64,000 bases of DNA from Thermophilibacter mediterraneus (GTDB lineage: Bacteria; Actinomycetota; Coriobacteriia; Coriobacteriales; Atopobiaceae): positions 412,382 to 476,381 of the forward strand of contig NZ_FPKO01000008.1 of the NCBI RefSeq assembly GCF_900119385.1, read 5' to 3'. The translations under genes and the position numbers were made by a program. The notes below the pieces were generated by a model that worked only from the letters and a program-made list of their open reading frames with translations, was not told the origin of the DNA and made no database searches. This document shows, piece after piece, positions 1 to 64,000 of this stretch; position 1 is the first letter of the stretch, and each line of letters opens with the position of its first letter.

Positions 1-119
1 CTCAGGGGCACAAGGTATATCGTCTTCTTGTCGCCATCCACGAGCTGCTTGCGGAAGACGGCCGGCAGGGTGACGCGCGCCTTGGCATCCACGGACATCG
101 GATACGTGCCGGCGAGCAT
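1..119 (-). CDS. mraZ: MraZ, transcriptional regulator of the dcw cluster (N-terminal part)
   Basis: The gene is cut by the left edge; only the first 39 residues are visible. They read MLAGTYPMSVDAKARV and continue with TLPAVFRKQL, which fits the first SpoVT/AbrB-like half of MraZ (family pattern G-x-Y-x-x-S-x-D-x-K-x-R-x-x-L-P-x-x-F-R). MraZ is a ring-forming DNA-binding protein that usually represses the division and cell-wall (dcw) cluster it heads, so rsmH, ftsL/ftsI and mur genes should lie off the left edge. The ATG at 117-119 is preceded by a purine-rich GGGAGGGTGAC ribosome site. The upstream gap carries boxes like those MraZ binds. Confidence 0.88.
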   Translation of the reverse strand, partial: MLAGTYPMSVDAKARVTLPAVFRKQLVDGDKKTIYLVPL

Positions 120-171
120 GTCACCCTCCCCTCGAGAGACAAGGACCCTGCCCCGAACGGAGCGTGCGAAT

Positions 172-228
172 ACTATACGTCATCGGCGACACTTTGCGAC
201 ACCAAAAAACACTTTGCCACACCCTGCG
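172..228 (-). promoter_or_regulatory. mraZ promoter with four 10-bp-spaced GTGT boxes
   Basis: On the minus strand a -10-like TATAGT lies at 172-177. Just upstream, GTGT recurs with an exact 10-bp period (ACAC on the plus strand at 189, 199, 209 and 219). Two of the four boxes read AAAGTGT (189-195 and 209-215). AAAGTG[T/G] repeats are the MraZ box described in mollicutes, and MraZ operators in other bacteria are also direct repeats about one helical turn apart. Autorepression by MraZ is therefore the simplest reading. No good -35 hexamer is visible, which suits a regulated promoter. The rest of the 120-644 gap holds no convincing gene. Confidence 0.6.
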
Positions 229-531
229 GTTGAAATATGGGTTTGGACGGTCCGTCCCGACCGCGCGAGCCCCCAGATGTAGCGTCGTTGGGGCAGGGAG
301 GACACAAGAGGGCGCACGGTGTTCGGGACGCCGGCAAACGATTTGTGGCGCTGGGATGAAGGTGCAGCTCACGGGTGGTATGTAGCGCGAGCGACAGAAA
401 AAGTACTGCTCAGAGTGGCAGCAGCGGGCACAAGGGCGCTCGGGCGGGGCGCCTCGGCACGGCGCGGTGGGGCGCTCGGGCGGGGCGCTCCCCCACCGCG
501 CCCCACGCGCGGCGGACAAGGGCCCTCGGCC

Positions 532-579
532 GCCCCACACCGCGCCCCACACTGTGCCCCACACCGCGCCCCACCAAGA
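532..579. repeat. 12-bp tandem repeat, four units
   Basis: GCCCCACACCGC is repeated head to tail: 532-543, 544-555 (ends ACTGT), 556-567, and a partial copy at 568-579 that keeps GCCCCACC. Just to its left, 440-500 holds related low-complexity GCGGGGCGC and CTCGG runs. It lies between the 3' end of xerD and the mraZ promoter. No function is evident; it may have expanded by slippage. Confidence 0.6.
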
Positions 580-644
580 CGACGAAGCCCGTGACGGGAG
601 GGACCGGCGAGCGGGGCTGCGGGGACGGTCGCCGGTGCCGCGCG

Positions 645-1541
645 CTACGACCGCGCGCGGGGATGCGCCGCGAGGTACACGCGGCGGATGTGGCTTCGGT
701 CGACGTGCGTGTAGAGCTGGGTCGTCGCCACGTTGGCGTGGCCGAGCAGCTCCTGCACCGCGCGCAGGTCCGCCCCGCCCTCGAGAAGGTGGGTGGCGAA
801 GCTGTGGCGCAGCGTGTGCGGGTGGAGGCCGCGAATCCCCACGACCCGACCGTACTTCTCCACGATTGCATGGACCGACTGACGCGTGAGCCGGCCCCCG
901 CGCGCGTTGAGGAAGACCGCCTGGGTCGGCCTGCGCCCCTCGAGCGCCCCGCGCCCGCGCTCGAGGTAGGCGCCGAGCGCCTCGGCCGCGGTGCCGAGGA
1001 TCGGCACCACGCGCTCCTTCTCGCCCTTTCCAAAGACCCTCAGCAGCTCCTCGTCGAGCAGGACCGCGCGCAGGTCGAGCCCCGTGAGCTCGCTCGCGCG
1101 AAGCCCGCAGCCGTAGAGCACCTCCAGGACAGCTCGGTCGCGCAGGCCCGTGGGCGTCCGTGGGAACGGCTGGTCGAGCAGCCTCCCGGCGTCCTCCACG
1201 GAGATCACGTCCGGCAGGCGCGCGGGCTTCGCGGGGAGCGGCAGGTCGGAGGTCGGATGGGCCGAGCAGATCCCGTCGCTCACCATGAAGCGGTGGAGCC
1301 CCTTGATCGCCGAGACGGCGCGCTCGACCGAGGCCGGCGCGAGGCCGGTCTCGGTAAGCTCAGCCACGTGCGCCTCCACGAGCTCGCGCGTGACGTCCTC
1401 GGGGTCGCTCACGCCGAGCTCGGCGAGCCAGGACACGTAGCGCCGCAGGTCGCGCCCGTACGCGGCGACGGTGTTGCCGGAGCTCCCGCGCTCGACGGCG
1501 AGGTACCCCAGGTACTCCCTGCGCGCCGCCTCGAGGTCCAC
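645..1541 (-). CDS. xerD: Tyrosine recombinase XerD (chromosome dimer resolution)
   Basis: This 298-residue tyrosine recombinase acts with XerC at dif to resolve chromosome dimers. The N-terminal SAM-like core-binding domain spans about 1-90 and the catalytic domain about 110-290. The catalytic set is complete: R148 (CGLRAS), K172 (GKGEKER), H242 and R245 (HPHTLRHSFATH), H268 (LGHAN) and nucleophile Y277 (YTHV). The start is a GTG at 1539-1541, nine bases after the pyrG stop, so the two genes are probably co-transcribed. XerD is preferred over XerC because of the HPHTLRHSFATHLLEGGADL block and the pyrG neighbour; an integrase is unlikely because the context is housekeeping. Confidence 0.9.
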   Translation of the reverse strand: MDLEAARREYLGYLAVERGSSGNTVAAYGRDLRRYVSWLAELGVSDPEDVTRELVEAHVAELTETGLAPASVERAVSAIKGLHRFMVSDGICSAHPTSDLPLPAKPARLPDVISVEDAGRLLDQPFPRTPTGLRDRAVLEVLYGCGLRASELTGLDLRAVLLDEELLRVFGKGEKERVVPILGTAAEALGAYLERGRGALEGRRPTQAVFLNARGGRLTRQSVHAIVEKYGRVVGIRGLHPHTLRHSFATHLLEGGADLRAVQELLGHANVATTQLYTHVDRSHIRRVYLAAHPRARS

Positions 1542-1550
1542 GGCCCGCCC

Positions 1551-3248
<1,698 letters not shown>

Positions 3249-3405
3249 TCAGTTTCAACTACGGGTCTCCATAGTAGCGCGCTCGGGCGAGAAGAGCGGC
3301 GCCGCTCGCCGATTCTGACGCATGAGCGAAACAGTGCGACGCGAGGCCGAAACACTGAGACGGGGCGGCGCGGGAAGCGGGAGGCGCCCGGCGGCGGCCG
3401 GGCCG

Positions 3406-4314
3406 CTACAGGTACTTGCGCCAGTCGTCCTCGTCCTCGTCGCGCTCCTCGGCGGCGCGCTCGGCGGCCGCGGCCGCGGCGCGCTCGGCGCGCGTCACGT
3501 ACGGCGCCGCGTTGGCCTCGGGAAACGTCGAGAGGGCGTGCTCGAAGACCTCGAGGTTCTCGTCGGCGCGCCCGCGCGGGACGGCAAAGGTGACCTCGCG
3601 CGCGACGTGGGCGCCGGTCGCGAGCTCGGCGCGGAAGGCCTCGGCCACCGTCGCCGCGTCCCAGCCGAACACGCCGCAGCCGAAGGCCCCCAGGACGAGC
3701 TTGTCGTGGCCGAGCTCGTCGGCGATTGCCATCACCATGCGGACGCGGTCGCGAAGCGCCGTCAGGAGCGCGTCCTCGGAGACGCGGTACTCCTCGCGGG
3801 CGCGCCGGGCGTTGGGGGCGGCGGCCACGATCACGTCGGCGTACGAGTGGAAGGAGTCGCGCTCGAAGCGGACGCGCGGCACCACGAGCGCGCGGTTGCG
3901 GTAGAGCTCGCAGTTGACGTTGCGCCGGCGGTTCTCGGCGTACCAGCCGCCCTTCTCCGAGAGCACGTTGAACAGGAAGCTCTCCGAGCAGAGCGCCTGC
4001 TCCTGGCCCCAGGCCCCGCGGTCGTACCCGCCGCCGGGCCTCGTGAACGAGGCGAAGTCCAGGACGGCGAGGTCGCAGGCGGACGCCAGGCCGCGCCCGC
4101 GCTCGAGCACCGCGGACACGGTGTCGCCCTCGACCACGCTCACCTCCGGCACGACCCCCTCGACGGTGACCGAGGGCGCCCCGTCATAGGCCCGCGTGTC
4201 CGCGACGGCCCGGGAGACCTCCGCGGAGAAGCGCCGCTCCATCTCCTCGGTGTGCCGCCTCGCCTGCTCCGCGCGGCTCGCGCCGCGCCCCGTGCGCCCG
4301 CTCTTCTCGGCCAT
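3406..4314 (-). CDS. TIGR02452-type bacterial poly(ADP-ribose) glycohydrolase-like macrodomain protein
   Basis: The 302-residue protein matches the TIGR02452 / microbial-type PARG family, macrodomain enzymes that remove ADP-ribose from targets. The central block FTRPGGGYDRGAWGQEQALC is the family signature (GGG, then QEE in the classical form); here it reads QEQ, so the first Glu is kept and the second is replaced by Gln. GAFGCGVFGWD near residue 220 is the conserved C-terminal phosphate-binding loop. The last 40 residues are a charged Ala/Glu-rich tail. The ATG at 4312-4314 has GAGGGGAG upstream. It sits alone, downstream of the palindromic array that follows recN. Confidence 0.8.
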   Translation of the reverse strand: MAEKSGRTGRGASRAEQARRHTEEMERRFSAEVSRAVADTRAYDGAPSVTVEGVVPEVSVVEGDTVSAVLERGRGLASACDLAVLDFASFTRPGGGYDRGAWGQEQALCSESFLFNVLSEKGGWYAENRRRNVNCELYRNRALVVPRVRFERDSFHSYADVIVAAAPNARRAREEYRVSEDALLTALRDRVRMVMAIADELGHDKLVLGAFGCGVFGWDAATVAEAFRAELATGAHVAREVTFAVPRGRADENLEVFEHALSTFPEANAAPYVTRAERAAAAAAERAAEERDEDEDDWRKYL

Positions 4315-4405
4315 GCGCGCTCCCCTCGTCGTGTGCTGCGGACATTATCGCGCAACGAGCGGCGGCGGGGCGGGCGGAACGCCGAGCGGCGGGGCCCGCG
4401 GGCCG

Positions 4406-4577
4406 CGTGCGGGTTGTGGACGAAATCGGGAGCCAGACCGACCGGAACCCGCACGTAACGCACGGGCGTGCGGGTTGTGGACCCTCTGGGGCCGGATTCC
4501 GTCCGAAACCCGCACGTTCTCCAAACACGTGCAGGTTGCGGACGGTTTTTGATTGGATTTCGACCGGAACCCGCACG
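4406..4577. repeat. Palindromic 50-bp units, period 61 bp (array I, three units)
   Basis: Three units of exactly 50 bp lie at 4406-4455, 4467-4516 and 4528-4577, separated by 11-bp spacers, so starts are 61 bp apart. Each has an 18-bp left arm like CGTGCGGGTTGYGGACGG, a variable 14-bp centre, and a right arm that is nearly the reverse complement. It lies between the recN 3' end and the start of the PARG-like gene, both on the minus strand. The same unit and spacing recur at 36839, 38297 and 52975. The rest of the gap holds nothing recognisable. Confidence 0.85.
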
Positions 4578-4605
4578 TACCCCCGGACCCCGGAAGCGGC
4601 GGGCG

Positions 4606-6237
4606 CTACCGGGCGGCGCGCGACGCCAGCATCTCGCGGGCGAGGTCGCGGCTCGCCGCGCCCGTGTCCCCGGAGAGCATGCGCGCGACCTCGGCCACGC
4701 GCTCCTCGCCCGCGATCTCGGCGAGCGTGGTCTCGGGCAGCTCGCCGCCCGACTTGCGAACCAGGTAGTGCTTCTCTGCCGCCACGGCGACCTGCGCGAG
4801 GTGCGTGACCACGATGACCTGGTGGGTCTTTGCGAGTCGGGCGAGCACGCTCGCGAGCGCCACGGCCGTCGCACCTCCCACGCCGGCGTCGACCTCGTCA
4901 AAGACGAGCGTCTCGCAGTCGTCCGCCTCACCGAGGACCACCTTGACCGCCAGCATCACGCGGCTCACCTCGCCGCCGGAGGCGATCTTGCGCAGCGGGC
5001 GCGCCGTGAGCCCCGCCGCGGGCCGGTAGAGCAGCTCGACGCGAGAGGGTCCCGACCGGGTCCACTCGGCGCGCGGGAGCCGCTCGCAGGCGACCTCCAG
5101 CCCCGCCGTGCCCATCTCGAGGAAGCTCATCTGCTCGGAGACCGCCTCGGCCAGCCGCGGCGCCGCCTCGGAGCGCACCGCGTCGAGGGCGTCCGCGGCG
5201 AGGGAGAGCTCCGCCTCCCGGCGCTCGAGCTCCTCGGCGGCGCGCCGCTCGAGCTCGCCCCCGTCGCTCGCCGCCGACACGACCTCGCGCGCCTCGTCGC
5301 GTCGCGCGAGCACGTCGGCCATGCGCGGTCCGTAGGACCTCATGAGGCCCTCGAGCTGGGCGAGCCTGCCCTGCACGCGCTCGAGCTCCTCGGGGTCGAA
5401 GTCGACCTCGTCGGCGTAGTCCCTCAGCTCGGAGGCGACGTCCTCGACGTCGATCAGCGAGCTCTCGAGCGAGCGGGCCCACGAGTCGAGCGCGGCGTCG
5501 TAGCGGGAGGCCTCGCGCAGCGCGCGCACGGCGTCCCCGAGCGCGTCGCAGGCGCCCCCGTCGCCCGAGAGCAGCTCGCGCGCGCCGGAGGCGGCGCCCA
5601 TCAGGGCCTCGCCGTGCTCCACGCGCGGCAGCTGAGCCTCGAGCTCCTCGAGCTCCCCCTCCCGCGGGTCGACCTCGTCGATCCGGCGCAGGACGAAGGC
5701 GGCCTCCTCGAGCCGCTCGCCCGTCGCGCGGCCCATGTCGCGCACGCGCTCGAGCTCCGCGGCTGCCTCCCGGGCGGCGGCGAGCGCGTCGCGGTACGCC
5801 TCGAGCGCCTCGGCCGCCCGCGCGCCCGCCCACGAGTCGAGCACGGCGACGTGGGCCTGGGGGGCGAGCAGGCGCTGGTGCTCGTGCTGGCCGCAGAGGT
5901 CGACCGTGGACCCCACGCGCTCGGCGAGCTCGCGCACGCTCGCCATGTGGCCGTCGAGCTCCACGCGCCCGCGGCCGTCCGACCCCACGCGCCGGCGCAC
6001 CACGGTGCCGTCCTCGCCGTCCCCGCGGCAGAAGAGCCTGCCCTCGACCTCCAGGCGCGCCGCGCCCTCGCGCACCATGCCGGCGTCGGCGCGCTCGCCC
6101 ACCAGGAGCTTGATCGAGGAGAGCAGCGCCGTCTTGCCCGCGCCCGTCTCGCCGGTGAGCACGGTGAGCCCCGGCGCGGGCTCGATCGAGGCGTCGTGAA
6201 TCAGCGCGACGTCGCGCACGTGAAGCTCGTCGATCAT
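4606..6237 (-). CDS. recN: DNA repair protein RecN (SMC-like ATPase)
   Basis: Cohesin-like ATPase that helps double-strand-break repair. Of 543 residues, the N-terminal half-ATPase carries the Walker A loop GETGAGKT (29-36). The middle is coiled coil rich in Glu, Arg and Ala. The C-terminal half has the signature KIASGGEVSRVMLAVK and Walker B LVFDEVDAGVGG, followed by the H-loop VIVVTHLAQVA. The ATG at 6235-6237 directly follows the nadK stop (TAGATG), so the two are translationally coupled, an arrangement common in actinobacteria. Confidence 0.95.
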   Translation of the reverse strand: MIDELHVRDVALIHDASIEPAPGLTVLTGETGAGKTALLSSIKLLVGERADAGMVREGAARLEVEGRLFCRGDGEDGTVVRRRVGSDGRGRVELDGHMASVRELAERVGSTVDLCGQHEHQRLLAPQAHVAVLDSWAGARAAEALEAYRDALAAAREAAAELERVRDMGRATGERLEEAAFVLRRIDEVDPREGELEELEAQLPRVEHGEALMGAASGARELLSGDGGACDALGDAVRALREASRYDAALDSWARSLESSLIDVEDVASELRDYADEVDFDPEELERVQGRLAQLEGLMRSYGPRMADVLARRDEAREVVSAASDGGELERRAAEELERREAELSLAADALDAVRSEAAPRLAEAVSEQMSFLEMGTAGLEVACERLPRAEWTRSGPSRVELLYRPAAGLTARPLRKIASGGEVSRVMLAVKVVLGEADDCETLVFDEVDAGVGGATAVALASVLARLAKTHQVIVVTHLAQVAVAAEKHYLVRKSGGELPETTLAEIAGEERVAEVARMLSGDTGAASRDLAREMLASRAAR

Positions 6238-7095
6238 CTACTTCCCCACCTGCCCGTAGAAGACGCGGGACACGGAGTCGTAGAAGCTCTGGGTGCTGCG
6301 GTCGAGAAGGACGACGTCGCCGCTCCCGCGCCGCACGCACGCGCGCACCCCCCGCGCCCCCCTCTCGCAGGGCACGGGCTGGCCGTCGGCGAAGAAGTGG
6401 CGCATCACCGGGCGCTCGGGGCTCATCTCGATCTCGACCACGTCCGAGGGCGAGGTGAGGAAGGCGCGCGCCATGATGGTGTGCGGCGCGATGGGCACGC
6501 AGACCATGCCCGCGAACTCGGGCGTCACGATGGGGCCGCCCGCCGCGAGCGCGTAGCCCGTGGAGCCGGTCGCCGTCGAGACCACGAAGCCGTCCCCGCG
6601 CAGCCGGTCGATGTGCTTGCCCGACACGGAGACGTCGAACTCGACCATGTTTCCGGCGCCCCCGCGCGAGACCGCGAAGTCGTTGAGCGCGAAGCAGTGG
6701 CTCGTGGAGAGGGTCCCGTCCTTCGCCTCGAACGTGCACTCGATGTCGAGCGTGGCGCGGCGCGAGACGTGGAGCTCGCCCGCGAGCGCGTCCTCGACGG
6801 TCACGATGAGGTCCTCGGGACCCGCCGCGGTGAGAAAGCCGAGGTGCCCGTATGAGATGCCCACGATGGGGACGCCCTCGTAGCCCACGATCCGCGCGGC
6901 GCGCAGCAGGGTGCCGTCGCCGCCGAGCGACACCACGAGCTCGCAGCCCCGCGCGGAGTCCTCGGCGTCGGGAAAGAGCTTCTTGTTGTGCGCCCACCGC
7001 GCCTCGATGCCCCGGTCGTCGAGCCACTCCTCGAGGTGGCGCGCACCCTCCAGGGCGTCGGGGCGAGAGTAGTTGGGAACGATGAGGACCTTCAC
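6238..7095 (-). CDS. nadK: NAD kinase
   Basis: Phosphorylates NAD to NADP in the cytosol. The 285 residues carry the family motif GGDGT at 58-62, the region ISYGHLGFLTAAGPEDL (the classical form is N-x-G-x-L-G-F-L), and TATGSTGYALAAGGPI, the second NAD-binding block. The start is GTG at 7093-7095 with AGGAGA seven bases upstream. It is coupled to recN downstream and lies about 110 bases after tlyA, in the frequent order tlyA-nadK-recN. Confidence 0.95.
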   Translation of the reverse strand: MKVLIVPNYSRPDALEGARHLEEWLDDRGIEARWAHNKKLFPDAEDSARGCELVVSLGGDGTLLRAARIVGYEGVPIVGISYGHLGFLTAAGPEDLIVTVEDALAGELHVSRRATLDIECTFEAKDGTLSTSHCFALNDFAVSRGGAGNMVEFDVSVSGKHIDRLRGDGFVVSTATGSTGYALAAGGPIVTPEFAGMVCVPIAPHTIMARAFLTSPSDVVEIEMSPERPVMRHFFADGQPVPCERGARGVRACVRRGSGDVVLLDRSTQSFYDSVSRVFYGQVGK

Positions 7096-7204
7096 GGGAA
7101 CATCTCCTGTCAGAAGTCTCCGAGCGGAAGTAGAACAAGTGTATCACTGCGCCGGAGCCTCCGGGCGCGCCCACACGCTCAGATTCTACCCGCCCGCGGC
7201 GCGG

Positions 7205-7942
7205 CTAGGCGCGCCGCCTCCCGCAGAGCAGGTACTCGACGTTTCCCTTGTGGCCGGTGATGGGGCTCTCGCAAGTCCCCGAGACCGCGAGGCCGGCGTC
7301 CTCGAAGGCGGCGGCGACGCGCCCGAGCGCGGCTCGGCGCACGGCCTCGTCGCGCACGACGCCCCCCTCCCCCACGTCCTCCCGCGCAGCCTCGAACTGC
7401 GGCTTCACGAGCGTGAGGAAGGTCCCCGCCGGCCGCAGCAGCTCGAGGACGGCGGGCAGCACGGTGACGACCGAGGTGAACGAGACGTCGCAGACGGCGA
7501 GGTCGACCACGCCCGCCCCCACGAGCGCGGGGACGTCGACGATGTTGGTTCGCTCGAGCAGGCGCACGCGGGGGTCGCCCCTGAGCTCCCATGAGAACTG
7601 GGCGTAGCCGACGTCGACCGAGATGACGGAGGATGCCCCGCGCTTGAGCAGGCAGTCGGTGAAGCCACCCGTCGAGCAGCCGACGTCGAGGCAGTCGAGC
7701 CCCGTCGGGTCGACGCCAAAGGCGGCGAGCCCCCGCTCGAGCTTGAGGCCGCCGCGGCTCACGTAGGGCAGCCGCCCGCGGACGTGCAGCTCGATGCCGG
7801 GACGCACCTGCTCGCCGGGCGATGTGAGGCGCCGGTCGCTCGTCGAGACTTCGCCCGACATCACGGCGCGCATCGCCTCGTCGGCGGTCGAGAAGAACCC
7901 CTGCTCGACGAGCTCAGCGTCGAGGCGCCTGCGACGGGCCAT
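7205..7942 (-). CDS. tlyA: TlyA-family rRNA 2'-O-methyltransferase
   Basis: TlyA enzymes methylate ribose in 16S and 23S rRNA; they were once called hemolysins. The N-terminal S4 RNA-binding domain (about 3-60) is followed by a Rossmann methyltransferase fold with the SAM loop DCLDVGCSTGGFTD near residue 85. VCDVSF, LVKPQFE and a C-terminal GHKGNVEYLL match the K-D-K-E catalytic layout of FtsJ-like enzymes. Its ATG overlaps the xseB stop (TGATG), so it is coupled to xseB and nusB upstream. The 245-residue length is normal. Confidence 0.9.
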   Translation of the reverse strand: MARRRRLDAELVEQGFFSTADEAMRAVMSGEVSTSDRRLTSPGEQVRPGIELHVRGRLPYVSRGGLKLERGLAAFGVDPTGLDCLDVGCSTGGFTDCLLKRGASSVISVDVGYAQFSWELRGDPRVRLLERTNIVDVPALVGAGVVDLAVCDVSFTSVVTVLPAVLELLRPAGTFLTLVKPQFEAAREDVGEGGVVRDEAVRRAALGRVAAAFEDAGLAVSGTCESPITGHKGNVEYLLCGRRRA

Positions 7943-8262
7943 CAGCGCCCTTCGGCGACCGGGGCGTCGGACTCGTCCCCGGGGGCGTCGTCGGGCCGGG
8001 GACCCTCCCCGTAGGAGCCGGCGGGCGCGTCCTGTCCCTCAGAGTCCCTGTGGTCCTCGACGAGGCGCGCCTCCTCCTCGGGCGAGAAGTCCGTGGCGTC
8101 GACGAGGCTCACCGCCTTCGAACCGAGGGCGATTGCCTCGTCGAACAGGTCGAGCGAGCGCTCGAGCGACACGTCCTTGTCGCGCACCTGGGCGACGATG
8201 TCATCGAGGCGCTCGGTGATCTCCCCGAAGGTCTGGTATCGCGAGACGTCGACGCGCGGCAT
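7942..8262 (-). CDS. xseB: Exodeoxyribonuclease VII small subunit
   Basis: Small subunit of ExoVII, which degrades single-stranded DNA together with XseA. Residues 8-60 (TFGEITERLDDIVAQVRD and the following helix) match the XseB helical hairpin. The last 45 residues are an acidic, Pro/Gly-rich tail that makes it longer (106 residues) than most XseB proteins. Its ATG overlaps the nusB stop (TAATG) and its own stop overlaps tlyA. The large subunit gene xseA, often adjacent, is not between nusB and xseB nor elsewhere in the window. Confidence 0.85.
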   Translation of the reverse strand: MPRVDVSRYQTFGEITERLDDIVAQVRDKDVSLERSLDLFDEAIALGSKAVSLVDATDFSPEEEARLVEDHRDSEGQDAPAGSYGEGPRPDDAPGDESDAPVAEGR

Positions 8263-8786
8263 TACTCTGCCTCGTCGTCGGCGGACCCGTCGGGGTCGGG
8301 CGACTCGGCGTCGCCCTCGGCCCCCGAGCGCTCGCGGGCGGCCTCGCGGGCGGCGGCGATCACGTCGACGCCGGCCTCGATGTCGTCAGAGACGCGGCCG
8401 AGCACCCCGTTGACGAAGCGGGAGGACTCGTCGGTGCCGTACGCCTTGGCGAGCTCAACGCACTCGTTGATGGTGACGGCGAGGTCGACGTCGTCGACGC
8501 AGAGCATCTCGTAGAGCGCGAGGCGCAGCAGGTTGCGGTCGACGGCGTTGAGGCGCCCGAGCGACCAGCCGGTCGAGCGCACGGAGATGATGGCGTCGAG
8601 GTCGGGGCGCATCTCGTCGGCGCCGAGCGCGAGCCGGCGCGCGTAGTCGTCGAGCGGCTCGGCGTCCCAGAGCACGTAGTCGCCGTCGAGCACGGAGAGG
8701 ACGGCCCGGGAGTTCGCCTCCGCCTGGAAGAGGAGCTGGAGGGCCTGGCTGCGTGCGAGCGTGCGCCCGCCAATGTGAGTGCTCAA
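8262..8786 (-). CDS. nusB: Transcription antitermination factor NusB
   Basis: RNA-binding helical protein that joins NusE in antitermination complexes on rRNA operons. The 174 residues begin with GGRTLARSQALQLLFQAEAN, the conserved N-terminal helix, and contain RNLLRLALYEML and INECVELAKAYG, core family blocks. The C-terminal 25 residues are an acidic Ser/Asp tail. The best start is TTG at 8784-8786, because AAGGAG sits five bases upstream and overlaps the stop of the Asp23 gene, coupling the two. Confidence 0.93.
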   Translation of the reverse strand: MSTHIGGRTLARSQALQLLFQAEANSRAVLSVLDGDYVLWDAEPLDDYARRLALGADEMRPDLDAIISVRSTGWSLGRLNAVDRNLLRLALYEMLCVDDVDLAVTINECVELAKAYGTDESSRFVNGVLGRVSDDIEAGVDVIAAAREAARERSGAEGDAESPDPDGSADDEAE

Positions 8787-8787
8787 G

Positions 8788-9150
8788 TTACTCCTTGGGG
8801 AAGACGAGGCTGTCGATGCACACGTCGACGGCGGCGACGCCGACCCCGATCTGCTCGGTGATGGCGGCGGCCACCTCGTCGCGCACGTCGGCGGCGAGCT
8901 TGGTGAAGGGGTAGCCGTAGAAGACGGCGAGGTGCACGGTCACGTGCAGGCGATCGTCCTCGACGAAGGACTCGACCGCCTTCTCGGGGGCGACGGACCT
9001 GCTCGTGAAGACCGAGATCAGGCTCGAGGCGATGTCGTTGCCGCCCACGGAGGCGACGCCCTCGACGCGGCGGGCGGCAATGGAGACGATGGTGGAGACG
9101 ACATCCTTGGAGATGCCGATGCCAGAGACGTGAAGCTCGCTTTCGGCCAT
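8788..9150 (-). CDS. Asp23/Gls24 family envelope stress protein
   Basis: The 120-residue protein belongs to the Asp23/Gls24 family of small proteins often placed next to nusB in Gram-positive bacteria. GIGISKDVVSTIVSIAARRVEGVASV (two halves of the family motif, about 10-35) and IGVGVAAVDVCIDSLVF near the C terminus are typical. Some members associate with the membrane through AmaP, but no AmaP-like gene is present here. The ATG at 9148-9150 has AAGGGGG upstream. It starts the short operon Asp23-nusB-xseB-tlyA, about 140 bases after the efp terminator. Confidence 0.88.
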   Translation of the reverse strand: MAESELHVSGIGISKDVVSTIVSIAARRVEGVASVGGNDIASSLISVFTSRSVAPEKAVESFVEDDRLHVTVHLAVFYGYPFTKLAADVRDEVAAAITEQIGVGVAAVDVCIDSLVFPKE

Positions 9151-9241
9151 GGAGACCCCCTTGTCGAATCCGGGCCCTGTGGCCCGCTGCGTGCACTGCT
9201 CTGTTCAGTATACCCGTTGGCGACGCGGCCGCGCCGCCGAC

Positions 9242-9270
9242 AAAAAAGCCCGCGGGGGACGCCCGCGGGC
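9242..9270 (-). terminator. Rho-independent terminator of efp
   Basis: On the minus strand a 9-bp stem, GCCCGCGGG (262-270 region read in reverse) pairing with CCCGCGGGC, is followed by six T (A-run at 9242-9247). It begins about 20 bases after the efp stop and is the cleanest minus-strand terminator in the window. Confidence 0.85.
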
Positions 9271-9292
9271 CACGAGGCGATGCCTGGGGGAC

Positions 9293-9856
9293 CTAGACGC
9301 GGCTCACGAACTTGCCGGTGCGGGTGTCGACCTTGATGTGCTCGCCCTGGTTGAGGTACATCGGGACCTGGATGACGGCGCCGGTCTCGATGGTGGCGGG
9401 CTTGGTGCCGCCCTGGACGGTGTCGCCCTTGAAGCCGGGGTCGGTCTCGGTGATCTCGGCCTCGATGAACATCGGGGGCTCGACGCCGAGCAGCTCGGTG
9501 TCGGCGTAGAGCAGCTGGGCGTTGTCGTTCTCCTTGAACCACTTGGCGTTGTCGCCGATGAAGTCGACGGGCAGCTCGACCTGCTCGTAGGTCTCGTTGT
9601 CCATGAAGTAGTAGGTGCCGCCGTCGTTGTAGAGGTACTGCATCTCCTTGGTGATGAGCTGCACGTTCTCGAACTTGGTGCCGGCGTTGCAGGTCTGGTC
9701 GATCACGCGGCCGCTCTTGAGGTCGCGGATCTTGTAGCGGACGAAGGCGCCGCCCTTGCCGGGCTTGACGTGCTGGAACTCGACGATCGTGTAGTACTTG
9801 TCGTTGATCTTGAGGCCCATGCCGTTCTTGAAGTCTGCGGTGCTGATGGTTGCCAC
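9293..9856 (-). CDS. efp: Elongation factor P
   Basis: Relieves ribosome stalling at polyproline stretches. The 187 residues have the three beta-barrel domains of EF-P. The tip of domain I reads KPGKGGAF, placing K34 at the position that is modified in many bacteria. The protein ends TRTGKFVSRV, a typical domain III finish. The start is GTG at 9854-9856. In relatives efp sits next to pepQ; here a mannose PTS operon and a repeat-filled gap separate them. Confidence 0.97.
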   Translation of the reverse strand: MATISTADFKNGMGLKINDKYYTIVEFQHVKPGKGGAFVRYKIRDLKSGRVIDQTCNAGTKFENVQLITKEMQYLYNDGGTYYFMDNETYEQVELPVDFIGDNAKWFKENDNAQLLYADTELLGVEPPMFIEAEITETDPGFKGDTVQGGTKPATIETGAVIQVPMYLNQGEHIKVDTRTGKFVSRV

Positions 9857-10030
9857 GTGTGCTCTTTTCCCTCTATGCCCGCTCGGGGCGCGTACATACG
9901 GGTACCGATTTTAGCACCACGGCGCCATCTACGCGCAGATTCCATGACGAGCGCGCGGCGTGCGGAAACAGGGGCAGCCGGAGCCTGGCCGCAGGCCGGA
10001 CCGCGCCGCGCCGGCGGGACGGAAGCGCGC

Positions 10031-10270
10031 TCCCGCAAAAACCCGCACCGATTGGGTAGCATTTTTTATGTTGGCCGCCCACGCGTCCACGCCCAAGGCC
10101 GTTAGAGCCCACGATATGACGCATTTGCCGAGCGATTGGGTGGCGCGACGCCCTCGGGGAGCGCCTCGCCGGAGGGGGCACTACCCAATCATCGGGGTTT
10201 TCTCGCAAATCAGCCCTGTCCGAGTGACGCCCACGCAGCAGAATGCCCAATGGCAGCCCGTTTTGGGCAA
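10031..10270. repeat. TACCCAATC-type dispersed repeat, group 1
   Basis: The 9857-10486 gap (630 bases) has no credible gene but is full of repeats. The core TACCCAATCRNNGGGGTTTT appears on the minus strand at about 10031-10075 and on the plus strand at about 10177-10215, with a partial plus copy at 10241-10270 (CCCA anchors of the last two are 62 bp apart). A degenerate minus copy lies near 10123-10150. The same family recurs at 27876-28130. Confidence 0.65.
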
Positions 10271-10410
10271 GCACGCACGGGCCGCGGTTCGAGCGCGGCG
10301 CAGGAGCAGGCGTGCACGGGGAAGCGGTGCGAGCGAGGCGCAGGGGCAAGCACGCACGGGTCGCGGTTCGAGCGCGGCGCTGGGGCAGGCGCGCGCGGGA
10401 CGGGCGTCAA
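10267..10410. repeat. 39-40 bp tandem repeat, about 3.5 copies
   Basis: Units beginning GCARGC start at 10267, 10306, 10346 and 10385, giving periods of 39, 40 and 39 bp. Each holds a CACGGG block, then GCGGTTCGAGCG, then GGCGC. The last unit is partial. They lie between the TACCCAATC repeats and the 3' end of the DUF956 gene. The embedded GGTTCGAG is not part of a tRNA. Confidence 0.65.
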
Positions 10411-10486
10411 TCGTGACCGGCCCAGCCCGGACGGCCCGGATTGCCCGACGCCGGCCTAGGGCGCCGAAGCGCGGGCGAAGGTGCCC

Positions 10487-10873
10487 CTACCCGCGACGAA
10501 AGATCCGGTTGAAGAGCCCGACGCACCCCGCGCGCAGCACGCCGAAGAACGTCTCCGAGCGCACGATCTTCTCGGCACCTATGTGCGCGCGGATGGCGCG
10601 CAGGGTGGCGTGGTTTCTGCGCGTCGAGAAGGCGAAGTGACCGTTCTCCTTGGTGAAGACGGCGAAGCGCGGGATGATGCGCCCCCCGAAGAGCACCGAT
10701 GCCGCGATGTGGTCGATCTGGTCCCAGGGGATCTGGATGTAGTCCTCGACGTTGCGCTCGTTGTAGTACTCGAGCGCGCGGTCGCCCACCATCATGGTGC
10801 CCGTGGTCGACAGGCCGACGAACATGCTCGCGGGGACGGTGTACTCGACGGAGGTGTTCTGAGACTGTGCCAT
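10487..10873 (-). CDS. DUF956 family protein of the mannose PTS operon (ManO-like)
   Basis: A 128-residue DUF956 protein. These occur almost only as the fourth gene of mannose-family PTS operons and are proposed to modulate them. Matching blocks are GTMMVGDRALEYYNERNV, IPWDQIDHIAASV and FTKENGHFAFSTRR; the fold resembles a PH-like domain. The ATG at 10871-10873 has GAGAGGAC upstream. It lies about 200 bases after manZ, with a small hairpin between that could lower its expression relative to manXYZ. The biochemical role is not established. Confidence 0.85.
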   Translation of the reverse strand: MAQSQNTSVEYTVPASMFVGLSTTGTMMVGDRALEYYNERNVEDYIQIPWDQIDHIAASVLFGGRIIPRFAVFTKENGHFAFSTRRNHATLRAIRAHIGAEKIVRSETFFGVLRAGCVGLFNRIFRRG

Positions 10874-11047
10874 TGCGGCCGTCCTCTCTGAGTGATTCTA
10901 CGGTCGGCGGGGCCTCGTGCCGGCCCGCGGCGGGGCCTCGGGACGCGCTGCGCCCCGGACGGCAAAGGGGCCGCGCCCCGCACGAAATGCCATTGTGACA
11001 CTTCTGCGAGAGCGCGGCCCCGAGAAGACGGGTCGGCCGCGACCGTG

Positions 11048-11066
11048 GTCGGGGCCGGACCCCGAC
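11048..11066 (-). terminator. Hairpin just after manZ
   Basis: GTCGGGG (11048-11054) and CCCCGAC (11060-11066) form a 7-bp stem with a 5-base loop, nine bases downstream of the manZ stop on the minus strand. There is no T-run, so it is more likely an mRNA-stabilising or partial-attenuation hairpin before the DUF956 gene than a full terminator. Confidence 0.4.
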
Positions 11067-11074
11067 GTCAGGTC

Positions 11075-12013
11075 CTAGAGCAGGCCGGCGAGGTGGCCGA
11101 GGATGCCCACGGCGAACATGCCGATGATGATGACGATCGGGGAGACCTTCTTCTTGAGCAGCCAGCAGCACAGCAGCGTGACGCACACGGCGGCAAGGCC
11201 CGGGATGAGCTGGTCGAGGTTGGCCTGGAGCGTGGTGACCTTCTCGACCTCGAGGCCGGTGGCGCCGAGGGAGGAGAAGCTGCTCAGGGCGTCGTGGATG
11301 GCCTGGGCAACGCCCGAGGAGTCGGCCGTGGCCTGGATGGCGCTCCAGTCGATGTAGGCGCCCTCAGACTGCGTGACGGTGGAGACGGTCGGCGCGAAGG
11401 AGATGGACACCCAGCGCTGGACCAGGCCGCCGATGACGAACATGCCGAGGATGGAGGCGCCCTCGGTGATCTTGCCCATCAGGCCGCCGGAGAGGTCCTT
11501 GGTGATGGAGGTGCCGAGCTTGTAGCCGAACTCCTGCGTGTACCACATGAACAGCAGGCGCATGGCGTTCCACACCACGAAGAAGAGAATCGGGCCCATG
11601 ATGGAGCCGCCCATCGCGAGCGAGGCGCCGAGCGCGCCGAGCAGCGGGCGGGCGGTGAACCAGAAGACCGGGTCGCCGACGCCGGCGAGCGGGCCCATCA
11701 TGCCGACCTTGACGCCCTGGATGGCGGTGTCGTCGACGGGGGCGCCGTTGGCGCGGTCCTCCTCGAGGGCGAGCGTGACGCCGATGACGGGCGAGGAGAC
11801 GTACGGGTGCGTGTTGTAGAACTCCATGTGACGCTTGAGCGCCGCGATCTGGTCATCCTTGTTGGTGTAGAGCTTCTTGATGGCCGGAATCATGGAGTAG
11901 CACCAGCCGCCGTTCTGCATGCGCTCGTAGTTCCAGGAGCCCTGCAGGAACTGGTGACGCCACCAAACGGAGATGCGGTCCTTCTTGGACAGCGTGATCT
12001 TGTTCTCTGCCAT
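11075..12013 (-). CDS. manZ: PTS mannose-family transporter subunit IID
   Basis: Membrane subunit that, with IIC, moves and phosphorylates mannose, glucose or related hexoses. It has 312 residues. WWRHQFLQGSWNYERMQNGG at the N terminus, LEEDRANGAPVDDTAIQGVK and MGPLAGVGDPVFWFTARP are hallmark IID blocks. Hydrophobic segments cluster in the middle and in the last 40 residues. The ATG at 12011-12013 was chosen over an earlier in-frame start because GGGGGAGAG stands just before it and the family begins there. It lies 19 bases after manY in the operon manX-manY-manZ-DUF956. Confidence 0.95.
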   Translation of the reverse strand: MAENKITLSKKDRISVWWRHQFLQGSWNYERMQNGGWCYSMIPAIKKLYTNKDDQIAALKRHMEFYNTHPYVSSPVIGVTLALEEDRANGAPVDDTAIQGVKVGMMGPLAGVGDPVFWFTARPLLGALGASLAMGGSIMGPILFFVVWNAMRLLFMWYTQEFGYKLGTSITKDLSGGLMGKITEGASILGMFVIGGLVQRWVSISFAPTVSTVTQSEGAYIDWSAIQATADSSGVAQAIHDALSSFSSLGATGLEVEKVTTLQANLDQLIPGLAAVCVTLLCCWLLKKKVSPIVIIIGMFAVGILGHLAGLL

Positions 12014-12032
12014 GTGTAACTCTCCCCCTTTC

Positions 12033-12848
12033 CTACTCGTAGTCGTCCAGGATGTCGCCGAGCGGGTCGCCCGAGCCGCCTGCAGCGCCGGCACCGGACT
12101 TGGCGACCTCCTTGAGGCCCAGGTAGATGAGGGCCAGGGAGATGCCGATGACGCCGAGGGCGATGAGGGTCAGCTGAGAGATGGCGGCGAGGCAGAAGCC
12201 GAGCGCGAAGAACGGCCAGACCTCGGTGGTCGCCATCATGTTGATGACCATGGCATAGCCAACCGCGGCGACCATGCCGCCGCCGATGGTCATGCCCTCG
12301 TTGAGCCACGCGGGCATCATGTTGAGGGCGCCCATGACGGCATCGGACGGGATGAAGCAGAGGGCGGCAGCCGGGATGGCGATGCGGACGCCCTGCATGC
12401 AGATGGCGATGATCTGCCAGATCTCGATCGAGGTGAAGTTGCCCTTGGCGGCCGCGGCGTCCTGGATGTGGACGACGGGGATGGCGAGGGTACGGACGAT
12501 CATCGTCAGGAAGAGGCCGGCCACGGAGAGGGGCACGGCCACGGCGATGGCCGTTGAGATGGCCTGGCTCTGGTCGGCGCCGGAGTTGAGCGCGAGGACC
12601 ATCAGGATTGCCGAGGCCACCGACGCGAGCGCCGCGTCAGGGGCGACGGCGGCGCCGACGTTGGCCCAGCCGAGGGCCATCATCTGCAGGGTGCCGCCGA
12701 GGATGATGCCGGCGTCGAGGTGGCCGCTCACCAGACCGATGAGCGTGCACGCGACGAGCGGCTGGTGGAACTGCCACTGGTCAAGAACGCCTTCCATGCC
12801 GGCGAGGAAGGCAACGATGACAATCAGGATGATTGTGAATACCGACAT
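12033..12848 (-). CDS. manY: PTS mannose-family transporter subunit IIC
   Basis: Channel subunit of the mannose-family PTS, 271 residues, highly hydrophobic with several transmembrane helices. The N-terminal block LDQWQFHQPLVACTLIGLV and the following ILGGTLQMMALGWANVGAA are diagnostic for IIC of this family. The C terminus is a soluble Gly/Asp tail. The ATG at 12846-12848 follows manX after 13 bases with a GGAGGGAAAC ribosome site. Confidence 0.95.
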   Translation of the reverse strand: MSVFTIILIVIVAFLAGMEGVLDQWQFHQPLVACTLIGLVSGHLDAGIILGGTLQMMALGWANVGAAVAPDAALASVASAILMVLALNSGADQSQAISTAIAVAVPLSVAGLFLTMIVRTLAIPVVHIQDAAAAKGNFTSIEIWQIIAICMQGVRIAIPAAALCFIPSDAVMGALNMMPAWLNEGMTIGGGMVAAVGYAMVINMMATTEVWPFFALGFCLAAISQLTLIALGVIGISLALIYLGLKEVAKSGAGAAGGSGDPLGDILDDYE

Positions 12849-12861
12849 GTTTCCCTCCTTC

Positions 12862-13854
12862 TTATGCCTGTGCGGCCAGCTCGGACTTGGCCTTCTTCAT
12901 CATGGAGTCGAAGTTCTCGGGCGAGTCAGCGGGGACCTTGCGGACGTCGAACTTGATGCCCTTGGCCGCGAGCTTCTCGATCGTGTCGTAGTCGTCCTGG
13001 TCCATGGCGATGGCCTGGGTGACGACGACCTTGCCCACGGAGTGGGCCATCGAGCCGAGGTTGACCTCCTTGATGTCCACGCCGCCCTCGACGCACGCGA
13101 GGAGGTCCTGCGGGGTCTCGAAGAGCAGCATCGCCTTGGTGGCGCCGAAGCGCGGGTCCTTGGAGACCTCGATCATCTTCTTGATCGGGATGACGTGGGC
13201 CTTGACTCCAGGAGGCGCCGCCTGCTGGATCATGGTCTTGCGCAGCTCGTCGTGAGCGACGCCGTCGGAGACCACGATGATGCGGTCGGGGTTGGTCTGC
13301 TTGGTCCACGTGGTGGCAACCTGGCCGTGGAGCAGACGGGTGTCGACGCGGCACATGACGAACTTGATGTGTCCGTCACCGAGGACGGTGCCCTCGGGAA
13401 TCGCGCCGGCGGGAGCGGCGGCAGGCGCGGCGGCGACAGGGGCGGCCTCCGCGGGAGCGAGCTCCTCGGGCTTGATGCACACGCCGGCCTTGGCCTCGGG
13501 GTAGATGGCCTTGGCGACGTCGGCGGCGGAGTCGCTGCCCATGCGCTCACCGTAGGCGGAGATGAGCATAGGCAGGTTCATGCCACCAACCGCAACCCAG
13601 GTCGGGTGCTCCTCCAGCAGGAGCGAGACCTGGTTCCAGGGCGTGCCACCCTGGAGGTCGACCAGGAACAGGACCTGCTCCTGGTCATCGAAGCCGGAGA
13701 CAGCCTCGAGAATCTTGGCCCTGAGGTCGTCTGGCCCCATGTCGGGCGTGAGCGTCACGGCGGCGACGTTCTCCTGGGGGCCAAAGATCATCTGGCCGGA
13801 CATCTTGATGCCCTCGGCGAACGAGCCGTGACTGGCTAGAACAATGCTAACCAC
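12862..13854 (-). CDS. manX: PTS mannose-family transporter subunit IIAB
   Basis: Cytosolic fusion of the two phosphotransfer domains. IIA (about 1-130) has its phospho-His at H9 (VLASHGSF). An Ala/Pro linker spans about 131-155. IIB (about 160-330) has its His at H176 (VDTRLLHGQV). Phosphate passes from HPr to H9, to H176, to the sugar. The start is taken as GTG at 13852-13854: an AAAGGAGG ribosome site lies six bases upstream, and it would be inside the protein if the in-frame ATG at 13872 were used. The gene heads the operon and has a visible promoter. Confidence 0.95.
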   Translation of the reverse strand: MVSIVLASHGSFAEGIKMSGQMIFGPQENVAAVTLTPDMGPDDLRAKILEAVSGFDDQEQVLFLVDLQGGTPWNQVSLLLEEHPTWVAVGGMNLPMLISAYGERMGSDSAADVAKAIYPEAKAGVCIKPEELAPAEAAPVAAAPAAAPAGAIPEGTVLGDGHIKFVMCRVDTRLLHGQVATTWTKQTNPDRIIVVSDGVAHDELRKTMIQQAAPPGVKAHVIPIKKMIEVSKDPRFGATKAMLLFETPQDLLACVEGGVDIKEVNLGSMAHSVGKVVVTQAIAMDQDDYDTIEKLAAKGIKFDVRKVPADSPENFDSMMKKAKSELAAQA

Positions 13855-13963
13855 CGCATACCTCCTTTTCAAAAACGCGGACTCTTACCTTGCCAAACGT
13901 ACGCGCAGCGACAGGTTCCCCCCTGTACACGCTTTCTCCCCCATTGCTCCACGCACCGTCCAC

Positions 13964-13992
13964 ATTTTAGCAAGTTGTGAGCAGATGGTGAA
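13964..13992 (-). promoter_or_regulatory. Promoter of the manXYZ operon
   Basis: On the minus strand TTCACC (13987-13992) and TAAAAT (13964-13969) are separated by 17 bases, and TGC just before the -10 makes it an extended type. It lies about 110 bases upstream of the manX GTG. No clear operator or CRE-like palindrome was seen beside it. Confidence 0.5.
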
Positions 13993-14062
13993 GGCGTTTC
14001 GTCCGCATTTCTGAACGTCGCCGACAGGGCGGGCGAACGGCGAGAAGGACCTCGAGGCAGAC

Positions 14063-14099
14063 GACCCCCGCGGGGCGCCGAAGAGGCCCCGCGGGGGTC
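14063..14099 (-). terminator. Strong GC hairpin after pepQ
   Basis: GACCCCCGCGGGGC (14063-14076) is repeated in inverse at the right (to 14099) around an 8-base loop. It lies about 30 bases past the pepQ stop on the minus strand. No T-run follows, which is common for high-GC actinobacterial terminators. It insulates pepQ from the man promoter. Confidence 0.55.
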
Positions 14100-14129
14100 G
14101 CGCCTAGGCTCTTCTCGTCGTGCGCCGGC

Positions 14130-15254
14130 CTAGCGGCCCACGATGACGAGGTCGTGCGTGGAGCGGGTGAAGGGCTCGTATCCGTCCTCGGTCACCACGC
14201 CGAAATCCTCCAGGCGGATGCCGAACCTGCCCGGGAGGTAGACGCCCGGCTCGATGGTGACCACGGCGCCGGCGGGAACGGGCCTGTCCCAGGAGCGGTT
14301 GAAGTTGGGCCGCTCGTGAATCTCGAGGCCCACGCCGTGACCGAGCCCGTGCCCGAAGTAGTCGCCGTACCCCGCCTCGGTGATGACGTCGACCGCCACC
14401 TGGTGGATGTCGCGCCCGACGACGCCGGCGCGGACGGCGGCGGCGCAGGCCTCGTGCGCGCGGCGGACGACGTCGTAGACCGCGCGCTGCTCGTCGCTCG
14501 GCTCGCCCACGCAGACGGTGCGGGTCATGTCGGAGTGGTAGTCGCGGAAGCCCGCGCCGTAGTCCATGACGATGAGGTCGCCCTCCCCGACCACGTAGGG
14601 GCCGGGCTGGGCGTGGGGGTTCGCACCGTTGGGGCCTGCCGCGACGATGGTGCCGAAGGAGAGCTCGTCGGCGCCGTGGGAGAGCATGTAGTTCTCGAGC
14701 TCGACGCGGATCTCCTGCTCGGTCTGCCCCGCGCGGATGAAGCCGCAGATGTGGTCGAAGGCCGCGTCGGTGACCTCCTGCGCGCGGCGCATGAGCTCGA
14801 TCTCCTCGGCGTCCTTGACGCTGCGCAGGTCGCAGATGTCGCCGTGGAGGCGCGGGGTGAGGCAGGCGATCGACGACGACGCGCACGCCGCGCGGAAGTC
14901 GTCGAAGAAGGCGAGGGTGCAGGTGTCCTCGACGGCGACCACCCGGGCGCGCGCCTCGCGCACGCGCGCGGCGGCCCAGGCGGGGGCGTCCACGGGGTCC
15001 ATGTCGATCCGCCAGGGGCAGTCCTCGCCGAGGCGCTCGCGGAAGGTGTTGTAGTAGCGCGAGTCGGTGTGGAGCCAGAGCCCGTCGGCCGTCACGACGG
15101 CGGTGTGCGCGGTCTCGAAGTCGAAGGTGCGCTCGGAGCCGGTGAACCAGCGCAGGTCGGGGTTGTTGCGCAGGATCACGGCGTCGTAGCCGCGCTCGGA
15201 CATGAGGGCGCGCAGGCGCGCGACGCGCCCGGCGCAGGCCAAGCTGTCTGCCAT
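14130..15254 (-). CDS. pepQ: Xaa-Pro aminopeptidase/dipeptidase (M24B family)
   Basis: Cytosolic metallopeptidase that cleaves peptides next to proline. The N-terminal creatinase-like domain spans about 10-140. The pita-bread catalytic domain has all five metal ligands: D231 (MDYGAG), D242 (HSDMTRT), H306 (GHGLGHGVGL), E335 (IEPGVYLPG) and E349 (RLEDFG). At 374 residues it is the short PepQ/YpdF type. The ATG at 15252-15254 has AAAGGAAC upstream. It follows aroB after 60 bases. Confidence 0.9.
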   Translation of the reverse strand: MADSLACAGRVARLRALMSERGYDAVILRNNPDLRWFTGSERTFDFETAHTAVVTADGLWLHTDSRYYNTFRERLGEDCPWRIDMDPVDAPAWAAARVREARARVVAVEDTCTLAFFDDFRAACASSSIACLTPRLHGDICDLRSVKDAEEIELMRRAQEVTDAAFDHICGFIRAGQTEQEIRVELENYMLSHGADELSFGTIVAAGPNGANPHAQPGPYVVGEGDLIVMDYGAGFRDYHSDMTRTVCVGEPSDEQRAVYDVVRRAHEACAAAVRAGVVGRDIHQVAVDVITEAGYGDYFGHGLGHGVGLEIHERPNFNRSWDRPVPAGAVVTIEPGVYLPGRFGIRLEDFGVVTEDGYEPFTRSTHDLVIVGR

Positions 15255-15314
15255 GGTGGTTCCTTTCTCGAAGGGGTTGGGACGGATGCGCCGGGGCCCG
15301 GCGCGCGGGGCGCG

Positions 15315-16424
15315 TCAGCGCGCGGCGCACCACGCGGCGGCGTGCTCGGCGAGAAGCTCGTCGGAGACGATGCTCAGGCGGACGCGGCCGAGCGCGCGGG
15401 GGGTGGCGACCATGAAGCGGTTGGAGCGGCGGAAGCGCTCCGACCTGATCTGCGCGACGAGCGCGTCGGGGTCGACCCGCGCCTCGACCGTCCCCACGCC
15501 CAGGCGCTCGAGGAGCTCGTCGAGCGTGAACATGTCATCGACGGAGAGCTGCTCGAGCCCCACGGCGAGGCGCGCCGCGAAGCGCATGCCGTCCGCGAGG
15601 AGGGCGGACTCGGGCACGTCCGGGCCCACGAGCGGCCGCAGCGCGCACGCGAGCTCGTGCCCGAACGAGATGGACTGGCGCGTGGACGCGGAGGTCGCGG
15701 AGACGACGCGCCCGCGGCCCTTGATGCTCTCGAGCAGCTCGTCGAGCAGGGCGTCGGGGTCTGCCGCGGCGAGCGCGTCAGCGGCGTCCCACAGGCGGCC
15801 GAACGACTTGTTGGAGTCGCACGTCGCCGTGGCGACCATGAGGGCGAAGGCGTGGAGGAGCTCCTCGTGGGAGGGGTCGCAGTCGAAGAGGCCCGGGTCG
15901 ACCACGCAGAAGCGCGCCGCCCCGTCGTTGGAGACCATGCGCGGGGCGCCCGGCAGGTCGAGCGCCCTCGGGGTCGGACCGCAGAGCAGCGCGGCGGGCG
16001 CGGAGGTCGGCACCTCGAGCAGCGACACCCCTCCGCACCACGTCCCGCACGCGAACGACGCCACCGAGAGGGCCTCGTAGCCGCCCACGGCGACGACGAT
16101 GTCCTCGGCGACGACGCCGGCGTCGGCGAGGAGCTCGTCGAGCGCCTCGACGCGGGGGAGGTCGCAGCCCCCCTCCGGCATCTCGATGCGACGGACCTCG
16201 AAGCCGGAGGAGGAGAGGTCGCGGTGCAGCGCCTCGACGAGCGCCGGATCGACGCCCCCCTCCCCCACGAGCGCCGCGACGTGCGGCTTGCCGATGGCGG
16301 TGCGCAGCTCCTTGGCCGCGCTGCCGCTGATTCCCCAGCCGCCGCGAACGTCCATGGAGACGTTGCGCATGGCGACCCACTGGCGCGCGCGGCGCGGCGC
16401 GGCGGCCCCGGACGCTTCGGTCAT
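15315..16424 (-). CDS. aroB: Degenerate 3-dehydroquinate synthase homologue (AroB-like)
   Basis: Position (overlapping aroK by ATGA), length (369) and overall pattern mark it as the aroB slot, but the catalytic motifs are mostly absent. The NAD-binding GGG-x-x-G-D-L block reads VGGYEALSVASF (113-124). The VGGKTGVN block is replaced by LLCGPTPRALDLP (146-158). The zinc-binding H-G-E-A-V-x-x-G-M reads SALLADGM (273-280). Only FGHE (254-257) recalls the GHTFGH zinc site. Classical DHQ synthase activity (DAHP to dehydroquinate) therefore looks doubtful. It may have another role or be decaying, though the frame is open over its full length. Confidence 0.7.
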   Translation of the reverse strand: MTEASGAAAPRRARQWVAMRNVSMDVRGGWGISGSAAKELRTAIGKPHVAALVGEGGVDPALVEALHRDLSSSGFEVRRIEMPEGGCDLPRVEALDELLADAGVVAEDIVVAVGGYEALSVASFACGTWCGGVSLLEVPTSAPAALLCGPTPRALDLPGAPRMVSNDGAARFCVVDPGLFDCDPSHEELLHAFALMVATATCDSNKSFGRLWDAADALAAADPDALLDELLESIKGRGRVVSATSASTRQSISFGHELACALRPLVGPDVPESALLADGMRFAARLAVGLEQLSVDDMFTLDELLERLGVGTVEARVDPDALVAQIRSERFRRSNRFMVATPRALGRVRLSIVSDELLAEHAAAWCAAR

Positions 16425-16969
16425 AGCAGGCCCCTTTCCCAGAGCAGCTGGCCGGCCTCGTGGGCCACCTGCTCGAACGTCTTGTTCCTGATGTCGATCG
16501 TGAGGTCGGCGACGCCCTCGTAGAGGGGGCGGCGCCGGTGGTACACCCGCGCGGCGTGCTCGGCCGTCCCGAGGTCGGGCCTGCGCTCCGGGCAGCGGAT
16601 CTGGCGGAGCGAGTCCTCGAGGTCCCCGTCGAGGAAGAGCACGGCGCCCATCTCGTGCATGAGCGCGCAGTTCTCCGGTCGCTCGACGATGCCGCCGCCG
16701 CAGCTCACGAGCAGCGACTTGCGCGAGGCGAGGCGCGCGAGCTCGCGGGTCTCCGCGTCGCGGAAGGCGTCCTCCCCGTCCTGGGCGAAGGCCTCCGCCA
16801 CCGTCTTGCCGAGCGCGCGCTCGACGAGGCGGTCGGTGTCGACGTGGGGGCGGTGGAAGAGCGAGCCGAGGTTACGCGCCAGGGTCGACTTCCCGGCCCC
16901 GAGAAAGCCCACGAAGAAGATGTGGTCGCACCCCTCGTGAACGACGTATCCCCCACCCTGCTCCGGCAC
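16421..16969 (-). CDS. aroK: Shikimate kinase
   Basis: Phosphorylates shikimate in the chorismate pathway. About 182 residues with Walker A GFLGAGKST, the shikimate-binding Asp in VDTDRLVE, Arg in DAFRDAE, the CGGGIV loop and the lid/adenine region RRPDL and RRRPLYEGVAD; all key residues are present. The GTG at 16967-16969 is preferred to an upstream in-frame ATG (16996) because AAGGGAGG lies four bases before it. Its last codon overlaps aroB (ATGA). No other shikimate genes are in the window. Confidence 0.9.
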   Translation of the reverse strand: MPEQGGGYVVHEGCDHIFFVGFLGAGKSTLARNLGSLFHRPHVDTDRLVERALGKTVAEAFAQDGEDAFRDAETRELARLASRKSLLVSCGGGIVERPENCALMHEMGAVLFLDGDLEDSLRQIRCPERRPDLGTAEHAARVYHRRRPLYEGVADLTIDIRNKTFEQVAHEAGQLLWERGLL

Positions 16970-17061
16970 AGAACCTCCCTTGCGACGAATCCGCACTCGA
17001 TTCTAGCAGGGGCGGGCGCGGGGCGGGCGGCTCGAGCCGGGCGAGAGGGTCGCGCCCCCGG

Positions 17062-17562
17062 CTACTCCCCCTCGAAGGAGACGCCGCGCAGGGCGAGGCG
17101 CTCGAAGACGCGGAAGACGTGCGTGTACCACAGGTCGGAGCGAGACTGCGGCCGCACGAGCACGGTGCGCACGCCCGCGAGGTTTCCCGCGGCGACGTCG
17201 GTGAAGACCTGGTCGCCGAACATCACGGTCCGATCGGCGGAGGCCCCGGCGCGGCGCATGGCGCGGCGCAGCGCCCACGGGAGCGGCTTCATGGCGTGGT
17301 CCACGAACTCGACGCCGAGCTCGCGCGCGGTGCGGCTCACCTGGGAGGTGTGGAAGTTGTTGGACACCAGGCACGCTGTCATGCCTGCCGCCCGCACGCG
17401 GGCGAGCCACTCCGTGACCTCGGCGGGCGCCTCGCGGGCGTCGCGCGGGACGCAGGTGTTGTCGCGGTCCAGAAGCACCAGCTCGATGCCGGCGTCGACG
17501 AGCTCGTCGACGCTCACGAGCGGCAGCGACGCCACGTAGCGCGTGGCCCTGAAGAGCCCCAT
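17062..17562 (-). CDS. YqeG family HAD IIIA-type phosphatase
   Basis: The 166-residue HAD hydrolase has motif I DRDNT near residue 32 (the YqeG form of DxDxT), motif II CLVSNN, and motif III/IV around MKPLPWALRRAM and FGDQVFTDVAAGN. The family includes mitochondrial phosphatidylglycerophosphate phosphatase relatives, but the bacterial substrate is not firmly known. The ATG at 17560-17562 has GTAGGAGG overlapping the mltG stop, so it is coupled to mltG, and aroK follows. Confidence 0.85.
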   Translation of the reverse strand: MGLFRATRYVASLPLVSVDELVDAGIELVLLDRDNTCVPRDAREAPAEVTEWLARVRAAGMTACLVSNNFHTSQVSRTARELGVEFVDHAMKPLPWALRRAMRRAGASADRTVMFGDQVFTDVAAGNLAGVRTVLVRPQSRSDLWYTHVFRVFERLALRGVSFEGE

Positions 17563-17571
17563 GCCCCCCTC

Positions 17572-18852
17572 CTACGAGTTGGCCGCGATGGCCTGCTGGT
17601 GCTCCTCGTACGTCTTGCTGAACGCGTACTCGGTCTCGCCGGCGTCGTTGGTCCAGAAGAAGAAGTAGAAGTAGCCCTCGCTGATGCCGCTCTGGTCGGG
17701 GGAGCAGACGGCCTGGAGCGACTCGAGGCCGGGGTTGCAGATCGGCGTGGGCGGCAGGCCCTGGTGGGCGTAGGTGCTGTAGGGGTCGGACTCGTCGTGG
17801 ACCTCCTCGGCGGAGGGGTCGTGGCCCACCGAGTAGGCGGTCGTGGCGTCGGACTGGAGGAAGCCGTAGTTGGGCTCCCCGGTGTTGTCGAGGCGGTTGT
17901 AGAACACGGCCGCCACCATCGCGCGGGTGTTGGACGTGGACTCCTTCTCGACGATGGACGCGAGGTTGACCATCTGGGCGACCGAGAGCCCCTCGGACTC
18001 GGCGAAGCTCAGGTCGAGCGTGGAGAGCTCGGTCTGGAACTGCGCGAGCATGGTGCGGATGACCTCGTCGGCGGTGACGCCCTCGGCGTCGAAGCTGTAG
18101 GTCTTCGGGAAGAGGAAGCCCTCGAGCGAGTCGTTGCCGGCACCCTCGAGGAAGGAGAAGTCGGCCACGTAGTTGGAGGCCTTGGCCTGGGCGAGGAACT
18201 CGTCGGCGGGGATGCCGAGCGTCTCCTCGACGGCCTGCGCCACGCTCGCGACGGTGTAGCCCTCGGGGATGGTGAGGGTCGCCTCCGCGTTGGGCCCGCT
18301 CGTGAGCAGGTTGATGATGTTGGCCGTGTCGTCCCCGGTGGTGAACTCGTACGAGCCGCTCTTGATGCTCTGCTCCGCGCTCATGCGCCTGACCTGGGAG
18401 AGAAACTCGCTCTTGTTGGGGATGACGCCGGCGTCGAAGAGCGCGTCGGCGACGGCGGACGCGCCGGAGCCCTCGGGGATGGTGACGGAGACGACGTTGC
18501 CGGCCACGACGTCCTGCGTGTCGCTGGAGCCGCTGCCCGCGAGCGCCGGGACGAGCACGAGCACGATGCCAAGCACCATCGCCACGGCGACGAGGCCCAG
18601 GGCGAAGTAGGGCGCGCGGCTGCGCCTGCGGGCGCTATCGTCGCGCGCGACCGTGTGGCTCCCCGCCCGCCGGGTCGCAGCAGCCGTGCGGCTCGAGACG
18701 CGGCCGGAGGGCATGGCGGCGCGCGGCGCGCGGGCGCCGGCGGCGGGGCGCGGGGCGCGGGGCGCCTCCTGGCTCGGGGCCTCGGGGTGCGAGGCGCCGG
18801 TACCGAAGTGCGATCCGCGGCGCTTGGGGGTCTTGTCGTCGGGGGTGGCCAT
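17572..18852 (-). CDS. mltG: Endolytic murein transglycosylase MltG
   Basis: Cuts nascent peptidoglycan to end glycan chain growth. The 426 residues begin with a long basic, Ala/Pro-rich cytosolic region (1-85) followed by one transmembrane helix, about 88-110 (APYFALGLVAVAMVLG and following). The YceG catalytic domain contains LASIVEKES with the catalytic Glu, and ends with LPPTPICNPGLESLQAV and YFYFFFWTN, both family landmarks. It is bracketed by ruvX and yqeG, a common Gram-positive order. Confidence 0.94.
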   Translation of the reverse strand: MATPDDKTPKRRGSHFGTGASHPEAPSQEAPRAPRPAAGARAPRAAMPSGRVSSRTAAATRRAGSHTVARDDSARRRSRAPYFALGLVAVAMVLGIVLVLVPALAGSGSSDTQDVVAGNVVSVTIPEGSGASAVADALFDAGVIPNKSEFLSQVRRMSAEQSIKSGSYEFTTGDDTANIINLLTSGPNAEATLTIPEGYTVASVAQAVEETLGIPADEFLAQAKASNYVADFSFLEGAGNDSLEGFLFPKTYSFDAEGVTADEVIRTMLAQFQTELSTLDLSFAESEGLSVAQMVNLASIVEKESTSNTRAMVAAVFYNRLDNTGEPNYGFLQSDATTAYSVGHDPSAEEVHDESDPYSTYAHQGLPPTPICNPGLESLQAVCSPDQSGISEGYFYFFFWTNDAGETEYAFSKTYEEHQQAIAANS

Positions 18853-18861
18853 CGTGACCTC

Positions 18862-19275
18862 TCAGCTCTGCCTGGCGTCGAGCCAGGACTGAAGGAACAG
18901 GGAAGCAGCGACCATGTCCACCTTTCCGCGCATGGCGCGCTCGGAGAGGCCCTGCTCTTTCAGGATACGCTTCGCCTCGGCGGACGAGAGCCGCTCGTCG
19001 GCAAACTCCAGCGGAAGTCCGCAGGCACGCGCAATCGAGCGGGCCTGCTCAACGATGCGCTGGGCCTGGGGGCCGGCCTCTCCGGCCATCGTGAGGGGGC
19101 GCCCGCAGAGAAGGACCTCGGGCTCCCAGTCCTCGAGCACCCGGCGAAAGCTCGCCGCGTGCGCGAGGACCTCCGCCGCGGGCAGGACGCACACCGGCGA
19201 GGCGACGCGCGCGCCGGGGTCGCTCACCGCGATCCCGACGCGAACCTCACCGATGTCGAGCGCGAGGACCCGCAT
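18862..19275 (-). CDS. ruvX: RuvX/YqgF family Holliday junction resolvase-like nuclease
   Basis: RNase H-fold protein of 137 residues. RVLALDIGEVRVGIAVSD at the N terminus holds the first catalytic Asp; LLCGRPLTMAGEAGPQA and FADERLSSAEAKRIL hold the other acidic and conserved residues. The family acts in pre-16S rRNA processing and perhaps in Holliday junction cleavage. The ATG at 19273-19275 comes six bases after the alaS stop, and mltG follows nine bases later. The order alaS-ruvX-mltG is conserved in many Firmicutes and actinobacteria. Confidence 0.93.
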   Translation of the reverse strand: MRVLALDIGEVRVGIAVSDPGARVASPVCVLPAAEVLAHAASFRRVLEDWEPEVLLCGRPLTMAGEAGPQAQRIVEQARSIARACGLPLEFADERLSSAEAKRILKEQGLSERAMRGKVDMVAASLFLQSWLDARQS

Positions 19276-19281
19276 GGGCGC

Positions 19282-21942
19282 CTAGATCCCGAGCGCGGCG
19301 CGGGCCGCGTCGAGCGCCGCGTCGATGCCGGAGGGGTCGGAGCCCCCCGCCTGGGCCATGGCGGGCTTGCCGCCGCCGCGCCCGCCCACGAGCGAGGCGA
19401 TCTCCTTGATGATGGAGCCGGCCGAGAAGCCGCTCGCGACGGCGCCGTCCGTGCCGCCGGCGAGCAGGGCAACCTTGCCGTCGGGCGTGGCGGAGGCGAT
19501 CACGCAGGCCACGGGCTCGCCGCCGGCGGCGTCGCGGATGCCGTCCCACGCGGAGCGCATCTCCTTGCCGGAGAGCCCGTCCAGGCGCGCGACGACGACC
19601 TTGTAGCCGTCGAGCTCCACGGCGCCCCTGAACGCGTCGGCGACCTTGCCGGCGCCCGCGCCGGTCGTGGCCGCCTCGAGGGCCTTGCGGGTCTCGCGCA
19701 GCTCGGCCTGGAGCGCGGCCACGCGCTCGGCCACGTCGTCCGGGCGGCACTTGAGCTCGCGAGCGACGCCGTCGAGGGACAGCAGTCTCTCGTCGACGTA
19801 CTCGATGGCGCCCATCGAGGTCACGGCCTCGATGCGGCGCGCGTTGGAGCCGACGGAGCCCTCCGAGACGATCTTGAAGAGGCCGAGGTCGGCGGTGTTG
19901 CGCGCGTGCGTGCCGCCGCAGAGCTCGCGGGAGAAGGGCTCGTCGGACTCGCCGGTGGAGACGACGCGGACGACGTCGCCGTACTTCTCGCCGAAGAGGG
20001 CGACGGCACCGGAGGCCTTGGCCTCCTCCAGGCCCATCACGCGGGTCACGACGGGCTCGGCAGCGAAGATCTCGGCGTTGACCATGCCCTCGATGCGGGC
20101 GAGCTCGTCGGCCGTGACGGCCTCGAAGTGGGTGAAGTCGAAGCGAAGGCGGTCGGGCGCGACGAGCGAGCCGGCCTGGCTCACGTGGTCGCCCAGGACG
20201 CGCTTGAGGGCGGCGTCGAGCAGGTGCGTGGCGGTGTGGTTGCGGCGGATGAGCTCGCGGCGCCCGGCGTCGATCGCGGCGGACACGACGGCGCCCACCT
20301 CGAGCGCACCCTCCTCGACCGTGGCCACGTGCGCGTAGAGCGCGCCCCTGGCCTTGGTGTCCGTCACGCGCAGGCGCGCGCCCTCGTAGGAGATGACGCC
20401 GGTGTCGCCCACCTGGCCGCCCATCTCGGCGTAGAACGGGGTGCGGTCGAGCACGACCTCGACGCGCTGGGGCGCCTCGGCGCGGTCGGTCTCGACGCCG
20501 TCGGAGACGATGGCGAGGACCGTGGCCTCCGCGGCGTCGGCGTCGTAGCCGACGAACTCCGTGGCCGCCAGGCGGTCGGACAGCGCGGTCCAGACGTCGT
20601 TGAAGGTGCCCCAGGCGTCGCGGTTGGCGGAGGCGCGGGCGCGCTCGCGCTGCTCGGTCATGCAGGCGTCGAAGGCCTCCATGTCGACGGACACGCCGCG
20701 CGCCTCGCAGATCTCGCGCGTGAGGTCGATCGGGAAGCCGTAGGTGTCGTGGAGCTTGAAGGCGACCTCGCCGGAGAGGCGCGCACCCTCCCCCAGCGCC
20801 TCGAGCTCGGACGCGAGGCTCTGCTCGCCGGCGTCGAGCGTCGCGCCGAAGCGCTCCTCCTCGGCGGCGACGATGCCGTCGATGAGCGAGCGGCTCTCGC
20901 GGATCGCGGGATAGACGTCGCCCATGAGCTCGCAGATCTTCTCGACGTAGGCGCCGAGGAACGCCCCCTCGATGCCCATGAGGCGCCCGTGGTAGACCGC
21001 GCGGCGCAGCAGGCGGCGCAGGACGTAGCCGCGGCCCTCGTTGGAGGGCAGGATGCCGTCGCCGATCATGAAGGTCACGGCGCGGGCGTGGTCGGCCACG
21101 ATGCGCAGGCTTCGGTCGCGCTGGGCGTCCTCGCCGTAGGTCTTGCCGGAGAGGCGCTCGCCCACCCCGATGAGCCCCTGGAGCAGGTCGCCGTCGTAGT
21201 TGGTGGACTTGTGCTGCATGATGGCCGTGATGCGCTCGAGGCCCATGCCGGTGTCGATGTTGCGGTGCGGCAGCTCCGGCATGGAGCCGTCCTCCTGGCG
21301 GTCGTACTGCGTGAAAACGAGGTTCCAGAACTCGAGGTAGCGGTCGCAGTCATCGCAGCCCGGGCCGCAGTGCTCGCCGCCGCAGCCGAACTCCTCGCCC
21401 TGGTCGAAGTAGATCTCGGAGCACGGGCCACAGGGGCCGGTGGGGCCGGCCGCCCAGAAGTTGTCCTTCTCGCCGAGGCGGGAGATGTGGTCGTAGGGGA
21501 CGCCCTGCTCGTGCCACAGCTCGATGGCCTCGTCGTCGTTCTCGAAGACGGTCATGTAGAGGCGCTCGGGCGGCAGTCCCAGGTGGTCGGGGCTGGTGAT
21601 GAAGTCATAGGCCCACGCGATCGCGTCGGCCTTGGAGTAGCCGCCAAAGGAGAAGTTGCCGAGCATCTCGAAGAAGGAGAGGTGCGTGGCGTCGCCGATG
21701 TTGTCGATGTCGTTGGTGCGCAGGCACTTCTGGCAGGAGCAGGCGCCGACCTCGGGCATGGTCTTCTTGCCCTGGTAGTACTCCTTGAACTGGTTCATGC
21801 CCGCGTTGGTGAGCAGAAGCGACGGGTCGTCGGGGACGAGCGAGGACGAGGGGTACAGCTTGCAGCCCTTGCTCTCGAAGAATCGGAGGAAGTCCTCGCG
21901 GATCTCCGCGGTGGTCATGGTCTTGTAGTCGGCGGTGCTCAT
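19282..21942 (-). CDS. alaS: Alanyl-tRNA synthetase
   Basis: Charges tRNA-Ala. 886 residues: the class II catalytic core (about 1-240, with TNAGMNQFKEYYQG and GNFSFGGYSKADA), the tRNA-binding helical part, the editing domain with zinc-type motif NHTATHLLDAAL and CGGTHARNT, and the C-Ala domain ending in a Gly-rich GGRGGGKPAMAQAGG. The ATG at 21940-21942 with GGGGAGA upstream was chosen over an earlier in-frame ATG at 21975. No T-box leader is visible in the 130 bases upstream. Confidence 0.98.
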   Translation of the reverse strand: MSTADYKTMTTAEIREDFLRFFESKGCKLYPSSSLVPDDPSLLLTNAGMNQFKEYYQGKKTMPEVGACSCQKCLRTNDIDNIGDATHLSFFEMLGNFSFGGYSKADAIAWAYDFITSPDHLGLPPERLYMTVFENDDEAIELWHEQGVPYDHISRLGEKDNFWAAGPTGPCGPCSEIYFDQGEEFGCGGEHCGPGCDDCDRYLEFWNLVFTQYDRQEDGSMPELPHRNIDTGMGLERITAIMQHKSTNYDGDLLQGLIGVGERLSGKTYGEDAQRDRSLRIVADHARAVTFMIGDGILPSNEGRGYVLRRLLRRAVYHGRLMGIEGAFLGAYVEKICELMGDVYPAIRESRSLIDGIVAAEEERFGATLDAGEQSLASELEALGEGARLSGEVAFKLHDTYGFPIDLTREICEARGVSVDMEAFDACMTEQRERARASANRDAWGTFNDVWTALSDRLAATEFVGYDADAAEATVLAIVSDGVETDRAEAPQRVEVVLDRTPFYAEMGGQVGDTGVISYEGARLRVTDTKARGALYAHVATVEEGALEVGAVVSAAIDAGRRELIRRNHTATHLLDAALKRVLGDHVSQAGSLVAPDRLRFDFTHFEAVTADELARIEGMVNAEIFAAEPVVTRVMGLEEAKASGAVALFGEKYGDVVRVVSTGESDEPFSRELCGGTHARNTADLGLFKIVSEGSVGSNARRIEAVTSMGAIEYVDERLLSLDGVARELKCRPDDVAERVAALQAELRETRKALEAATTGAGAGKVADAFRGAVELDGYKVVVARLDGLSGKEMRSAWDGIRDAAGGEPVACVIASATPDGKVALLAGGTDGAVASGFSAGSIIKEIASLVGGRGGGKPAMAQAGGSDPSGIDAALDAARAALGI

Positions 21943-22073
21943 GTGTCTCCCCTGCGGTCGGGATCTTGTGCGCATACAAATCTGGAATTATAGCGCGTGC
22001 AGGGGTGCTGCGGGGCGCGACGCGAGGTCGGAGTCTCGACGCGAGGGGCGGGCGCCCAAGAGAGTGGTGCGCG

Positions 22074-23399
22074 CTAGGGACGTCCCTGCGCGCCCTCCCC
22101 CTTCGGGGCTGGGCCGCCGGGGGCGCCCGAGCCGCCGTCGGCCGGGCCCGCGGGGCCCTCCCCCGCGTCACCGGGCGCGCGGTCGTGCAGGCGGGCGAGG
22201 CCGGCGAGCAGGCGCGAGCGCTCGATGAAGGTGTCGTCGTCGAGGGCGTCGAAGGTGGGCAGGGGGCGCCCGGAGGCGTCGTTGAAGGGGGTGCTCCCGA
22301 AGAGCGCGCCCTCGAGCGAGACCAGCTGGCGTCCGGTGTGGGACTCAAAGTAGTAGACGAAGAAGCCCTTGATGGCGGCCGTGAGCGGCACGGCGAGCAC
22401 CATGCCGACCGCGCCCCCCAGCGCCCCTCCCGTGATGATGCCCACGAGCGAGAGCGCGGGGTGGATCTTGACGGCGGAGCGCATGACGAGCGGAGAGAGC
22501 ACGTTGTCGGTGACGTTTTGCGCCACCACGGTGATGACGAGGGTCCAGAACGCCACGACCGGGCTCACGAAGAGGCCGAGCAGCACGGCCGAGATCGACG
22601 AGAGGAACGGCCCGATGACCGGCACGAAGTGCAGCACGAAGGTGGCGATGCCGAGCAGGCCGGCGTAGGGGTGGCCGAGCAGCGCCAGGCCGGCGGCGAC
22701 CATGGCGCCGTTGGCGAGCGAGGTGATGAGGGTGCCGCGCATGTAGCCGCCCATCGAGCGGCTGAGGACGGCGAAGGTGAGGACCATGTCCTCGTCGTGC
22801 TCGGGACCGGCGATGACGGCGAGCTCGCGCATGATCTTGGGGTAGTCGAGCGCGAACCAGTACGCCAGGATCAGCCCGAGGAAGAAGGTCACGAAGTGCC
22901 CGGCGAGGTCGGTGAGGTTGGCCACGAGGCCGGTGGAGAGGTTGCGCGCGAGGTCGGAGGCGATGTCGGACCCCGCCTCGGTGAGCATGCCCACGAGCGC
23001 GTTGACCACGTTCTGGACGTTGGTGTTGCCGGAGGTGCCGAAGGTGTCCCAGAAGGTCGTGAGCGCGTCCTGGATCTGGGAGACGTAGGTGGGCACGCTC
23101 CTGAGAAGGTCCATGAGCTCGCGGGCGAAGGGGCCCACGAACAGCGCCACCACGACGACGATCGCGGCGACCACCGTCACGAGCGCCAGGAGCGCCGCGA
23201 GGCCGCGCGGCACGTGCCGGTCCTCGAGCCAGTTGGTGACGGGGCTGCAGACGAAGCCCACGATGATGCCGATGAGCAGCAGCTCGACAGCCTGCCCCAC
23301 GATAGCGAGGCCGCGCACCGCGAGCAGGAACAGCAGGGCCACCCCCACGATGGCCCAGGCTATGGTCGCGCGCATGCGCCACTTCTCGTAACGCGTCAT
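22074..23399 (-). CDS. AI-2E/PerM family membrane permease
   Basis: The 441-residue protein has seven to eight hydrophobic segments. The first two pairs (IAWAIVGVALLFLLAV and LAALLALVTVVAAIVVVVA) are followed by a large soluble loop. A C-terminal permease core contains GHPYAGLLGIATFVLHFVPVIGP and GGALGGAVGMVLAVPLTAAIKG, the typical family ending. Substrates differ between members (AI-2, Na+/H+) and cannot be told from sequence. The Pro/Gly-rich C-terminal 60 residues look disordered. The ATG at 23397-23399 has TAAGGAGGG upstream. Confidence 0.88.
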   Translation of the reverse strand: MTRYEKWRMRATIAWAIVGVALLFLLAVRGLAIVGQAVELLLIGIIVGFVCSPVTNWLEDRHVPRGLAALLALVTVVAAIVVVVALFVGPFARELMDLLRSVPTYVSQIQDALTTFWDTFGTSGNTNVQNVVNALVGMLTEAGSDIASDLARNLSTGLVANLTDLAGHFVTFFLGLILAYWFALDYPKIMRELAVIAGPEHDEDMVLTFAVLSRSMGGYMRGTLITSLANGAMVAAGLALLGHPYAGLLGIATFVLHFVPVIGPFLSSISAVLLGLFVSPVVAFWTLVITVVAQNVTDNVLSPLVMRSAVKIHPALSLVGIITGGALGGAVGMVLAVPLTAAIKGFFVYYFESHTGRQLVSLEGALFGSTPFNDASGRPLPTFDALDDDTFIERSRLLAGLARLHDRAPGDAGEGPAGPADGGSGAPGGPAPKGEGAQGRP

Positions 23400-23472
23400 G
23401 TCCCTCCTTAGGAAGCAACGGGGCGGGCCGGGGCGCTCGCGCCCCGGCGCCACGGGCGGGCGGGGCGCCCCG

Positions 23473-24300
23473 TCACGAGCGCATGAGCCCCTCGGGGTCG
23501 ATCTTGTCCTGGATCCGGCGCAGGGTCCTCCGCAGCAGGCGCGAGACCTGGACCTGCGAGATGCCCAGGCGCTCCGCGATCTCCACCTGCGTGAGGCCCT
23601 CGTCGAAGCGCATCCTGACGACCTCCTGCTCGCGCGGGGAGAAGTCGGCGATCGCCTGCTCGAGCACGATCCGGTCGTCGGAGGCGGCGAGCTCGGGGTC
23701 CTCCGTGGCGTAGTGGTCGATGACCGACGGCGCCTCGTCGTCCTCGCCGGACCCGCCCCCCTCGAGGGGAACGGAGCTGTAGGCGCTCGAGGACTCCATG
23801 GCCTCGAGGACCTCGTCGACCGTCGAGCCTAGGTGCTCGGCGATCTCGGCCACCGAGGGGCTCCTCTGCAGCCGGTTGGTGAGCTCGTCGGTGGCCTGGT
23901 TGACCTTGGCGGAGAGCTCCTGAAGGCGGCGCGGCACGCGCACCGACCAGCCCTTGTCGCGGAAGTGGCGCTTGATCTCGCCCATGATGGTGGGCGTCGC
24001 GTAGGTGGTGAACTCGAGGCCGCGCTCGGGGTCGAAGCGGTCGATGGCCTTGATGAGGCCGATGGTGCCCACCTGCACGAGGTCCTCGAGGGACTCGCCG
24101 CGGTTCTTGAACTTCGACGCGAGGAAGCGCACCAGGTTGAGGTGGCTCACGATGAGCTGGTCGCGCGCGTCGGCGTCGCCCTCCTGCTTGAAGCGGCGGA
24201 AGAGCTCCCGTGTCCGGTCCTTGTCCCACGCCTCCCTGCCGGAGGAGGCGCGTCGCGCTGCGCGCTCCGCGGCTCGCTCGGCCGATCCCCTACTCGTCAT
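23473..24300 (-). CDS. SigB/SigF/SigG-type alternative sigma factor
   Basis: A 275-residue group 3 sigma-70 factor. Region 2 is clear (SHLNLVRFLASKFKNRGESLEDLVQVGTIG in two stretches, then FTTYATPTIMGEIKRHFRDKGW). Region 3 includes VRVPRRLQELSAKV, and the region 4 helix-turn-helix is LTQVEIAERLGISQVQVSRLLRR. It probably directs a stress or developmental regulon. Its 5' end overlaps the RsbW-like gene by about 11 bases, the classic anti-sigma/sigma arrangement. The N-terminal 25 residues are a basic Ala/Arg extension. Confidence 0.92.
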   Translation of the reverse strand: MTSRGSAERAAERAARRASSGREAWDKDRTRELFRRFKQEGDADARDQLIVSHLNLVRFLASKFKNRGESLEDLVQVGTIGLIKAIDRFDPERGLEFTTYATPTIMGEIKRHFRDKGWSVRVPRRLQELSAKVNQATDELTNRLQRSPSVAEIAEHLGSTVDEVLEAMESSSAYSSVPLEGGGSGEDDEAPSVIDHYATEDPELAASDDRIVLEQAIADFSPREQEVVRMRFDEGLTQVEIAERLGISQVQVSRLLRRTLRRIQDKIDPEGLMRS

Positions 24301-24658
24301 GGGCGTCCCCCGCCCGCTTGACGAGGTGCAGGACGCGACCGTCCTCGGACACGGAGAACACGTCGCACACGGCGGAGAGAAGGACCTCGACGAGGTCGAT
24401 CGACTCGTCGGCGGGCTCCCGCTCGCCGAGCTCGAAGTCGATCCCCATGGTGCTGCCCTCGAGCGAGAAGGTCACGCTGACCCGCTCGGGAGCGGTTGCG
24501 CAGGCGTAGACGAAGCCCTCCTCGGCGATCATGCGGACGTCCTCGACGTCCTCGACGCTCATGTCGCAGCAGACGGCGAGCGTCGAGGCGGTCATGCGGA
24601 CCGAACGGGCGAAGTCCGCCTCCGCGGGGACGCACAGACTGACGTTCTTCTCGGCCAT
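24290..24658 (-). CDS. RsbW-like anti-sigma factor, divergent
   Basis: The 122-residue gene lies directly upstream of and overlapping the sigma gene, and downstream of a DUF948 gene whose stop shares the TGATG overlap. Size, position and pattern (LCVPAEADFARSVRMTASTL, then a helix VEDVRMIAEEGFVYACA, then VSVTFSLEGSTMGIDF) fit the histidine-kinase-like ATPase fold of RsbW/SpoIIAB. The N-box Asn (normally E-A-x-x-N-A) and the D-x-G-x-G box are not visible, so kinase activity is doubtful. It could still bind the sigma factor. The call rests strongly on context. Confidence 0.65.
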   Translation of the reverse strand: MAEKNVSLCVPAEADFARSVRMTASTLAVCCDMSVEDVEDVRMIAEEGFVYACATAPERVSVTFSLEGSTMGIDFELGEREPADESIDLVEVLLSAVCDVFSVSEDGRVLHLVKRAGDAHDE

Positions 24659-25242
24659 CACAGCTCCTCGGTGACGCGTGCCTCGTCGGCGGAGCCGGCG
24701 GACACGGTAGTGTACTCGACATAGCGCGTGGGGGCGCTCTCCTCCCGCTGCGGCGCGGGCGCTTCGTCCGCGCGCTCCTGGTCCTGCGCTCGCGGCGCCC
24801 CCTCGAGGCGCGCCGCCTCGTGCGACGGGCCCCCCTTGAGGCGCGAGACCACGCTCGCCACCCCCGACACGGCGCTCTCCGCCGCGCGGTTGACGGCGTC
24901 GGTGACGCTCGACGCGGTGCCAGAGACGGTGGAGACGTCCTCGAGGACGCCGTTCAGGCTCTTGAAGGCGTCGTCGACCGAGCCGGCGGCCGCCTCGGCC
25001 TCCTCGATGAGCGGCACGAGACGCTTGGAGGCGGGCTCGAGCTCGTCCGCGATGCCGTCGAGCTTGGCGACGACGGGCTGAGCCTGCTCGACGACCTCGG
25101 TCACGGTGGAGATTGCCTCGGTGGCGGATGCCGTGAGCTTGGAGATGTCCCTGCGCGCGGAGCGCATGGTGAGCGCGATCTCGACGACGGCCCACACGGC
25201 TATGACGACGAGCACGAGCACGGCGATCTGCAGGTAGTCCAT
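24658..25242 (-). CDS. DUF948-like membrane-anchored coiled-coil protein
   Basis: 194 residues: an N-terminal transmembrane helix (LQIAVLVLVVIAVWAVVEIAL, 4-24), then about 110 residues of heptad-like Ala/Val/Ser/Glu coiled coil, then a Pro/Glu-rich tail. This resembles DUF948 general-stress proteins, which in other bacteria are often linked to the SigB response. Here it sits in one operon with the RsbW-like and sigma genes (TGATG overlap), so a stress or envelope role is likely. The exact function is unknown. Confidence 0.7.
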   Translation of the reverse strand: MDYLQIAVLVLVVIAVWAVVEIALTMRSARRDISKLTASATEAISTVTEVVEQAQPVVAKLDGIADELEPASKRLVPLIEEAEAAAGSVDDAFKSLNGVLEDVSTVSGTASSVTDAVNRAAESAVSGVASVVSRLKGGPSHEAARLEGAPRAQDQERADEAPAPQREESAPTRYVEYTTVSAGSADEARVTEEL

Positions 25243-25308
25243 TGCGCCCTCCTTAGGCGTCCTCTCCGGGGCGCGCGCCCCGAACCTCTATTCTACCCAA
25301 CCGCGGCG

Positions 25309-26676
25309 TCACCGATCCCGCGGGCGGGGCCGTTTCCGGGGGGCCCCTCCCCCCTGCGCCTCGAGGACGTCGCGGCCGATGGCCTCCTGGCGCCACGCCT
25401 CCCAGCCGCGCGGGCTCGCGTGGTAGAAGCAGCCCCGCTCGAGGCCCTCGGGCAGGTAGCGCTGCGCAACCCATCCGCCCGGGTAGTTGTGCGGGTAGAG
25501 GTAGGCGCCGTACTCGTCCGAGCCGGGGCGGTGCCGGTCGCGCAGGTAGCTCGGGACCTCGCGGCGCGGGCCGCGCCGCACCTCCTCGAGCGCGGCGTCG
25601 ATGCCGGCCTCCGCCGCGTTCGACTTGGGGGCGAGCGCCACGTACGTGGCCGCCTGCGCCAGGTTGATGCGGCACTCGGGCATCCCGATGACCTCGGTGG
25701 CGCGGAACGCCGCGTGCGCCACGAGCAGGGCCTGGGGGTCGGCGTTGCCAACGTCCTCCGAGGCGCAGATCATGATGCGCCGCGCGATGAACTTGGGGTC
25801 CTCCCCCGCGTCGAGCATGCGGGCGAGCCAGTAGAGCACCGCGTCGGGGTCGCTCCCGCGCATGGACTTGATGAACGCGGAGATGACGTCGTAGTGCATG
25901 TCGCCCGACTTGTCGTAGGGCAGGCCGCGGCGCGGGTTGGCCTCGAGGACGTGCTCGCGCGTGATGGTCGCGGGCGCGGCGTCCCCGTCCCCCTCCGGCG
26001 GGTCCACCATCTGGCTCGCGAGCTCGAGCGAGGTGAGCGCGGCGCGGCCGTCGCCGCCGGCGAGGGTCACGATCTCGTCCTCGGCATCGGGGGCGAGCTC
26101 GTAGGCGCCGGCGAGGCCCTCGGGGGCCGCGAGCGCGCGCTCGACGAGCTCGCGGACGGACGAGTCGTCGAGGGCGGTGAGCTCGACGACGCGGCTCCTG
26201 CTGATGAGGGCCGAGTTGACCTCGAAGTAGGGGTTCTCGGTCGTGGCGCCGACGAGCACCACGACGCGGTCCTCCACCGCGTGCAGCAGCGCGTCCTGCT
26301 GGCTTCGGTTGAAGCGGTGGATCTCGTCGACGAACAGGATGGTGCGCCTCCCGAGCGAGAGCAGGCGGCTCTCGGCCGCGTCGATCTCCCTGCGAAGGTC
26401 CTTCACCGTGCCGGTGATGGCGCTCACCTCGACGAACTCCGCGTGGGTGGTGTTGGCGATGATGCGCGCGAGCGTAGTCTTCCCCGTGCCGGCGGGACCG
26501 TACAGGATGACCGACGAGAGGGTGTCGTGCTCGATGGCGCGGCGCAGCCAGCTCCCCGCCCCGACGGCCTTCTCCTGGCCGACGTAGCCGTCGAGCGTGG
26601 TGGGCCGCATGCGGGCCGCGAGCGGCGCGTTCTGGTTTTTGCGCGCGGTCTCGACGCGCGTGAACAAGGTATCCAT
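25309..26676 (-). CDS. rarA: Replication-associated recombination protein RarA (MgsA)
   Basis: AAA+ ATPase acting at stalled replication forks. 455 residues: Walker A ILYGPAGTGKTTLA near residue 60, Walker B ILFVDEIHRFNRSQQD, sensor ATTENPYFEVNSALISR, and the C-terminal tetramerisation domain with KSGDMHYDVISAFIKSMRGSD and ARRIMICASEDVGNADP. The chosen ATG at 26674-26676 starts MDTLFTRVETARKNQ; longer in-frame extension upstream runs through non-coding repeats. The C-terminal tail is Arg/Pro-rich. Confidence 0.95.
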   Translation of the reverse strand: MDTLFTRVETARKNQNAPLAARMRPTTLDGYVGQEKAVGAGSWLRRAIEHDTLSSVILYGPAGTGKTTLARIIANTTHAEFVEVSAITGTVKDLRREIDAAESRLLSLGRRTILFVDEIHRFNRSQQDALLHAVEDRVVVLVGATTENPYFEVNSALISRSRVVELTALDDSSVRELVERALAAPEGLAGAYELAPDAEDEIVTLAGGDGRAALTSLELASQMVDPPEGDGDAAPATITREHVLEANPRRGLPYDKSGDMHYDVISAFIKSMRGSDPDAVLYWLARMLDAGEDPKFIARRIMICASEDVGNADPQALLVAHAAFRATEVIGMPECRINLAQAATYVALAPKSNAAEAGIDAALEEVRRGPRREVPSYLRDRHRPGSDEYGAYLYPHNYPGGWVAQRYLPEGLERGCFYHASPRGWEAWRQEAIGRDVLEAQGGGAPRKRPRPRDR

Positions 26677-26720
26677 GGGAACGATTGTACGCCATCGACC
26701 GGACGCGCTGGGCGCCGGCG

Positions 26721-26751
26721 GCGTGCAAAAGTGACTGTCCCCTTTGCACGC
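26721..26751. repeat. REP-like hairpin GCGTGCAAA / TTTGCACGC
   Basis: A 9-bp perfect inverted repeat (26721-26729 and 26743-26751) flanks AGTGACTGTCCCC. It overlaps the stop codon of the downstream hydrolase gene by one base and precedes rarA. The internal GTGACTGTCCCC word resembles REP palindromes spread by Y1 (RAYT) transposases, but no such transposase gene is in this window. It could also act as a weak terminator for the hydrolase gene. Confidence 0.55.
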
Positions 26752-27761
26752 TACCCCAGGTGCTCCGCCACGAAGTCGTCCACGGTCCCCCAGTAGAGCT
26801 CGGGGTCCGTGCTCGCGGAGAGGGCGTGGCCCGCCCCGGGCACGACGAGGCGCTCCTTGTGCTCGCTCGCGCACGCCTCGTAGCACTCGTCGAGCATCGA
26901 GAAGGGCACGAAGTCGTCCTCGTCGCCGTGGATGAAGAGCATAGGGACGCTCGCGCGGCGCAGGCTCTCCACGGAGGAGGCCGCCTCGAAGGTGTAGCCC
27001 GCGCGCATGAGGCACGCCGCGTCCGCGACGTTGAGGATCGGGAAGCTCGGCAGGCCGAAGACCTCCCCCAGCTGGAGCTCGAACTCGTCCCAGACGCTCG
27101 TGTAGCCGCAGTCCTCGACGATCAGGCGCACGTTCTCGGAGAGGCCGTCCATGCCCGAGGCCATCATCACCTCCGCGCCGCCCATGGAGGTTCCGAAGAG
27201 CATCACGCGCGCCTCGGGGTCGCGCGCCACGATGTCGTCGACCCAGCCCAGGAGGTCCTGCGCGTCCCCCCAGCCCATCTGGATGAGGCCGGTGTCCGCG
27301 TTTCGCTCGTGCCCGCGCGCGGCGGGGGCGAGCACGTCCATGCCCATCTGCGCGAAGTGGTAGGCGTACTTGGCCATGTCGGCCGGCTCCCCCGCGTAGC
27401 CGTGGCAGACCACCGCCCAGGTGTGGCCGTCGTCATAGGCGCCGCCCTCCGCGCCCGCGAGCTCCCAGCCCAGGAGCACCGTGCCGTCCTCGGCCCGGTG
27501 GGACACGCTGCGGCCCTCGGCCTCGAACCAGGACGCCGCCTCCTCGGCGTATGCCGCGTCGCGCTTGGGCGCGCCGGCGTAGTCCGCCGAGACCTCCGCC
27601 TCCCCCGACGCCATGGAGCGCGCCATCGACACCTCGGCGCGCGGGTTGAGCGCGAAGTCCACGAGGAAGTTGCCCGCCAGGCCCAGGCCCGCGATCGCGA
27701 GCGCGACGACCGCCGCCGCCACGACGGCGACGACCCTCGTGGTTCTTCTCGACAGCGACAT
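26751..27761 (-). CDS. Membrane-anchored alpha/beta hydrolase
   Basis: 336 residues with an N-terminal transmembrane or signal-anchor segment (VVAVVAAAVVALAIAGLGLA, about 10-29), then an alpha/beta hydrolase fold facing outside. The oxyanion region WAVVCHGYAGEPADM, nucleophile elbow GTSMGGAEV, acid FIHGDEDDFVP and C-terminal His in VPGAGHALS form a complete triad. It resembles the BAAT/prolyl-oligopeptidase-like serine hydrolases seen in Firmicutes and Coriobacteriia. The substrate is unknown. It is a single gene flanked by repeats on both sides. Confidence 0.85.
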   Translation of the reverse strand: MSLSRRTTRVVAVVAAAVVALAIAGLGLAGNFLVDFALNPRAEVSMARSMASGEAEVSADYAGAPKRDAAYAEEAASWFEAEGRSVSHRAEDGTVLLGWELAGAEGGAYDDGHTWAVVCHGYAGEPADMAKYAYHFAQMGMDVLAPAARGHERNADTGLIQMGWGDAQDLLGWVDDIVARDPEARVMLFGTSMGGAEVMMASGMDGLSENVRLIVEDCGYTSVWDEFELQLGEVFGLPSFPILNVADAACLMRAGYTFEAASSVESLRRASVPMLFIHGDEDDFVPFSMLDECYEACASEHKERLVVPGAGHALSASTDPELYWGTVDDFVAEHLG

Positions 27762-27875
27762 GAGGCTCCCCCTTCCCCGGGCTGCCGTTGCGTGGCGGGG
27801 CCGCCCCGGGACCGCCCCTGCTCCTGGACGGCCATTCTAGCGCTGTTCGGCCGGCCGGAGGGCGCAGGCGGGGAC

Positions 27876-28130
27876 GTGCCGACAAGAAGCGCGGGCAAGT
27901 GGGTAGTGCGCCCCGCCGGCGTCGCCGAGACGGCCCGTCCTGCCAAAAACTCGCCGCGGTTGGGCATAACGTTTGATGCTCGAGGGGAGACGCGCGGCCT
28001 TCGGACGCGAACACGGGAGCTCGTCCTTCTCGCTACCTGCGGTTTTGTGGCAAGGAAGAGAGACGCGGCCCTCCAGTGACCCCAACTACATCAAAAATGC
28101 TACCCAATCGCCCAGGGTTCTTGTCGAAAC
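27876..28130. repeat. TACCCAATC-type dispersed repeat, group 2
   Basis: The 27762-28244 gap has no credible gene. Three copies of the same core as at 10031-10270 are present: two on the minus strand (about 27876-27912 and 27937-27978, with TGGG anchors at 27900 and 27961, exactly 61 bp apart) and one on the plus strand (about 28086-28130, containing ATGCTACCCAATCGC). A possible decayed plus copy lies near 28030-28055. As in group 1, minus copies lie left and plus copies right, facing away from a centre. Confidence 0.65.
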
Positions 28131-28244
28131 CGCCGGGTTGGCGTGCGCGGGCCCGCGGGCGGCCGTCGGGGCGCGAGCTGGCGCGCACGGGCCCGCGGGC
28201 GGCCGGCCGGCGCGGGCGGGCTCGCAGGGCGGGGGCCCGGCCCC

Positions 28245-29492
28245 CTATGCGAGCGTGCCGGCGGAGAAGTACCCGCGGCTCGGGAAGAGGCCCGCGGCCT
28301 CCGGGAACACGGCCTCGCAGGTGGCGACGAAGTAGTCGTCGGTCATCGAGGAGATGAAGTCGACGACGGTCTGGTCGGGGTCGGACTCCCAGTCGTAGGA
28401 GCGACCGTAGTAGGAGAGCCGCCGCTCGGTGGGCCGCACGTGATGGGAGAAGATCGCCGCGGACTCGTCGCCTGCGGCGAGCGCCTCGAGCTCGTGCTCG
28501 TAGAGCGCGCCGAAGAGCTCGGCGACCTCGTGCGAGAAGTCGCCGTTGACCTCACCCGCCCCGTAGATCTTCTCGTAGTTCTCGCGCTTGGCGCGGCGCA
28601 TCTCGGCGAACCCCTCGGCGCTCATCTCGATGCGGTCGCGCCCCACGCTGTGCTCGATGACGTCGCTCACGAAGGCGGCGAGCGCCCACGCGTTGTAGCC
28701 GCCGCCGAGCCCGTCGTCAAAGGTGTCCTCGCGGCAGAGCCCGGCGCGGATGGCGTCCTGCCGGTCCTTGCCCACGTAGGCGATGATGTCGGACACGCGC
28801 ACCACGCAGCCCTCGAGCGTCATCGGGCGCAGGTGAGAGATGGTCTCGTCGCCGCACTCCCAGCACGACGCCACCACGCGGTCGAAGGTGTCGAACTCCG
28901 CGAGCCCGCTCGTCTCGAACGCCTGCTGCTCGAACTCGCCGTTGTGGCAGAGGGCCCCGTCGAGCGTCTGCAGGCTGACGTTGCGCCCCGCGAGGACGTC
29001 CACCACACGCACGCTCTGCACGTTATGGAAGAACCAGCGCCCCGTGCGGGCGTGGAAGACGTCGTTCAGGAAGCGCTCCCCCGCGTGCCCGAACGGCGTG
29101 TGGCCGATGTCGTGCGCGAGCGCGATGGCCTCGATGAGGTCGAGGTTGAGCCCGAGCGCGCGCCCGATGTCGCGCGCCACGCGCGCCACGAGCTGCACGT
29201 GCAGGCCGCGGCGGCAGAGGTCGTCGTTCGCGCGGAACGAGAAGACCTGGGTCTTGCCCGCGAGGCGGTTGTAGGAGGGCAGGTGCACGACCTTCTCGGC
29301 GTCGCGCACGAAGGCGGGGCGGACCGCGGTGTCGCGGTCGCGCTCGCAGGGGTCGCGCCTGATGGCGGAGGCGTCGCGGCAGGCGAACGGAGAGAGGGCC
29401 CCCGACGAGAGGCGCTCGGACACGGCGCGCGCGGCGTCGGCCGAGAGCCTCCCGGGGAGGCCCGGTGCGAGTCTGTTCACGAGCTCCGCCAC
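28245..29492 (-). CDS. dgt: Deoxyguanosinetriphosphate triphosphohydrolase-like protein
   Basis: HD-domain dNTPase of 415 residues that releases triphosphate from dNTPs. RRDPCERDRDTAVRPAF and LPSYNRLAGKTQVFSF at the N terminus, the HD motif LAHDIGHTPFGHAGE, and DIGRALGLNLDLIEA fit the family. The start is taken as GTG at 29490-29492, eight bases after the upstream stop; its ribosome site is weak, so coupling to the upstream gene is likely. The C terminus ends next to the TACCCAATC repeat region. Confidence 0.9.
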   Translation of the reverse strand: MAELVNRLAPGLPGRLSADAARAVSERLSSGALSPFACRDASAIRRDPCERDRDTAVRPAFVRDAEKVVHLPSYNRLAGKTQVFSFRANDDLCRRGLHVQLVARVARDIGRALGLNLDLIEAIALAHDIGHTPFGHAGERFLNDVFHARTGRWFFHNVQSVRVVDVLAGRNVSLQTLDGALCHNGEFEQQAFETSGLAEFDTFDRVVASCWECGDETISHLRPMTLEGCVVRVSDIIAYVGKDRQDAIRAGLCREDTFDDGLGGGYNAWALAAFVSDVIEHSVGRDRIEMSAEGFAEMRRAKRENYEKIYGAGEVNGDFSHEVAELFGALYEHELEALAAGDESAAIFSHHVRPTERRLSYYGRSYDWESDPDQTVVDFISSMTDDYFVATCEAVFPEAAGLFPSRGYFSAGTLA

Positions 29493-29499
29493 GGCGCGC

Positions 29500-30888
29500 C
29501 TAGCCGTTGGCGACGATGCAGCCCATGTCGAGGCGGCGCTCCCAGAGGCCCGAGGCGCCCTCGAAGCCGCAGCGGGCGTAGATGCCGCCGAACTGGCCGC
29601 GGAAGAGGAAGAGGCCGGCGATGGAGCGGGCGCGGAGCTTCTCGGCGGGGTCGAAGCCGCCGTCGACGGCGTCGCCGCCGACCACCACGGGCGTCTCGAA
29701 GGCGGGCTTGTAGGCCTGGACGACGCCGCCCTCCTCGGCGCAGGCGAGCAGGACGCGCCACCAGTCGTCGGTGGTCTCGCAGTCGACGCCGGCCACGGCC
29801 TGGGCGATGTCGTAGGCGCCGGCGGGGCGGGCGAGCCAGGAGTCCTTGTCGGCCAGGTAGGGCGCGAGGTCGGTGTCGGGGGCGAGGGAGTGGGTCTCGA
29901 TCACGTGGGCGCGCACGAAGGCGAGCTCCTGGGCGTCGAGCACGGACTCCGCCGCGTCGGAGCACAGCACCGAGAAGAGCTCGTTGGTCGAGGCGGGCCA
30001 GGGGCGGAAGCCGCCGATCACGCAGGCGAGGCCGCGGCGGGCGGCCTCCACGAGGGCGTCGACGCCGTCGCAGGGCTTCTCGACCATCTCGCTCACGAGG
30101 ACGCGACGGTAGACGCAGGCGATGGGGCCCTCGGAGTCCACGAGGCGGCGCACGCCGGCGGCCTCCTCGATGCGCAGGTCGCGGATGTCGACGAAGCGCG
30201 CGAAGACGCCCTCGTCGGCCATGCGCTCGATGATGTCCTCGAACTCGGCGGGGGTGGCGCTCTCCGGGTAGTCCACGATGCCCACGACCGGGCGGTCGGG
30301 GTGGTGGCTGCCCTCGTCGGCGTTCGCCCAGGAGGTGTAGGTCTCGCGCAGCGCGGCGATGACGCCGTCGGCGATGTCGAAGGTCTCGATGGAGCGGTGG
30401 CGCTCGGCGAAGCGACGGTAGGTCTCGGTTCGCTGGATGGCGCGGGTGACGTCGACGGCTGCCGTGGTGCCCTTGGCGCTGTCGGTGGTGACGCCGGTGA
30501 AGGTGAAGTCGCCGCTCTCCTCGTCAAAGAGCACGTCGAGGCGGGCGAAGGGGATGAGCTGCTCGTAGCCGGTGGGGACGAGGGTCAGCTCCTCGACCTC
30601 CGGGGAGAGGCGGAACAGCGCGCGGAAGTCGGGGTCGGAGAGGTAGCGCTGAGTGACCTTCTCCATGATGCGGCCCATGGTCTGGGCGGCGTCGGCGAGG
30701 ACGTCCACCTCGGAGGTGGTGAAGACCTTGGGCGTGAGGGTCCAGGTGGAGGTGCCGGACTGGTCGTAGATCGGGTGGGAGGCCTCGAGGTAGGCGTTGC
30801 CGGCGGCCTTGCCCTCGACGTCACCACCCAGCTCGCATGCGATGTCGCAGAACTCGTTCTCGAGCGCAAGACTCTGAAGGTTGTTCAT
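29500..30888 (-). CDS. Possible circularly permuted ATP-grasp protein (glutathionylspermidine synthase-like)
   Basis: A 462-residue protein without strong motifs. I see RLDVLFDEESGDFTFTGV followed by a TTDS stretch, a middle Rossmann-like segment (VVGIVDYPESATPAEFED), then IACVYRRVLVSEM and VIGGFRPWPASTNELFSVL. This order resembles circularly permuted ATP-grasp ligases: substrate domain, 'YRR', then a loop near an Asn/Lys. If correct it would join an amine or amino acid to a carboxylate, with unknown substrates. Its own promoter (30949-30977) and the dgt gene eight bases downstream suggest a two-gene operon. The function is unproven. Confidence 0.5.
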   Translation of the reverse strand: MNNLQSLALENEFCDIACELGGDVEGKAAGNAYLEASHPIYDQSGTSTWTLTPKVFTTSEVDVLADAAQTMGRIMEKVTQRYLSDPDFRALFRLSPEVEELTLVPTGYEQLIPFARLDVLFDEESGDFTFTGVTTDSAKGTTAAVDVTRAIQRTETYRRFAERHRSIETFDIADGVIAALRETYTSWANADEGSHHPDRPVVGIVDYPESATPAEFEDIIERMADEGVFARFVDIRDLRIEEAAGVRRLVDSEGPIACVYRRVLVSEMVEKPCDGVDALVEAARRGLACVIGGFRPWPASTNELFSVLCSDAAESVLDAQELAFVRAHVIETHSLAPDTDLAPYLADKDSWLARPAGAYDIAQAVAGVDCETTDDWWRVLLACAEEGGVVQAYKPAFETPVVVGGDAVDGGFDPAEKLRARSIAGLFLFRGQFGGIYARCGFEGASGLWERRLDMGCIVANG

Positions 30889-30948
30889 CGTTGCTCCCTT
30901 GAGCGCGGTGTGCGGGGGCGCGCGGCCAAAACCCCGCGCGCGGCGTGC

Positions 30949-30977
30949 ATTGTAGGTGTTAGTGACACCATGCGCAA
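30949..30977 (-). promoter_or_regulatory. Promoter of the ATP-grasp-like gene and dgt
   Basis: On the minus strand TTGCGC (30972-30977) and TACAAT (30949-30954) are spaced by 17 bases. The -10 matches the consensus at five of six positions. It lies about 60 bases before the ATG at 30888. Confidence 0.55.
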
Positions 30978-31058
30978 ATGACCGGACGAAAATAGTTGAT
31001 TTGTGAATCCTTGGTGGAGAGCTCCGCCGCAGTGGCGGACACGCGTGCGGGAGGGCCG

Positions 31059-31080
31059 GCGCCGCCGGAGCCGGCGGCGC
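31059..31080 (-). terminator. GC hairpin after the SGNH/GNAT gene
   Basis: GCGCCGCCGG and CCGGCGGCGC form a perfect 10-bp stem with a two-base loop, 11 bases past the stop of the SGNH/GNAT gene on the minus strand. There is no T-run; it is terminator-like for a high-GC genome. Confidence 0.45.
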
Positions 31081-31091
31081 GCGGGCGCGCG

Positions 31092-32903
31092 CTACGACAC
31101 GTACCAGAGGCCGTCGGCGTCCGCGACGGAGAACCCCATCGAGCGCTCGAGCGCGAGCGAGGCATCGTTGTCGGGCCAGACCGCCGCCCACGCGACGTTG
31201 CCCGCCTCGACCGTGGCGGCAACCTTCGCCGCGGCGAGCGTCGTGCCCCACCCGCGGCGGCGCGCGGGCTCGAAGACCTCGAGCATGCCCATCGAGCCGT
31301 CGGCGTGCTCGCCGACGAACCCCACGAGCCTCCCCTCCTCGAAGCCGCCGAGGAACGCCCCGGCGTCGAGCAGCGCCTCGAGCTCCCCGGGCGCGAGGTA
31401 CTCGGGGTGCGCGTAGTGCTCGCGGATCGCGCCGGCATAGGCGCTCGTGAGCACGCGGACGTCGCGCGCGGCGTCCGCGGCGGGGGCGTCGCCCTCCCAC
31501 GTGACGAGGTGGCAGGGGCGCGCGGTCCCCCCGACGGCGCGGACGACCTCGCGGGCCAGGCGGCGCTCGCCGCACACGGTGACGACGCCGCGCGCGCCCA
31601 GGCACGTGAGCGCCCGGCCCACGACGCCGCGGCGGGACGCCCACACGAGCGTCGAGCCGCCGGGGACCGCCACGATCACCGCGCCCTTGTCGGCCAGCAG
31701 CACCTCGCCGATGCCGCGGCGCAGCGCCTCGGCGACCGGCAGCGCCCCCGACCCCGCACGCTCGCACACCGCGAGCGCTATGGTGCGGCGCTGCTCCGGG
31801 GTGGCCCACGTGGCGTCCACGACGAAGGAGAGCCGCTCCGCGAGCATGCGCTGGCCCGCGGGCGAGGGGTGGTCGGACCCGTCGGCGAGAAGCGCCCCGA
31901 GGTCGTCGGCGTCGAGCAGGGCGGACCCGTTCACGAGGCGCATCTGCGGGTGGCGCGCCGCGGCGGCGCAGATGATGCCCTCGACGGCGTCCGCGCAGCT
32001 GCGCGGGTTGGTCGGGTAGCGCTCCTCCAGGTGCGGCAGCGGCGTGAGCACCCAGGTGGGCACGTCCGGCCACGCCTCGGCGACCTCGTAGAGGTAGACG
32101 AGCGCCTCGCGCTCGACGCGGGACGCCTGGCACGGCTCGTAGCGGTAGTTCTCGCCGAACTCCACGACGATGGCGTCCGGGCGCACCAGCTCGGAGAGCC
32201 CGGCGAGCGACCCGGGCTGGAAGACCTGCCCGCCCACGCCCTGGTTCAGGAGGTCGAGGCCGAGGTGGGCGGCGAGCAGGGCCGTCCACGACCCGCCGCC
32301 CCCGCACGACACGAAGCCCTGGGCGACGGAGTCACCGAGCACGAGCAGCGTCCCGCGCGGCGCGACGGGCTCGAGGTAGGTGCCGTCGGCCGAGACCTCG
32401 CGCACCGCGCACGAGGTCAGGCACGGCAGCCACGCGCGCACGCGGTGCGGCTCGCCCATGCCGGGCAGCGGAAGGCGCACGAGGCCCGGCTCGGGGGCGC
32501 TCAGCGGGTCGTCGAGCGAAAACTCCACGACGCCGCGCTCGTCGGGGACCATGGGCGGCAGGAGCCTGCCGTCGATCTCGACGGAGACGCCGTCGTAGGG
32601 CGGCGTGGGGCCGCCCTCGCACGCGGCGACGTCGGCGAGCACCGCCCCGGTCCCGCGCGGGAACTCGTCCATGCGCACCTCGATGCGGGCGCGCGTCGCG
32701 TCCGTCGAGAACTCGACCGCCACGCCCGCCGTGCAGGACGCCATGGCGCGGTAGAGCCCCGGGTGCCACGCGCGCACGCTCCCGAGCGCGCGCAGCTGCG
32801 CGGGGGCGAAGCGCTGGGGTCGGACCCAGCCGTCCTTCTCGGCTACGGTATCGAGGGCGCCGTGCAGCAGGTCTGCCGCACGCGCGACGGTGGCGAGGCT
32901 CAT
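31092..32903 (-). CDS. SGNH-hydrolase and GNAT acetyltransferase fusion protein
   Basis: 603 residues with three parts. Residues about 40-175 look like the beta-sandwich that precedes some SGNH esterases. About 183-365 is an SGNH/GDSL hydrolase: block I LLVLGDSVAQGF with S192, block III VVEFGEN (GxN), and block V D344-H345 in GSDHPSPAGQ. About 395-603 is GNAT-like: VFEPARRRGWGTTLAA near 545 is the acetyl-CoA loop, followed by PDNDASLALERSMGF. The pairing suggests an enzyme acting on acyl groups of a carbohydrate or envelope compound, which is inference. The ATG at 32901-32903 has GAGGG upstream. No signal peptide is visible, so it should be cytosolic. Confidence 0.75.
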   Translation of the reverse strand: MSLATVARAADLLHGALDTVAEKDGWVRPQRFAPAQLRALGSVRAWHPGLYRAMASCTAGVAVEFSTDATRARIEVRMDEFPRGTGAVLADVAACEGGPTPPYDGVSVEIDGRLLPPMVPDERGVVEFSLDDPLSAPEPGLVRLPLPGMGEPHRVRAWLPCLTSCAVREVSADGTYLEPVAPRGTLLVLGDSVAQGFVSCGGGGSWTALLAAHLGLDLLNQGVGGQVFQPGSLAGLSELVRPDAIVVEFGENYRYEPCQASRVEREALVYLYEVAEAWPDVPTWVLTPLPHLEERYPTNPRSCADAVEGIICAAAARHPQMRLVNGSALLDADDLGALLADGSDHPSPAGQRMLAERLSFVVDATWATPEQRRTIALAVCERAGSGALPVAEALRRGIGEVLLADKGAVIVAVPGGSTLVWASRRGVVGRALTCLGARGVVTVCGERRLAREVVRAVGGTARPCHLVTWEGDAPAADAARDVRVLTSAYAGAIREHYAHPEYLAPGELEALLDAGAFLGGFEEGRLVGFVGEHADGSMGMLEVFEPARRRGWGTTLAAAKVAATVEAGNVAWAAVWPDNDASLALERSMGFSVADADGLWYVS

Positions 32904-32991
32904 GTGGTCCCTCTTGTGTCAGGGGTGCAGGACTGGCAGACCATTGTACATGCTCGGCGCGCGGCGACCGCCCCGGGCCGGCGCCCCGCCC

Positions 32992-33768
32992 CTACTCCCC
33001 CTCGCCGACGGGCTCGTAGACCTCCTCGCCCGTGTCGAGGCACAGCACGAGCACCTGCCCGAGCCCCGCGCCGCCCGCGGCGCAGCAGTCGATGTCCCAG
33101 CGGTCGCCGCCCACGCGCACCATGCGCGCGAGGCCGTCCGGGCCCAGGGGCTCTCGGTCGACCTCGGAGGCCATGCGCTCGAGGTAGGGGGTCGGGGTGT
33201 GGCCCGCCACGACCACGGGGCCGGTGCCGTCCTCGCCGGACAGGCCGCGCGGCGCGCCCCAGAACTCCTCGCGGATCCACGAGAGGTCCTCGGGGTCCTG
33301 CGCGCGCAGGTAGGCGGCCGTCGTGCGGTCGTTCCAGACCGAGGGCAGCAGCACCCTGCCCATGCGCACGCCCGCGTGCACGAGCACGTAGCGGCGCTCC
33401 CCCACCGTCGCCTGGGCCCAGCGCGGCAGCCCGCGCACCCAGTCGACGAGATCGTTTGCCTCGTCCTCGTCGAGGGCAGCCAGCCCCTCCGAGGTCCGCG
33501 CGCCGCCGTTCATGCCCCAGTTCATGGTCGCGAGCGGGTCGCTCGGGTCGTTCAGGCACGCCATCATGAGGTCCTCGTGGTTGCCCATGAGCACGCACGC
33601 GTTGGGCAGCGAGCGGCAGACCCTGAGCACCCCGACCGGGTCGGGCCCGCGGTCGATCATGTCGCCCAGGCAGAAGAACCGGTCGTCGTCGGAGGGCGAG
33701 ATGCGCATCAGGGCGCGCTCGAGCGGCGCGCGGTGACCGTGCACGTCCGAGAAGACGTATGTGGCCAT
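32992..33768 (-). CDS. Calcineurin-like metallophosphoesterase (PPP-type serine/threonine phosphatase family)
   Basis: 258 residues with the complete metal motif set: FSDVHGH, GDMIDRG, MGNHED, LVHAG and AGHTPTPYLE. This is the bacterial PPP / diadenosine-tetraphosphatase-like layout, so substrates could be phosphoproteins or nucleotides. The ATG at 33766-33768 (MATYVFSDVHGH) was chosen over one five codons upstream because GGGGGAC sits at the right distance and the family starts there. It is a single gene between SGNH/GNAT and vsr. Confidence 0.87.
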   Translation of the reverse strand: MATYVFSDVHGHRAPLERALMRISPSDDDRFFCLGDMIDRGPDPVGVLRVCRSLPNACVLMGNHEDLMMACLNDPSDPLATMNWGMNGGARTSEGLAALDEDEANDLVDWVRGLPRWAQATVGERRYVLVHAGVRMGRVLLPSVWNDRTTAAYLRAQDPEDLSWIREEFWGAPRGLSGEDGTGPVVVAGHTPTPYLERMASEVDREPLGPDGLARMVRVGGDRWDIDCCAAGGAGLGQVLVLCLDTGEEVYEPVGEGE

Positions 33769-33874
33769 GTGCGAGTCCCCCATCCTGTCACGCGGCTCCC
33801 GCCGCCCTGCCTCAAGCCTAGCACCTGCGCAGCTCAGCGACCACGCCCGGCTGGCGAGCGGTCGAGAAGGACCT

Positions 33875-34387
33875 CTAGGAGCGCCTCGAGCGGCGACGGA
33901 CGCGCAGCTCGCGCATGCGCCACGCGCTCATGGACCCCGCCTCCACGACGCGCGGCGGCAGGGGGCCGTCGGCGGCGCGGCGGACCTGGTCGACGACCTC
34001 GGACATCGTCGCGTCGAAGCGGTCGCGGCCGAGGCGGCACTCCCACACCACCACGACGGTCCAGCCCGACGAGACCAGAAGCGCGCAGTCACGGGCGTCG
34101 CGCGCCCGATTGCGCTCGAACTTCGCCTCCCAGAACTCGGGGTGCGTCTTGGGGCGCGAGGGGGAGCAGTGCGGGCAGCGATGCCAGAAGCAGCCGTGCA
34201 CGAAGATGGCCACGCGACGGCCCGGGAAGCAGATGTCGGGGCGCCCGGGGGCCTTCTTCCAGTGCAGGCGGTAGCCCGTGAGCCCGGCGGCGCGCAGGGC
34301 GGCGCGGACCTTGAGCTCGGGCTTGGTGTTCTTGCTTCGGTTCGCCTGCATGACGTGGCGCGTCGCCTCCGAGGAGGCGGCCGGCAC
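33875..34387 (-). CDS. vsr: Very short patch repair endonuclease Vsr
   Basis: Nicks DNA at T:G mismatches that arise from deamination of 5-methylcytosine. Typical blocks are MQANRSKNTKPELKVR, GYRLHWKKAPGRPDICFP (metal-binding Asp) and VAIFVHGCFWHRCPHC (catalytic His, zinc Cys/His and the intercalating F-W). About 170 residues. The exact start is uncertain: GTG at 34385-34387 gives the usual N-terminal length; an earlier GTG at 34403-34405 overlaps the upstream stop, and ATG at 34351 would cut the conserved start. No cytosine methyltransferase gene is in the window. Confidence 0.88.
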   Translation of the reverse strand: MPAASSEATRHVMQANRSKNTKPELKVRAALRAAGLTGYRLHWKKAPGRPDICFPGRRVAIFVHGCFWHRCPHCSPSRPKTHPEFWEAKFERNRARDARDCALLVSSGWTVVVVWECRLGRDRFDATMSEVVDQVRRAADGPLPPRVVEAGSMSAWRMRELRVRRRSRRS

Positions 34388-34398
34388 GCCGGCGCGCG

Positions 34399-35364
34399 CT
34401 ACCACCGGGGCGCCTCGCCGGGCTCGGCGACGTCGCCCTCGAAGTTGACGTCGCGCGTGAGCTCGCGCGCGGCCGCGACGTCGAACCCCTCCGAGAAGAG
34501 CTCGTCCACGGTGGGGAGCACGCGGGCGCGCGCCGCGTCGAAGAGGTCCCAGAACCCCGCGGTGGAGACCTCGTGGGTGAAGGGGTTCTCCCAGGGCGCG
34601 TGCGCGCGGTTGTCGAAGTCGGAGACGTCCTCGGGACGCGCGCGGTGCGACATCGACATCACGAGCGAGAAGGGCGAGCGCGTGACCGCGCGCTCGACGG
34701 CGGCGAGGGCGGCGCGCTTGCGGCCGGAGGGCGAGTCGAAGACGCGCTGGACCAGGCGGAACTCGCGGACGGCCGTGGAGAAGGTCCTCGGGTCGATGGC
34801 GCGCTCGAAGACCCAGAGCGCCACGTAGAAGTAGACCTTGTCGACTGCGGCGAGCACGGCGGACGACCCCTGGAGCGTCCGCTCGTGCGGGCGCCAGCGC
34901 TCGACGGTGCGGCCCGTGAGCGCGTGGAGGGCCATCTCGTCGAAGTCGCGCTCGACCTCGGCGTGGACCCGCGACGCCGCGGACCCGTCGAGCCCGGGCA
35001 CCCCCGCCGAGGTGAGGCCGCTTTGCCAGTGGTAGACGAAGGGGTGCATCGTGGAGTCGAGCAGCCAGTGGCACGCGAAGCCCGCCACGTAGGCGCGCGC
35101 GACCTGGCGCTCGCGGCCGTCGAGGCGCAGCGCGGCCTCGCGCATGGCGACCATGAGGTCGGCGGGGCTGCACTCGTGGAGGGCGCCCCCGAGCGGCGAC
35201 CACTTGTGCATGAGCGGGTCGACCACGAGGTAGAAGAGCGGGTCGGGACCCTGGTTGCCCAGGCGGAACGCGTCGCGCTCGTCAACGGAGCGCATGCCCA
35301 GTACCTCGGAGACGTCCTCCAGGACGCCCCGACCGAAGAGATCGTGCGTGAGAATCGCAGGCAT
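34399..35364 (-). CDS. Zinc-dependent phospholipase C family protein
   Basis: 321 residues of the zinc-dependent phospholipase C family. MPAILTHDLFGRGV, FRLGNQGPDPLFYL, GFACHWLLDSTMHPFVYH and RVHAEVERDFDEM supply the expected His/Asp/Glu metal ligands. No signal peptide is visible, unlike the secreted clostridial toxins, so a housekeeping or intracellular role is more likely. The ATG at 35362-35364 has AAAGGG upstream. The stop overlaps a possible start of vsr. Confidence 0.85.
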   Translation of the reverse strand: MPAILTHDLFGRGVLEDVSEVLGMRSVDERDAFRLGNQGPDPLFYLVVDPLMHKWSPLGGALHECSPADLMVAMREAALRLDGRERQVARAYVAGFACHWLLDSTMHPFVYHWQSGLTSAGVPGLDGSAASRVHAEVERDFDEMALHALTGRTVERWRPHERTLQGSSAVLAAVDKVYFYVALWVFERAIDPRTFSTAVREFRLVQRVFDSPSGRKRAALAAVERAVTRSPFSLVMSMSHRARPEDVSDFDNRAHAPWENPFTHEVSTAGFWDLFDAARARVLPTVDELFSEGFDVAAARELTRDVNFEGDVAEPGEAPRW

Positions 35365-35567
35365 GGCGGCCCTTTCGTCGTTTCCTCCCCCGATTATGCC
35401 ACGGCGCGCCGCGCGCGTGACGGGCGGAGGCCGAGGGCGCCCCCGGCACCACGTTCTTCTCGCCCGCTGCGCGCACGTCCTTCTCGGCGATTTACCGAGT
35501 TCTTACCGCCCCGCCGATGACGCTCGCCTACCATGGAAACGTTGCGACCCCAAGGAGAGGAAGTCCC

Positions 35568-36797
35568 ATGGCCCAACAGAAAATGACCAAGGCCGAGAAG
35601 AGCTGGATCGTCTACGACGTGGGCAACTCGGCGCTCGTCCTGCTCGCCACGAGCGTCATCCCCATCTACTTCTCGTCGCTCGCACCCGAGGGAGGGGTCG
35701 TCGTGGCGTGGAGCTACGCCGAGACCGTCGCCTCGCTCATCATCGCGCTGCTCATGCCCATCCTGGGCTCGATCGCCGACATGCAGGGCATGAAGAAGAA
35801 GTTCATCGTCGGCTGCGTGGGCACGGGCGTGGTCGCCACGGTCGCGCTCGGCTTCGTCACGGCGGCGCTCGCGTTTCTGGTGGTGTACGTGATCTCCTCG
35901 GTGGCGCTCAACTCGTCGATGGTCTTCTATGACGCCCTGCTCGTCGACACCACCACCGACGAGCGCATGGACGAGATCTCGAGCCAGGGCTACGCCTGGG
36001 GCTACATCGGCAGCTGCGTTCCGTTCATCGCGTGCCTGGGCGTGGTGCTCGGCGCCGACGCGCTCGGGATCACCATGCAGACCGCCATGCAGATCGCGTT
36101 CTGCATCACGGGCGCGTGGTGGGCCATCTTCACCATCCCCCTGCTCAGGAACGTCCAGCAGCTCCACTACAAGCCGCGCGAGCCGCACGCCGTGAGCCGC
36201 GCCGTCCGCGGCCTCGCCGGCACCCTGCGCGAGATCTGGGGCAACCGGGCCATCCGCTACTACATGATCGCGTACTTCTTCTACATCGACGGCGTCCACA
36301 CCATCATCAAGCTCTCCACGAGCTACGGGACCGACCTCGGCATCGACTCCACCCAGCTCGTGCTCGCCCTCCTGGTGACGCAGTTCGTCGCCTTCCCCTC
36401 CGCGATCATCTACGGCCGCCTCTCCTCCCGGTACGGCACGCGCCGGATGCTGCTCATCGCCATCGCGGCGTACTTCGGCATCACGCTGTTCGCCGCGTTC
36501 TTCCTGCGCTCGGCCGTCGAGTTCTGGTTCCTGGCCATCCTCGTGGGCATGTTCCAGGGCGGCATCCAGGCGCTCAGCCGCTCCGAGTTCGGCAAGCTCT
36601 GCCCCAAGGAGCGCGCCAACGAGTACTTCGGCTTCTTCGACATCTTCGGCAAGTACGCCGCCATCCTCGGCACGTTCCTCGTGGGCACGTTCACCGCGCT
36701 CACGGGCAACTCCAGCATCGGAGTGCTCTCCATCGCGGTGCTGTTCGTGGTGGGGTTCTGCGTGATGCTGCGGGTACCGGAGCGCACCGGCGCATAG
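35568..36797 (+). CDS. UMF1/Atg22-like MFS transporter
   Basis: 409 residues with about 12 hydrophobic segments. The N-terminal KSWIVYDVGNSALVLLATSV and the block IYGRLSSRYGTRRMLLIA match the UMF1 (Atg22-like) branch of the major facilitator superfamily, some of which export amino acids or similar small solutes. GGIQALSRSEFGKLCPKERANEYFGFF is the conserved cytosolic loop before the last helices. The ATG at 35568 follows AAGGAGAGG at the proper distance, so the longer reading from 35517 is rejected. It is a single gene, diverging from the phospholipase gene. Confidence 0.9.
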   Translation: MAQQKMTKAEKSWIVYDVGNSALVLLATSVIPIYFSSLAPEGGVVVAWSYAETVASLIIALLMPILGSIADMQGMKKKFIVGCVGTGVVATVALGFVTAALAFLVVYVISSVALNSSMVFYDALLVDTTTDERMDEISSQGYAWGYIGSCVPFIACLGVVLGADALGITMQTAMQIAFCITGAWWAIFTIPLLRNVQQLHYKPREPHAVSRAVRGLAGTLREIWGNRAIRYYMIAYFFYIDGVHTIIKLSTSYGTDLGIDSTQLVLALLVTQFVAFPSAIIYGRLSSRYGTRRMLLIAIAAYFGITLFAAFFLRSAVEFWFLAILVGMFQGGIQALSRSEFGKLCPKERANEYFGFFDIFGKYAAILGTFLVGTFTALTGNSSIGVLSIAVLFVVGFCVMLRVPERTGA

Positions 36798-36838
36798 GGG
36801 CCGGTCGAGGCCGGCACGCGCCCGGGCCCCACACAAGA

Positions 36839-36949
36839 CGTGCGGGTTGTGGACGGTTCGGGTCCCGATTCCGTCCGCAACCCGCACGCGTTCTGAGTAC
36901 GTGCGGGTTGTGGACGGAACCTGAGCCGGAACCGTCCGCAACCCGCACG
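36839..36949. repeat. Palindromic 50-bp units, period 61 bp (array II, two units)
   Basis: Units at 36839-36888 and 36900-36949, 11-bp spacer CGTTCTGAGTA. Both left arms read CGTGCGGGTTGTGGACGG; both right arms read CCGTCCGCAACCCGCACG. The centres are TTCGGGTCCCGATT (itself a palindrome) and AACCTGAGCCGGAA. The array lies between the convergent 3' ends of the MFS gene and the AbiEi-like gene. The last base of the array is also the first base of a GTTCTTCTCG word (36949-36958). Confidence 0.88.
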
Positions 36950-36999
36950 TTCTTCTCGAGTGGCCCCCACGTGAGCGGGCGGCGGGGCGGTTGGGCGCC

Positions 37000-38058
37000 T
37001 CAGCGCGGGTTGCGGCGCAGAGAGTCCCAGTCCGGGATCATCGGAGCGCCGTCCGGGAGCGCGAGCGGGGTGCCGCGCCGGGGCACGCCGTACTCGTCAA
37101 GGACGCGCGCGAACTCCGCGGGGTGCTCCGTCACGCCAAACCCGAACCTCATGAGCGAGACGTCGTAGAGGGTGAAGCGCGACCCACGGATGTTCTCGTC
37201 CGAGAGCACCTCGTCGATGCTGCGCCCGCCCATGAGCTCCTCCTCGACGTACTTCGCCCTGCCGTCGAGCTCCCCCAAGATCACGAGGCCGTCGGCGCGC
37301 ACCCAGCAGTAGTCGGCGCGGTAGGGGCGCCCGTCCTCGACGACGCGAGGGACCTCGACCTGCAGCTCGGGGCGGACGTAGCCGAGCAGCAGCATGCGAC
37401 CGCGTGCGATGGACTCGCCGCCGTTCTCGCTGCGCGGGTCCGCCCAGTCGAGCGCGGCGAGGACCCGCTCGACGTTGCGCCTGCGCGTCGCATAGGTCTG
37501 CGCGAGCGCGGCGAGCTCGTCGGCGCACGTCACCCCCTGTCGCAGGGCCGAGTCGATGACCCCCAGGCCACGGGGGAAGTCTGTCCAGCGCAGGCAGTCG
37601 AAGACCGTCTGCCCGGGCGAGGTCACCCGGAGCCCGTCCACGTCCACCACACCGCCGAGGGGGTCGCGCCCGTCAAGAACGGGGTGGCGCACCAGCGTCC
37701 GAGGGTTCGAGCCGTGCCGCCCGGGGGCGGTGGCCACGTGAACGCGCCCGACGAGGTCGTCCGAGACGTCGATCCCGTACGCGAGCGCCGCCGTCGGGCC
37801 GCAGAAGACCCAGTCGGGGTGGAGCGCCTCGAGCCCGCGCGCGATCCACAGGGACCGCTCGCCCGGCCGCAGGTCGTCCCACTCCCCCGCGTCGGCAAAG
37901 AGCCCGCGCGCCGGCGACACCACCGACCCTCCGGCGACGCGCCGCGAGAGCGCGCGCCTGACGCGGGCGGCATCGTCGCCCAGCGGCACGTAGCAGCTCC
38001 GCTCCTCTGCTGCCCGGCGAAATTGCTCCGCGATCATCGCTTCAACGGCTCGACTCAT
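37000..38058 (-). CDS. AbiEi-like protein with C-terminal PD-(D/E)XK-like domain
   Basis: 352 residues. The N-terminal part (about 1-100) fits the winged-helix and AbiEi-type antitoxin layout (a basic helix, VSPARGLFADA, then WVFCGPTAALAYGIDV). Residues about 220-300 contain YRADYCWVRADGLVILGELD followed by GRAKY, the Asp then E-x-D-G-x-x-K-Y pattern of DUF559/Vsr-like nuclease folds. Such proteins are common in actinobacteria and usually annotated as type IV antitoxin-domain or hypothetical. No AbiEii-type nucleotidyltransferase toxin lies beside it, so a toxin-antitoxin role is not supported here. The ATG at 38056-38058 has a GGGGGAGGGGGAG ribosome site. Confidence 0.65.
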   Translation of the reverse strand: MSRAVEAMIAEQFRRAAEERSCYVPLGDDAARVRRALSRRVAGGSVVSPARGLFADAGEWDDLRPGERSLWIARGLEALHPDWVFCGPTAALAYGIDVSDDLVGRVHVATAPGRHGSNPRTLVRHPVLDGRDPLGGVVDVDGLRVTSPGQTVFDCLRWTDFPRGLGVIDSALRQGVTCADELAALAQTYATRRRNVERVLAALDWADPRSENGGESIARGRMLLLGYVRPELQVEVPRVVEDGRPYRADYCWVRADGLVILGELDGRAKYVEEELMGGRSIDEVLSDENIRGSRFTLYDVSLMRFGFGVTEHPAEFARVLDEYGVPRRGTPLALPDGAPMIPDWDSLRRNPR

Positions 38059-38296
38059 GGCTCCCCCTCCCCCGTGGGGGCGAATTGTCCGACAAGTCGG
38101 CGCGCGGCGCTTGCAACAATTTCTTTTCTATTTATTTTTTGATTGTTATGAGAGCTGAACGCATTGCGTTCTTGCAGCTCGACCATGGTGCGAAGCTTCG
38201 TGATCGAGAGCGGTAAGCGTCGAGAAATGCCGCGAGCGGTAGGTTTTCCGGGGTGGTCGGCATCCGTCCCGCGCCTAAGTTGACCGCCGAGAAGAA

Positions 38297-38529
38297 CGTG
38301 CGGGTTGCGGACGATTTCTGAACGCAGAACGACCACAACCCGCACGCGATTGAGATGCGTGCGGGTTGTGGACGGAATGAGGTCGCAAACCGACCACAGC
38401 ACGCACGCGATTGAGATGCGTGCGGGTTGCGGACGGAATGAGGTCGCAAACCGACCACAACCCGCACGCGTTCGAGGAACGTGCGGGTTGCGGACGGTTC
38501 GGGTCCCGATTCCGTCCACAACCCGCACG
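38297..38529. repeat. Palindromic 50-bp units, period 61 bp (array III, four units)
   Basis: Units at 38297-38346, 38358-38407, 38419-38468 and 38480-38529. The spacers are CGATTGAGATG (twice) and CGTTCGAGGAA. Units 2 and 3 share the centre AATGAGGTCGCAAA; unit 4 shares TTCGGGTCCCGATT with array II. A CGAGAAGAAC word (38288-38297) abuts the first unit. The array occupies the gap 38059-38580 between the AbiEi-like gene and argD. The AT-rich stretch at 38115-38160 next to the AbiEi-like start may hold its promoter, but I see no clear hexamers. Confidence 0.9.
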
Positions 38530-38580
38530 TGAGAAGCGCGGCGCGGGGACGCCATACGGCGAGGCCCGCGCGGCGCGGGG

Positions 38581-39849
38581 CTACGCCAGGCGCGCGATGA
38601 CCCTCTCGAGGCGGTCGCACGCGTCGTCGACCTCGGCGCACGTGATCACGAGCGGCGGGAGGAAGCGCAGGATCGAGTCGCCGATGTGGTTCAGGACGAG
38701 GCCCTCCGCGAGGCCCGCCTCGACCGCGCGCGCGGCGACCGGCACGTCGAGCTCCGCGCCGCGCATGAGGCCGTGACCGCGGACCTCGACCACGTGGTCC
38801 ATGGCGCTCAGGCGGTGGCGCAGGTGGCGCCCGACGGACAGCACGTGCTCGCCGATGCCCAGGTCGACGAGGGCGTTCACGCACGCGAGCCCCGCCGCGC
38901 AGGCGAGCTGGTTGCCGCCGAAGGTCGACCCGTGGTCGCCCGGGGCGAGCAGGTCCGCCACGTCGGCGCGCGCCGCGACCGCGCCCATGGGGAAGCCGTC
39001 GGCAATGCCCTTGGCCATGCTCACGACGTCGGGCTCGATCCCGCAGCGCTGGAAGCAGAACGGGGATCCGCAGCGGAAGAAGCCGGTCTGCACCTCGTCG
39101 ACGATCATGAGGACGCCCTTCTCGCGGCAGAGCTCGCGGACGTCGCGCATGTAGTCGTAGTTTGCGTTCCAGACGCCGCCCTCGCCCTGCACGCACTCCA
39201 GGATCACGGCGCACACCCCGCCGCGCTCGATGCGCTCCCGCAGGGCGTAGATGTCGTTGAGCGGCAGCGCCACGAAGCCCTCCGGCAGCGGGCGGAAGCT
39301 GCGGTGGAACCGGTCCTGACCGGTCGCGGCGAGCGTGGCGAGCGTGCGGCCGTGGAAGCTCTGGCGCGCGGACACGATGACGCTGGCGCCGTCGAGGTTC
39401 TTCTCGCCCCAGCGACGGGCGAGCTTGAAGGCGCCCTCGTTTGCCTCGGCGCCCGAGTTGGCGAAGAAGGTCTTCCAGCGCGTGCCCGTGGAGCCCATCA
39501 CGTGACCGCCCTCGTCGGTGGTGGTCGAGAGCAGGCTCGAGAGCGCGGCGGCGAGCTCGGCGCGCGTGGCGTCGTAGAAGTAGTTGCTCGTCTGCCACAC
39601 GCGGCCGAGCTGGTCGCGCACGGCGTCGGCGACGATGGGGTTGCAGTGGCCCAGGCTCACGCAGCCGATGCCGCCCAGCAGGTCGATGTACTCCCTGCCC
39701 GTGGAGTCCACGAGCGTGGCGTCGTGACCCGAGACGAACTCGACCGGGTAGCGCGCATAGGTGGGCATGACGAATGCCGCGTCGGCGTCGACGACCTCCG
39801 CGTCAACGGTCGAGACGGTGGGCTCACTCACGGTGTTCTCGTCAGACAT
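38581..39849 (-). CDS. argD: Acetylornithine aminotransferase
   Basis: PLP enzyme converting N-acetylglutamate semialdehyde to N-acetylornithine. 422 residues: FFANSGAEANEGAFKLAR (PLP phosphate and substrate loop), FHGRTLATLAATGQ, MIVDEVQTGFFRCG (Asp that binds PLP), DVVSMAKGIADGFPMGA with the PLP-forming Lys, and DHGSTFGGNQLACAAGLA. The ATG at 39847-39849 has GAGAGG six bases upstream; the in-frame ATG two codons earlier is too close to it. It is the last gene of argC-argJ-argB-argD, ten bases after argB. Confidence 0.93.
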   Translation of the reverse strand: MSDENTVSEPTVSTVDAEVVDADAAFVMPTYARYPVEFVSGHDATLVDSTGREYIDLLGGIGCVSLGHCNPIVADAVRDQLGRVWQTSNYFYDATRAELAAALSSLLSTTTDEGGHVMGSTGTRWKTFFANSGAEANEGAFKLARRWGEKNLDGASVIVSARQSFHGRTLATLAATGQDRFHRSFRPLPEGFVALPLNDIYALRERIERGGVCAVILECVQGEGGVWNANYDYMRDVRELCREKGVLMIVDEVQTGFFRCGSPFCFQRCGIEPDVVSMAKGIADGFPMGAVAARADVADLLAPGDHGSTFGGNQLACAAGLACVNALVDLGIGEHVLSVGRHLRHRLSAMDHVVEVRGHGLMRGAELDVPVAARAVEAGLAEGLVLNHIGDSILRFLPPLVITCAEVDDACDRLERVIARLA

Positions 39850-39859
39850 GGCCATCCTC

Positions 39860-40744
39860 TCACTCGAACTCGTCCTGTGTGAACATGGTACCGCAGCCGG
39901 CGTCGGTGAAGATCTCAAGAAGCAGGGAGTGCGGGAAGGTCCCGTTGAGGATGACGACCTCCGAGACCCCCGCATCGAGCGCCTCCGAGATCGAGCGGAT
40001 CTTGGGCAGCATGCCGCCGTCGAGGCGCCCCGACTCGAGCAGCTCGTGGGTCTCGGCGCGCGAGAGGGACTGGATGAGGGAGTCCTCGTCGTCGACGTCC
40101 TCGTAGAGCCCGTCGACGTCGGTCAGGTAGATGAGCTTGTCCGCGCCCATCGCCTCCGCGATCTTGCCCGCGGCCACGTCGGCGTTGATGTTGTAGAAGC
40201 CGTCCGGGGCGCAGCCCACCGTGGCGACGACAGGGATGTAGCCGTCGGCGAGGATCGTCTCGATGAGGCTCGGGTCCACCTCGCGGATGCGCCCCACGCG
40301 CCCGAGCTCGGGGTCGACGGGCTCGGCCTTGAGGGTCTTGCCGTCCGCCCCCGAGATCCCCACCGCGTTGTGGCCGTACTCGTTGAGCGCCCAGACGAGG
40401 TCCTGGTTGACCTTGCCCACGAGCACCTCGCGCACCGCCTCCATCGTGGCGTCGTCGGTCACGCGCAGCCCGCCCCTGAAGCTCACGGGCAGGCCGAGCG
40501 CCCTCACGTGCGCGCTGATGGCCTTGCCGCCGCCGTGGACGAGCACGATGCGGATTCCCAGCAGCTTGAGCATCTCGATGTCGGCCACCACCTGGCGGCA
40601 GAGCTCGGGGTCCTCCATGGCGGAGCCGCCGTACTTGATGACGAAGGTCTTGCCGGCCATGCGGTGGATCCACGGGAGCGCCTCGTTCAGGACGTCGACC
40701 TTGGAGGCCGCCGCCTGGCGCTGCTGCCGGTCACGCTGCTTCAT
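39860..40744 (-). CDS. argB: Acetylglutamate kinase
   Basis: Phosphorylates N-acetylglutamate in arginine synthesis. 294 residues: GKTFVIKYGGSAMED (ATP loop), IVLVHGGGKAIS (substrate loop), GCAPDGFYNINADVAAGKIA, and the C-terminal GGMLPKIRSISEALDAGV. The N-terminal helix (DVLNEALPWIHRM) is the type present in arginine-inhibited hexameric enzymes, so feedback control by arginine is likely. The ATG at 40742-40744 has AAGGAG upstream. It is separated from argJ by a 189-bp gap with two palindromes. Confidence 0.96.
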   Translation of the reverse strand: MKQRDRQQRQAAASKVDVLNEALPWIHRMAGKTFVIKYGGSAMEDPELCRQVVADIEMLKLLGIRIVLVHGGGKAISAHVRALGLPVSFRGGLRVTDDATMEAVREVLVGKVNQDLVWALNEYGHNAVGISGADGKTLKAEPVDPELGRVGRIREVDPSLIETILADGYIPVVATVGCAPDGFYNINADVAAGKIAEAMGADKLIYLTDVDGLYEDVDDEDSLIQSLSRAETHELLESGRLDGGMLPKIRSISEALDAGVSEVVILNGTFPHSLLLEIFTDAGCGTMFTQDEFE

Positions 40745-40784
40745 GTCTGCTCCTTACGTGCGCTGGCGAGAAGAACGGTGGGGT

Positions 40785-40922
40785 CGTGGGACAGGGGGAC
40801 GGGGGAGCTGTCAGCGCTCCGTCCCCCTGTCCCACGTGACGGCGGGGACGGGGAGGTCCCGGCGCTCAAACAGCTTGGCGCCCAGGACGCGCCAGGAACT
40901 CGCGGCGGGGCCTCCCCGTCCC
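40785..40922. repeat. Two REP-like palindromes inside the arg operon
   Basis: The first is a perfect 18-bp inverted repeat (CGTGGGACAGGGGGACGG at 40785-40802 and its complement at 40819-40836) with a 16-base centre. The second is GGGACGGGGAGG (40845-40856) with CCTCCCCGTCCC (40911-40922) around 54 bases. They lie between argJ and argB, both on the minus strand. The GGGACAGGGGGACG word resembles RAYT-type REP sequences. Either may form a stable hairpin in the arg mRNA. Confidence 0.75.
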
Positions 40923-40933
40923 GGCCCTACCGG

Positions 40934-42226
40934 CTACGTCCGGTAGTCGCCGTTGATGGTCACGTAGTCGTGCGTGAGGTCGCAGGTCCAGACGCGCGTC
41001 GCGCACGCCCCCGCCCCCAGGTCCACGGCGATGTCGATCTCCGGGGCCTCGAAGCGGCGCAGCATGTCCTCCTCGTCCATGGGGACGGTGAGGCCCGAGC
41101 GGCACACGGGCACGCCCATGAAGTCGATGTCCACGCGCGCCTGGTCGAAGGCGACGCCGCACTTGCCCGCCGCGGCCGCGACGCGGCCCCAGTTGGCGTC
41201 GTGGCCGAAGATGGCCGTCTTCACGAGCGGCGAGTTCGCGATCGCGCGGGCGACGGCGTCGGCGTCGGAGGGGCTGGAGGCGCCCATGACGCTCACGGTG
41301 ACGAGCTTGGTCGAGCCCTCGCCGTCGGCGGCGATCTTGCGCGCGAGCTCCACGCAGCACCCCTTGACGGCGGCCGCCACCGCCGGGAAGGCGGGCGAGT
41401 CCACGCCTATCGGCTCGCCCCCCGCCGCGCCCGTCGCGAGGAGCAGGGCGGTGTCGTTGGTGGAGGTGTCGGAGTCGACGGTCACCTTGTTGAAGCTGTC
41501 GCGGACGGCGAGCGAGAGGGCGGCGCGAGCGGCCTCGGTGGTGAGCGGGGCGTCGGTCGAGAGCACGGCGAGCATCGTGGCCATGTTGGGCTGGATCATG
41601 CCGGAGCCCTTGACGAAGCCGCCCACGTGGACCGTGACCTCCCCGCCGCGCCCGTCGCTCACGCGCCCCTCGAGGGCGACCTCCTTGGGGCGGGTGTCGG
41701 TGGTCATGACCGCGCACGCGGCGTCGTGGGCGTGCGCGGCGTCGGCGCCGAGGGACGCCACGGCCGCCGGGACGCCCGCCTCGAAGGGGGCGAGCGGCAG
41801 CGGCACGCCGATCACGCCGGTCGAGGCCACGAGGACCTCCTCGGAGTCGCAGCCCAGCTCGGCCGCCACGATCTCGGACGAGCGACGGGCGACCTCCAGC
41901 CCCGGCTCGCCCGTCGCCGCGTTGGCGTTGCCGGAGTTGAGGACCACCGCGCGCGCCCGGGCGCCCGGGCGCGCGGCGCGCTCGCGGCTCACGGTCACGG
42001 GCGCCGCGCAGAAGCGGTTGGTGGTGAAGGTGCCGGCGACCGGGCACGCCTCGTCGGTCACGACGAGGGCCAGGTCGAACCGGGTGGGGTTCTTCCGGAA
42101 GCCGGCCGAGACGCCGGCGGCGCGGACGCCCGCCGCGGCGCAGACGCCGCCGTCGCAGGGCATGAAGCCGAAGGCCTCGGGCGCGTCGGGCGCGACCGGG
42201 ACCTCGAGCGGTGCAAAGTCACTCAT
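40934..42226 (-). CDS. argJ: Bifunctional ornithine acetyltransferase / N-acetylglutamate synthase
   Basis: Recycles the acetyl group between acetylornithine and glutamate. 430 residues, self-cleaving: the cut is expected before Thr in MIQPNMATMLAVLSTDA near residue 195. KVTVDSDTSTNDTALLLATG is the other conserved block and SVMGASSPSDADAVARAIA follows. The C-terminal GDYRT is unusual only in detail. The ATG at 42224-42226 (MSDFAPLEVP) has GGAGAAG upstream; a longer in-frame reading is rejected. argC precedes it by 26 bases. Confidence 0.95.
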   Translation of the reverse strand: MSDFAPLEVPVAPDAPEAFGFMPCDGGVCAAAGVRAAGVSAGFRKNPTRFDLALVVTDEACPVAGTFTTNRFCAAPVTVSRERAARPGARARAVVLNSGNANAATGEPGLEVARRSSEIVAAELGCDSEEVLVASTGVIGVPLPLAPFEAGVPAAVASLGADAAHAHDAACAVMTTDTRPKEVALEGRVSDGRGGEVTVHVGGFVKGSGMIQPNMATMLAVLSTDAPLTTEAARAALSLAVRDSFNKVTVDSDTSTNDTALLLATGAAGGEPIGVDSPAFPAVAAAVKGCCVELARKIAADGEGSTKLVTVSVMGASSPSDADAVARAIANSPLVKTAIFGHDANWGRVAAAAGKCGVAFDQARVDIDFMGVPVCRSGLTVPMDEEDMLRRFEAPEIDIAVDLGAGACATRVWTCDLTHDYVTINGDYRT

Positions 42227-42252
42227 GAGGCTCTTCTCCGTTGGTCTTGGGG

Positions 42253-43329
42253 CTAGACGAGGGGCGCCGGGGCGAGGAGCCCCGCGGTCTCGGGGAGGCC
42301 CAGCACCACGTTGGCGCACTGGACGGCCTGCGCGGCCGCCCCCTTCCCGAGGTTGTCGATCGCGCAGGACGCGACGATCGTGCGTCGTCGCCGCGCGTCG
42401 AGCGCGACGCCCACCTGGGCGCGCGCCGTGCCGAAGACGGACGCGGTCGCGGGCATCTGACCGGCGCCCAGCACGGTGACCAGCGGCTCGTCGGCATAGG
42501 CGCGCTCGTAGGCGGCCTGGACGTCGTCCGCCGTCACCCCCGGCGCAGCCTCGAGGTAGACGGTGGAGAGCAGCCCGCGCGTGAGCGGGGCGAGGTGCGG
42601 CGTGAAGACGACCGACATCTCGCGGCCCGCCACGTCGGAGAGGGTCTGCTCGATCTCGGGCGTGTGGCGGTGCCTGGCCACGCCGTACGCCTCAACGGAC
42701 TCGTTGGCATGGCAGAAGTGCGTGCGCGCGTTGCACCCGCGACCCGCGCCGGAGACGCCCGAGATGGCGTCGGCGATCGCGAGGTCGCCGGACGCGAGGC
42801 CCGCGGAGAGCGCGGGTGCGGCGGCGAGCGCGGTCGCCGTGGGGTAGCAGCCCGGCACGGCCACGAGCACGGCCTCGCCGGCGGCGCGGCGCGCGGCGAG
42901 GCCCGCGAGGCCGGCGCGGTTGAGCTCGGGCAGCCCGTAGACCGTCTGGGAGAGCAGCTCGGGGCTCGTGTGCGGCGTGGCGTACCACGCCTCGTACACG
43001 GAGGCGTCGCGCAGGCGGTAGTCCGCGGAGAGGTCGAGCACGGTCACGCCGCGCTCGAGCAGCGCCGGGGTGAGCGAGAGGCTCGCGGTGTGCGGGACGG
43101 CGAGGAAGGCCACGTCGGCAGCGGCGGCGATGGCGTCGGGGTCGGGCAGGGAGAGCTCGAGGTCGCAGGCGCCCGCGAGGGATGGGTAGACGGCGTCGAG
43201 CCGCGTCCCGGCCTCCTTGCGGTCCGTGGCCATGACGAGCTCGAGGTCCGGGTGGCCCAAGATGAGCCGGCAGGCCTCGACGCCCGCATAGCCCGTTGCC
43301 CCCACGACGCACGCCCGAATGGTCCCCAT
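42253..43329 (-). CDS. argC: N-acetyl-gamma-glutamyl-phosphate reductase
   Basis: NADPH-dependent reductase, first gene of the arg operon. 358 residues: ACVVGATGYAGVEACRLI (nucleotide loop), FLAVPHTAS, LDLSADYRLRD, VAVPGCYPTATALA with the active Cys, and the HRHTPEIEQTLSDVAG block. The ATG at 43327-43329 gives the standard start. A good promoter with an inverted repeat lies upstream. No argR, argG, argH or argF is in the window. Confidence 0.95.
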   Translation of the reverse strand: MGTIRACVVGATGYAGVEACRLILGHPDLELVMATDRKEAGTRLDAVYPSLAGACDLELSLPDPDAIAAAADVAFLAVPHTASLSLTPALLERGVTVLDLSADYRLRDASVYEAWYATPHTSPELLSQTVYGLPELNRAGLAGLAARRAAGEAVLVAVPGCYPTATALAAAPALSAGLASGDLAIADAISGVSGAGRGCNARTHFCHANESVEAYGVARHRHTPEIEQTLSDVAGREMSVVFTPHLAPLTRGLLSTVYLEAAPGVTADDVQAAYERAYADEPLVTVLGAGQMPATASVFGTARAQVGVALDARRRRTIVASCAIDNLGKGAAAQAVQCANVVLGLPETAGLLAPAPLV

Positions 43330-43365
43330 CTCACACGTCCCTCTCGCCCGTTGCTTTTTTGGCAC

Positions 43366-43406
43366 ACGGTAGGACCCCGTCCGACGGGTGTCAACGAGCC
43401 GACACC
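43366..43406 (-). promoter_or_regulatory. arg operon promoter with overlapping inverted repeat
   Basis: On the minus strand a perfect TTGACA (43389-43394) and TACCGT (43366-43371) are 17 bases apart. GGTGTC (43387-43392) and GACACC (43401-43406) form an inverted repeat with an 8-base centre across the -35, a plausible operator. It does not look like an AT-rich ARG box. Confidence 0.6.
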
Positions 43407-43435
43407 TGCCTGACACACTTCGCCGCCCCGCGGAA

Positions 43436-43464
43436 GTGACGATGCGTCGCCAACGTGCTACCCT
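43436..43464 (+). promoter_or_regulatory. Promoter of the ABC exporter gene
   Basis: GTGACG (43436-43441) and TACCCT (43459-43464) are 17 bases apart, 30 bases before the ATG of the ABC gene, and divergent from the arg promoter. Confidence 0.4.
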
Positions 43465-43493
43465 CTCAGGGCGAGAAGAACGAGGGAGGCCCC

Positions 43494-45299
43494 ATGGCAC
43501 AGAGAAACGTCGCGCCGCTCCAGCGCCCCACCGTCCGCCGCACGCTCAGGCGCTTCTGGGACGTCACGCGGATGCAACCCGGCATAGCCGCGCTCGCCGT
43601 GATCACGTCCGCGGGCTACGTCGCGCTGCTCACCTACGTCAACACGTACGTGATGGGCCTCATCGTGGACCGGGTGCAGGCGTCGCCCGTCCCCGCCGAC
43701 CGGGTGGCCGAGGTCTTCGGACCCTACGTGGTCGCCCTCCTCGTGGTGAACGCCGTGGGCCAAGCGCTCTCCAAGCTCCAGGACTACACCGTCTACAAGC
43801 TCGAGATCAACGGCAACTACCACCTCTCGCGCCTGTGCTTCGACACGCTCTCCAACCAGTCGATGACCTTCCACACGAGTCGCTTCGGCGGGTCGCTCGT
43901 GAGCCAGACCACGCGCTTCACCGGCGGCTACACTGCCCTCGTGGACGTGGTGGTCTACTCGCTCATCCCCACGGTCGCATCGGTGGTCTGCACCTTCGTG
44001 GCGCTCGCGCCCGTGGTGCCGAGCTACATGGCCATCCTCACCGTGCTCCTGGTGGCCTACGTGGCGGTTGCCACCCACCTCTACCACAAGATCTTGCCGC
44101 TCTCGCAGCGGACGGCCGCCGCGCAGAACCGCCTCTCCGGCGTGCTCTCCGACGCGGTGACCAACATCCTGGCCGTCAAGACCTGCGGGCGCGAGGACTA
44201 CGAGCGCGGCCTCTTCGACGACGCCGCGCGGGCCGCGCGCGAGGCGGAGTCGCGCAGCATGCACGCCACCATGCGCCGCGGCTTTGCCACGAGCACGCTC
44301 ATCACCGTCATCATGCTCGTGGTCTCGGTCTTCGTGGCGGGCGGCAACGCGTGGTTCGGCATCTCGGCGGGCACGCTCGTGATGATGTTCACCTACACCT
44401 ACCAGCTCTCCATGCGCTTCAACTACATCAACTCCATGATGCAGCGCATCAACCGCGCCCTCGGTGACGCCGCGGAGATGACGCGCGTCCTCGACGAGCC
44501 GCGCCTCGTGGAGGACGAGCCGCTCGCCGCGGAGCTCTCCGTCACGCACGGCGCCATCGACTTCGACCACCTCGGCTTCGCCTATCACGACGCCGCGCCC
44601 GGCGAGCGGGTCTTCGAGGACCTCACCCTCCACATCCCCTCCGGACAGCGCGTGGGCCTCGTCGGCCGCTCGGGCTCGGGCAAGACCACGCTCACCAAGC
44701 TGCTGCTGCGCCTTGACGACGTGCAGGACGGCCACGTCTTTGTGGACGGCCAGGACGTGAGCCGCTGCACCCAGCAGAGCCTGCGCCGCAGCATCGCCTA
44801 CGTGCCGCAGGAGGCGCTGCTGTTCCACCGCTCCATCCGCGAGAACATCGCCTACGGCCGGCCCGACGCCACCGACGAAGAGATCTGGCGCGCGGCGCGG
44901 CTGGCCAACGCCGCCGAGTTCATCGAGCGGCTCCCCGCGGGGCTCGACACGATGGTCGGCGAGCGCGGCGTGAAGCTCTCAGGCGGGCAGCGCCAGCGCG
45001 TGGCCATCGCCCGCGCGATCCTGGCCAACGCCCCGATCCTCGTGCTCGACGAGGCAACCTCCGCGCTCGACAGCGAGTCCGAGGCGCTCGTGCAGGGGGC
45101 GCTCGAGAACCTCATGGCCGGCCGCACGAGCATCGTGGTGGCGCACCGCCTCTCCACGGTCGCCTCGCTCGACCGCATCGTGGTCCTCGCCGACGGGAAG
45201 ATCGTGGAGGACGGCACGCACGCCGAGCTCTCCGAGGCCGGCGGCGAGTACGAGCGCCTCTGGGACCGCCAGACCGGCGCCTTCCTCGAGGGCGAGTAG
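43494..45299 (+). CDS. ABC exporter, fused permease and ATPase
   Basis: 601 residues. The N-terminal type IV exporter membrane domain (about 30-330, six helices, beginning IAALAVITSAGYVALLTYV) is followed by the ATPase domain: Walker A GLVGRSGSGKTTLTK, signature VKLSGGQRQRVAIARA, Walker B ILVLDEATSALDSES and H-loop VVAHRLSTV. It resembles MdlB/MsbA-like multidrug or peptide exporters. Only one subunit gene is present, so it probably works as a homodimer. The ATG at 43494 has GAGGGAGG upstream. Its 3' end converges with the UvrA-like gene 37 bases away. Confidence 0.92.
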   Translation: MAQRNVAPLQRPTVRRTLRRFWDVTRMQPGIAALAVITSAGYVALLTYVNTYVMGLIVDRVQASPVPADRVAEVFGPYVVALLVVNAVGQALSKLQDYTVYKLEINGNYHLSRLCFDTLSNQSMTFHTSRFGGSLVSQTTRFTGGYTALVDVVVYSLIPTVASVVCTFVALAPVVPSYMAILTVLLVAYVAVATHLYHKILPLSQRTAAAQNRLSGVLSDAVTNILAVKTCGREDYERGLFDDAARAAREAESRSMHATMRRGFATSTLITVIMLVVSVFVAGGNAWFGISAGTLVMMFTYTYQLSMRFNYINSMMQRINRALGDAAEMTRVLDEPRLVEDEPLAAELSVTHGAIDFDHLGFAYHDAAPGERVFEDLTLHIPSGQRVGLVGRSGSGKTTLTKLLLRLDDVQDGHVFVDGQDVSRCTQQSLRRSIAYVPQEALLFHRSIRENIAYGRPDATDEEIWRAARLANAAEFIERLPAGLDTMVGERGVKLSGGQRQRVAIARAILANAPILVLDEATSALDSESEALVQGALENLMAGRTSIVVAHRLSTVASLDRIVVLADGKIVEDGTHAELSEAGGEYERLWDRQTGAFLEGE

Positions 45300-45336
45300 C
45301 GCGCCGGCGAGAAGGGCCGCGCGGCCCGGGCTCCCC

Positions 45337-47844
<2,508 letters not shown>

Positions 47845-47922
47845 GAGCGGCTCCTCTCGACGGCTCCCCTCCCCCACCGATGATACTCCCGGGCGAGAAG
47901 GACGCGGGGCCGCGACCCATGC

Positions 47923-47956
47923 CAGGGCCCGCCCCGAGGGAGCGAGGCGGGCCCTG
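47923..47956 (-). terminator. Hairpin after the ROK kinase gene
   Basis: CAGGGCCCGCC (47923-47933) and GGCGGGCCCTG (47946-47956) form an 11-bp stem with a 12-base loop, 35 bases past the ROK gene stop on the minus strand and before the UvrA-like start. There is no T-run. Confidence 0.5.
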
Positions 47957-47991
47957 AGGGGGGGGTCATGTCGCACGAGGCGCGTCGCGCG

Positions 47992-48888
47992 CTACGCCTC
48001 CAGCTCGCGGCGGGCGAGCTCGAGGCAGCCCATGATGCCCTGGTCGCCGCCGAGCGAGGCGGGCACGATGTAGGAGTCCATGTCCGCCAGCTCGTCGGTC
48101 TTGAGGTAGCCCGCGATGTTCGCGGCGACCTTCTCGCGCACGAGCGGGAAGAGCTGCTCCTGCTTCATGACGCCGCCGCCCAGGATGATGCGCTGCGGCG
48201 AGTAGCACATGACGTAGCCGGCGAGCGCCTGCGCGAGGTAGTCGCTCTCGAGGTCCCAGACCTCCGGACGGTCGGCGAGCTCGACGGCCGGGGCGCCCCA
48301 GTGCTTCTGGATCGCGGGGCCGGCGGCGAGGCCCTCGAGGCAGTTGTCGTGGAACGGGCAGGAGCTCGGCGCCTGGTCGTCGGCGCGGCGTGTCAGCAGC
48401 ACGTGGCCGGCCTCGGGGTGCAGCATGCCGTGCAGCAGCCGACCGTCGATCATGACGCCGGCGCCCACGCCGGTGCCCACGGTGAGGTAGACCACCACGT
48501 CGAGGCCGCGCGAGGAGCCAAAGGTGACCTCGCCCAGGCACGCCACGTTGACGTCGGTGTCGTAGCCCACCGCGACGCCGGTCCCGCGCATCATCTCGCC
48601 GCGGAAGTCGTAGCCCCTCCAGCCCGGCTTGGGCGTGTCGAGGACGTGGCCGAAGGTCGCGGAGCGCGGGTTCACGCCCGTCGGGCCGAAGGCGCCCACG
48701 CCCACGGCGGCGACGCCGCGCTCCTTGAACCAGGCCGCCATGCGGGGCACCACGTCCTCGGGGGCGGTGGTGGGCGTCTCGAAGCGCTCGACGACCGTTC
48801 CGTCGGCGTAGCCCGTCGCAAGCACCATCTTGGTGCCGCCCGCCTCGAGCGCGCCGAGCAGCGCGCCCCTGTCCTTCTCGTCAGCCAT
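47992..48888 (-). CDS. ROK family fructokinase
   Basis: Phosphorylates fructose (or mannose) to the 6-phosphate. 298 residues: ATP loop GALEAGGTKMV, then VGVGAFGPTGVNP, LTVGTGVGAGVMIDG, and the ROK zinc site HPEAGHVLL to CPFHDNCLEGLAAGPAI, which is the fructokinase (ScrK/YdhR) form. The ATG at 48886-48888 has AGGAGAAG upstream. The 3' stump of an alpha-mannosidase gene lies 11 bases upstream on the same strand, so it was probably the second gene of a mannoside operon. Confidence 0.9.
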   Translation of the reverse strand: MADEKDRGALLGALEAGGTKMVLATGYADGTVVERFETPTTAPEDVVPRMAAWFKERGVAAVGVGAFGPTGVNPRSATFGHVLDTPKPGWRGYDFRGEMMRGTGVAVGYDTDVNVACLGEVTFGSSRGLDVVVYLTVGTGVGAGVMIDGRLLHGMLHPEAGHVLLTRRADDQAPSSCPFHDNCLEGLAAGPAIQKHWGAPAVELADRPEVWDLESDYLAQALAGYVMCYSPQRIILGGGVMKQEQLFPLVREKVAANIAGYLKTDELADMDSYIVPASLGGDQGIMGCLELARRELEA

Positions 48889-48899
48889 TGCTCTTCTCC

Positions 48900-49115
48900 T
48901 TACGCCGTGATCTCAACGTACACCGAGACGAACTTGCAGTGACCGATGGGGTCGACGGTGATCGTGGCGCCGTCGTGGGCGACGGGGGCGCTGTCGCGCT
49001 CGAGCAGGTCGACGTAGCTCGCGTGCTCGATGGTGCCCGGGACGCGGATCGTGGCTCCCGCAGCCTCATGGTCAAGACCATTGTAGAGCCTCATGACCAT
49101 GCCGGGGCGCAGCTC
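48900..49115 (-). pseudogene. 3' remnant of a GH38 alpha-mannosidase gene
   Basis: About 70 codons remain, reading LRPGMVMRLYNGLDHEAAG, ATIRVPGTIEHASYVDLLE and finally GHCKFVSVYVEITA, then stop. This is the C-terminal beta-domain pattern of GH38 enzymes (RLYN..., ...DLLE..., K-f-x-S-v-x-v). No catalytic domain exists upstream: the frame runs into sequence that is coding on the other strand. The break lies at about 49110-49130, where a divergent gene stump begins. Confidence 0.65.
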
Positions 49116-49520
49116 GTCGTCGACGAGCCGGTCGAGAAGGACGAGCTGCTTCGGCGCATGTGCGACCAGCTCGTGCGCGAGGGGGTCGCGGACGAGGGCT
49201 TCCTCGCGTCGACGCTCGAGCGCGAGCGGGTCGCCGACACGAGCCTGAACGAGGTCTTCGCCATCCCCCACACCATGCGCCCCGACGCGCGGCGCACGAT
49301 GGTGAGCGCCGCGATCCTCAAGCGCCCGGTGCGCTGGAGCGAGCGGTGCGACACCGTGCAGATCGTGTTTCTGCTCGCCGTGCGCCCCGGGGACCGGGTC
49401 GAGATGGAGCACCTCTACGACCTGCTCGTGAGGATCGTCGAGGACCACCACCTCCAGCAGGAGCTCATCGGGGTCGCGAGCTACGCGCAGTTCCTCGAGG
49501 TGCTCTCCGGCGCCGTGTAG
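49116..49520 (+). pseudogene. 3' remnant of a LicR/MtlR-type PTS activator: EIIA-2 domain
   Basis: About 125 codons match the EIIA (fructose/mannitol type) domain that ends BglG-family activators: KDELLRRMCDQLVREG, TLERERVADTSLNEVFAIPH with the phospho-His, and a W-x-x-x-x-D-x-V-Q-I-V-F-L-L-A-V-R block. The DNA-binding domain and PRDs are absent. An ATG at 49158 could in principle express a free EIIA of 120 residues, but its ribosome site is poor. It abuts the mannosidase stump back to back. Confidence 0.65.
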
Positions 49521-49604
49521 CGCGACGGGCGTCGGGCGCGGCCGAGGCCGGCTCCCCCTCCCCCGCCCCCTTGCGATACACTCTCTCCGAAAGAGGGGGG
49601 CAGC

Positions 49605-50585
49605 ATGGACATCAACCAGATCGCCCAGATGGCGGGCGTCTCGCGCGCGACCGTCTCGCGCTACCTCAACGACGGGTACGTGAGCCAGGAGAAGCGAGCC
49701 GCCATCCGGCGCGTCATCGAGAAGACCGGGTACGTGCCGTCGCGCCAGGCGCAGGCGCTGCGCACCGGCAAGACCAACGTGGTCGGCGTCATCATCCCCA
49801 AGATCAACTCGGCCTCGGTGAGCCGCATGGTCGCGGGAATCACGCTCGTGCTCAACGACGTCGGCTACCGGGTGCTGCTCGCCAACACCGACAACGACGC
49901 CGCGCGCGAGGTGGAGTTCCTCCGGCTCTTCTCCGAGAAGAACCAGGTCGACGGCGTCATCCTCATCGCCACCGTGTTCACGCCGCAGCACGCCGACGCG
50001 GTCGCCGCGCTGCCGGTGCCCATCGTGGCGCTCGACCAGAACGTGCCCGGCCTCACCTGCGTCTACCAGGACGACCTCAACGCCCTGCGCGACGTGACCG
50101 CCGTCGCCCTGCGGTCGGCGCGCAGGCCCGCCTACATCGGCGTCCTCGAGGAGGACGTCTCCGCGGGCCAGATGCGCCGCCGCGGCTTCCTCGAGGCGTG
50201 CGCCGAACGCGGCGTGGAGGTGCCCGAGCGCGCGCTCACCGTCGCGGAGTTCACCGTGGACTCCGGCTACGAGCAGGCCGAGCGCCTGCTCGACGAGTAC
50301 CCGGAGCTCGACGCCATCGTCTGCGCCACGGACTCCATCGCCTACGGCGCGCTCACCTGCCTGCGCGAGTACGGGCGCAGCGTCCCCGGGGACGTCCAGG
50401 TGACCGGCGTCGGCGACGCGGAGATCTCGCAGATCGTGACGCCGACGCTCACCACGGTGCACCACCACTACAAGACCTCCGGCAGCGAGGCGGCGAAGAT
50501 GCTCGTTGGGCTCATGACCGGCGAGTCCGTCCCGCGCGAGGTCAAGATGGGCTACGAGGTCGTGGCGAGAAACTCCACGCGCTGA
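49605..50585 (+). CDS. scrR: LacI-family transcriptional regulator of the sucrose genes
   Basis: 326 residues: helix-turn-helix NQIAQMAGVSRATVSRYLND (4-23) with the hinge helix SRQAQALRTGKTNVVG, then a periplasmic-binding-like effector domain (VDGVILIATVFTP, ALDQNVPG, YIGVLEEDVSAG, DAIVCATDSIAYGAL). The layout and neighbours fit ScrR, which responds to fructose or its phosphates. The ATG at 49605 has an AAAGAGGGGGG ribosome site. Two LacI-type operators stand before the sucrose PTS gene 290 bases downstream and one before the fructokinase gene at 61698. Confidence 0.88.
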   Translation: MDINQIAQMAGVSRATVSRYLNDGYVSQEKRAAIRRVIEKTGYVPSRQAQALRTGKTNVVGVIIPKINSASVSRMVAGITLVLNDVGYRVLLANTDNDAAREVEFLRLFSEKNQVDGVILIATVFTPQHADAVAALPVPIVALDQNVPGLTCVYQDDLNALRDVTAVALRSARRPAYIGVLEEDVSAGQMRRRGFLEACAERGVEVPERALTVAEFTVDSGYEQAERLLDEYPELDAIVCATDSIAYGALTCLREYGRSVPGDVQVTGVGDAEISQIVTPTLTTVHHHYKTSGSEAAKMLVGLMTGESVPREVKMGYEVVARNSTR

Positions 50586-50601
50586 GTGCGGGCCGAATAC
50601 G

Positions 50602-50704
50602 CGTCGAGTGCGCGGTGAGCAGCGCGCACTCGACGTCATTCCTATCCGAACGGACAGAGATGCGGCCGAGTGCGCGCTCCCCGCTGGCGAGGAGCGCGCA
50701 CTCG
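50602..50704. repeat. Two CGAGTGCGC palindromes
   Basis: CGTCGAGTGCGC (50602-50613) with its complement at 50624-50635 around a 10-base centre; then CGAGTGCGCGCTCC (50667-50680) with its complement at 50691-50704 around another 10-base centre. Both lie in the 50586-50958 gap just past the regulator stop and share the CGAGTGCGC arm. They may terminate the regulator transcript or be a REP-type family. No T-runs follow. Confidence 0.7.
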
Positions 50705-50875
50705 ACGCGATTTCGCGCGGCGGCGCCAAGCTCGCGCCGGGCATGGCGGCCCGAGCCAGAGGTTCTTCTCGCCCGAGGGTCGCGTGACCCCTCGCTTCCC
50801 AACGGAGTGCCGTTCACCGAAACAATCATGCCGCTCACCAGTCAGCGTCGCCCTCGTCGCTTTGCCATCGTATTG

Positions 50876-50927
50876 TGAGAACGATTCCATATGGGAACGT
50901 TTTCACACCACAGTAGCAGGCTATCAT
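50876..50927 (+). promoter_or_regulatory. Sucrose PTS promoter with two LacI-type operators
   Basis: TGAGAACGATTCCA (50876-50889) and TGGGAACGTTTTCA (50892-50905) are near-palindromes centred on CG, 16 bp apart centre to centre, the usual form for LacI-family sites. The second overlaps the -35 (TTTTCA, 50900-50905), which pairs with TATCAT (50922-50927) at a 16-base spacing. Bound repressor should block polymerase. Confidence 0.75.
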
Positions 50928-50958
50928 GGAGGGGCGTGAAGAAGCGAAGGGAGCAGCA

Positions 50959-52930
50959 ATGGCACTCGACTACCGACAGGCCGCGCAAGAGATCCTGGAC
51001 GCGATAGGCGGGGCCGGGCAACGTGGTCTCCGCGGCGCACTGCGCGACGCGGCTGCGCCTCGTGCTCGCGGACGACTCGAAGGTGAACCAGGCTGCGGTG
51101 GACAACGCCACCGGCGCCAAGGGCAACTTCAAGGCGTCCGGACAACTGCAGGTCATCTACGGCACCGGCACGGTGAACAAGGTCTACGACGAGTTCATCG
51201 CGCTCGGGCACATCACCGCCGCCACCAAGGCGGAGGTCAAGGAGGCCGCCGCGCAGCAGCAGACCAACCCCTTCATGCGCGCCATCAAGCTCCTGGGCGA
51301 CGTCTTCGTGCCCATCATCCCGGCCATCGTGGCCTCGGGCCTGCTCCTGGGCATCATGAGCGCGCTCTCCTTCATGGACGCCAACGGCTTCATCACACTC
51401 GACACCAACAACGCCTGGTACCAGATCCTGAACCTCGTCTCCAACACGGCGTTCACGTTCCTTCAGATCCTCATCGGCTTCTCCGCCGCCAAGGCCTTCG
51501 GCGCCAACCCCTACCTCGGCGCCGTCATCGGCATGCTGCTCATCAACCCGGGCCTCCAGAACGCCAACACCGTGGCGACCGAGGGCGTGCAGCAGACCTA
51601 CGCCGTCATCCCCGGCGTCTACTCCATCGAGTGGACCGGCTACCAGGGTCACGTCATCCCCATCGTGATCGCGGCGGGCATCCTCGCCTTCGTCGAGAAG
51701 CGCCTCCACAAGGTGGTCCCCGAGGCCTTCGACCTCTTCGTGACGCCCCTCGTCTCGGTGGCCGTGACCGCCTACGTCACCATGCTCGCCGTCGGCCCCG
51801 TCTTCGTCTGGGCCGAGAACGCCATCCTCGGCGGCATCCAGTTCCTCATCACGCTGCCCCTGGGCATCGGCTCGCTCATCATGGGCGCCCTCTACGCCCC
51901 CACCGTGGTCACCGGCATCCACCAGATGTACACCACCATCGACCTCGGGCAGATCGCCGCCTACGGCGTGACCTACTGGCTGCCGCTCGCCTCCGCCGCC
52001 AACATCGGCCAGGCCGGCGCCGCGCTCGCCGTTGCCCTCAAGACCCGCGACGTCAAGATCCGCTCGCTCGCCCTCCCCTCCTCGCTCTCCGCGTTCATGG
52101 GCATCACCGAGCCCGCCATCTTCGGCGTGAACTTGCGCTTCTTCAAGCCCTTCGTCGCCGGCTGCATCGGCGGCGGCCTGGGCGCCATGTTCGCCTCCAT
52201 CGTGCAGCTCGGCGCCAACGGCACCGGCGTGACCGGCATCTTTGGCATCCTGCTCTGCCTCAACCAGCCGCTGCAGTACGTCATCATGTTCGCCATCGCC
52301 GGCGTCGTGGCCTTTGCAATCTCGTTCGTGCTCTACCGCGACCCCGAGCAGGCCGCCGCGGCGCCCGTCGCCGAGGCCTCCGTCAGCGCGCCTGCCGCCG
52401 ACGCCGAGAGCGCCGCGGTCCTCTCCGCCGCCGCTGCCGACGCCGCCGTGGCCGCGGTGACGGACGCCGCACCCGCGACGCGTGCCGAGACCCTCGTCTC
52501 GCCGCTCGCCGGCACCGCCATCAGGATGACCGAGGTTCCCGACCCCGTCTTCGCGAGCGAGGCCATGGGCACCGGCGCCGCCGTGCGCCCCACCGAGGGC
52601 AGGCTCTGCGCGCCGGCCGCGGGAACCGTCACCGTGCTCGCCGAGACCGGCCACGCGCTCGGCATGACCACCGACGCCGGTGCCGAGGTCCTCATGCACA
52701 TCGGCATCGACACCGTGACGCTCGAGGGCAGGCCGTTCACCGCGCACGTCAAGGTGGGCGACCACGTGAGCGTCGGGCAGCTGCTCATGGACATTGACCT
52801 CGACGCCATCCACGCCGCCGGGCTCGACCCCGTGACGCCCGTGATCGTCACCAACACGGACGCCTACGGCTCCGTGACCCCGCGCCTCGGCGCCGCGTGC
52901 CCCGGGGAGCCGCTCGTCGAGCTGGCGTAG
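50959..52930 (+). CDS. scrA: Sucrose-type PTS transporter EIIBCA, frameshifted near its 5' end
   Basis: Imports and phosphorylates sucrose. From 51023 the frame reads VVSAAHCATRLR (EIIB phospho-Cys), ten or so IIC helices (VFVPIIPAIVASGLLLGIM onward, with SAFMGITEPAIFGVNLRFF), an Ala-rich linker, and EIIA with phospho-His in AEVLMHIGIDTV. The true start is ATG 50959 (GGGAGCAGCA ribosome site), which gives MALDYRQAAQEILDAIGGAG and then leaves the frame. One extra G in the run at 51010-51018 explains it: removing a G restores GGAGNVVSAAHC. As written the ATG-initiated product is out of frame; a GTG at 51023 would lose the first 20 EIIB residues. Confidence 0.85.
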
Positions 52931-52974
52931 CAGACCGGGCGGCGGGTCCCGGGCGAGGCCCGCCGCAGGACGGG

Positions 52975-53085
52975 CGTGCGGGTTGCGGACGCTTTTGAGC
53001 ACCAGACCGTCCACAACTCGCACGCATTTCCACAACGTGCGGGTTGTGGACGCTTCCCCATCCCAGACCGTCCGCAACCCGCACG
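52975..53085. repeat. Palindromic 50-bp units, period 61 bp (array IV, two units)
   Basis: Units at 52975-53024 and 53036-53085 with the spacer CATTTCCACAA. Left arms CGTGCGGGTTGCGGACGC and CGTGCGGGTTGTGGACGC; centres TTTTGAGCACCAGA and TTCCCCATCCCAGA. It lies between scrA and the first GH32 gene, inside what should be one operon, so the units would be transcribed in the sucrose mRNA. Confidence 0.88.
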
Positions 53086-53170
53086 CACCCCGGCCTCGCC
53101 CGCGTCCCGCCCTCCTGCCGAGGGGGCAGCCCCGGCGGGGGCCGCCCCCTCCCCACCGATAGGAGATCCG

Positions 53171-54604
53171 ATGACCAACGCAGCAGCCCACCACGACCCC
53201 TGGAGAATGGGCTTCCACATCATGCCGCCCACCGGCTGGCTCAACGACCCCAACGGGCTCTGCCAGCTCGGCGGCACCTATCACGTGTTCTTCCAGTACA
53301 GCCCCGACTGGCCGGCCCCGCACGCGCCGCGCGGCTGGGGGCACTTCGTGAGCGACGACCTCACCCACTGGCGCGCCGTAGGCCGCGACTTTGCCATCGC
53401 CCCCGACACGCCCGACGAGGCCTCGGGTGCCTACTCCGGCTGCGCCGTGCCCGTGGAAGGCGGCGCGCGCCTCTACTACACCGGCAACGTCAAGGAGCCC
53501 GGTGACTTCGACTACATTACTGCTGGCCGGCGCGCCACGCAGATCCTCGTGGAGGCCACGGCAGACCCAACAGCCCCCGGCGGCCTTGCCCTGGGCGAGA
53601 AGGACGTGCTGCTGAGAAACGCTGACTACCCGGACTTCTGCACCTGCCACGTGCGCGACCCCAAGGTCTGGCACGAGGACGGCGCGTGGTGGATGATCCT
53701 GGGCGCGCGCGACCTCGATGACCACGGCCTCGCGCTCGTGCTGCGCTCGGAGGACGGCGTGGCCTGGGCAAACGCCGGGACCGTGCGCGCGACGGAGCCC
53801 CTCGGCTACATGTGGGAGTGCCCGGACCGCATCGAGCTCGGCGGCCGGGAGTGGCTCTCGGTCTGCCCACAGGGCATGCAGGACCGCCCTTGGGCCAACG
53901 GCATCCGCGACCAGGCGGGCTACCTGCCCCTTCCCGCCGGCGAGAAGCTCGGGCACGCGGGCGAGCTCTACCTCGACCCCGCGGGGTTCTGCCGCTGGGA
54001 CTGCGGCTTCGACTTCTACGCGCCGCAGACCTTCGTCGACGAGTCCGGCCGCACGGTCCTTCTCGCCTGGATGGGGCTCCCGGACGCCGGCTTCGAGAGC
54101 GCCCCGGACGGTCTGGGCTGGTGCCACTGCCTCACGGTCCCGCGCGAGGTCACGGCGGGCGCGGACGGGGCGCTGCTCCAGCGGCCCGTCTCCGAGCTCG
54201 AGGCGCTGCGCGGCGCGCGCCACGAGCTCGCGGGGGACGGGACGCTCGCGCTCGCGGAGCACCGGGCGGACGTCCTTCTCCCCAACGTGACGGGACCGGT
54301 CGAGCTCGCGCTCGACGGGGCGCTCCGCGTGGCGTGCGCCGACGGGCTGGTGCGCCTCGAGTTTCTCGACGAGCGCGTGGGCGCGGGCCGCACGGTCCGC
54401 AAGGCCGCCTGCGACGGCGTCTCGAGCCTGCGCATCCTCGTGGACAGCTCGGCCGTGGAGGTCTACGTCAACGACGGGCGGGTCGTGCTCTCGACCCGCT
54501 GGTTCCCCCGCTCCCCCGCCCTCACGCTCGAGGCGCGCGGCGCGTCACCGTGCCTTGTGTGGGAGATGGGCGACGGCATGAAGGGGTGCTACGAGCTTGT
54601 GTAA
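53171..54604 (+). CDS. scrB: GH32 sucrose-6-phosphate hydrolase
   Basis: Splits sucrose-6-phosphate into glucose-6-phosphate and fructose. 477 residues: the nucleophile block WLNDPNGLCQLGGTYHVFFQ, the transition-state stabiliser VRDPKVW, and the acid/base Glu in YMWECPDRIEL, followed by a C-terminal beta-sandwich (LRILVDSSAVEVYVNDG). No signal peptide, so it is cytosolic. The ATG at 53171 has AGGAGA upstream. It is the second gene of the sucrose operon, followed 37 bases later by another GH32. Confidence 0.92.
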   Translation: MTNAAAHHDPWRMGFHIMPPTGWLNDPNGLCQLGGTYHVFFQYSPDWPAPHAPRGWGHFVSDDLTHWRAVGRDFAIAPDTPDEASGAYSGCAVPVEGGARLYYTGNVKEPGDFDYITAGRRATQILVEATADPTAPGGLALGEKDVLLRNADYPDFCTCHVRDPKVWHEDGAWWMILGARDLDDHGLALVLRSEDGVAWANAGTVRATEPLGYMWECPDRIELGGREWLSVCPQGMQDRPWANGIRDQAGYLPLPAGEKLGHAGELYLDPAGFCRWDCGFDFYAPQTFVDESGRTVLLAWMGLPDAGFESAPDGLGWCHCLTVPREVTAGADGALLQRPVSELEALRGARHELAGDGTLALAEHRADVLLPNVTGPVELALDGALRVACADGLVRLEFLDERVGAGRTVRKAACDGVSSLRILVDSSAVEVYVNDGRVVLSTRWFPRSPALTLEARGASPCLVWEMGDGMKGCYELV

Positions 54605-54641
54605 CAATGGCGGGGCCCCCGACGTCTCCCGAGAGGAACCC

Positions 54642-56192
54642 ATGGCCACAGACCTCACGAACGCCCCACTGCCGGACGAGCCCGCCAACGGCTCGTTCGT
54701 CGCGCACGACGCCGCCCTCGAGCGCGCCGAGAGGGGCGTGGCCGCGCTCGCCGCCGCACGCTCCGACCGCTGGTACCCCACCTTCCACGTGGCCTCCCCG
54801 GGCGGCTGGATCAACGACCCCAACGGCCTCTGCTTCTTTGGGGGTCGCTGGCACGCCTTCTACCAGCTCCATCCCTTTGGCACCACGTGGGGCCCCATGC
54901 ACTGGGGCCACGCGTCGAGCGCCGACCTCGCGCACTGGCGCACCGAGCCCGTCGCCCTGGCGCCGAGCCTCGAGGCCGAGCGCGACGGCGTCTACTCGGG
55001 CTCCGCCGTCGTGGGCGACGACGGCGTGCTCAACGTGGTCTACACAGCCCACCGCTGGCGTGACGTGCGCGACGAGACCGCCGGGAACCTCGAGGTCCAG
55101 TGCCTCGCCACCTCGCGAGACGGCGTGCGCTTCGAGAAGCGCGGCGTGGTGATCGCCAACCCCGCGGGCCTGCGCGACTTCCGCGACCCCAAGGTCTGGC
55201 GCCAGGGCGACGCGTGGCTCGCGGTGGTGGGGCGGCGCGCGGCGGACGGCCGCGGCGAGATCGCGCTCTTCTCCTCCGAGGACCTGCGCGCCTGGAGCTA
55301 CGAGGGCGTGGTCTACCGCCACCCCGACCCGCGCGTCTTCATGCTCGAGTGCCCGGACCTCTTTGAGCTCGCCGCCCCGGACGGCGAGCGGCGCTGGGTG
55401 CTCTGCTTCTCGGCCATGGGCGCCCGGGCGCACGGCTACCGCAACCGCAACTTCAACAACGCCGGCTACCTGGTGGGCACGTGGCGTCCCGGCGCGACGT
55501 TCGAGCCGCAGACGGACTTCCTCCCGCTCGACTGGGGGCAGAACTTCTACGCCCCGCAGACCCTGGAGGCACCGGACGGCCGCCGCATCCTGATGGGGTG
55601 GATGAGCCCCAACGGCGGCCCCCTGCCGACCCAGCAGGACGGCTGGTGCGGGCAGCTCACGGTGCCGCGCGAGCTCTCGCTCGCCGGGGACGGGACGCTC
55701 AGGCAGGAGCCGGCCCGCGAGCTCGAGACGCTCTGGGGGCCGGCGCGCGAGCTCGGCCCGATCGAGCTCGCCGCAAACGAGGAGCTTGAGGTCGAGAAGG
55801 ACGCCGGCGTCGCGTGCGTCGAGGCCACGCTCGACCTCGCCGCCTCGACGGCGGAGCGCGGCGGCCTCAAGCTGCACGCCGCCGCGGACGGCGGGTACAC
55901 GTACGTGGCCTACGACGACCAGGCGCGCCGCGTGGTCCTCGACCGGCAGGCCGCGCGCGTGGGCGAGCGCGGCTATCGCGCGGCCCCCGTCCCCGCGAGC
56001 GCGCTCGCCACCGGCGAGCTCAGGCTGCGCGTCCTTCTCGACCGTGGGTCGGTCGAGGTCTTCGCGGGCGAGGGCGAGCAGGTGCTGAGCGTCTACAGCC
56101 TCCCCGGCGCGGGCCCGCGCGCCATCCGCCTCGTGGCCGAGGGCGGCGCGCTGCGGGTGAGCCGCCTGGTCGTCCGTCGCCCGCGGGCGTAG
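54642..56192 (+). CDS. Second GH32 beta-fructosidase
   Basis: 516 residues, about 40 more than its neighbour owing to an N-terminal extension. GGWINDPNGLCFFGGRWHAF, FRDPKVWRQ and VFMLECPDLFEL carry the three catalytic acids. The C-terminal beta-sandwich includes LRVLLDRGSVEVFAGEGEQV. No signal peptide. Similarity to the first GH32 is limited to the motifs, so this is not a recent duplication. It may handle a different fructoside (for example phosphorylated fructo-oligosaccharide or another sucrose derivative), which is inference. The ATG at 54642 has GAGAGGAAC upstream. Confidence 0.9.
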   Translation: MATDLTNAPLPDEPANGSFVAHDAALERAERGVAALAAARSDRWYPTFHVASPGGWINDPNGLCFFGGRWHAFYQLHPFGTTWGPMHWGHASSADLAHWRTEPVALAPSLEAERDGVYSGSAVVGDDGVLNVVYTAHRWRDVRDETAGNLEVQCLATSRDGVRFEKRGVVIANPAGLRDFRDPKVWRQGDAWLAVVGRRAADGRGEIALFSSEDLRAWSYEGVVYRHPDPRVFMLECPDLFELAAPDGERRWVLCFSAMGARAHGYRNRNFNNAGYLVGTWRPGATFEPQTDFLPLDWGQNFYAPQTLEAPDGRRILMGWMSPNGGPLPTQQDGWCGQLTVPRELSLAGDGTLRQEPARELETLWGPARELGPIELAANEELEVEKDAGVACVEATLDLAASTAERGGLKLHAAADGGYTYVAYDDQARRVVLDRQAARVGERGYRAAPVPASALATGELRLRVLLDRGSVEVFAGEGEQVLSVYSLPGAGPRAIRLVAEGGALRVSRLVVRRPRA

Positions 56193-56209
56193 GCCGGGGG
56201 CGGGCCCGG

Positions 56210-56742
56210 GGCGCCACGTCGATCCAGCGCGACCCGCTCGGCAGGAAGGTGAACCACTCCCCCAGCTCGCGCTCGAGCACGTAGGCCATCTCGGTGATGA
56301 GCTCGGGCTGGTCGCAGCAGACGGCCGCCTTGATGATGTTGACCGTGGGCGAGGGCGGGTCAAAGACGCGCGTGGCCGAGACGAGGTCCTTGTCGAGCTC
56401 GCTGATGTAGGAGCTGAGGTCGTCGATCAGGTAGGTGTTGTCGTCCTCGTAGACGGCGAGGTGCAGGCAGTCGAACATCGCGCACGTCTCAAAGAGCCGC
56501 ATGACGGAGAGCGACGAGAAGACCTCGCGGTCCAGCAGCTGCCCGTCCGCAAAGACCTGCGTCCCGAGCGAGGCGACGTAGCTGATCTCGTCGGCGACGG
56601 GCTCGAGAAACCAGCGCAGCGTGTCGTAGCGCCTCCCCGAGCTCGCCACGAAGTGGACCCCGCGCTCCCGCAGGGCGCGGATGAGCTCAAGAGATGCGGC
56701 GGGCAGAGACTCGCTTTTTTCCTCGGCTTTTCTTGACGGCAT
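56210..56742 (-). pseudogene. Cof-type HAD hydrolase, truncated at both ends
   Basis: About 175 codons match the middle of a Cof-type HAD phosphatase: LELIRALRERGVHFVASSGR (motif II), then YVASLGTQVFADGQLLDREV, and the cap up to FTFLPSGSRWIDVAP. The N-terminal D-x-D-G-T nucleophile motif and the C-terminal K and G-D-x-x-N-D motifs are missing. The frame runs on into the 3' end of the second GH32 gene. The ATG at 56742 has no spaced ribosome site. It is best read as a gene fragment. Confidence 0.7.
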
Positions 56743-56768
56743 CTCCCCTGTTGTAGTATCTTGTCCCT
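56733..56768 (+). promoter_or_regulatory. Possible promoter of the EamA leader
   Basis: TTGACG (56733-56738) and TATCTT (56757-56762) with an 18-base spacer lie just before the attenuator-like leader at 56779-56847. It overlaps the 5' end of the antisense HAD fragment. Confidence 0.4.
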
Positions 56769-56810
56769 GTCTAAAAACGCGTGGACTTTTCTGGGCGCTA
56801 GCACTTTTTC

Positions 56811-56847
56811 GCCACGCAACCGAGCAGTCGGTTGCGTGGCTTTTTTT
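56811..56847 (+). terminator. Perfect intrinsic terminator upstream of the EamA gene (attenuator candidate)
   Basis: GCCACGCAACCGA (56811-56823), loop GCAG, TCGGTTGCGTGGC (56828-56840), then seven T. It is the strongest intrinsic terminator in the window. A second segment, GCGTGG at 56779-56784, can pair with CCACGC (56812-56817) and would break the terminator stem. It either attenuates the EamA gene 115 bases downstream or ends the long sucrose transcript. Confidence 0.85.
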
Positions 56848-56964
56848 GTCTCGGCAGCAGGTGCCGCAAGCACCGCCAGAAGACCGGACGAGCCCCACCT
56901 TCCGACTGCAGGGAACAGACGCACGAGACGTGCGTCTGCGAGACAGCAGACGGAAGGGGGCATG

Positions 56965-57924
56965 ATGGCAGGAACGGACATAATCAAGCAGCAGGGCGCG
57001 GGGCAGGCCAAGGCGGCGCTCCAGGTCTTTGCGGGCGGCGCCTGCTACGGCGCCATGGCCACGACCTACAAGCTCGCCTACGCCGCGGGCTTCACCTCGG
57101 CGCAGGTGGTGGCGAGCCAGGCGTGGTTCGGCTGCCTCTTCTTCGCCCTCGCCACGCTCGCGGGGCGCGCGCTCGGGCACCGCTGGCAGCACGTGGGCTG
57201 GAGGCTCGCGCTCAAGCTCATGGGCCTGGGAGCCCTCACCTGCCTCACCTCGATCCTCTACTGCTACGCCATGAGCGTGCTGCCCGCCCCGGTGGCGCTC
57301 ACGCTGCTCTTCCAGTTCACGTGGCTCGGGCTCGTGTGGCAGACCGTCATGACGCGCCGGCCGCCCAAGGCCGTCCAAGTCGTCTCCGCCCTGGTCATCG
57401 TCTTCGGGACGGTCTTCGCGAGCGGCGTCTACAAGACCGGCATCGCCGGGTACGACCCCGTGGCCCTGCTCTGCGCGCTGGGGGCGGCCGTGTCCTGCTC
57501 CCTCTTCGTCACCCTCTCCGGCAAGGTCGAGGCCCCCTGCTCGTCCGAGCAGCGCGGCGTCATCGTGTGCGCGGGCTCCGTGGTCATGTCGCTCACGGTC
57601 TGCCCCGACTACCTGGTCTCGGGCGTCCTCGTCCAGGGCATCCTGCCCTTTGCCGTCATCGCCGGGTTCTTCGGCCTGCTCTGCCCGGTCCTGCTCTTCG
57701 GCATGGGCTCCCCGCACCTGCCCGCGGGCCTCTCCACCGTCATGGCCGCCGCGGAGCTCCCCGCCGGCCTGCTCATCGCCATGATCGTCCTCGGCGAGCC
57801 GCTCGGCGTCGTCGAGTGGCTGGGCGTCGCCATCATCCTCGCCGGCGTGTGCCTGGCGCAGCTGCCCTCCCTGCTCGGCGGCAGGGCGGCCCGTCGCGCC
57901 GCCGCGGGCCAGGCAGCCAGCTAG
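56965..57924 (+). CDS. EamA/DMT family transporter
   Basis: 319 residues with ten hydrophobic helices arranged as two EamA repeats (GGACYGAMATTYKLAYAAGF begins the first; DPVALLCALGAAVSCSLFV the second; ending LGEPLGVVEWLGVAIILAGV). DMT-family members export or import metabolites such as amino acids, nucleosides or drugs; the substrate is not evident. Two ATGs adjoin; the second (56965) stands seven bases from GGAAGG and is chosen. It is a single gene behind a terminator-bearing leader. Confidence 0.88.
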   Translation: MAGTDIIKQQGAGQAKAALQVFAGGACYGAMATTYKLAYAAGFTSAQVVASQAWFGCLFFALATLAGRALGHRWQHVGWRLALKLMGLGALTCLTSILYCYAMSVLPAPVALTLLFQFTWLGLVWQTVMTRRPPKAVQVVSALVIVFGTVFASGVYKTGIAGYDPVALLCALGAAVSCSLFVTLSGKVEAPCSSEQRGVIVCAGSVVMSLTVCPDYLVSGVLVQGILPFAVIAGFFGLLCPVLLFGMGSPHLPAGLSTVMAAAELPAGLLIAMIVLGEPLGVVEWLGVAIILAGVCLAQLPSLLGGRAARRAAAGQAAS

Positions 57925-59481
<1,557 letters not shown>

Positions 59482-59512
59482 CCGCCCGGGCAACATCCCT
59501 AAGGAGAGACTC

Positions 59513-61435
59513 ATGGCAGGAAAGTACGACGATCTGGCCAGGTCCATACTCGAGAACGTGGGCGGCGCCGAGAACGTCACGAGCGTCGCGCACTGCATTA
59601 CGCGCGTGCGCTTCAAGCTCAAGGACGAGTCGCGCGCCAGCACGCCCAAGATCGAGGCCCTGAAGGGCGTCATCCAGGTCATCCAGGCCAACGGCCAGTA
59701 CCAGGTGGTCGTGGGCAACATCGTGGAGGACGTCTACGACGCGGTCCTGGAGGCCGGCGGGCTTGCGGGCGGCGGCAACGCCGCCGAGGACGAGCCTGAG
59801 GGCGAGAAGACCGTGGCGTCGGTCATCATCGACCTCATCTCGGGCATCTTCCAGCCCATCCTGGGACCGCTCGCCGCCGCGGGCATCATGAAGGGGCTTC
59901 TCGCCCTCTTCACCTACTTCGTCCCGGACTTTGCCAACGACGGCCTCTACACGCTGCTCTACACCGTGGCGGACGGCTTCTTCTACTTCCTCCCCGTCGC
60001 CCTGGCGTTCAGCGCCGCGCGCAAGTTCCGCATGAACGAGTTCACCGGCGTGGCGATAGGCGTGGCGCTCGTCTACCCGACGATGGTCGCCCTGACCTCG
60101 GGCGAGGTCCTCGGCAGCATCGACCTCGGCGTCGCCGGCACGTTCTCGTGGTACGCGACCGCCCTCGGGATCCCCATCATCATGCCCGCCTCGGGCTACG
60201 CGAGCTCGGTGATTCCCGTCCTTCTCATGGTGTGGTTCGGCTCGCTCGTGGAGCGCTGGCTCAAGGGCTGGATGCCGGCGGCGCTCAAGATGTTCCTCGT
60301 CCCGCTCGCCACGATGACGGTCTCCATCGTCCTGGGCTACCTCGTCATCGGCCCGGTGGCCACCCTCATCACCAACCTGCTGAGCGCGGCGTTCTCGTTC
60401 ATCTTCCAGCTCCCCGTGGTGGGCGCGGTCCTGGGCAGCGCCCTGGTCGGCGGGCTCTGGATGTGCCTCGTCATCTTTGGCTTCCACTGGAGCCTCATCC
60501 CCATCTCCATCATGAACCTGAACACCCTCGGCCACGACTACGTGCTCGCCGCCACCATCGGGCACGGGTTCGCGCTCGGCGCGGTCATCTTCGCCATGTA
60601 CCTCAGGAACAGGGACGAGCGCTTCCGCGGCATCGCCCTCCCCGCGATGATCTCCGCGTTCTTCTTCGGCGTCACCGAGCCGGGCATCTACGGCGTCGCC
60701 CTCCCCAACAAGCGCGCGTTCGTCGTGGCGTGCCTGAGCTCCGCCGTGGGCGGCGCCATCGTGGGGATGACGGGCGCCCTCATGTACATCTCGGGCGGGC
60801 TCGGCGTCTTCAACCTGCTCAACTTCATCGACGAGACCCCCGGCGGCGCCGGGATCTCCCACATGGTCTTCGCGATCGTCGCCTCGCTCGTCTCGGCGGT
60901 CCTGGCCTTCGTCATCGAGTTCGTCACCTACCGGCCTGATGCCGAGGAGGGCGCGCCCGAGCTCGCGCCCGTCCAGACCGAGTACGAGCGCGGCACCGTC
61001 TGCTCCCCCGTCACCGGCTCCGTGGTCCAGCTCTCCGAGACCGCCGACCCCGTGTTCTCCTCCGGGGCGATGGGCGCCGGCATCGCCGTGAGCCCCGCCG
61101 AGGAGACGGTCTTCTCGCCGGTCTCCGGCACCGTGCTCTCCGCCATGCCGCACGCCGTGGGCATCCTCGCCGACGACGGCTCCGAGGTACTCGTGCACGT
61201 GGGCATCGACACGGTGGAGATGGCCGGTGACGGCCTGACCTGCCACGTCCAGCAGGACGCCCGCGTGACGGCGGGAGACCCCATCGTGACCTTCTCCAAG
61301 GCCAAGGTCGCCGCGGCGGGAAAGCAGGACACGGTCTTCGTCATCGTGACCAACACCGACGACTTCGCCTCCGTCCAGCCGCGCGAGGACGGTCCCGTCA
61401 CCGCCGGCAGCCCGATCATCCGCGTGACGCGCTAG
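59513..61435 (+). CDS. bglF: Beta-glucoside-type PTS transporter EIIBCA
   Basis: 640 residues. EIIB (1-85) with phospho-Cys in TSVAHCITRVRFKLKDE; EIIC (about 105-470) with ten or so helices and FFFGVTEPGIYGVALPNKR; EIIA (about 490-640) with VLVHVGIDTVEMAG, the phospho-His. Imports aryl or alkyl beta-glucosides and delivers them phosphorylated to the GH1 enzyme upstream. The ATG at 59513 has AAGGAGAG upstream. A large palindrome lies about 25 bases past the stop. Confidence 0.94.
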   Translation: MAGKYDDLARSILENVGGAENVTSVAHCITRVRFKLKDESRASTPKIEALKGVIQVIQANGQYQVVVGNIVEDVYDAVLEAGGLAGGGNAAEDEPEGEKTVASVIIDLISGIFQPILGPLAAAGIMKGLLALFTYFVPDFANDGLYTLLYTVADGFFYFLPVALAFSAARKFRMNEFTGVAIGVALVYPTMVALTSGEVLGSIDLGVAGTFSWYATALGIPIIMPASGYASSVIPVLLMVWFGSLVERWLKGWMPAALKMFLVPLATMTVSIVLGYLVIGPVATLITNLLSAAFSFIFQLPVVGAVLGSALVGGLWMCLVIFGFHWSLIPISIMNLNTLGHDYVLAATIGHGFALGAVIFAMYLRNRDERFRGIALPAMISAFFFGVTEPGIYGVALPNKRAFVVACLSSAVGGAIVGMTGALMYISGGLGVFNLLNFIDETPGGAGISHMVFAIVASLVSAVLAFVIEFVTYRPDAEEGAPELAPVQTEYERGTVCSPVTGSVVQLSETADPVFSSGAMGAGIAVSPAEETVFSPVSGTVLSAMPHAVGILADDGSEVLVHVGIDTVEMAGDGLTCHVQQDARVTAGDPIVTFSKAKVAAAGKQDTVFVIVTNTDDFASVQPREDGPVTAGSPIIRVTR

Positions 61436-61460
61436 CCTCCTGGCGCGTCCATCCCCTCCT

Positions 61461-61553
61461 GGCCCCGCCGGTCTCCCTGAACTGCCTCCCATCCCTCGGA
61501 CTTTACTTTTCAGTCCAAGAAATGGGAGGCAGTTCACCCCCACCGGCGGGGCC
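61461..61553. repeat. Long palindrome resembling paired IS3-type ends
   Basis: The outer arms GGCCCCGCCGGT / ACCGGCGGGGCC (61461-61472, 61542-61553) enclose an inner inverted repeat with TGAACTGCCTCCCAT (61478) and ATGGGAGGCAGTTCA (to 61536), plus GGACT/AGTCC close to the centre. TGAACTGCC-type sequences recall the terminal repeats of IS3/IS150-like elements, so this may be a minimal two-ended relic or a strong hairpin after the bgl operon. No transposase is present. Confidence 0.6.
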
Positions 61554-61654
61554 CTTCTGTGGGTGGCCCCGCCCCGGCGGCGCTCCCCGCGCCGCGCGCG
61601 CCGCCGTTGGCCGAGAAGGGCGCGAGGCAGGCGGCACGGGCTTTCCCGAGGGGC

Positions 61655-61678
61655 GATAATGGGCATGGAATCGATTCC
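61655..61678 (+). promoter_or_regulatory. Fructokinase promoter with LacI-type operator
   Basis: GATAAT (61655-61660) is a likely -10. Six bases later GGAATCGATTCC (61667-61678) is a perfect 12-bp palindrome at the expected transcription start. It resembles the two operators before scrA (TGRGAACGWTYYCA), so the same LacI-type regulator probably controls both. No good -35 is visible. Confidence 0.6.
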
Positions 61679-61697
61679 GCAAGCGAAAGGATCCAAC

Positions 61698-62651
61698 ATG
61701 TTCTCTGTCAGCGCACTGGGAGAGCTCCTCATCGACTTCACCGACGCCGGCACGTCCGAGGGCGGCCAGCAGCTGTTCGAGCGCAACGCCGGCGGCGCGC
61801 CCGCCAACGTGCTCGTGGCCCTGGAGAAGCTCGGCCACAAGACGGCGTTTCTCGGCAAGGTGGGCTGCGACATGCACGGCGAGTTCCTGCGCGCCACGCT
61901 CGAGGCCAACGGCATCGACACCACGGGCCTGATCAGCGACCCGGACGCCTTCACCACCCTCGCCTTCGTGGCCCTCTCCGCGGACGGCGAGCGCGAGTTC
62001 TCCTTCGCCCGCAAGCCCGGCGCGGACACCCGCATCGCCGCGGACGAGATCGCGCGCGACGTCATCGCCGACTCGCGCGTCTTCCACGTGGGCTCGCTCT
62101 CCCTCACCGACGAGCCCGCCCGCTCCGCCACCCTCGCCGCGCTCGCGTGCGCCCGCGAGGCCGGCTGCGTCCTCTCCTACGACCCCAACTACCGCGCGAA
62201 CCTCTGGCCCTCCGCCGAGGCCGCGATGGAGCAGATGCGCGCCGTGGTGCCGCAGATGGACCTCATGAAGCTCTCCGACGAGGAGTGCGAGCTGCTCACC
62301 GGCGAGAAGGACCCGGAGGCAGCGGCGGCCGCCCTCATGGCGCGCGGCCCCAAGGTCGTGGCCGTGACGCTCGGCGCGGGCGGCGCGTACGTGCGCTGCG
62401 CCGAGGGTAGCGCCGAGGTCCCGGGCTTCCCCGCGGACGCCGTGGACGCCACGGGCGCCGGCGACTCGTTCTGGGGCGGCTTCCTCGCGGGCTTCTGCGA
62501 GAGCGGCAGGCGGCCCGAGGAGGTCACGCTCGAGGACGCCGTCTCGTTCGCGCGGCTCGGCAACGCCGTGGCCTCCCTCTGCGTGCGCAAGCGCGGCGCC
62601 ATCCCGGCCATGCCGGAGCGCACCGACGTGGAGGCGCTGCTCGGGGAGTAG
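61698..62651 (+). CDS. scrK: PfkB-family fructokinase
   Basis: 317 residues: N-terminal VSALGELLIDFT, the sugar-binding NAGGAPANVLVALEKLG, and the C-terminal anion-hole block DAVDATGAGDSFWGGFLAGF with the catalytic Asp. It phosphorylates fructose released by GH32. The ATG at 61698 has GAAAGGAT upstream. It stands 9 kb from scrA but shares its type of operator. The window therefore encodes two unrelated fructokinases (this one and the ROK enzyme). Confidence 0.93.
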   Translation: MFSVSALGELLIDFTDAGTSEGGQQLFERNAGGAPANVLVALEKLGHKTAFLGKVGCDMHGEFLRATLEANGIDTTGLISDPDAFTTLAFVALSADGEREFSFARKPGADTRIAADEIARDVIADSRVFHVGSLSLTDEPARSATLAALACAREAGCVLSYDPNYRANLWPSAEAAMEQMRAVVPQMDLMKLSDEECELLTGEKDPEAAAAALMARGPKVVAVTLGAGGAYVRCAEGSAEVPGFPADAVDATGAGDSFWGGFLAGFCESGRRPEEVTLEDAVSFARLGNAVASLCVRKRGAIPAMPERTDVEALLGE

Positions 62652-62691
62652 CGGGGCGGGTCTTGCCGCCGCGGCTGCGACCTTCCTGCAG

Positions 62692-62822
62692 GCCCGGGAA
62701 GCTGACGGACGTTCTCGCGGACCGAGACGTCCGCGGGCTTCCCGGGCTTGTCGTGTCTCGCGGGGGGGGCGGGAAGCGGCCGGACGTTCTTCTCGGCTGG
62801 AGCGTCCGCGGGCTTCCCGGGC
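62692..62822. repeat. Two 52-56 bp palindromes with CCGGGAAGC arms
   Basis: Copy 1 (62692-62747) has perfect 11-bp ends GCCCGGGAAGC / GCTTCCCGGGC and an inner CGGACG / CGTCCG. Copy 2 (about 62771-62822) keeps GGGAAGC, CGGACGTTC, CGTCCGCGGGCTTCCC. The right arms are exactly 75 bp apart. They lie between the convergent 3' ends of the fructokinase and DNA glycosylase genes. Confidence 0.75.
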
Positions 62823-62833
62823 CGGGGCCCGGC

Positions 62834-63346
62834 TCACTCCCCCAGCGCGGGGAGCAGCGCCGCGCGCCAGCGCTCCGTCAGGCGCGCAAGCGACCATGAG
62901 GCGTTGGCGGGGCTCGTGGACGGCAGCACCTCGGCGCAAATCCCCGTCACGGGCTCGAGCCAGCGCCGGTAGAGCCGGCCGGCCGCGGCACCGTTGCAGA
63001 GGACGGCGCGAATCTTGGCCGCGCGCGTGATGCGCGCCACGTCCGCCGGGACGACGTTGCGGATGGAGGCGTCGGAGGACCCGCGCACGTCGCAGCTCTC
63101 TATCACGTCCCAGAGGGCGACGCCGTGGCGCAGGAGGAGCGCCCGCTTGGCGGGGACGTCGTCAACGGCGGGCGCGGGCTCGTCGAGGAGGTCCGCCATC
63201 ATCGGCCAGAAGCGGTTCCGGGGGTTGCCGTAGTAGAAGCGGTTCTCGCGCGAGAGCACCGAGGGGAACGACCCCAGCACGAGCACGCTGCTGCGCTCGT
63301 CGAAGATCGGCCCGAAGCCGTGGGATATGTGCGCGTACTCGGCCAT
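62834..63346 (-). CDS. DNA-deoxyinosine (hypoxanthine) glycosylase, uracil-DNA glycosylase superfamily
   Basis: 170 residues matching the TIGR04274-type family: HGFGPIFDERSSVLVLGSFPSV with the GSFPS loop, then YYGNPRNRFWPMMADLL, ALWDVIESCDVRGSSDASI, and PSTSPANASW near the C terminus (the H/S-P-S/A-x-A-N loop of the superfamily). It should remove hypoxanthine from DNA in base excision repair. The ATG lies at 63344-63346. It is a single gene. Confidence 0.88.
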   Translation of the reverse strand: MAEYAHISHGFGPIFDERSSVLVLGSFPSVLSRENRFYYGNPRNRFWPMMADLLDEPAPAVDDVPAKRALLLRHGVALWDVIESCDVRGSSDASIRNVVPADVARITRAAKIRAVLCNGAAAGRLYRRWLEPVTGICAEVLPSTSPANASWSLARLTERWRAALLPALGE

Positions 63347-63570
63347 GGCCCCATGGTAGCGCGGCGGGACCCGGGAGCACGCGACGCGTCCTCGGCCCGG
63401 GCGGGCGGGGCCCGGCGAGCGCGCCCCGACCGCCGGCGCGGCCCGCCCGCGGCGGGGGCGCTACCGGCCGCCGAGCACACGTCGCGCGCTCGGCGAGTTG
63501 TTGGCGGGAGCGGACGCTCCTCCTCGTACAGTCAGGTGAGTTGGGGCAGGTCCCACCCCGAGAGGAACCC

Positions 63571-63825
63571 ATGCGAGAGCTCCCTTGCGACATCACCGAC
63601 CCGCTGGGGCTGCACGTACAGCTCGCGGTCCTGCTCGCCAGCGAGGCTGAGCGCTGGCGCAGCTCCGTGACGCTCGAGCACGCGGGCCGCACCGTCGACG
63701 CCAAGCAGGTCCTGGAGCTCATGATGCTCGGGGTGCGCCCTGGTGAGCACGTGGTCGTGCGCGTGAGCGGGGCCGACGAGGCGACCGCGGCCGCAGCGGT
63801 CGGCGCCATCCTCAAGACGTTCTAG
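63571..63825 (+). CDS. HPr-like protein lacking Arg17 and Ser46
   Basis: 84 residues with the HPr fold pattern. The active His aligns as H15 in LGLHVQLAVLLASEA, but the normal H-A-R-P-A reads H-V-Q-L-A, so R17 is Gln and P18 is Leu. At position 46 the regulatory Ser is Gln (DAKQVLELMMLGV). It may still accept phosphate on H15 poorly, or serve as a non-catalytic regulator. It is not next to ptsI. The ATG at 63571 has GAGAGGAAC upstream. The gap before it (63347-63570) holds no clear promoter. It is unlikely to be the housekeeping HPr. Confidence 0.8.
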   Translation: MRELPCDITDPLGLHVQLAVLLASEAERWRSSVTLEHAGRTVDAKQVLELMMLGVRPGEHVVVRVSGADEATAAAAVGAILKTF

Positions 63826-63892
63826 CCGGGCGCGGCGACTCCGCGCGGGCGGGCGGGGCGACCCCCCGGCCCGTCATCCCCGACCCCGGCCC

Positions 63893-64000
63893 CTAGCCGC
63901 GCACCCGAGACTCGAAGCGCCTGTAGAGCACGCCGCCGGCGGCCGCCAGCCCAACCGCGACGGCGACCGACGCGGCAGCAACGCCGTACTGCCCGCTCCC
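63893..64000 (-). CDS. C-terminal end of a membrane-anchored protein (partial)
   Basis: The last 35 codons of a gene that enters from the right edge: GSGQYG, a hydrophobic stretch VAAASVAVAVGLAAAGGVLY, then a basic tail RRFESRVRG and TAG. This is a single C-terminal transmembrane helix with a positive cytosolic end, as in surface or cell-wall anchored proteins. No LPxTG is in the visible part. The identity cannot be given. Confidence 0.6.
   Translation of the reverse strand, partial: GSGQYGVAAASVAVAVGLAAAGGVLYRRFESRVRG

Follow-up and report, generated by a model that had tools for sequence, protein, structure and literature searches.

A probable pseudoenzyme of the dehydroquinate synthase family beside a second shikimate kinase in Thermophilibacter mediterraneus and related Coriobacteriia

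The aroB2 gene of Thermophilibacter mediterraneus (15315..16424, minus strand, in the 64,000-nucleotide stretch analysed here, hereafter the window) encodes a 369-residue protein that is, judging from its sequence, very probably a pseudoenzyme of the dehydroquinate synthase (DHQS) family: its catalytic residues have been lost, while relatives encoded at the same locus keep them. A first-pass annotation of the window had reported a gene in the aroB position without DHQS motifs, and alignment confirmed that the losses of the NAD loop, the VGGKTGVN loop and the HGEAV block are all real. We infer that AroB2 makes no 3-dehydroquinate, as we infer the order of events set out below, and genes of this type should not be counted as 3-dehydroquinate synthases in metabolic models.

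To our knowledge, and this is an impression, pseudoenzymes of central metabolism have usually been noticed one by one. AroB2 is a whole conserved protein family, carried by almost all the genomes examined from two bacterial families in which gut members are numerous (Olsenella/Thermophilibacter and Collinsella relatives), and no description of it was found among the open-access PMC papers listed in our searches. Because its place of origin is clear, canonical relatives occupy the same locus and a redundant catalytic copy exists, the putative conversion of enzyme to non-enzyme is both traceable and testable.

Fold and active-site residues of AroB2

Homology of AroB2 to DHQS is real but weak. 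The protein matched the aroB model TIGR01357 at E 5e-13 and 48.9 bits, without reaching the curated cut-off of 305; the Pfam DHQS domains scored 20.8 and 21.4 against cut-offs of 24.2 and 27.6; and M. tuberculosis (Mtb) DHQS (3qbd) was matched at E 5e-14. An AF2 model based on an alignment of 58 sequences (pLDDT 95.4, pTM 0.93) predicted a full-length DHQS fold, with Z 38.4 over 350 residues to 5eks_A at an rmsd of 3.0 (Foldseek, VIA-align). The fold covers residues 11-369 and no added domain was seen; after DHQS, the structural matches were other sugar phosphate cyclases and polyol dehydrogenases. AroB2 resembles AroB (TIGR01357 / PF01761+PF24621; 3QBE, 5EKS, 6LLA) in its full-length homology, its two-domain fold (Z up to 38) and its genomic position, which is that of aroB in other Coriobacteriia, beside aroK. 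It differs in its low score against the family model and in that the AroB2 family is without the metal ligands, the NAD loop and 10 of the 11 pocket residues. The sugar phosphate cyclases 2-deoxy-scyllo-inosose synthase (2GRU), valiolone synthase (4P53) and DDGS (5TPR) also have their fold in common with AroB2 (Z 32-35), but NAD+ and Zn2+ or Co2+ are named as bound in their PDB titles, and AroB2 retains neither site.

Conservation was assessed in 76 AroB2 sequences, a set from which 13 named loci (duplicates, the rearranged L139 and the divergent L180), incomplete frames, L036 and L069 were excluded. In A. nidulans numbering, D116, D143 and K149 of the L052 protein were taken to be D119, D146 and K152, and the residues of GGGxxGD and GExxK were assumed to have a role with NAD. 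The GGGxxGD loop of DHQS is replaced in the window by GGYEALS (residues 114-120; 16065..16085, minus strand), the typical family form being G-(G/D)-x-x-x-L-S; the first Gly is kept in 76/76 sequences and the second in 48/76, the third Gly and the Gly before Asp in none, and the Asp in 1/76. The Glu of GExxK persists in 16/76 and the Lys in none. LCGPTPR (residues 147-153; 15966..15986, minus strand) stands in place of D(146)SSVGGK(152), SVGGKT having become GPTPR, and HG(E)AV has become PESAL. Residues 249-260 (15645..15680, minus strand) begin with the retained pocket arginine of DHQS, R249, followed by QSISFGHELAC for xxLNxGHTxxH, and E272 (15609..15611, minus strand) occupies the position of the third metal ligand, a His in DHQS and the most variable of 15 former catalytic columns examined. 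The three metal ligands (E, H, H) are thus L195, H256 and E272 in the window, where one of the three is kept, and across the family they are retained in 2, 1 and 0 of 76 sequences; the window protein is the only one of the 76 with His256.

Residue lists for Mtb and S. aureus DHQS were taken from the available part of PMC6262012, and motif and spacing served to place them on the alignments. The window protein keeps two of the 11 pocket residues given there for Mtb (R249 and H256) and the family only the Arg (74/76), each of the other ten being found in 0-7 of the 76 sequences. According to the same partial source, Ala substitution of Lys144, Asn154, Asn246, His249 or Lys323 in Mtb DHQS removes most activity (PMC6262012).

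Some former active-site positions have become fixed in a new state, namely Ser120 (72/76), Arg237 for Lys (70/76) and Arg153 for Lys (46/76). Whether the changed motifs are themselves conserved in relatives, a check suggested at first pass, was therefore answered positively at several positions but negatively at the metal site, where the three columns drift (variability ranks 0.62, 0.89 and 0.99 within the family). The 15 former catalytic columns taken as a set showed no excess conservation over random columns (P 0.77), so that any argument from the pocket stands on a few columns. More broadly, 16 columns were at least 85% conserved in AroB2 with a commonest residue unlike that of the AroB proteins encoded at the same locus in other families (locus AroB), and these are used below as the AroB2 signature.

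Ancestry at an old aro locus

On the minus strand of the window, aroB2 is followed downstream by pepP (Xaa-Pro peptidase, M24; 14130..15254) and preceded by aroK2 (16421..16996), a yqeG-like HAD gene (17062..17562), mltG (17572..18852), ruvX (18862..19275) and alaS (19282..21975), the last four being what we take these conserved upstream neighbours to be. Loci were scanned in one set of 125, 101 of them with AroB2, and in another of 104 AroB2 loci, some genomes being repeated in both since the genome and named-contig sets overlap. AroB2 loci follow the order alaS-ruvX-mltG-yqeG-aroK-aroB-pepP, with pepP no more than 600 nt away in 100/104 (some genomes counted twice). Eggerthellaceae and other Coriobacteriia have a locus of the order alaS-ruvX-mltG-yqeG-aroE-aroK-aroB-aroQ-pepP with a canonical aroB. 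Among the canonical-type loci, some of which end at contig edges, aroE and aroQ were each found in 16/24; neither was found in any of the 101 AroB2 loci (some genomes counted twice). The aroC gene lies within the old locus in G037, G047 and G053, and within the second cluster, described next, in G000.

A search of the same genome for another aroB and for pathway genes, as suggested at first pass, recovered a canonical aroB1 (PF01761, E 5e-43) in a second cluster at about 7.5-17.3 kb of contig C6. This cluster also includes DAHP synthase, aroA, aroC, a joined aroE-aroK1 frame, a class II dehydroquinase (aroQ), and tyrA- and pheA-like genes, with aroE, tyrA and pheA named by resemblance only. 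The genome thus has two shikimate kinase matches and one canonical DHQS; with aroB1 and the remaining pathway at another locus, AroB2 need not serve as the DHQS of the genome, and the possibility that it is the only aroB was ruled out. Two frames of the second cluster are of separate interest. In one (L035:8683-10479, minus strand) aroE and aroK1 are continuous, possibly a bifunctional shikimate dehydrogenase/kinase, the aroK2 of the window being separate. In the other (L035:7525-8625, minus strand, on C6) a PTS EIIB domain precedes the class II dehydroquinase (PF00367, E 2e-10; PF01220, E 4e-55), joining a sugar-transport phosphorylation domain to an enzyme of the shikimate pathway.

AroB2 aligned along its full length with the locus AroB of other families at an hhalign probability of 100 over 359 columns, with 25% identity. 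An arginine, Arg281, was found in 76/76 AroB2 and 41/41 locus AroB proteins but in 0/20 AroB1, and AroB1 and AroB2 of this genome are 22% identical. In a careful tree of 45 rows, taken from the 69 of a quick tree with the long branches L069 and L180 left out, 18 AroB2 sequences formed one group (100/100) and 9 AroB1 another (100/99); the tree is unrooted and has a long AroB2 branch. In the quick tree L069 and L180 joined the AroB2 group, and its 25 other rows formed one group with a support of only 78. The tree and Arg281 rule out AroB2 as a recent copy of aroB1. As judged from synteny and the shared residue, AroB2 is the aroB of the ancestral locus and orthologous to the canonical aroB there.

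A second case was encountered in G040, of family f5. Its locus AroB (L056:5956-7059, plus strand) keeps the GGG and GGK loops, whereas the Glu ligand, the first of the two His ligands and the pocket Arg and Asn are gone; an aroB1-type copy and aroC are carried elsewhere in the genome. The protein falls inside the canonical locus AroBs, and its grouping with AroB2, a group chosen after the quick tree, was rejected (AU p 0.0077). It has the appearance of the same conversion, begun independently and less far advanced.

Retention of aroB2 and its overlap with aroK2

The frame of aroB2 runs from ATG to TGA on the minus strand; the plus-strand frame over 15315-16424 is open but unrelated to it. With 74.8% GC and a GC3 of 96.8%, the gene leaves its antisense frame likewise open over all 370 codons, and a 789-codon antisense open frame spans aroB2 and pepP (window 14154-16523, plus strand), most likely as a by-product of high GC3. 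Such a long antisense frame warns against arguing from open frames here. The intact frame had been read at first as a hint of retained function; since a gene this rich in GC leaves its antisense frame open too, the frame is weak proof of retention, and it was dN/dS and conservation that bore the conclusion out.

Under a codon model, omega was 0.156 for aroB2 compared with 0.073 for aroK2, 0.093 for pepP and 0.123 for yqeG (16 of 31 genus loci, 15 for yqeG; fast tree search), and fixing omega at 1 for aroB2 was 694 lnL units worse. For aroB2 of genus g30, omega was about 0.12 (0.125) and a value of 1 was rejected by 285 lnL units. Nei-Gojobori dN/dS for the 14 lowest-dS pairs of 465 was 0.08-0.67. 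By these measures aroB2 is retained under purifying selection; the ratio is far from the value near 1 that had been named as a sign of relaxed selection, and the omega of 0.156 together with the rejection of omega = 1 rules out a pseudogene.

AroB2 was detected in 139/140 genomes of its own family, counting the divergent G084 copy and fragmentary copies, and in 59/59 sampled genomes of the Collinsella family (codes f1 and f10, assigned to the Atopobiaceae and the Collinsella family via contigs common to named records). All 140 genomes matched the AroB2 search, the sole match of G098 being aroB1. For seven of the 59 Collinsella-family matches the alignment was reported to contain 1-3 stops, yet the same matches were listed with open frames of 375-724 aa, and our guess is that these stops reflect an N-terminal overhang of the query. 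The nearest named relatives of the window protein were those of Olsenella sp. SW781 and Thermophilibacter provencensis (66% identity). G098 (98% complete) was the only genome of the 140 without an aroB2- or aroK2-type match and is a candidate for a natural double loss of the two genes; its genus-mate G099 has both. The locus is out of order at L139 (Collinsella vaginalis, NZ_LT838843.1), where fragments of mltG, yqeG and aroB2 recur, reflecting either rearrangement or misassembly.

As first annotated, aroB2 is full length (369 codons) and adjoins an intact aroK. The AroK2 protein matched the SKI family (PF01202) at E 5e-35 and 121.4 bits against a cut-off of 22.1, and the usual shikimate kinase motifs (GAGKST, DTD, FRxxE, CGGG, RRP and RRPLY), whose catalytic roles we presume, were present in an alignment judged by eye. 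The start codon of aroB2 overlaps the aroK2 stop in the sequence ATGA (16421..16424, minus strand), the final aroK2 codon being CTA. This overlap is conserved: among 78 distinct AroB2 loci with aroK2 (duplicates removed), 77 have a candidate start (50 ATG, 25 GTG, 2 TTG) that overlaps the aroK2 stop by 4 nt (NTGA), with the frame open onward. The last aroK2 codon was CTA, TTA or ATA in 50 of 77 distinct aroK2 genes and CTC in none, yet CTC leads the Leu codons in the rest of these genes (790/1617) and CTA and TTA make up 2.5% of the other Leu codons. Because the loci are related, the overlap and last-codon counts are not independent events; even so, judging from codon usage, the wobble base of aroK2 appears to be held for the aroB2 start.

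A proposed role in the aromatic pathway and its alternatives

Without metal and cofactor sites and yet strongly preserved, AroB2 is probably a non-enzymatic helper or sensor. The reading we favour, to which we give an even chance, is that AroB2 regulates or senses the aromatic pathway without catalysis, is co-translated with AroK2 and acts through a putative partner and ligand. AroB2 would descend vertically from the aroB that the lineage carried at its ancestral aro locus. With a second complete aro cluster carrying aroB1 present, the old locus would have ceased to hold aroE, aroC and aroQ, its aroK staying intact and its aroB shedding the metal, NAD and most substrate residues. The stripped aroB would have stayed under purifying selection as a pseudoenzyme, a non-catalytic DHQS-shaped subunit or sensor made in step with AroK2. 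What is left of its substrate pocket, remodelled and rich in arginine (R249 kept, Lys to Arg at 237 and often at 153), may bind an acidic metabolite, and AroB2 so occupied could tune a pathway enzyme. A broader claim, which we advance tentatively and regard as somewhat doubtful, is that in the lineage of the Atopobiaceae and Coriobacteriaceae a complete DHQS, an enzyme of the core pathway, turned in place into a subunit devoted to sensing without catalysis and co-translated with a second shikimate kinase; a similar loss of catalytic residues would have begun independently at this locus in the family of G040. If true, the presence of a redundant aro cluster would time and again leave the old AroB free to take up regulation of aromatic biosynthesis.

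QutA and QutR, the fungal quinate activator and repressor, descend from domains of the AROM enzyme. They are thought, in the available part of PMC12610400, to respond to intermediates of the quinate pathway and may offer a working model for AroB2; they differ in being fungal transcription regulators, and AroB2 has no visible added domain. The inactive DHQase domain of Candida albicans Aro1, as described in the available part of PMC9074039, is likewise a shikimate unit kept after loss of its active site while another enzyme does the step. That case concerns a different enzyme, and a domain of a multifunctional protein; the domain is active in two further Candida species examined in that work. 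AroB2, by comparison, is encoded by a gene of its own that two bacterial families have conserved. A non-catalytic binding role has been reported for a DHQS in M. bovis, which binds streptomycin but keeps its catalytic activity, as far as the accessible part of PMC9063660 goes.

A tie to the aromatic pathway is suggested by genomes that appear to have lost it. The signature was 10-16 of 16 residues in the 76 AroB2 sequences, but only 4/16 in G084 and 3/16 in G042 (both 94% complete), the two most complete AroB2-bearing genomes without aroC (chorismate synthase). In G084 there was also no aroA above the cut-off, no aroB1 and no aroK match, and Pfam matches of the AroB2-like proteins of both genomes were absent or weak. 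This correlation has an n of two, G042 is of another family, and both are long branches in which alignment of the signature columns is less sure. G036 (86% complete) had a signature of 13/16 with aroA, aroB1, aroC and aroK not found, as had G065 without aroC; G065 (57%) and G161 (86%), also without aroC, were too incomplete to count. G064 was dropped as a pathway-less genome, an aroB1 fragment at a contig edge marking its assembly as incomplete, and G048, G056 and G044 had no match to aroC or to AroB2. At L069 of G042, the AroK2 beside the very divergent AroB2 has CGDG for CGGG, and no chorismate synthase was found in that genome.

The proposed role next to shikimate kinase, the other suggestion of the first-pass annotation, held in that an intact kinase adjoins the gene but not as dependence on that kinase alone. 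In 16 genomes searched for aroK, aroK2-type matches were found in G031, G035 and G099, only weaker aroK1-type matches in G067-G072, G063, G098 and G114, and none in G036, G065, G066 and G084. AroB2 is kept without a detected aroK2 in six genomes of g30 (G066-G071), two of g7 (G036, G063), G072 and G114. Its persistence under equally strong selection in g30 means that AroK2 is not the sole partner, and an obligate partnership with AroK2 alone was ruled out.

AroB2 could instead heterodimerise with catalytic AroB1, modulating it allosterically or stabilising it, with the coupling to aroK2 an inherited operon structure only; we consider this unlikely. AroB2 has the fold of a family that normally dimerises (DHQS structures form dimers in the available part of PMC9074039), and aroB1 was found in 17 of 22 chosen AroB2 genomes searched, including all six aroK2-less genomes of g30. 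It was not found in the other five (G036, G065, G084, G153, G161), of which four are 57-91% complete and G084 has a degenerate AroB2. AroB1 is moreover a separate and distant group, and it is the stop of aroK2, not of aroB1, that the aroB2 start has continued to overlap.

Equally doubtful in our estimate is a role outside the aromatic pathway, either new chemistry without Zn and NAD or a binding protein, for example with mltG, yqeG or pepP. It would suit the strong selection in g30 without aroK2, the AroB2 of G036 with no pathway gene detected, and the proximity of pepP, although pepP is not adjacent in L121, L123, L136 and L139, and synteny is uninformative here because the neighbours of AroB2 are ancestral. 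The collapse of the signature in G084 and G042 speaks against it, as does the need for Zn and NAD in every characterised relative known to us.

That AroB2 goes on working as a dehydroquinate synthase, with other groups standing in for its missing ligands, is very improbable: the fold is the same and R249 and, in this species only, His256 remain, but the genome has a canonical aroB1, the metal-ligand columns are more variable than most, and the Mtb substitutions cited above abolish most activity. A slowly decaying, functionless relic kept open only by GC richness is scarcely credible, since the open antisense frame, the faster evolution of aroB2 than of its neighbours and the stops in seven Collinsella-family matches are set against rejection of omega = 1 in two genera, near-universal retention and a start-codon overlap maintained by rare codons.

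In a motif scan of 125 loci, among which some genomes recur, a type IV prepilin peptidase-like gene separated yqeG from aroK2/aroB2 in 13, and six of these 13 have no aroK2. It was placed at L083:4423-4896, where PF01478 was matched, and was also seen in L039, L041, L084, L090, L091, L094, L095, L117, L118, L120, L137 and L180; in the g30 loci examined, such a gene lies upstream of aroB2 instead of aroK2.

Follow-up and report, generated by a model that had tools for sequence, protein, structure and literature searches.

Remnants of two genes beside an intact ROK kinase

The window analysed here, a 64,000-nucleotide stretch of the Thermophilibacter mediterraneus genome, contains the 3' ends of two genes standing back to back on opposite strands, one derived from a GH38 alpha-mannosidase and the other from a LicR/ManR-type activator (Table 1). 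The region 48903-49124 (minus strand) matched the Pfam family Glyco_hydro38C2 (PF17677) at 22.1 bits against a cutoff of 22, and the region 49101-49517 (plus strand) matched PTS_EIIA_2 (PF00359) at 78.6 bits. In tblastn searches with the intact proteins of Candidatus Olsenella stercoravium, positions 49115-48909 corresponded to residues 852-920 of the 920-residue GH38 enzyme (64% identity) and positions 49104-49517 to residues 506-643 of the 643-residue LicR (77% identity), bearing out the arrangement of gene ends proposed in the original prediction. The GH38 catalytic N-terminal domain (PF01074), which in the intact enzyme spans residues 4-260, is gone from the window, where only the end of the C-terminal sandwich is left, so that this stub does not encode a GH38 alpha-mannosidase. 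Similarly, the LicR stub retains EIIA and has lost the HTH and both PRD domains, and is thus no longer a LicR/ManR-type activator; in intact relatives the protein combines HTH_11 with two PRDs and an EIIA_2 domain, as is typical of this class, whereas the EIIA-only end in the window cannot bind DNA. Neither stub should be annotated as a working gene.

Table 1. Coordinates of features at and around the locus (positions in the window)
Feature	Position	Strand	Evidence
ROK sugar kinase (YdhR/ScrK-like fructokinase type), intact, last gene of former mannoside operon	47992..48888	-	PF00480, 165.8 bits
GH38 alpha-mannosidase 3' remnant, residues ~852-920 of 920 plus stop (~70 residues)	48900..49109	-	PF17677; tblastn
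Probable deletion joint	49102..49117	.	base-by-base identity crossover against O. stercoravium GH38 and LicR genes
LicR/ManR-type activator 3' remnant, EIIA domain, residues ~506-643 of 643 (~138 residues)	49104..49520	+	PF00359; tblastn
LacI-family regulator, intact, of neighbouring sucrose/fructan cluster	49605..50585	+	PF00356/PF13377
PfkB-family fructokinase, synteny anchor	61659..62651	+	88% identical to O. stercoravium gene directly downstream of intact licR

The gene next to the GH38 stub encodes a full-length ROK domain whose best PDB matches were 3ohr and 1xc3 (putative fructokinase; E about 1e-91), and this likeness to solved YdhR-type structures places it among the ROK fructokinases (YdhR/ScrK type). 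The NCBIfam ScrK model scored 227.7 against a cut-off of 400 and so does not settle the substrate, and the presence of the PfkB fructokinase means that ROK is not obviously the sole fructokinase. No other close homologue is present in the genome, the remaining ones being at most 33% identical. The protein is 84% identical to the O. stercoravium ROK encoded directly after GH38, and its position just past the GH38 stop is kept in the window, where that stop codon overlaps the ROK ribosome-binding region; this overlap is perhaps why the GH38 tail was spared. A consensus scan, which is weak for this phylum, found no minus-strand promoter site for ROK. This result and the operon position of the gene in the relative suggest that ROK has lost its promoter although the gene stays intact and conserved, in which case its expression would now depend on read-through or a cryptic promoter.

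An intact operon in relatives and the extent of the loss

A DNA search of related genomes placed ROK and the GH38 end (window up to 49109) on one contig and the EIIA end (from 49158) on another, both from a single genome of the same genus (G024; contigs L025 and L026), of which one is sequence-identical to a Candidatus O. stercoravium record. In this organism ROK starts 15 bases after GH38, and licR is divergent from genes for EIIA, EIIB and the start of EIIC. The second contig starts inside EIIC, so the contig break falls within that gene, and the two contigs most likely abut because the same gene order is found on single contigs in more distant members of the order. There the layout, licR on one strand and EIIA, EIIB, EIIC and GH38 on the other, is intact in four cases (L073, L074, L075 and L079, the last contig ending within GH38), and Pfam confirmed the domains of the relatives' proteins, including HTH_11, two PRDs and EIIA in LicR. 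Five relatives thus have the intact divergent genes, four of them on a single contig and O. stercoravium split over two. The ancestral locus was divergent as originally predicted, but was not a simple gene pair, since three PTS genes stood between licR and GH38. The PTS-GH38 operon type is itself known. In the MngA/MngB alpha-mannosylglycerate system of Escherichia coli, PTS import is likewise combined with a GH38 enzyme, MngB, that acts on a phosphorylated mannoside (PMC2815779). However, E. coli has the repressor MngR instead of an activator of LicR type, each PTS subunit has its own gene in the relatives, and the window holds the GH38 tail only.

Measured from breakpoint to breakpoint, the segment missing from the window spans 6324-6475 bases in the four single-contig relatives and at least 6267 bases in O. 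stercoravium. It comprises the HTH and both PRDs of LicR, all of EIIA, EIIB and EIIC, and the catalytic and middle domains of GH38; the predicted loss of both 5' parts and the shared promoter therefore stands, with the three PTS genes to be added to it. In the window's own assembly (2.37 Mb, 99.61% complete) there was no second GH38 match, and neither the N-terminal part of LicR nor EIIC was found elsewhere, the only candidates being paralogues of 28% and 39% identity, respectively. Each stub corresponds to the end of a gene that relatives carry in intact form and in linkage with the other, and the intervening segment is absent from the remaining genome, both as expected of a pair of pseudogenes derived by deletion. 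These data make it very probable that the locus, which kept LicR residues 506-643, GH38 residues 852-920 and ROK, is such a pair, and the earlier proposal that a single deletion ran across a divergent mannoside operon has good support from the five intact relatives and the disappearance of the missing parts. A scar of one deletion of ~6.4 kb is the reading we hold with high confidence, although several smaller deletions with the same end point would look the same.

Comparison base by base with the O. stercoravium genes showed identity to GH38 dropping and identity to LicR climbing across approximately 49102-49117. Both parental genes agree with the window at most bases of 49102-49109 (CCGGGGCG in the window), giving a short common CCGG-GC stretch, and joining through short homology is plausible from this pattern. 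These genes are 73-81% identical to the window stubs, and because even the nearest relative differs by ~19-27% in stub DNA the exact breakpoint and the common bases are uncertain by several bases. The joint had been predicted at about 49110-49130; the crossover places it closer to 49102-49117. The CGAGAAGGAC word at 49133, proposed to mark it, lies at least 16 bases inside the LicR side and was rejected as a recombination word, because the window has 16 copies of it and within LicR it reads as Glu-Lys-Asp codons. The 16 sites (e.g. 6303, 14041 and 49133) compare with 0.32 expected from dinucleotide shuffles, an excess likely due to codon bias since the word can read as those codons.

The ancestor would have carried a divergent alpha-mannoside system, with a PTS-controlled activator of LicR/ManR type on one strand and, on the other, EIIA, EIIB and EIIC of a fructose-family PTS followed by GH38 and ROK. 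The mannosidase would cleave the imported phospho-mannoside and the ROK hexokinase would act on the freed sugar. The deletion would start inside licR, removing codons 1 to ~505, cross the promoter region and the three PTS genes, and enter GH38, removing codons 1 to ~851, the two 3' ends then being joined through a few common bases. We infer the single event, the short-homology joining and the loss of mannoside use from the sequence comparisons described above. The kind of event is known, this being ordinary gene decay that has left a well-documented deletion scar. The locus records the clean and probably recent disappearance of a PTS-linked alpha-mannoside system from one Olsenella and has no wider consequence.

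Alternative explanations and age of the stubs

A misassembly would likewise appear as an isolated joint between the tails of two genes, with two unrelated ends joined in error and the operon still present in the real genome. Both ends come from one operon in the expected orientation, however, the joint lies deep within a 594-kb contig, and no contig of the nearly complete assembly carries the missing parts, making assembly error unlikely and a chimera of this kind very improbable. The least probable of the alternatives is that an inversion or transposition, rather than a deletion, parted the 5' from the 3' parts. The flanks do differ from those of O. stercoravium, where the LacI gene lies on the other side of the locus, beside ROK instead of the LicR end, and where PfkB is ~260 bases from licR as opposed to 12 kb in the window. 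These differences fall outside the stubs, and deletion is favoured because the missing 5' parts are found nowhere else in the genome.

Selection might instead have maintained the short forms, the EIIA stub acting as a stand-alone EIIA that phosphorylates or senses a PTS partner, or as a phospho-relay or decoy protein kept after the rest of the regulator was lost. The nearest in-frame ATG ahead of the EIIA domain, at 49068, opens a 150-residue frame that runs over the whole domain, the histidine motif IPH (AIPHTMR) is intact, and the LicR stub has a pairwise omega of 0.24 against O. stercoravium, close to the 0.25-0.29 of the intact ROK, LacI and PfkB genes. Against this, the ATG lies antisense in the GH38 tail without a clear ribosome-binding site in the sequence, the consensus scan found no promoter-like site there, and the corresponding O. 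intestinalis tail is interrupted by an internal stop. An omega of this size is equally expected after a recent deletion, since nearly all divergence would then be older. On balance a retained EIIA protein, whether partner, relay or decoy, appears quite improbable.

Neither stub contains premature stops or frameshifts, or shows faster divergence. The GH38 stub gave an omega of 0.49. Bootstrap intervals are wide for both stubs and overlap across the genes compared, and no accelerated decay of the GH38 stub was found, intact copies varying just as much at their C-terminal end. Agreement with outgroups favoured the window at 6 sites and O. stercoravium at 6 in the GH38 stub, and at 5 versus 1 in the LicR stub. 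With no visible acceleration, either most divergence predates the deletion or constraint still acts on the stubs. The former is the likelier, because a tail without HTH and PRD domains cannot regulate and the ATG at 49068 lies in antisense GH38 sequence, and the deletion is therefore judged probably recent on sequence grounds. Young Salmonella pseudogenes likewise show little accelerated divergence (PMC2916853). The stubs resemble such young bacterial pseudogenes in that deletion is the main route of erosion and there is little or no acceleration, but differ in that one multi-gene deletion would have truncated two divergent genes at once, as opposed to a short deletion within a single gene.

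Decay in other genomes and flanking genes

Matches to GH38 at E <= 1e-8 were confined to this genome and O. stercoravium among the 31 genomes of the genus, and were present in 15 of 397 genomes across the order. In O. intestinalis KCTC 25379 a LicR EIIA tail of ~111 codons with an internal TAG was found (L071, 10001-10333), with no GH38 nearby. A genome from another family has a GH38 C-terminal tail of 127 residues flanked by aspS and a manA-like gene (L077, 8450-8833), and a further locus (L078) contains broken GH38 pieces. Including the window, at least three cases are remnants made of 3' ends. The comparable remnants in O. intestinalis and L077 suggest that such operons decayed repeatedly in the order, this mannoside PTS operon type having been lost more than once, with intact and decayed versions coexisting among relatives.

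The 12 kb between the LicR stub and PfkB (window 49520-61660) hold sucrose, GH32, GH1 and beta-glucoside PTS genes; in O. stercoravium this stretch is missing from the interval between licR and PfkB. This difference, together with the different position of the LacI gene, indicates movement of either the mannoside cluster or the genes around it. The LacI gene showed 84-94% DNA identity to LacI genes of most Olsenella genomes searched, over only ~95-150 bases at its start (49572-49700), which is the DNA-binding end. Within the region 50926-51060 a gene for a sucrose-type PTS has a good start at about 50960 (MALDYRQAAQEILDAIGGAG...), then undergoes an apparent one-base frame shift near GGGGCCGGGCAA (about 51005-51020) and continues in the frame of the ORF at 51023-52930; the shift is either genuine or the product of an indel introduced by sequencing within a G run.
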